Shown here in pieces: positions 1-10,026 of a stretch of DNA of 10,026 bases. Each line of letters opens with the position of its first letter. Within the stretch, counting starts at the first letter, position 1. The notes below the pieces were generated by a model, which made no database searches, was not told the origin of the DNA, and saw only the letters and a list, made by a program, of their open reading frames with translations. The position numbers and the translations under genes are program-made. This stretch comes from Campylobacterota bacterium (lineage in GTDB: Bacteria > Campylobacterota > Campylobacteria > Campylobacterales > Sulfurovaceae), in NCBI GenBank assembly GCA_013153825.1, contig JAADDP010000178.1:1-10026 (forward strand). The letters are read 5' to 3'.

Positions 1-4
1 CCAT
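1..4 (-). CDS. Start of the next operon gene, probably nuoH (partial)
   Basis: Only the ATG (complement of positions 2-4) and one further base are inside the window. The ATG lies 3 nt beyond the TAG stop of the second nuoG and is preceded by a strong GGGAGG Shine-Dalgarno 8 nt upstream, inside the end of that nuoG. In nuo operons nuoH, the quinone-site membrane subunit, follows nuoG, so nuoH is the expected product. That identity rests on gene order alone, since no protein sequence is visible. Confidence 0.45.
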
Positions 5-7
5 ACT

Positions 8-2341
8 CTATACCTCCCTAATAATTACTTTTTGGTATCTTGAAGCTCCAAAGAGTTCATATACATTCTCAGCACTCTTAAAATCTGGAATGGCAACAAT
101 ATCTCCAGCCATTCTATCGTCTACAATCACATCTAGCTCTAAGTTTCCACTATCTAGCTCAACTATAACTCTCTTAGAGAGCTTTTTAGCCATCTCTGGA
201 CTCACATATAGCCCAAACTCCTCAAATATCTGGTGAGCCTTATTGGTAAAGTCATTAAACTGTCTTTGTGGATTACATCTATATGCAATTTGCCCATCTA
301 AAACAATCTTATCATCAAATTTCTCTATCTTAGATGGCTTTGGTTCAACCTCAACTACATCTAATCTATATCCTCTATCCTCCGTTCCATCATTTAGATA
401 TCGATTTGGAAGAGCATCAAACTCAATAGCCTTGAATCCTTTGGATTTTGGAAGGTGTGGAGTCCACTCAATTGTCAACTCTGGAGCATCGATTAACTCT
501 TGAACTATATCATTTAGAACATACCCATCATAATCTAATGCCACATTTGTTGGGAGAACTCTCTTGTTCATATTTGTAAATGTCCCCTCCTGCTGATTTA
601 GTGCTGGTATATCTAAATCCCCATCACCTAAAGCAGATAGTCTAAAGTCTCCAAGAGCGTTATATCCAACTGTATATCCATTCGCCTCATCATCTAAATC
701 ACAGATTAGAGCCACACCTAGAGAGTTAGTCTTTGGTGGAACCATAGCCACTTTTACAGGAGAGTAGTTCTCTAGTGCCACAATTAGATTTGCAATATTT
801 TTTGCTCTCTTGTGGAAGTATAAATCCTCTCCCACTATTAGGGCAAAACTCTCTTTCTTCTTCATCATCTTTGTAAATGCTTTGTCAAACTTAGCACTAT
901 CTTTTCCAAGAGCCTCTAGTAGCTTCTCTCTATCCAACTGCTCTTTTATCTCTTTTGGAAGCTTATCCTTATCTGCAAATAGCTCAAGTAGTAGAAGTAG
1001 TCCAAGCTCCTCTTCTCCAACCTTATGGGTAAACATCTCAATATTTTTTCCAAATGTTGGAACTAGATTATCTCCTACAGGGTGAAAATAGAAACCTGCA
1101 CCCTTATTTAACTTCTGAACATTATTAAAGGCGTATCTAGCATTTGGATTATCATTTCTAAGAGAGATACCAAGACTAATTACAAAATCACTCCCCATAA
1201 CCTGCTTAAAATCTAATGTATATAGCGATTTTCCAGATGCCTCTTTATAGAACTCTAAGAATATCTGAAATGCTCTAGCCTCTCTATTTATGAGCTTAAC
1301 CCCCAACTTCTCTTTTAGAGTCTGAAGCATCAGTGCCTCTTCATTTGTAATAACTGAGGTGAAGTTGATAACCTTAGCCTTTTTAAATGCCTCTATTGCC
1401 TTTGTAAATGCTTTAGGGTCTCTCTTTGCATCTCTATTCTCAAAGTCATAACCAAATCTACCAGCCCCACAGAGTGATACATAGTGGAACTCATTTGTAA
1501 CTCTATAAATCTTCTCTCTTCTATCGGATATAGAGGTTGGCTTCACCTCATAGTATATCTGACATCCACTACTACAGTGGGCACATGTTGCAGGAACTCT
1601 CTTTAAATCCCAAGCATTTGTCGTATATTGGAAATCTCTACTAACTAAAGCCCCAACAGGACATACAGCCACACACTCCCCACAATCGCTACAGTTTGTA
1701 TACTCTGTCCCATTGCTTGGAGCAATAATTGACTTTTGAAGCTTATTCCACATAGCGTAAGCATCTTTTGGCATTGAACCCTTTAGAGCTTTATCTAGTG
1801 CTGGACCTCCACGCTTTGTGGTCTTAATTGCAGAGTCTCCAATCATATCTTTACAGACAGTTGTACACCTCTCACACACAATACAGAGTCCTGCATCATA
1901 GTGCAGAACACTACTCCAGTTTTTTGTCTCTCTCTTTGTATCTGCTATAGTGTAGCTTTGTGAATCGACCTCAAGCTCTAGTGTATAGTTTTGTAACTCA
2001 CACTCTCCACTCTGGTCACAAACCCCACACTGTAGAGGGTGATTTACATCGTAAACCTCCATAATTGCTCTACGCTCTTTTAGGATATTTGGAGTATCAA
2101 CTGTAATCTCCATCCCATCTTTAACCTTAGCATTACATGCGTAAACCTGCTTTCCATCTGCCTCAACTAGACATATTCTACAAGCCAATGTAGGAGAACA
2201 TCTAGTTAAGTAGCAGATAGCAGGAATAAATAGATTATTGGCACGAGCAGCATTTAGGATATACTCACCCTCTCTAGCCTTATACTCAACACCATCTATC
2301 TTAATGCTAACCATATTATGTTTTGTTTCGATTTCACTCAT
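8..2341 (-). CDS. nuoG: NuoG paralogue 2: complex I Fe-S subunit with an additional 4Fe-4S cluster
   Basis: Electron-wire subunit of the complex I peripheral arm, cytoplasmic face of the membrane; 777 residues. In order: a 2Fe-2S ferredoxin domain with ligands Cys43, 54, 57 and 69 (cluster N1b); His101/Cys105/Cys108/Cys114 (His-Cys3 cluster N5); a pair of CxxCxxCxxxC motifs at Cys153/156/159/163 and Cys217/220/223/227; then CxxCxxxC...C at Cys253/256/260/291 (cluster N7); and a degenerate molybdopterin-oxidoreductase-like remainder. Standard NuoG binds a single N4 cluster where this protein has a two-cluster ferredoxin arrangement like that of [FeFe] hydrogenases and NADP-reducing hydrogenase subunits, so one more 4Fe-4S cluster is predicted. 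The start is chosen by an AGGA Shine-Dalgarno 7 nt upstream; the in-frame Met10 has none. It begins 1 nt after the stop of the preceding nuoG, with which it shares long conserved blocks. Confidence in the family is high; its exact place in the complex is inferred. Confidence 0.93.
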   Translation of the reverse strand: MSEIETKHNMVSIKIDGVEYKAREGEYILNAARANNLFIPAICYLTRCSPTLACRICLVEADGKQVYACNAKVKDGMEITVDTPNILKERRAIMEVYDVNHPLQCGVCDQSGECELQNYTLELEVDSQSYTIADTKRETKNWSSVLHYDAGLCIVCERCTTVCKDMIGDSAIKTTKRGGPALDKALKGSMPKDAYAMWNKLQKSIIAPSNGTEYTNCSDCGECVAVCPVGALVSRDFQYTTNAWDLKRVPATCAHCSSGCQIYYEVKPTSISDRREKIYRVTNEFHYVSLCGAGRFGYDFENRDAKRDPKAFTKAIEAFKKAKVINFTSVITNEEALMLQTLKEKLGVKLINREARAFQIFLEFYKEASGKSLYTLDFKQVMGSDFVISLGISLRNDNPNARYAFNNVQKLNKGAGFYFHPVGDNLVPTFGKNIEMFTHKVGEEELGLLLLLELFADKDKLPKEIKEQLDREKLLEALGKDSAKFDKAFTKMMKKKESFALIVGEDLYFHKRAKNIANLIVALENYSPVKVAMVPPKTNSLGVALICDLDDEANGYTVGYNALGDFRLSALGDGDLDIPALNQQEGTFTNMNKRVLPTNVALDYDGYVLNDIVQELIDAPELTIEWTPHLPKSKGFKAIEFDALPNRYLNDGTEDRGYRLDVVEVEPKPSKIEKFDDKIVLDGQIAYRCNPQRQFNDFTNKAHQIFEEFGLYVSPEMAKKLSKRVIVELDSGNLELDVIVDDRMAGDIVAIPDFKSAENVYELFGASRYQKVIIREV
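13..18 (-). promoter_or_regulatory. Ribosome binding site of the gene entering at the left edge
   Basis: Minus-strand GGGAGG sits 8 nt before the ATG at 4-2, within the last codons of the second nuoG. It is the main evidence that translation of another gene begins at the window edge and that the operon continues to the left. Confidence 0.6.
1997..2031. repeat. 35-nt block identical to 4239-4273 (nuoG2 copy)
   Basis: This stretch encodes the N5 cluster region (CGVCDQSGECEL) of NuoG2 and is base-for-base identical to positions 4239-4273 in NuoG1. It is a direct repeat between paralogues, not a mobile element. Confidence 0.8.
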
Positions 2342-2342
2342 A

Positions 2343-4574
2343 TTAGCTTCCTACTCTCTCTAATCTTCTAAATCTGTAAGAGGATAACAAAGCAGAACTT
2401 AATCCCAAATCATAAGTAGGATTAATAGCTATTGTCCCTTTTAAAGATGTATCAATCTTAAACACTCTATTGAACAATACTCCATCAATTTCAAAAGAAA
2501 TCTCATCTCCATCTTGTAGTTTTGAAGCAATAGAAAACTGTTTTGAGCCTAAAAGGTATATATTCTGCTTTAGAAGTTCAGATTTTGCTGTAAATGGAGA
2601 GAAGTGTTCCTGTGGGTTACAGTTATATATAACCGCCCCATCAATCCCATCACTCTCAACTGGCTCATCTAAAACTCCATCTATCTTAGTCGATATAGGC
2701 TCTAAGATATAGCCCCTCTTCTCCTCTCCTGTTAGCTCAAAATGGTTTGGTAGAGCATCAAACTCCACTGCTCTAAAGCCTCTATTCTCTGGTAATCTAC
2801 TGGTATAATCTACCGTCCACTCACTCTTTAACCCCAGAGCATTTGCGATATCATTTAGAGTATATCCACCATAATCTACTGCCACATTTAGAGGCACAAC
2901 TCTCTTATCTATTGATGTCGTAGTTCCCTCCTGCTGAATTAGAGATGGCATATCTAAATCTCCACCTCCCAAAGCAGATAGAGTAAAGTCACCTTTCACA
3001 TTATATCCTATGGTGTAACCCTCTACCTCATCATCTAAATCACAAATCAAACTAACTCCAAGTCCATTTGTAGCTGGAGGGATAACTATTAGATTAAAAT
3101 TGAAATATCTCTCAAGCAGTGCGATATATTTTGCGATACTATCGGCTCTTGAGCTTCTATATAGGTCTGCTCCAACAACTAAAGAGAACTCTCTCCTCTT
3201 CTCAAAAGATTTTACAAGTTGCTCAAGCTCCTCCTCTCCAATATTTGTATCAGCAGATATATTTCCAATATCTAGCTCATCTAAAAGCTCTTTAATATCT
3301 GAAGGTAGATTTTTATCTCTCAATAGAGTATATGCTAAAAGTGCTATAACGCCCTCTTCGGTATTTGGCTCATACTTTATAAATTGAGTTACAATATTTT
3401 TAATATTTATATCCTCAATTGGGTGCATATATACAACTCTAGCCTTCTTATGTTTACTCGCCATATTTATATGATACTTTGTAATTGGAGAGTCATCATT
3501 TACTCTTGTTCCAAATACCACTATGGCATCTGATTTTTTTAGAGTTTTTAAATCTCCACCATAAAGGCTCTTTCCACTTATACTACTATAAGCACTCATA
3601 AATTTCTGAAATGCTCTAGCATCATGAGAGATTAATCTATATCCAAACTTCTCTTTTAACTTTTGGAGTATTAGAGCCTCTTCATTTGTAATCTCATCAG
3701 CAAATATGATACTTTTTGCCTTTTTAAAAGCATCTATTGCCTTTTGAAACTGCTCTCTATCCCTTTTTACATTCTCATTTGCAAAATCAAATCCATATCT
3801 ACTAGCACTACACATTGTGCTAAACTCTGCCTCATTTGAGGTTCTATAGACTTTTCCATGTTTAACCTCATATGTCACATCGTGTCCAGCTTCACAGTGT
3901 GGACAAGATGATGGGATTTTCTTAAGCTCCCAAGCATTTGCACTATATTTAAAGTGTCTATCAACTAAAGCCCCAACAGGACATACAGCAGCAGCCTCTC
4001 CAAGAGTTGCAAAGTCTCTATCTCTCTTTACATTCTCAATAACAGATGAGTATCCACCAAACTTAACCTTTAGTGCCTCATCTCCTGTAATCTCAGTAGA
4101 TACCCTTACACACTTCTCACACATAATACATAGAGATGGGTCATATGAGACATATCCCCAATTCTCAACTGGTCTAAATTGGTCTCTTGCTGTAAAGTTC
4201 TGCTCTGCTACCTCAAACTCCATAGTCTTATTTTGAAGCTCACACTCTCCACTCTGGTCACAAACCCCACACTCTAGTGGATGGTTCACATTGTAGAGCT
4301 TCATAATATTTTGTCTCTCTTTGAAAAGCTCTGGAGTGTTGGTATTGACCTCTATCCCATCAACTGCCTTCTCTTGACAAGATAGGATAAATCCATCAAC
4401 ACCTTTTACATCTACAACACACATTCTACAAGAGGCAATAGGTAGAGTCTTTGTGAGATAACACATGGTTGGGATATATATACCATGCTCTCTTGCTATC
4501 TCTAATATGGTCTGTCCAAATTTACCCTTACACTCTTTTCCATCTATGGTAATAGTTATATCTCTTCTCTTCAT
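2343..4574 (-). CDS. nuoG: NuoG paralogue 1: complex I Fe-S subunit with altered N7 site
   Basis: Complex I peripheral-arm subunit carrying electrons from the input flavoprotein towards NuoI/NuoB; 743 residues from the chosen start. Visible ligands: Cys38/49/52/66 (2Fe-2S N1b), His98/Cys102/Cys105/Cys111 (N5), Cys149/152/155 plus Cys198 (single 4Fe-4S N4), and Cys224/227...255 of the N7 motif, where the third ligand position is His231 instead of Cys. The rest is a molybdopterin-oxidoreductase-like fold with no recognisable cofactor site. An upstream in-frame ATG at 4613 would add 13 residues lying inside the preceding gene. I prefer the ATG at 4574 because it overlaps the TGA of the flavoprotein gene by one base (TGATG) and the protein then begins directly at the ferredoxin beta-strand. 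The Shine-Dalgarno is weak (GGTGG), so translation is probably coupled. Its C-terminal half aligns by eye with NuoG2 over a shared LICDLDDE...GY block and a shared LNDI stretch, implying an old duplication. Confidence 0.93.
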   Translation of the reverse strand: MKRRDITITIDGKECKGKFGQTILEIAREHGIYIPTMCYLTKTLPIASCRMCVVDVKGVDGFILSCQEKAVDGIEVNTNTPELFKERQNIMKLYNVNHPLECGVCDQSGECELQNKTMEFEVAEQNFTARDQFRPVENWGYVSYDPSLCIMCEKCVRVSTEITGDEALKVKFGGYSSVIENVKRDRDFATLGEAAAVCPVGALVDRHFKYSANAWELKKIPSSCPHCEAGHDVTYEVKHGKVYRTSNEAEFSTMCSASRYGFDFANENVKRDREQFQKAIDAFKKAKSIIFADEITNEEALILQKLKEKFGYRLISHDARAFQKFMSAYSSISGKSLYGGDLKTLKKSDAIVVFGTRVNDDSPITKYHINMASKHKKARVVYMHPIEDINIKNIVTQFIKYEPNTEEGVIALLAYTLLRDKNLPSDIKELLDELDIGNISADTNIGEEELEQLVKSFEKRREFSLVVGADLYRSSRADSIAKYIALLERYFNFNLIVIPPATNGLGVSLICDLDDEVEGYTIGYNVKGDFTLSALGGGDLDMPSLIQQEGTTTSIDKRVVPLNVAVDYGGYTLNDIANALGLKSEWTVDYTSRLPENRGFRAVEFDALPNHFELTGEEKRGYILEPISTKIDGVLDEPVESDGIDGAVIYNCNPQEHFSPFTAKSELLKQNIYLLGSKQFSIASKLQDGDEISFEIDGVLFNRVFKIDTSLKGTIAINPTYDLGLSSALLSSYRFRRLERVGS
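4239..4273. repeat. 35-nt block identical to 1997-2031 (nuoG1 copy)
   Basis: NuoG1 copy of the repeat encoding the N5 cluster ligands; identical including synonymous positions. A second shared block of 27 nt lies at 3963-3989 and 1643-1669, over the CPVGALV segment. Confidence 0.8.
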
Positions 4575-6589
4575 CACACTGCCACCATCGATATGTAATA
4601 ACATCGCATACAACGCTCTGCCTCTGCTATCGCCTCTTCACCAGTAAACCCTAGATTTACCTCTCTATTGTTTGTTTTTCTCTCTTCTACATCTAACTTT
4701 TCACTAACCTGTCTTGGGAGTCCTGCAATCCAACCTGTCACCTTCTCACTCTTATTATAGACTTTAAGTTTAGATAGGTGGTCTTCCATAATCTCCTCAT
4801 CAGTTAGCTCACACTTTCCACCATTATAGATATATCTACTAATTACAGATGCAGCTCTCTTTGCCTGTCCTACTGCATTTACAATAGTCATAGGCCCATA
4901 CTCACAATCTCCACCTGCAAATACTCCATCTCTAGATGTCATAAAATCTTTTCCATTGGTAAGAAGAGTTCCCCAAGATGTGAGTTTCATATCCCACTCT
5001 TCAGGTAGAAGTGATAGGTCTGCCGATTGAGAAACAGCAGGAATTAGATAGTCACACTCTATCTCAAAGTCTGCCCCTTCAATCTTCTCTAGCTTTGGTC
5101 GTCCACCATCTGGATTTGGAACTAGCTCAAATCTATTAACTTTAAGCTTCTCAATCCTCTCTCCATTATCGATTATCTCCTCAATTGCAGAGTAGAATAT
5201 AAACTCAACACCCTCTTCAACTGCTTCGTGATACTCCTCATAGGTTGTATTTCTAATGATGGTTTTTTCATCTCTTCTATAGAGCATAATTACCTTTTTT
5301 GCCCCCTCTCTAATGGAGCATCTAACAACATCCATAGATGTAAATCCACCACCAACACAGACTACAACCTTATCTTTTAACTCATTTGATGCAGGGCTTC
5401 CTATACCATACTTATTCCATAGGTTTACCTTATCAAGCATTGAGATAGCTCCCCAATATCCACCCATATTTGGGTTCTCATTTTTAGCTCTGACCTTTTT
5501 AGATAGTCTTGTTCCAAAACCTAAAAATACTGCATCATAATCTCTATCTAGCTCTCTTAGCTTCTCTGCATCAACTCTACAGTTATTTGTGATTGATACA
5601 GCCTCCATTCCAAGCACTAAATCTATATCTTTTTGATATTTAGATATTGGCATTCTATACTCAGGAACTCCAACTGCTACCTCTCCACCATTTACAGGAA
5701 GCTCTTCAAATATATCTACCTTTATCCCCTCTAGTGCTAGATAGTATGCAACTGTAAGCCCTGCAGGTCCTGCCCCTACTACTGCCACTTTTTTACCATC
5801 ATTTCTTAAAGGCTTTGGCTCTTTTGGGTGTAGCCAAGATAGCCCATGGTCTGTCTCATAATCTGCACCAAGCCTCTTTAACTCCATAATAGATATAGGC
5901 TCATCTAAATTTGCTCTTCTACAAGCATCTTCACAAGGGTGAGGGCAGACTCTTCCACAGGTATGTGCTAGAGGCATAGTCTGCCTTGTAGCCTTTAGAG
6001 AGTCCTCAAACTGCATATCTCTAACACCCTCAATATATGCTGGAATATCTACATGGGCTGGACACATATCACTACACGGGGCTGTAACTTTTGCTATGTA
6101 GTTGATGCTCTTATTATCATAATGTTTAGATTTAACCTGCTCACTTATACACCTATCAAACTGCTCTTTATAGTGTTCCATTAGGTCTAAGATTGGCTTT
6201 GGAACTGTTCTACCAATTTCACACTTTGAGGTCTTCATCATAGTTTGGCTAATCTCTTTTAGGTGGGCAATATCATCAAAGCTCCCCTCACCTCTTGCTA
6301 TCTTATCGAGTAAGTCATATAGAACCTTACCTCCCCATCTACCAGGAGCACACCTTCCACAAGCTTCACTATACTCTTGATATTGAGCAGAGTATCTACA
6401 AGCAAGTTCCACTGCATCAATATCCTCATCAAATATAGCCACTCCATCCCAACCAATAAAGGCTTTAGAGTCTCTCTCTCCATGATAGGTCTCTGGCAGT
6501 TTAAAGTTTGACTCACTCCACTCACTAGATGGTTTACCACGATTATCGATAAACTCACCCTGCCAAGTAGAGAAAACTAATTTTGCCAT
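4574..6589 (-). CDS. GltD-type FAD/NAD(P) iron-sulfur oxidoreductase in the nuoF position
   Basis: Predicted electron-input subunit replacing NADH-binding NuoF; 671 residues, cytoplasmic. Residues about 60-145 resemble the C-terminal 4Fe-4S domain of NuoF (SEACGRC, then a helical stretch ending at Cys123), but the third Cys of the N3 motif is Gly83; Cys64 is nearby. Residues about 165-240 form a Fer4_20-like segment with Cys172, 176, 211, 215, 219 and 223. A FAD Rossmann motif (VAVVGAGPAGL, 268-278), an NAD(P) Rossmann motif (GGGFTSMD, 413-420, followed by YRRDE) and the distal FAD motif (AGGDCEYGP, 558-566) match glutamate synthase small subunit, NfnB and DsrL relatives. A CxxC (660/663) lies 8 residues from the C-terminus. 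The NuoF NADH/FMN-binding N-terminal domain is absent. It starts one base into the NuoE-like stop (TAATG) and ends overlapping nuoG1. Physiological donor (NADPH, NADH or ferredoxin) cannot be decided from sequence. Automated annotation may call it a glutamate synthase subunit, which the context contradicts. Confidence 0.88.
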   Translation of the reverse strand: MAKLVFSTWQGEFIDNRGKPSSEWSESNFKLPETYHGERDSKAFIGWDGVAIFDEDIDAVELACRYSAQYQEYSEACGRCAPGRWGGKVLYDLLDKIARGEGSFDDIAHLKEISQTMMKTSKCEIGRTVPKPILDLMEHYKEQFDRCISEQVKSKHYDNKSINYIAKVTAPCSDMCPAHVDIPAYIEGVRDMQFEDSLKATRQTMPLAHTCGRVCPHPCEDACRRANLDEPISIMELKRLGADYETDHGLSWLHPKEPKPLRNDGKKVAVVGAGPAGLTVAYYLALEGIKVDIFEELPVNGGEVAVGVPEYRMPISKYQKDIDLVLGMEAVSITNNCRVDAEKLRELDRDYDAVFLGFGTRLSKKVRAKNENPNMGGYWGAISMLDKVNLWNKYGIGSPASNELKDKVVVCVGGGFTSMDVVRCSIREGAKKVIMLYRRDEKTIIRNTTYEEYHEAVEEGVEFIFYSAIEEIIDNGERIEKLKVNRFELVPNPDGGRPKLEKIEGADFEIECDYLIPAVSQSADLSLLPEEWDMKLTSWGTLLTNGKDFMTSRDGVFAGGDCEYGPMTIVNAVGQAKRAASVISRYIYNGGKCELTDEEIMEDHLSKLKVYNKSEKVTGWIAGLPRQVSEKLDVEERKTNNREVNLGFTGEEAIAEAERCMRCYYISMVAV

Positions 6590-6903
6590 TACTTAGCCTT
6601 TTTAGTTTCTGTCTTTGTAGAGGTCTCCTCTTCTGCTCTATTTGCCTCCTCTCTCCTCTTCTCTATTGTAGCTCTATCCAAACGCTTAACAACAATAGTC
6701 CAATCAACCTCGTTAAATTTTAAAGAGTTCATAAGCTCATGCCCCAACTCTTTTATGTAATCTGCACTCTTTTGAATATGTGAGAAGTCTCCAACCTCAA
6801 ATAGAAAAATTCCAACCTCTCCAACTCTCAAGTCGCTCTCAATTAACTCTCCCATTCGACCATAGAAGTCATCTTTTAGGTGTCTTAAATCGTATCTCTT
6901 CAT
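6589..6903 (-). CDS. Small cysteine-free protein in the nuoE position
   Basis: A 104-residue protein between nuoD and the flavoprotein gene. It contains no cysteine, so it cannot hold the 2Fe-2S cluster (N1a) that defines true NuoE. Residues 1-73 look like a compact alpha/beta fold (a hydrophobic strand around GEVGIFLFEVGDF, 28-40, and another at DWTIVVKRL); residues 74-104 are a charged, Lys/Glu/Thr-rich tail, probably disordered. The location matches the short protein that replaces NuoE in Campylobacter and Helicobacter nuo operons (Cj1575c/HP1264 type), and I infer homology. Likely role: an adaptor docking the flavoprotein onto NuoG or NuoD. The start is well supported by AGGAGG, which overlaps the TAG stop of nuoD, 9 nt upstream of this ATG. 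The stop overlaps the next ATG by one base. Confidence 0.82.
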   Translation of the reverse strand: MKRYDLRHLKDDFYGRMGELIESDLRVGEVGIFLFEVGDFSHIQKSADYIKELGHELMNSLKFNEVDWTIVVKRLDRATIEKRREEANRAEEETSTKTETKKAK

Positions 6904-6912
6904 TCTCCCCTC

Positions 6913-8142
6913 CTATCGGTCAACTTCACCAAATACAATATTGGTTGAACCAATGATTGTTACAACATCAGCCAAATATGTGCCAACTAAAAGCTCTTGT
7001 AGAAGCCCTGTGTGGAAAAAGCTTGGTGCTCTACACTTTAATCTATATGCGTATGGCTCACCTTCCGATTTAATATAGAAGCCTAGCTCACCCTTTGGAG
7101 ACTCTGTTGGTGCATAAACCTCACCCTTTGGTGGTCTCATACCTTGAGTCACAAGCACAAAGTGTTGCATTAGTGCGTAATTTTGGGTCATTATCTCCTC
7201 TTTTGGAGCAGAGATATATTTTGGAGCATGTGCCATTAGCTGTGGCTCAGTCTCATCATACATCATAATCAACTGTCTTAAAATCTTTGTGGACTCCAAC
7301 ATCTCAGCCATATAGAGTCTATATCTCCCATAACTATCATTTGTATCAGCTACTGGAATATCAAAATCCAACTCATCATATAGCTCATATGGCTCCTCTT
7401 TTCTAACATCATAAGCGATACCTGAACCTCTTAACATAGGTCCTGTACAACCCCAACTTAGAGCATCTTCTGGAGATAGAACCCCTACATTTTCTAGTCT
7501 CATTCTCCAAATTCTATTATCCTCAAGTAGAGCATTATATGTGATTTTTACCTCTTTATCTACATTATCACAGAACTCTCTAAGGTTAATCATAAAATCA
7601 TCTGGTAAATCTAGTGGAACTCCCCCAATTCTAACAGCACTATGAGTTAATCTTGCTCCACAGTAATCCTCCATTAAGTCCATTGCAAACTCTCTCTCCC
7701 TAAATGCGTATAGGAATACAGACATAGCCCCAACATCTAGTGCATGGGTGGCAATAAAGAATAGGTGAGAGATAATTCTATTTAACTCTAGAAGGATTGT
7801 TCTAATAACTTGGGCTCTTCTTGGAACCTCAACTCCCAAAAGTCTCTCAACAGCTAGAGCATAAGCGTAGTTATTTGAGGTTGAAGCGATATAGTCCAAT
7901 CTATCTGTAGTTGGCAAAAACTCATTATAGGTCATATTCTCTGCCATCTTCTCTATACCACGATGTAGATAACCGATATCTGGATACGCCTTTACAACCT
8001 GCTCTCCATCTAACTCTAAAACAAGTCTCAACTGACCATGAGCTGAAGGGTGCTGTGGTCCAAAGTTGATAACCATGGTGTTATCTTCTCTCTCAAAGTT
8101 TAAATTCTCAAAAAAGGGGGTTAGTTTATTTACTTCTTGCAT
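6913..8142 (-). CDS. nuoD: NuoD, 49-kDa subunit of complex I
   Basis: Q-module subunit forming, with NuoB, the quinone-reduction site; 409 residues, usual length for an unfused NuoD. It carries the family signatures [15 protein letters not shown] (26-40), HRGIEK (60-65) and the C-terminal [12 protein letters not shown]. Aligning by eye with the Thermus subunit, His35 and Tyr84 correspond to the quinone-headgroup ligands His38 and Tyr87, so the site looks intact. Campylobacterota normally use menaquinone, so that is the likely acceptor. The start has an AGAGGAG Shine-Dalgarno overlapping the nuoC stop, 5 nt before the ATG; the gap to nuoC is 10 nt. nuoC and nuoD are separate genes here, unlike the fused nuoCD of enterobacteria. 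Confidence 0.98.
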
Positions 8143-8152
8143 CGCAACTCCT

Positions 8153-8941
8153 CTACTTTCTCTTATCTAGCTGTTTTGTTCCAGCGTTGTAGTTTACGAA
8201 GAATGTCTCACTATACTCAATTGGAGTCTCAGGCTCTCCCTCACTAATATCAGCTCCAAATGGAACCTCTCTTCCAACTCTAGAGAACCTCTTAGTATCA
8301 TATCTATCTATCTTAGCAGGGTCTCTATTCTCCTCTCCAATTATCTCTCTAGCCTCTTTTCCAAATATTTTATCAACCTCATACCACTGTGCAAACTCAT
8401 CTCCATGTAGAGGATATGTTTTTAGTAGAGGGTGTCCCTCCCAATCATCTGGCATAATAATTCTCTTTAGGAATGGGTGGTTATTAACCTTAATACCAAA
8501 CATATCAAACATCTCTCTCTCTGCAAAGTTAGCTGCCTTATATAGAGGAACAATTGACTCAATTGCCAACCCCTGCTCAATTTTACAGACAACTCTCATT
8601 CTCTTTCTCTCTTTTAGGTTTAGAAGTTGATAGAAAATCTCAAATTTCCCCTCTTGAGCCAGATAGTCAACAGCACTCATCTCTGTTAACATCTCATAAC
8701 CACACTCATTTTTTAAAACTTCAATCGCCTTGAAGTTATCTTCATGGTTAACTTCAACTCTCAACTGCCCAATCTGGATATATGCAGATTTAACATCAAC
8801 TTTAGCCTCTAGAGCCTCTAGCTGTTTGGCAAAAACCTCATCAGTTGATACATCTTCTGTTGGGACTGTTGGAACGACATAAAATCTATCTGTATAGTAT
8901 GCCTTTGCTTGAACATTATCTTTTGGTCTATATTTTCTCAT
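8153..8941 (-). CDS. nuoC: NuoC, 30-kDa subunit of complex I
   Basis: Peripheral-arm Q-module subunit that packs against NuoD and NuoB; it binds no cofactor. 262 residues. The family signature lies at residues about 141-178 ([10 protein letters not shown], then [18 protein letters not shown]). Before the conserved domain there is an N-terminal extension of about 45 residues starting MRKYRPKDN, which I associate with Campylobacterota NuoC proteins. After the signature comes an acidic, proline-containing tail of about 80 residues. The ATG overlaps the nuoB TAA by one base (TAATG), indicating translational coupling. Confidence 0.97.
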
Positions 8942-9459
8942 TATATCAACCTTAAGTTCTGTTTTTTATTCTTTTTCATATCTGCTGAATCTCTTCTAAC
9001 CTTTTTTTGAAGCATCATTAGTGCATATTGAAGAGTCTCTGGTCTTGGAGCACACCCTGGTAGGTAGATATCAACTGGCACAATTCTATCAACTCCTTGA
9101 ACTGTAGCATATGTGTTGAACATCCCTCCAGTATTTGCACAGCTTCCCATAGAGATAACCCACTTTGGCTCTGTCATCTGGTCATATAACCTTCTTGCAA
9201 ACTCTGCATGTTTCTTAGATAGAGTCCCTGCTAAAATCATAACATCTGCCTGTCTAGGACTTGCTCTAAATATTGTCCCAAATCTATCAAAGTCATATCT
9301 GCTGTCCCCACTTGCCATCATCTCAATTGCACAACATGCCAAACCATATGTTAAAGGCCATAGGGAGTTACTTCTACCCCAGTTTATTAGATGGTCAACT
9401 GTTGTAAGAGCTACTGGTAACCCTCCAGATGATGCGTAATTTACTTGATGCTGTGCCAT
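8941..9459 (-). CDS. nuoB: NuoB, cluster N2 subunit of complex I
   Basis: Carries the terminal 4Fe-4S cluster N2 that passes electrons to quinone at the interface with NuoD. 172 residues. All four expected ligands are visible: the tandem Cys42-Cys43 ([11 protein letters not shown]), Cys107 ([10 protein letters not shown]) and Cys136 (LPGCAPRPE). The fold and length are typical of the PSST/NuoB family; the lysine-rich C-terminus (about 153-170) is ordinary. The start is supported by AAGGAG 7 nt upstream. The first 19 nt overlap the end of nuoA. Confidence 0.98.
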
Positions 9460-9830
9460 TCAAGAGCTCCTTTCTTCCATGCGTAAATAAATCCAATAGT
9501 AAGTAGTAAAATAAACAATATCATCTCAGCAAAACCGAACCAACCGAGCAATTTAAAATCTATCGCCCATGGAAACATAAATATTATCTCAACATCAAAA
9601 AGAATGAATAGAAGTGCTATTAAGTAAAATTGAGCTGAAATAGTATTTGGTTGTTTAGTCACCTCTGGTCCACACTCATAGATTGTAAGCTTTAACTTTT
9701 CAGTATCTAGCCTTGCCAATTTTCTACTTATAAATCGTGATAGAAATAGTGTTGCGTTAAATGCACCAACTGTTGCGATAAATAAGAAGAAGACACCTAA
9801 ATAGGGGTGATTGTTAATCACATGAGTCAT
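9441..9830 (-). CDS. nuoA: NuoA, membrane subunit of complex I
   Basis: Small integral membrane subunit at the junction of the membrane and peripheral arms; first gene of the operon. 129 residues. Three hydrophobic segments are visible at about 11-34, 68-90 and 97-118. Family residues are present: YECG (51-54) in the loop and FDVE (78-81) in the second helix, with Glu102 in the third. A TTG one codon upstream (9833) could be read as a start, but AAGGAG is 5 nt from the ATG at 9830 and only 2 nt from the TTG, so the ATG is preferred. The 3' end overlaps nuoB by 19 nt. Confidence 0.97.
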
Positions 9831-9835
9831 CAAAA

Positions 9836-9841
9836 CTCCTT
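9836..9841 (-). promoter_or_regulatory. nuoA ribosome binding site
   Basis: Minus-strand AAGGAG, 5 nt before the ATG at 9830. It decides the nuoA start in favour of this ATG over the adjacent upstream TTG. Confidence 0.75.
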
Positions 9842-9902
9842 TTCCTAAAATTATTCTGTTACAAATTTCTACAAAACATTGAGAAATATGAAGAATATTA
9901 GG

Positions 9903-9920
9903 CTTATATTAGCAAAAAAA
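9903..9920 (-). promoter_or_regulatory. Candidate sigma-70 promoter of the nuo operon
   Basis: On the minus strand seven T residues (9920-9914) run into TGC and then TAATAT (9911-9906), an extended -10 preceded by a T-stretch. Campylobacterota housekeeping promoters typically have this shape and lack a recognisable -35; none is seen here (AACCTA at the -35 position). Transcription from it would start around 9898 and give a leader of roughly 65-70 nt before nuoA. Position and shape fit well, but there is no transcript evidence. Confidence 0.5.
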
Positions 9921-9954
9921 TTATTAAATAGGTTGTGTAGCAATAGTGCATTTG

Positions 9955-9970
9955 AGGGTTGTAAAACCTT
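9955..9970. other. Short hairpin: 6-bp stem with a GTAA loop
   Basis: AGGGTT, then GTAA, then AACCTT forms a 6-bp stem (one G-T pair) with a GNRA-type loop on the plus strand. It directly abuts the inverted repeat at 9970-9988. No T-run follows on either strand, so it is a poor intrinsic terminator. It may be chance in AT-rich DNA or part of a compound regulatory site. Confidence 0.25.
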
Positions 9971-9988
9971 TGTAACTAAGTGTTACAA
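9970..9988. promoter_or_regulatory. Perfect inverted repeat TTGTAAC-N5-GTTACAA upstream of the nuo promoter
   Basis: A 7-bp perfect dyad with a 5-bp spacer, about 60 bp upstream of the candidate nuo -10. The half-site TGTTACAA recurs at 9857-9864 inside the predicted nuoA leader. Size and symmetry suit a dimeric transcription factor, loosely recalling Crp/Fnr-type sites, but the spacer and half-site do not match one I can name. It also overlaps TGT-TACAAT (9981-9989), a possible extended -10 on the plus strand, so it could control a divergent gene beyond the right edge. Confidence 0.4.
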
Positions 9989-10026
9989 TAGATATGAAGC
10001 AAATAATATATTATTATATGAAACAG

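Follow-up and report, generated by a model that had tools for sequence, protein, structure and literature searches.

Near-absence of GATC in a Sulfurovum-like group of bacteria, and the predicted GATC systems that share one chromosomal site among their relatives

What could remove a four-letter word from the DNA of a group of bacteria? The stretch analysed here (the window, 10,026 nucleotides in all) comes from an uncultured bacterium whose genome, G000, totals 1.21 Mb over 199 contigs, with completeness of 77.6% and contamination of 5.2%, and the closest records that we found for it are Sulfurovum-type metagenome bins. It carries eight minus-strand genes of a nuo operon, which encodes complex I, and an initial annotation had noticed that it lacks GATC, proposing long-term selection by a host GATC-cleaving system. 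When a genome avoids a site, the usual interpretation is that a single restriction system has acted on that genome. We describe instead a near-absence that extends over a clade and is bounded in time by silent sites, together with a chromosomal slot at which GATC enzymes of three known types, as well as two types of candidate, appear to replace one another. This makes it testable whether avoidance of a word stems from self-cutting, from gene exchange between strains whose enzymes differ or from an enzyme of an unrecognised kind, and the analysis names candidate GATC nucleases. The features of the window are as follows.

1..10026, both strands (GATC is its own reverse complement): GATC-free stretch, 0 sites against 37.2 expected under a second-order Markov model and 29.7 under codon shuffling
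9441..9833, minus strand: nuoA, complex I chain 3 (PF00507)
8941..9459, minus strand: nuoB, 20 kDa subunit (PF01058)
8153..8941, minus strand: nuoC, 30 kDa subunit (PF00329)
6913..8142, minus strand: nuoD, 49 kDa subunit, the basis of the family tree (PF00346)
6589..6903, minus strand: putative NuoE-like chain (PF16514)
4574..6589, minus strand: NuoF-like flavoprotein (PF07992, PF14691, PF10589)
2343..4613, minus strand: first NuoG-like protein, start codon not settled (PF13510, PF10588)
8..2341, minus strand: second NuoG-like protein (PF13510, PF10588, PF04879)

GATC in the window and its genome

Counting confirmed the complete absence. Base composition (A 28.5, T 33.4, C 23.9, G 14.2%; the values first annotated were somewhat off) would lead one to expect 32.4 sites, and codon shuffling of the eight nuo ORFs (sd 3.6) never came near zero, the lowest of 2,000 shuffles still holding 17. 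The deficit was found in all codon phases, with observed against shuffled counts of 0 and 18.3 for GAT-C, 0 and 3.8 for nGA-TCn and 0 and 7.4 for nnG-ATC. Isoleucine after a codon ending in G was written ATT 24 times, ATA 21 times and ATC never. The codon choices pointed out in the annotation held as well, since none of the 17 Asp-Leu pairs used GAT-CTN and the two Arg-Ser pairs were AGA-AGC and AGA-AGT, not AGA-TCN. Other palindromes were also rare in the window compared with codon shuffles, namely GTAC (2 against 20.4) and ACGT (0 against 10.4), the latter being missing too from several of the GATC-poor genomes described below.

The count was extended to 20 of the 199 contigs of G000, chosen by number (158,509 bases), which held 26 GATC against 700 expected under the Markov model, an observed-to-expected ratio (o/e) of 0.037. 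With tetramers counted together with their reverse complements, GATC was the most depleted of all in this sample, followed by GCGC (0.08), GGCC (0.20), CCGC (0.27) and ACGT (0.31). At this rate about 1.4 sites would be predicted in the window, so its zero is ordinary and the window is not special; an effect confined to the window was rejected, the genome sample being equally GATC-poor. The ratio, which uses a Markov expectation, lies far below the threshold for under-representation given by Rusinov et al. 2015 (PMC4687349), which is set at 0.78 for ratios calculated as Karlin proposed. Among 6-base palindromes in the same sample, GCTAGC was found 0 times against 19.5 expected and GAGCTC 5 times against 66.3. 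The surviving GATC sites were preceded by G in 18 of 51 cases against 17% expected, a count over both strands whose members are not independent.

Extent and age of the depletion

GATC usage was compared across the best 80 of 237 NuoD relatives, each taken with up to 10 kb on either side and with L049 left out, as it comes from the same bin as L060. The window entered with its genome-sample value of 0.037 and each relative with one nuo locus of 3-21 kb, and o/e in this set spanned 0 to 1.38. The NuoD tree, on which support is SH-aLRT only and 33 forks are open, placed the window, with a support of 96, among 24 rows that form one group; o/e was below 0.3 in 21 of the 24 and below 0.06 in 13. Three members (L007, L019, L023) stood at 0.51-0.61, and all 27 GATC-normal genomes (o/e of at least 0.8) among the best 80 fell outside the group. 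Very low values occurred outside it as well (L032, L054, L065, L075, L079), and a split into low and not-low at o/e 0.6 required at least 11 changes on the tree. The zeros of short loci held when the flanks of hom (homoserine dehydrogenase) were added, with no site against 28, 32 and 23 expected in G061, G062 and G064, respectively. The window's bacterium and its closest relatives have nearly purged GATC from their genomes.

At the four-fold sites of nuoD the window differs at 45-55% from eight very low relatives (L001, L003, L005, L006, L008, L010, L012, L014). When the window's synonymous codons were redrawn at random, in a model that replaces them freely, a pair difference of 0.43 brought o/e to 0.55, and an o/e near 0.04 allowed fewer than 5% of codons to have been redrawn since selection ended. 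Silent divergence is thus so large that, without selection, roughly half of the GATC sites would have come back, which argues that selection is recent; under this model, each very low lineage must have been under selection until recently. Selection against GATC is firmly supported, and its long-term nature, as first proposed from the window, now draws strong support from the genome sample, all codon phases, the clade-wide reach and this recency.

An old scar, left by a system that was lost in the common ancestor of the group, is improbable. PMC4687349 regards recovery as slow once a system has gone, and L007, L019 and L023, inside the group at intermediate values, look as if they were recovering; yet the observed silent divergence predicts an o/e of about 0.5, and 0.037 leaves room under free redrawing for less than about 5% of codons. 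Mutation rather than selection, with a methylated C in GATC decaying to T, might be considered in a group rich in C5 methylases, but we regard it as very unlikely: among GATA, GATG and GATT the share of GATT is 27%, whereas AATT, CATT and TATT reach 32-34% of the corresponding sets, AATC shows no rise either, and the words that replace GATC show no C-to-T bias. Just as hard to credit is an artefact, in which an enzyme that cuts GATC was used in making the library or assembly. One sampled contig (L100) does start with GATC, but the window's ORFs are intact over 10 kb, with other synonymous codons standing in for GATC, and bins of other projects are equally GATC-poor.

Predicted GATC systems in relatives and the site after hom

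In G000 itself we found no match to the DpnII, D12/Dam, DpnI, MutH (Sau3AI), N6_N4 or C5 methylase families, in a genome that is 77.6% complete, so that absence of a GATC system is not proven. The searches for D12 and DpnI covered all 80 genomes, those for DpnII and MutH 50 of them, and those for C5 and N6_N4 33 (five with o/e of at least 0.8). DpnII (PF04556) was matched in one of the 34 genomes, G000 among them, that belong to the window's genus, in three of 60 in the same search and in three of 50 in another; DpnI (PF06044), above cut-off and without a whole Dam beside it, in three of 50 plus one of 30, with a Dam fragment adjoining in G136; MutH (PF02976) in one of 50; and D12 methylase (PF02086) above cut-off in 14 of 50 plus seven of 30. 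Dam was counted only where the PF02086 match exceeded 200 bits, as it did in seven genomes, all GATC-poor (L020, L032, L054, L059, L069, L072, L074), and NCBIfam assigns the scanned proteins of this strength to the Dam family. The D12 proteins of GATC-normal L031 and L064 scored 32-34 bits against the Dam cut-off of 114.85, and no DpnI or strong Dam match was found in the 27 GATC-normal genomes.

DpnII-type systems, with a Dam-family methylase beside a DpnII nuclease, were seen in G103, G122 and G099, and a single 606-aa protein of G079 fuses the Dam and DpnII domains. In G106, PF02976 matched two stretches in 468 aa with a C5-like methylase alongside; we take these two MutH-like domains and C5 methylase to be a Sau3AI-type, GATC-specific system. 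All these enzymes are predicted to target GATC from their families. MutH mismatch repair, suggested as a cause of avoidance in PMC4687349, was considered and rejected, PF02976 occurring in only one of 50 genomes and there as the double-domain protein beside a C5 methylase.

Of the 80 genomes, 49 had an o/e below 0.6, and 12 of these were counted as carrying a GATC system, compared with none of the four at 0.6-0.8 and none of the 27 from 0.8 upwards (Fisher p 0.006); Dam and DpnI alone, the families searched in all 80, gave 11 of 49 against 0 of 27 (p 0.006). Left out of this count were L001 (NCBIfam Dam, 162 bits) and L079 (206 bits), although both pass the NCBIfam cut-off of 114.85. Since Dam/DpnII, DpnI and Sau3AI-type systems occur in relatives, and were seen only in GATC-poor ones, GATC-targeting restriction is the best class of cause; to this extent the initial proposal stands, whereas the system that it placed in the host was not found there. 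The link of depletion to carriers rests on few independent events: on supported branches there were five independent pairs, in which the trait went the same way in 1.4 on average and the opposite way never. Other results also count against the best explanation. GATC was not clearly scarcer in carriers than in the remaining genomes (p 0.10), and none of the 15 most depleted genomes (o/e below 0.06, G000 included) was counted as a carrier, compared with 11 of the 34 other depleted genomes (p 0.011). The Dam of L001 adjoins a TdeIII-type nuclease, and counting L001 would make one of the 15 a carrier.

A hom protein query matched 47 of 50 genomes, and in two of them DpnI lies immediately after hom. 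The empty state of this site, seen in G061, G068, G077, G085 and G090, is hom followed by a DUF520 gene, presumably yajQ. In other genomes hom is followed by these genes.

G103 and G122: fic, Dam, small gene, DpnII, second methylase, yajQ
G104: Dam, 185-aa protein, second methylase
G134: as the G104 cassette, with a gene between and yajQ after
G070 and G096: DpnI
G098: fic, DpnI, yajQ further on
G136: DpnI beside a Dam piece
G106: fic, C5 methylase, two-MutH-domain nuclease, yajQ sequence beyond
G076: C5 methylase (70% identical to that of G106 over 440 aa), 308-aa gene, yajQ
G083: C5 methylase of the G106/G076 kind (70% identity over 440 aa)
G118: fic, start of Dam at the contig end

Different GATC systems thus occupy the same chromosomal place in different relatives, as in a complementary exchange locus. 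They lie after hom in 12 of 15 carriers, a figure less clean than the nine of 12 first counted because G076, G083 and G118 were added later, partly by looking at hom; in the other three carriers, the system is elsewhere (G090, G079) or the contig ends at hom (G099). The site is not reserved for GATC enzymes, as GATC-normal G084 has another C5 methylase there. Two proteins of these cassettes are candidate nucleases, whose target word would be that of the adjoining methylase. The 185-aa protein, found in the Dam cassettes of G104, G134, G122 and G090, scores 24.7 bits against PDDEXK_11, whose cut-off is 23.7. The 308-aa protein, which in G076 comes after the C5 methylase, resembles GIY-YIG (E 0.002, below the curated cut-off) and has 365 database relatives, with no functional name among the 120 listed.

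In the most depleted genomes this site is largely missing from the assemblies, being unassembled in 10 of the 15. Where the hom end could be placed, contigs ended within 1.2 kb after hom in six of 10 and before hom in none, compared with six and two of 33 in other genomes; of the remaining five, three had no match to hom, one had no more than the initial 100 residues, where a contig ends, and one had hom divided between two contigs. At the five readable sites (G000, G061, G062, G073, G097) no known GATC cassette was matched, and in G000 hom is followed by a 578-aa gene, with no restriction gene at the site. Missing assembly is therefore a partial answer to why the most depleted genomes show no system, and only partial given these five sites and given that G000, G061 and G100 had no D12, N6_N4 or C5 match at all.

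A system common to the most depleted genomes was sought at the C5 methylase loci of 11 of them, at other methylase loci and at loci of other genomes; no shared candidate was found at the methylase loci examined. In tests of word association, two methylase clusters gave p values of 0.02 and 0.03 for GATC, before any correction for the many words and clusters compared. A C5 methylase with a convergent gene for a 277-aa protein was present in six of the 15 most depleted genomes and in G083, and G082 has the same methylase with only a 29-aa remnant of the 277-aa gene. This methylase shares 49% identity with a sequence from Neisseria gonorrhoeae and 40% with another that bears the name HaeIII methylase, so it may recognise another word. 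The 277-aa protein has 496 database relatives, with no functional name among the 120 listed, and no plasmid match.

Probable agents of the depletion and known parallels

The analysis shows that the depletion is real, spans the clade and is recent, and that relatives have varied systems at a shared site. That these enzymes are the cause is inferred, and we consider it probable that GATC became near-absent through long, and very recent, selection by GATC-targeting restriction enzymes circulating in the Sulfurovum-like group. The agents would be of the DpnII, DpnI and Sau3AI types with some undescribed candidates, gained, swapped and lost mostly at the one site after hom. GATC-poor lineages would be harmed less by the arrival of an enzyme, by its persistence beyond its methylase or by the loss of both, and transfer of their DNA would be easier among strains that differ in their GATC enzymes. 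In the window's own lineage the agent may have just been lost, may lie in the missing part of the genome or may be of an unrecognised kind. This last option leads to an alternative that we consider less likely, namely that the most depleted species commonly have a GATC-targeting defence that belongs to none of the Dam, DpnII, DpnI and Sau3AI families and that keeps GATC out. It would fit the lack of a counted known system in all 15 although selection must, under the redraw model, be recent, as well as the three genomes in which no methylase was matched, and several unannotated putative nucleases do accompany GATC-type methylases in kin. On the other hand, most known GATC systems of the group have their home at the very site that is unassembled in two-thirds of these genomes, bins lose variable genes, and the search for a shared candidate found none. 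More tentatively still, an undescribed system might keep the most GATC-poor Sulfurovum-like species low while the site after hom serves as a slot for unrelated folds with the same word, GATC; DpnI, DpnII, the Sau3AI/MutH type, the small PD-(D/E)XK protein and the GIY-YIG-like protein may replace one another there.

Avoidance of GATC, with DpnI-like or DpnII-like enzymes in the genome or only in its kin, is described in PMC4687349, which names one case in the Campylobacterota, Sulfurospirillum deleyianum. As in those cases, GATC is strongly under-represented here, the enzyme is often found in related genomes and not in the same one (12 of 80 genomes, all with o/e below 0.6, and, at 77.6% completeness, none in G000), and DpnI and DpnII types are mixed within one group. 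Unlike the cases in that text, an o/e of about 0.04 holds across most of an uncultured clade, silent sites set a bound on recency, and no known system is seen in those genomes where GATC is scarcest. Among the matches listed for open-licence literature on GATC or restriction in Sulfurovum, and on DpnI, DpnII and Sau3AI at one locus, the case is undescribed in the portions of text available.

The cassettes of G103 and G122, with a Dam methylase, DpnII and a second methylase, resemble the DpnII system of Streptococcus pneumoniae. In that species, the DpnI and DpnII systems share one locus. As there, alternative GATC enzymes occur in related genomes; unlike there, exchange runs across species and not strains, the site lies after hom with fic in some genomes and yajQ beyond, and Sau3AI-type and candidate systems use it too. 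The alternative DpnI/DpnII systems of S. pneumoniae also figure in PMC4687349. In Neisseria, dam is exchanged with drg, the dam replacing gene (PMC4269198 and PMC516771). Here, similarly, a DpnI-family gene (Pfam Dam-replacing family) replaces Dam at one site, and in G136 a piece of Dam still lies beside DpnI; the flanking genes differ from those in Neisseria, and the site has more than two kinds of occupant.

An exchange site downstream of hom

Among the Sulfurovum-like genomes, unrelated GATC-type systems replace one another in the stretch that follows hom, the homoserine dehydrogenase gene, and in the empty state of this site the next gene is yajQ (DUF520). The exchange is seen at the following loci:

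L236, 399-7073
L237
L238
L261 together with L358
L264 together with L359
L354
L355
L357

At L354, both a Sau3AI-type C5 methylase and an adjoining 308-aa GIY-YIG-like protein (1752-2675) are encoded between hom and yajQ.

Partners of the Dam and C5 methylases

A Dam-family methylase and a DpnII nuclease are fused in one 606-aa protein in L269 (1938-3755), with a second methylase located 3' of the fusion. In four further cases Dam is accompanied by a PD-(D/E)XK-like protein of 183-190 aa, a candidate small nuclease, and no DpnII was seen adjoining this protein in three of the four:

L238, 2899-3453
L237, 3455-4003
L264, 1496-2047
L272, 4639-5199

In genome G099, Dam is separated from DpnII by two genes, one DndB-like and one unknown (L270:2645-4562).

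C5 methylases were also found paired with a convergent, unannotated 277-aa protein, an arrangement present in six of the 15 most GATC-depleted genomes (o/e below 0.06) and in G083:

L287, 1261-3123
L280
L296
L299
L301
L303
L346

GATC-poor genomes of this group can carry many C5 methylase matches, with 8 to 12 each in G063, G071 and G083; the five GATC-normal genomes searched (o/e 0.8 or more) gave 0 to 3. In L111 (240-3082), a C5 methylase is fused to a D12 methylase, and an HNH protein adjoins it.

Scarcity of words other than GATC

Besides GATC, the words GTAC, GCGC, GGCC, ACGT, GAGCTC and GCTAGC are strongly scarce in genome G000, as judged from the window and 20 sampled contigs (L081-L100), a pattern resembling the imprint of several restriction systems. 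In L013, from one relative, four words are almost absent, namely GTAC (1/27), CTAG (2/47), ACGT (0/7) and GATC (1/48).
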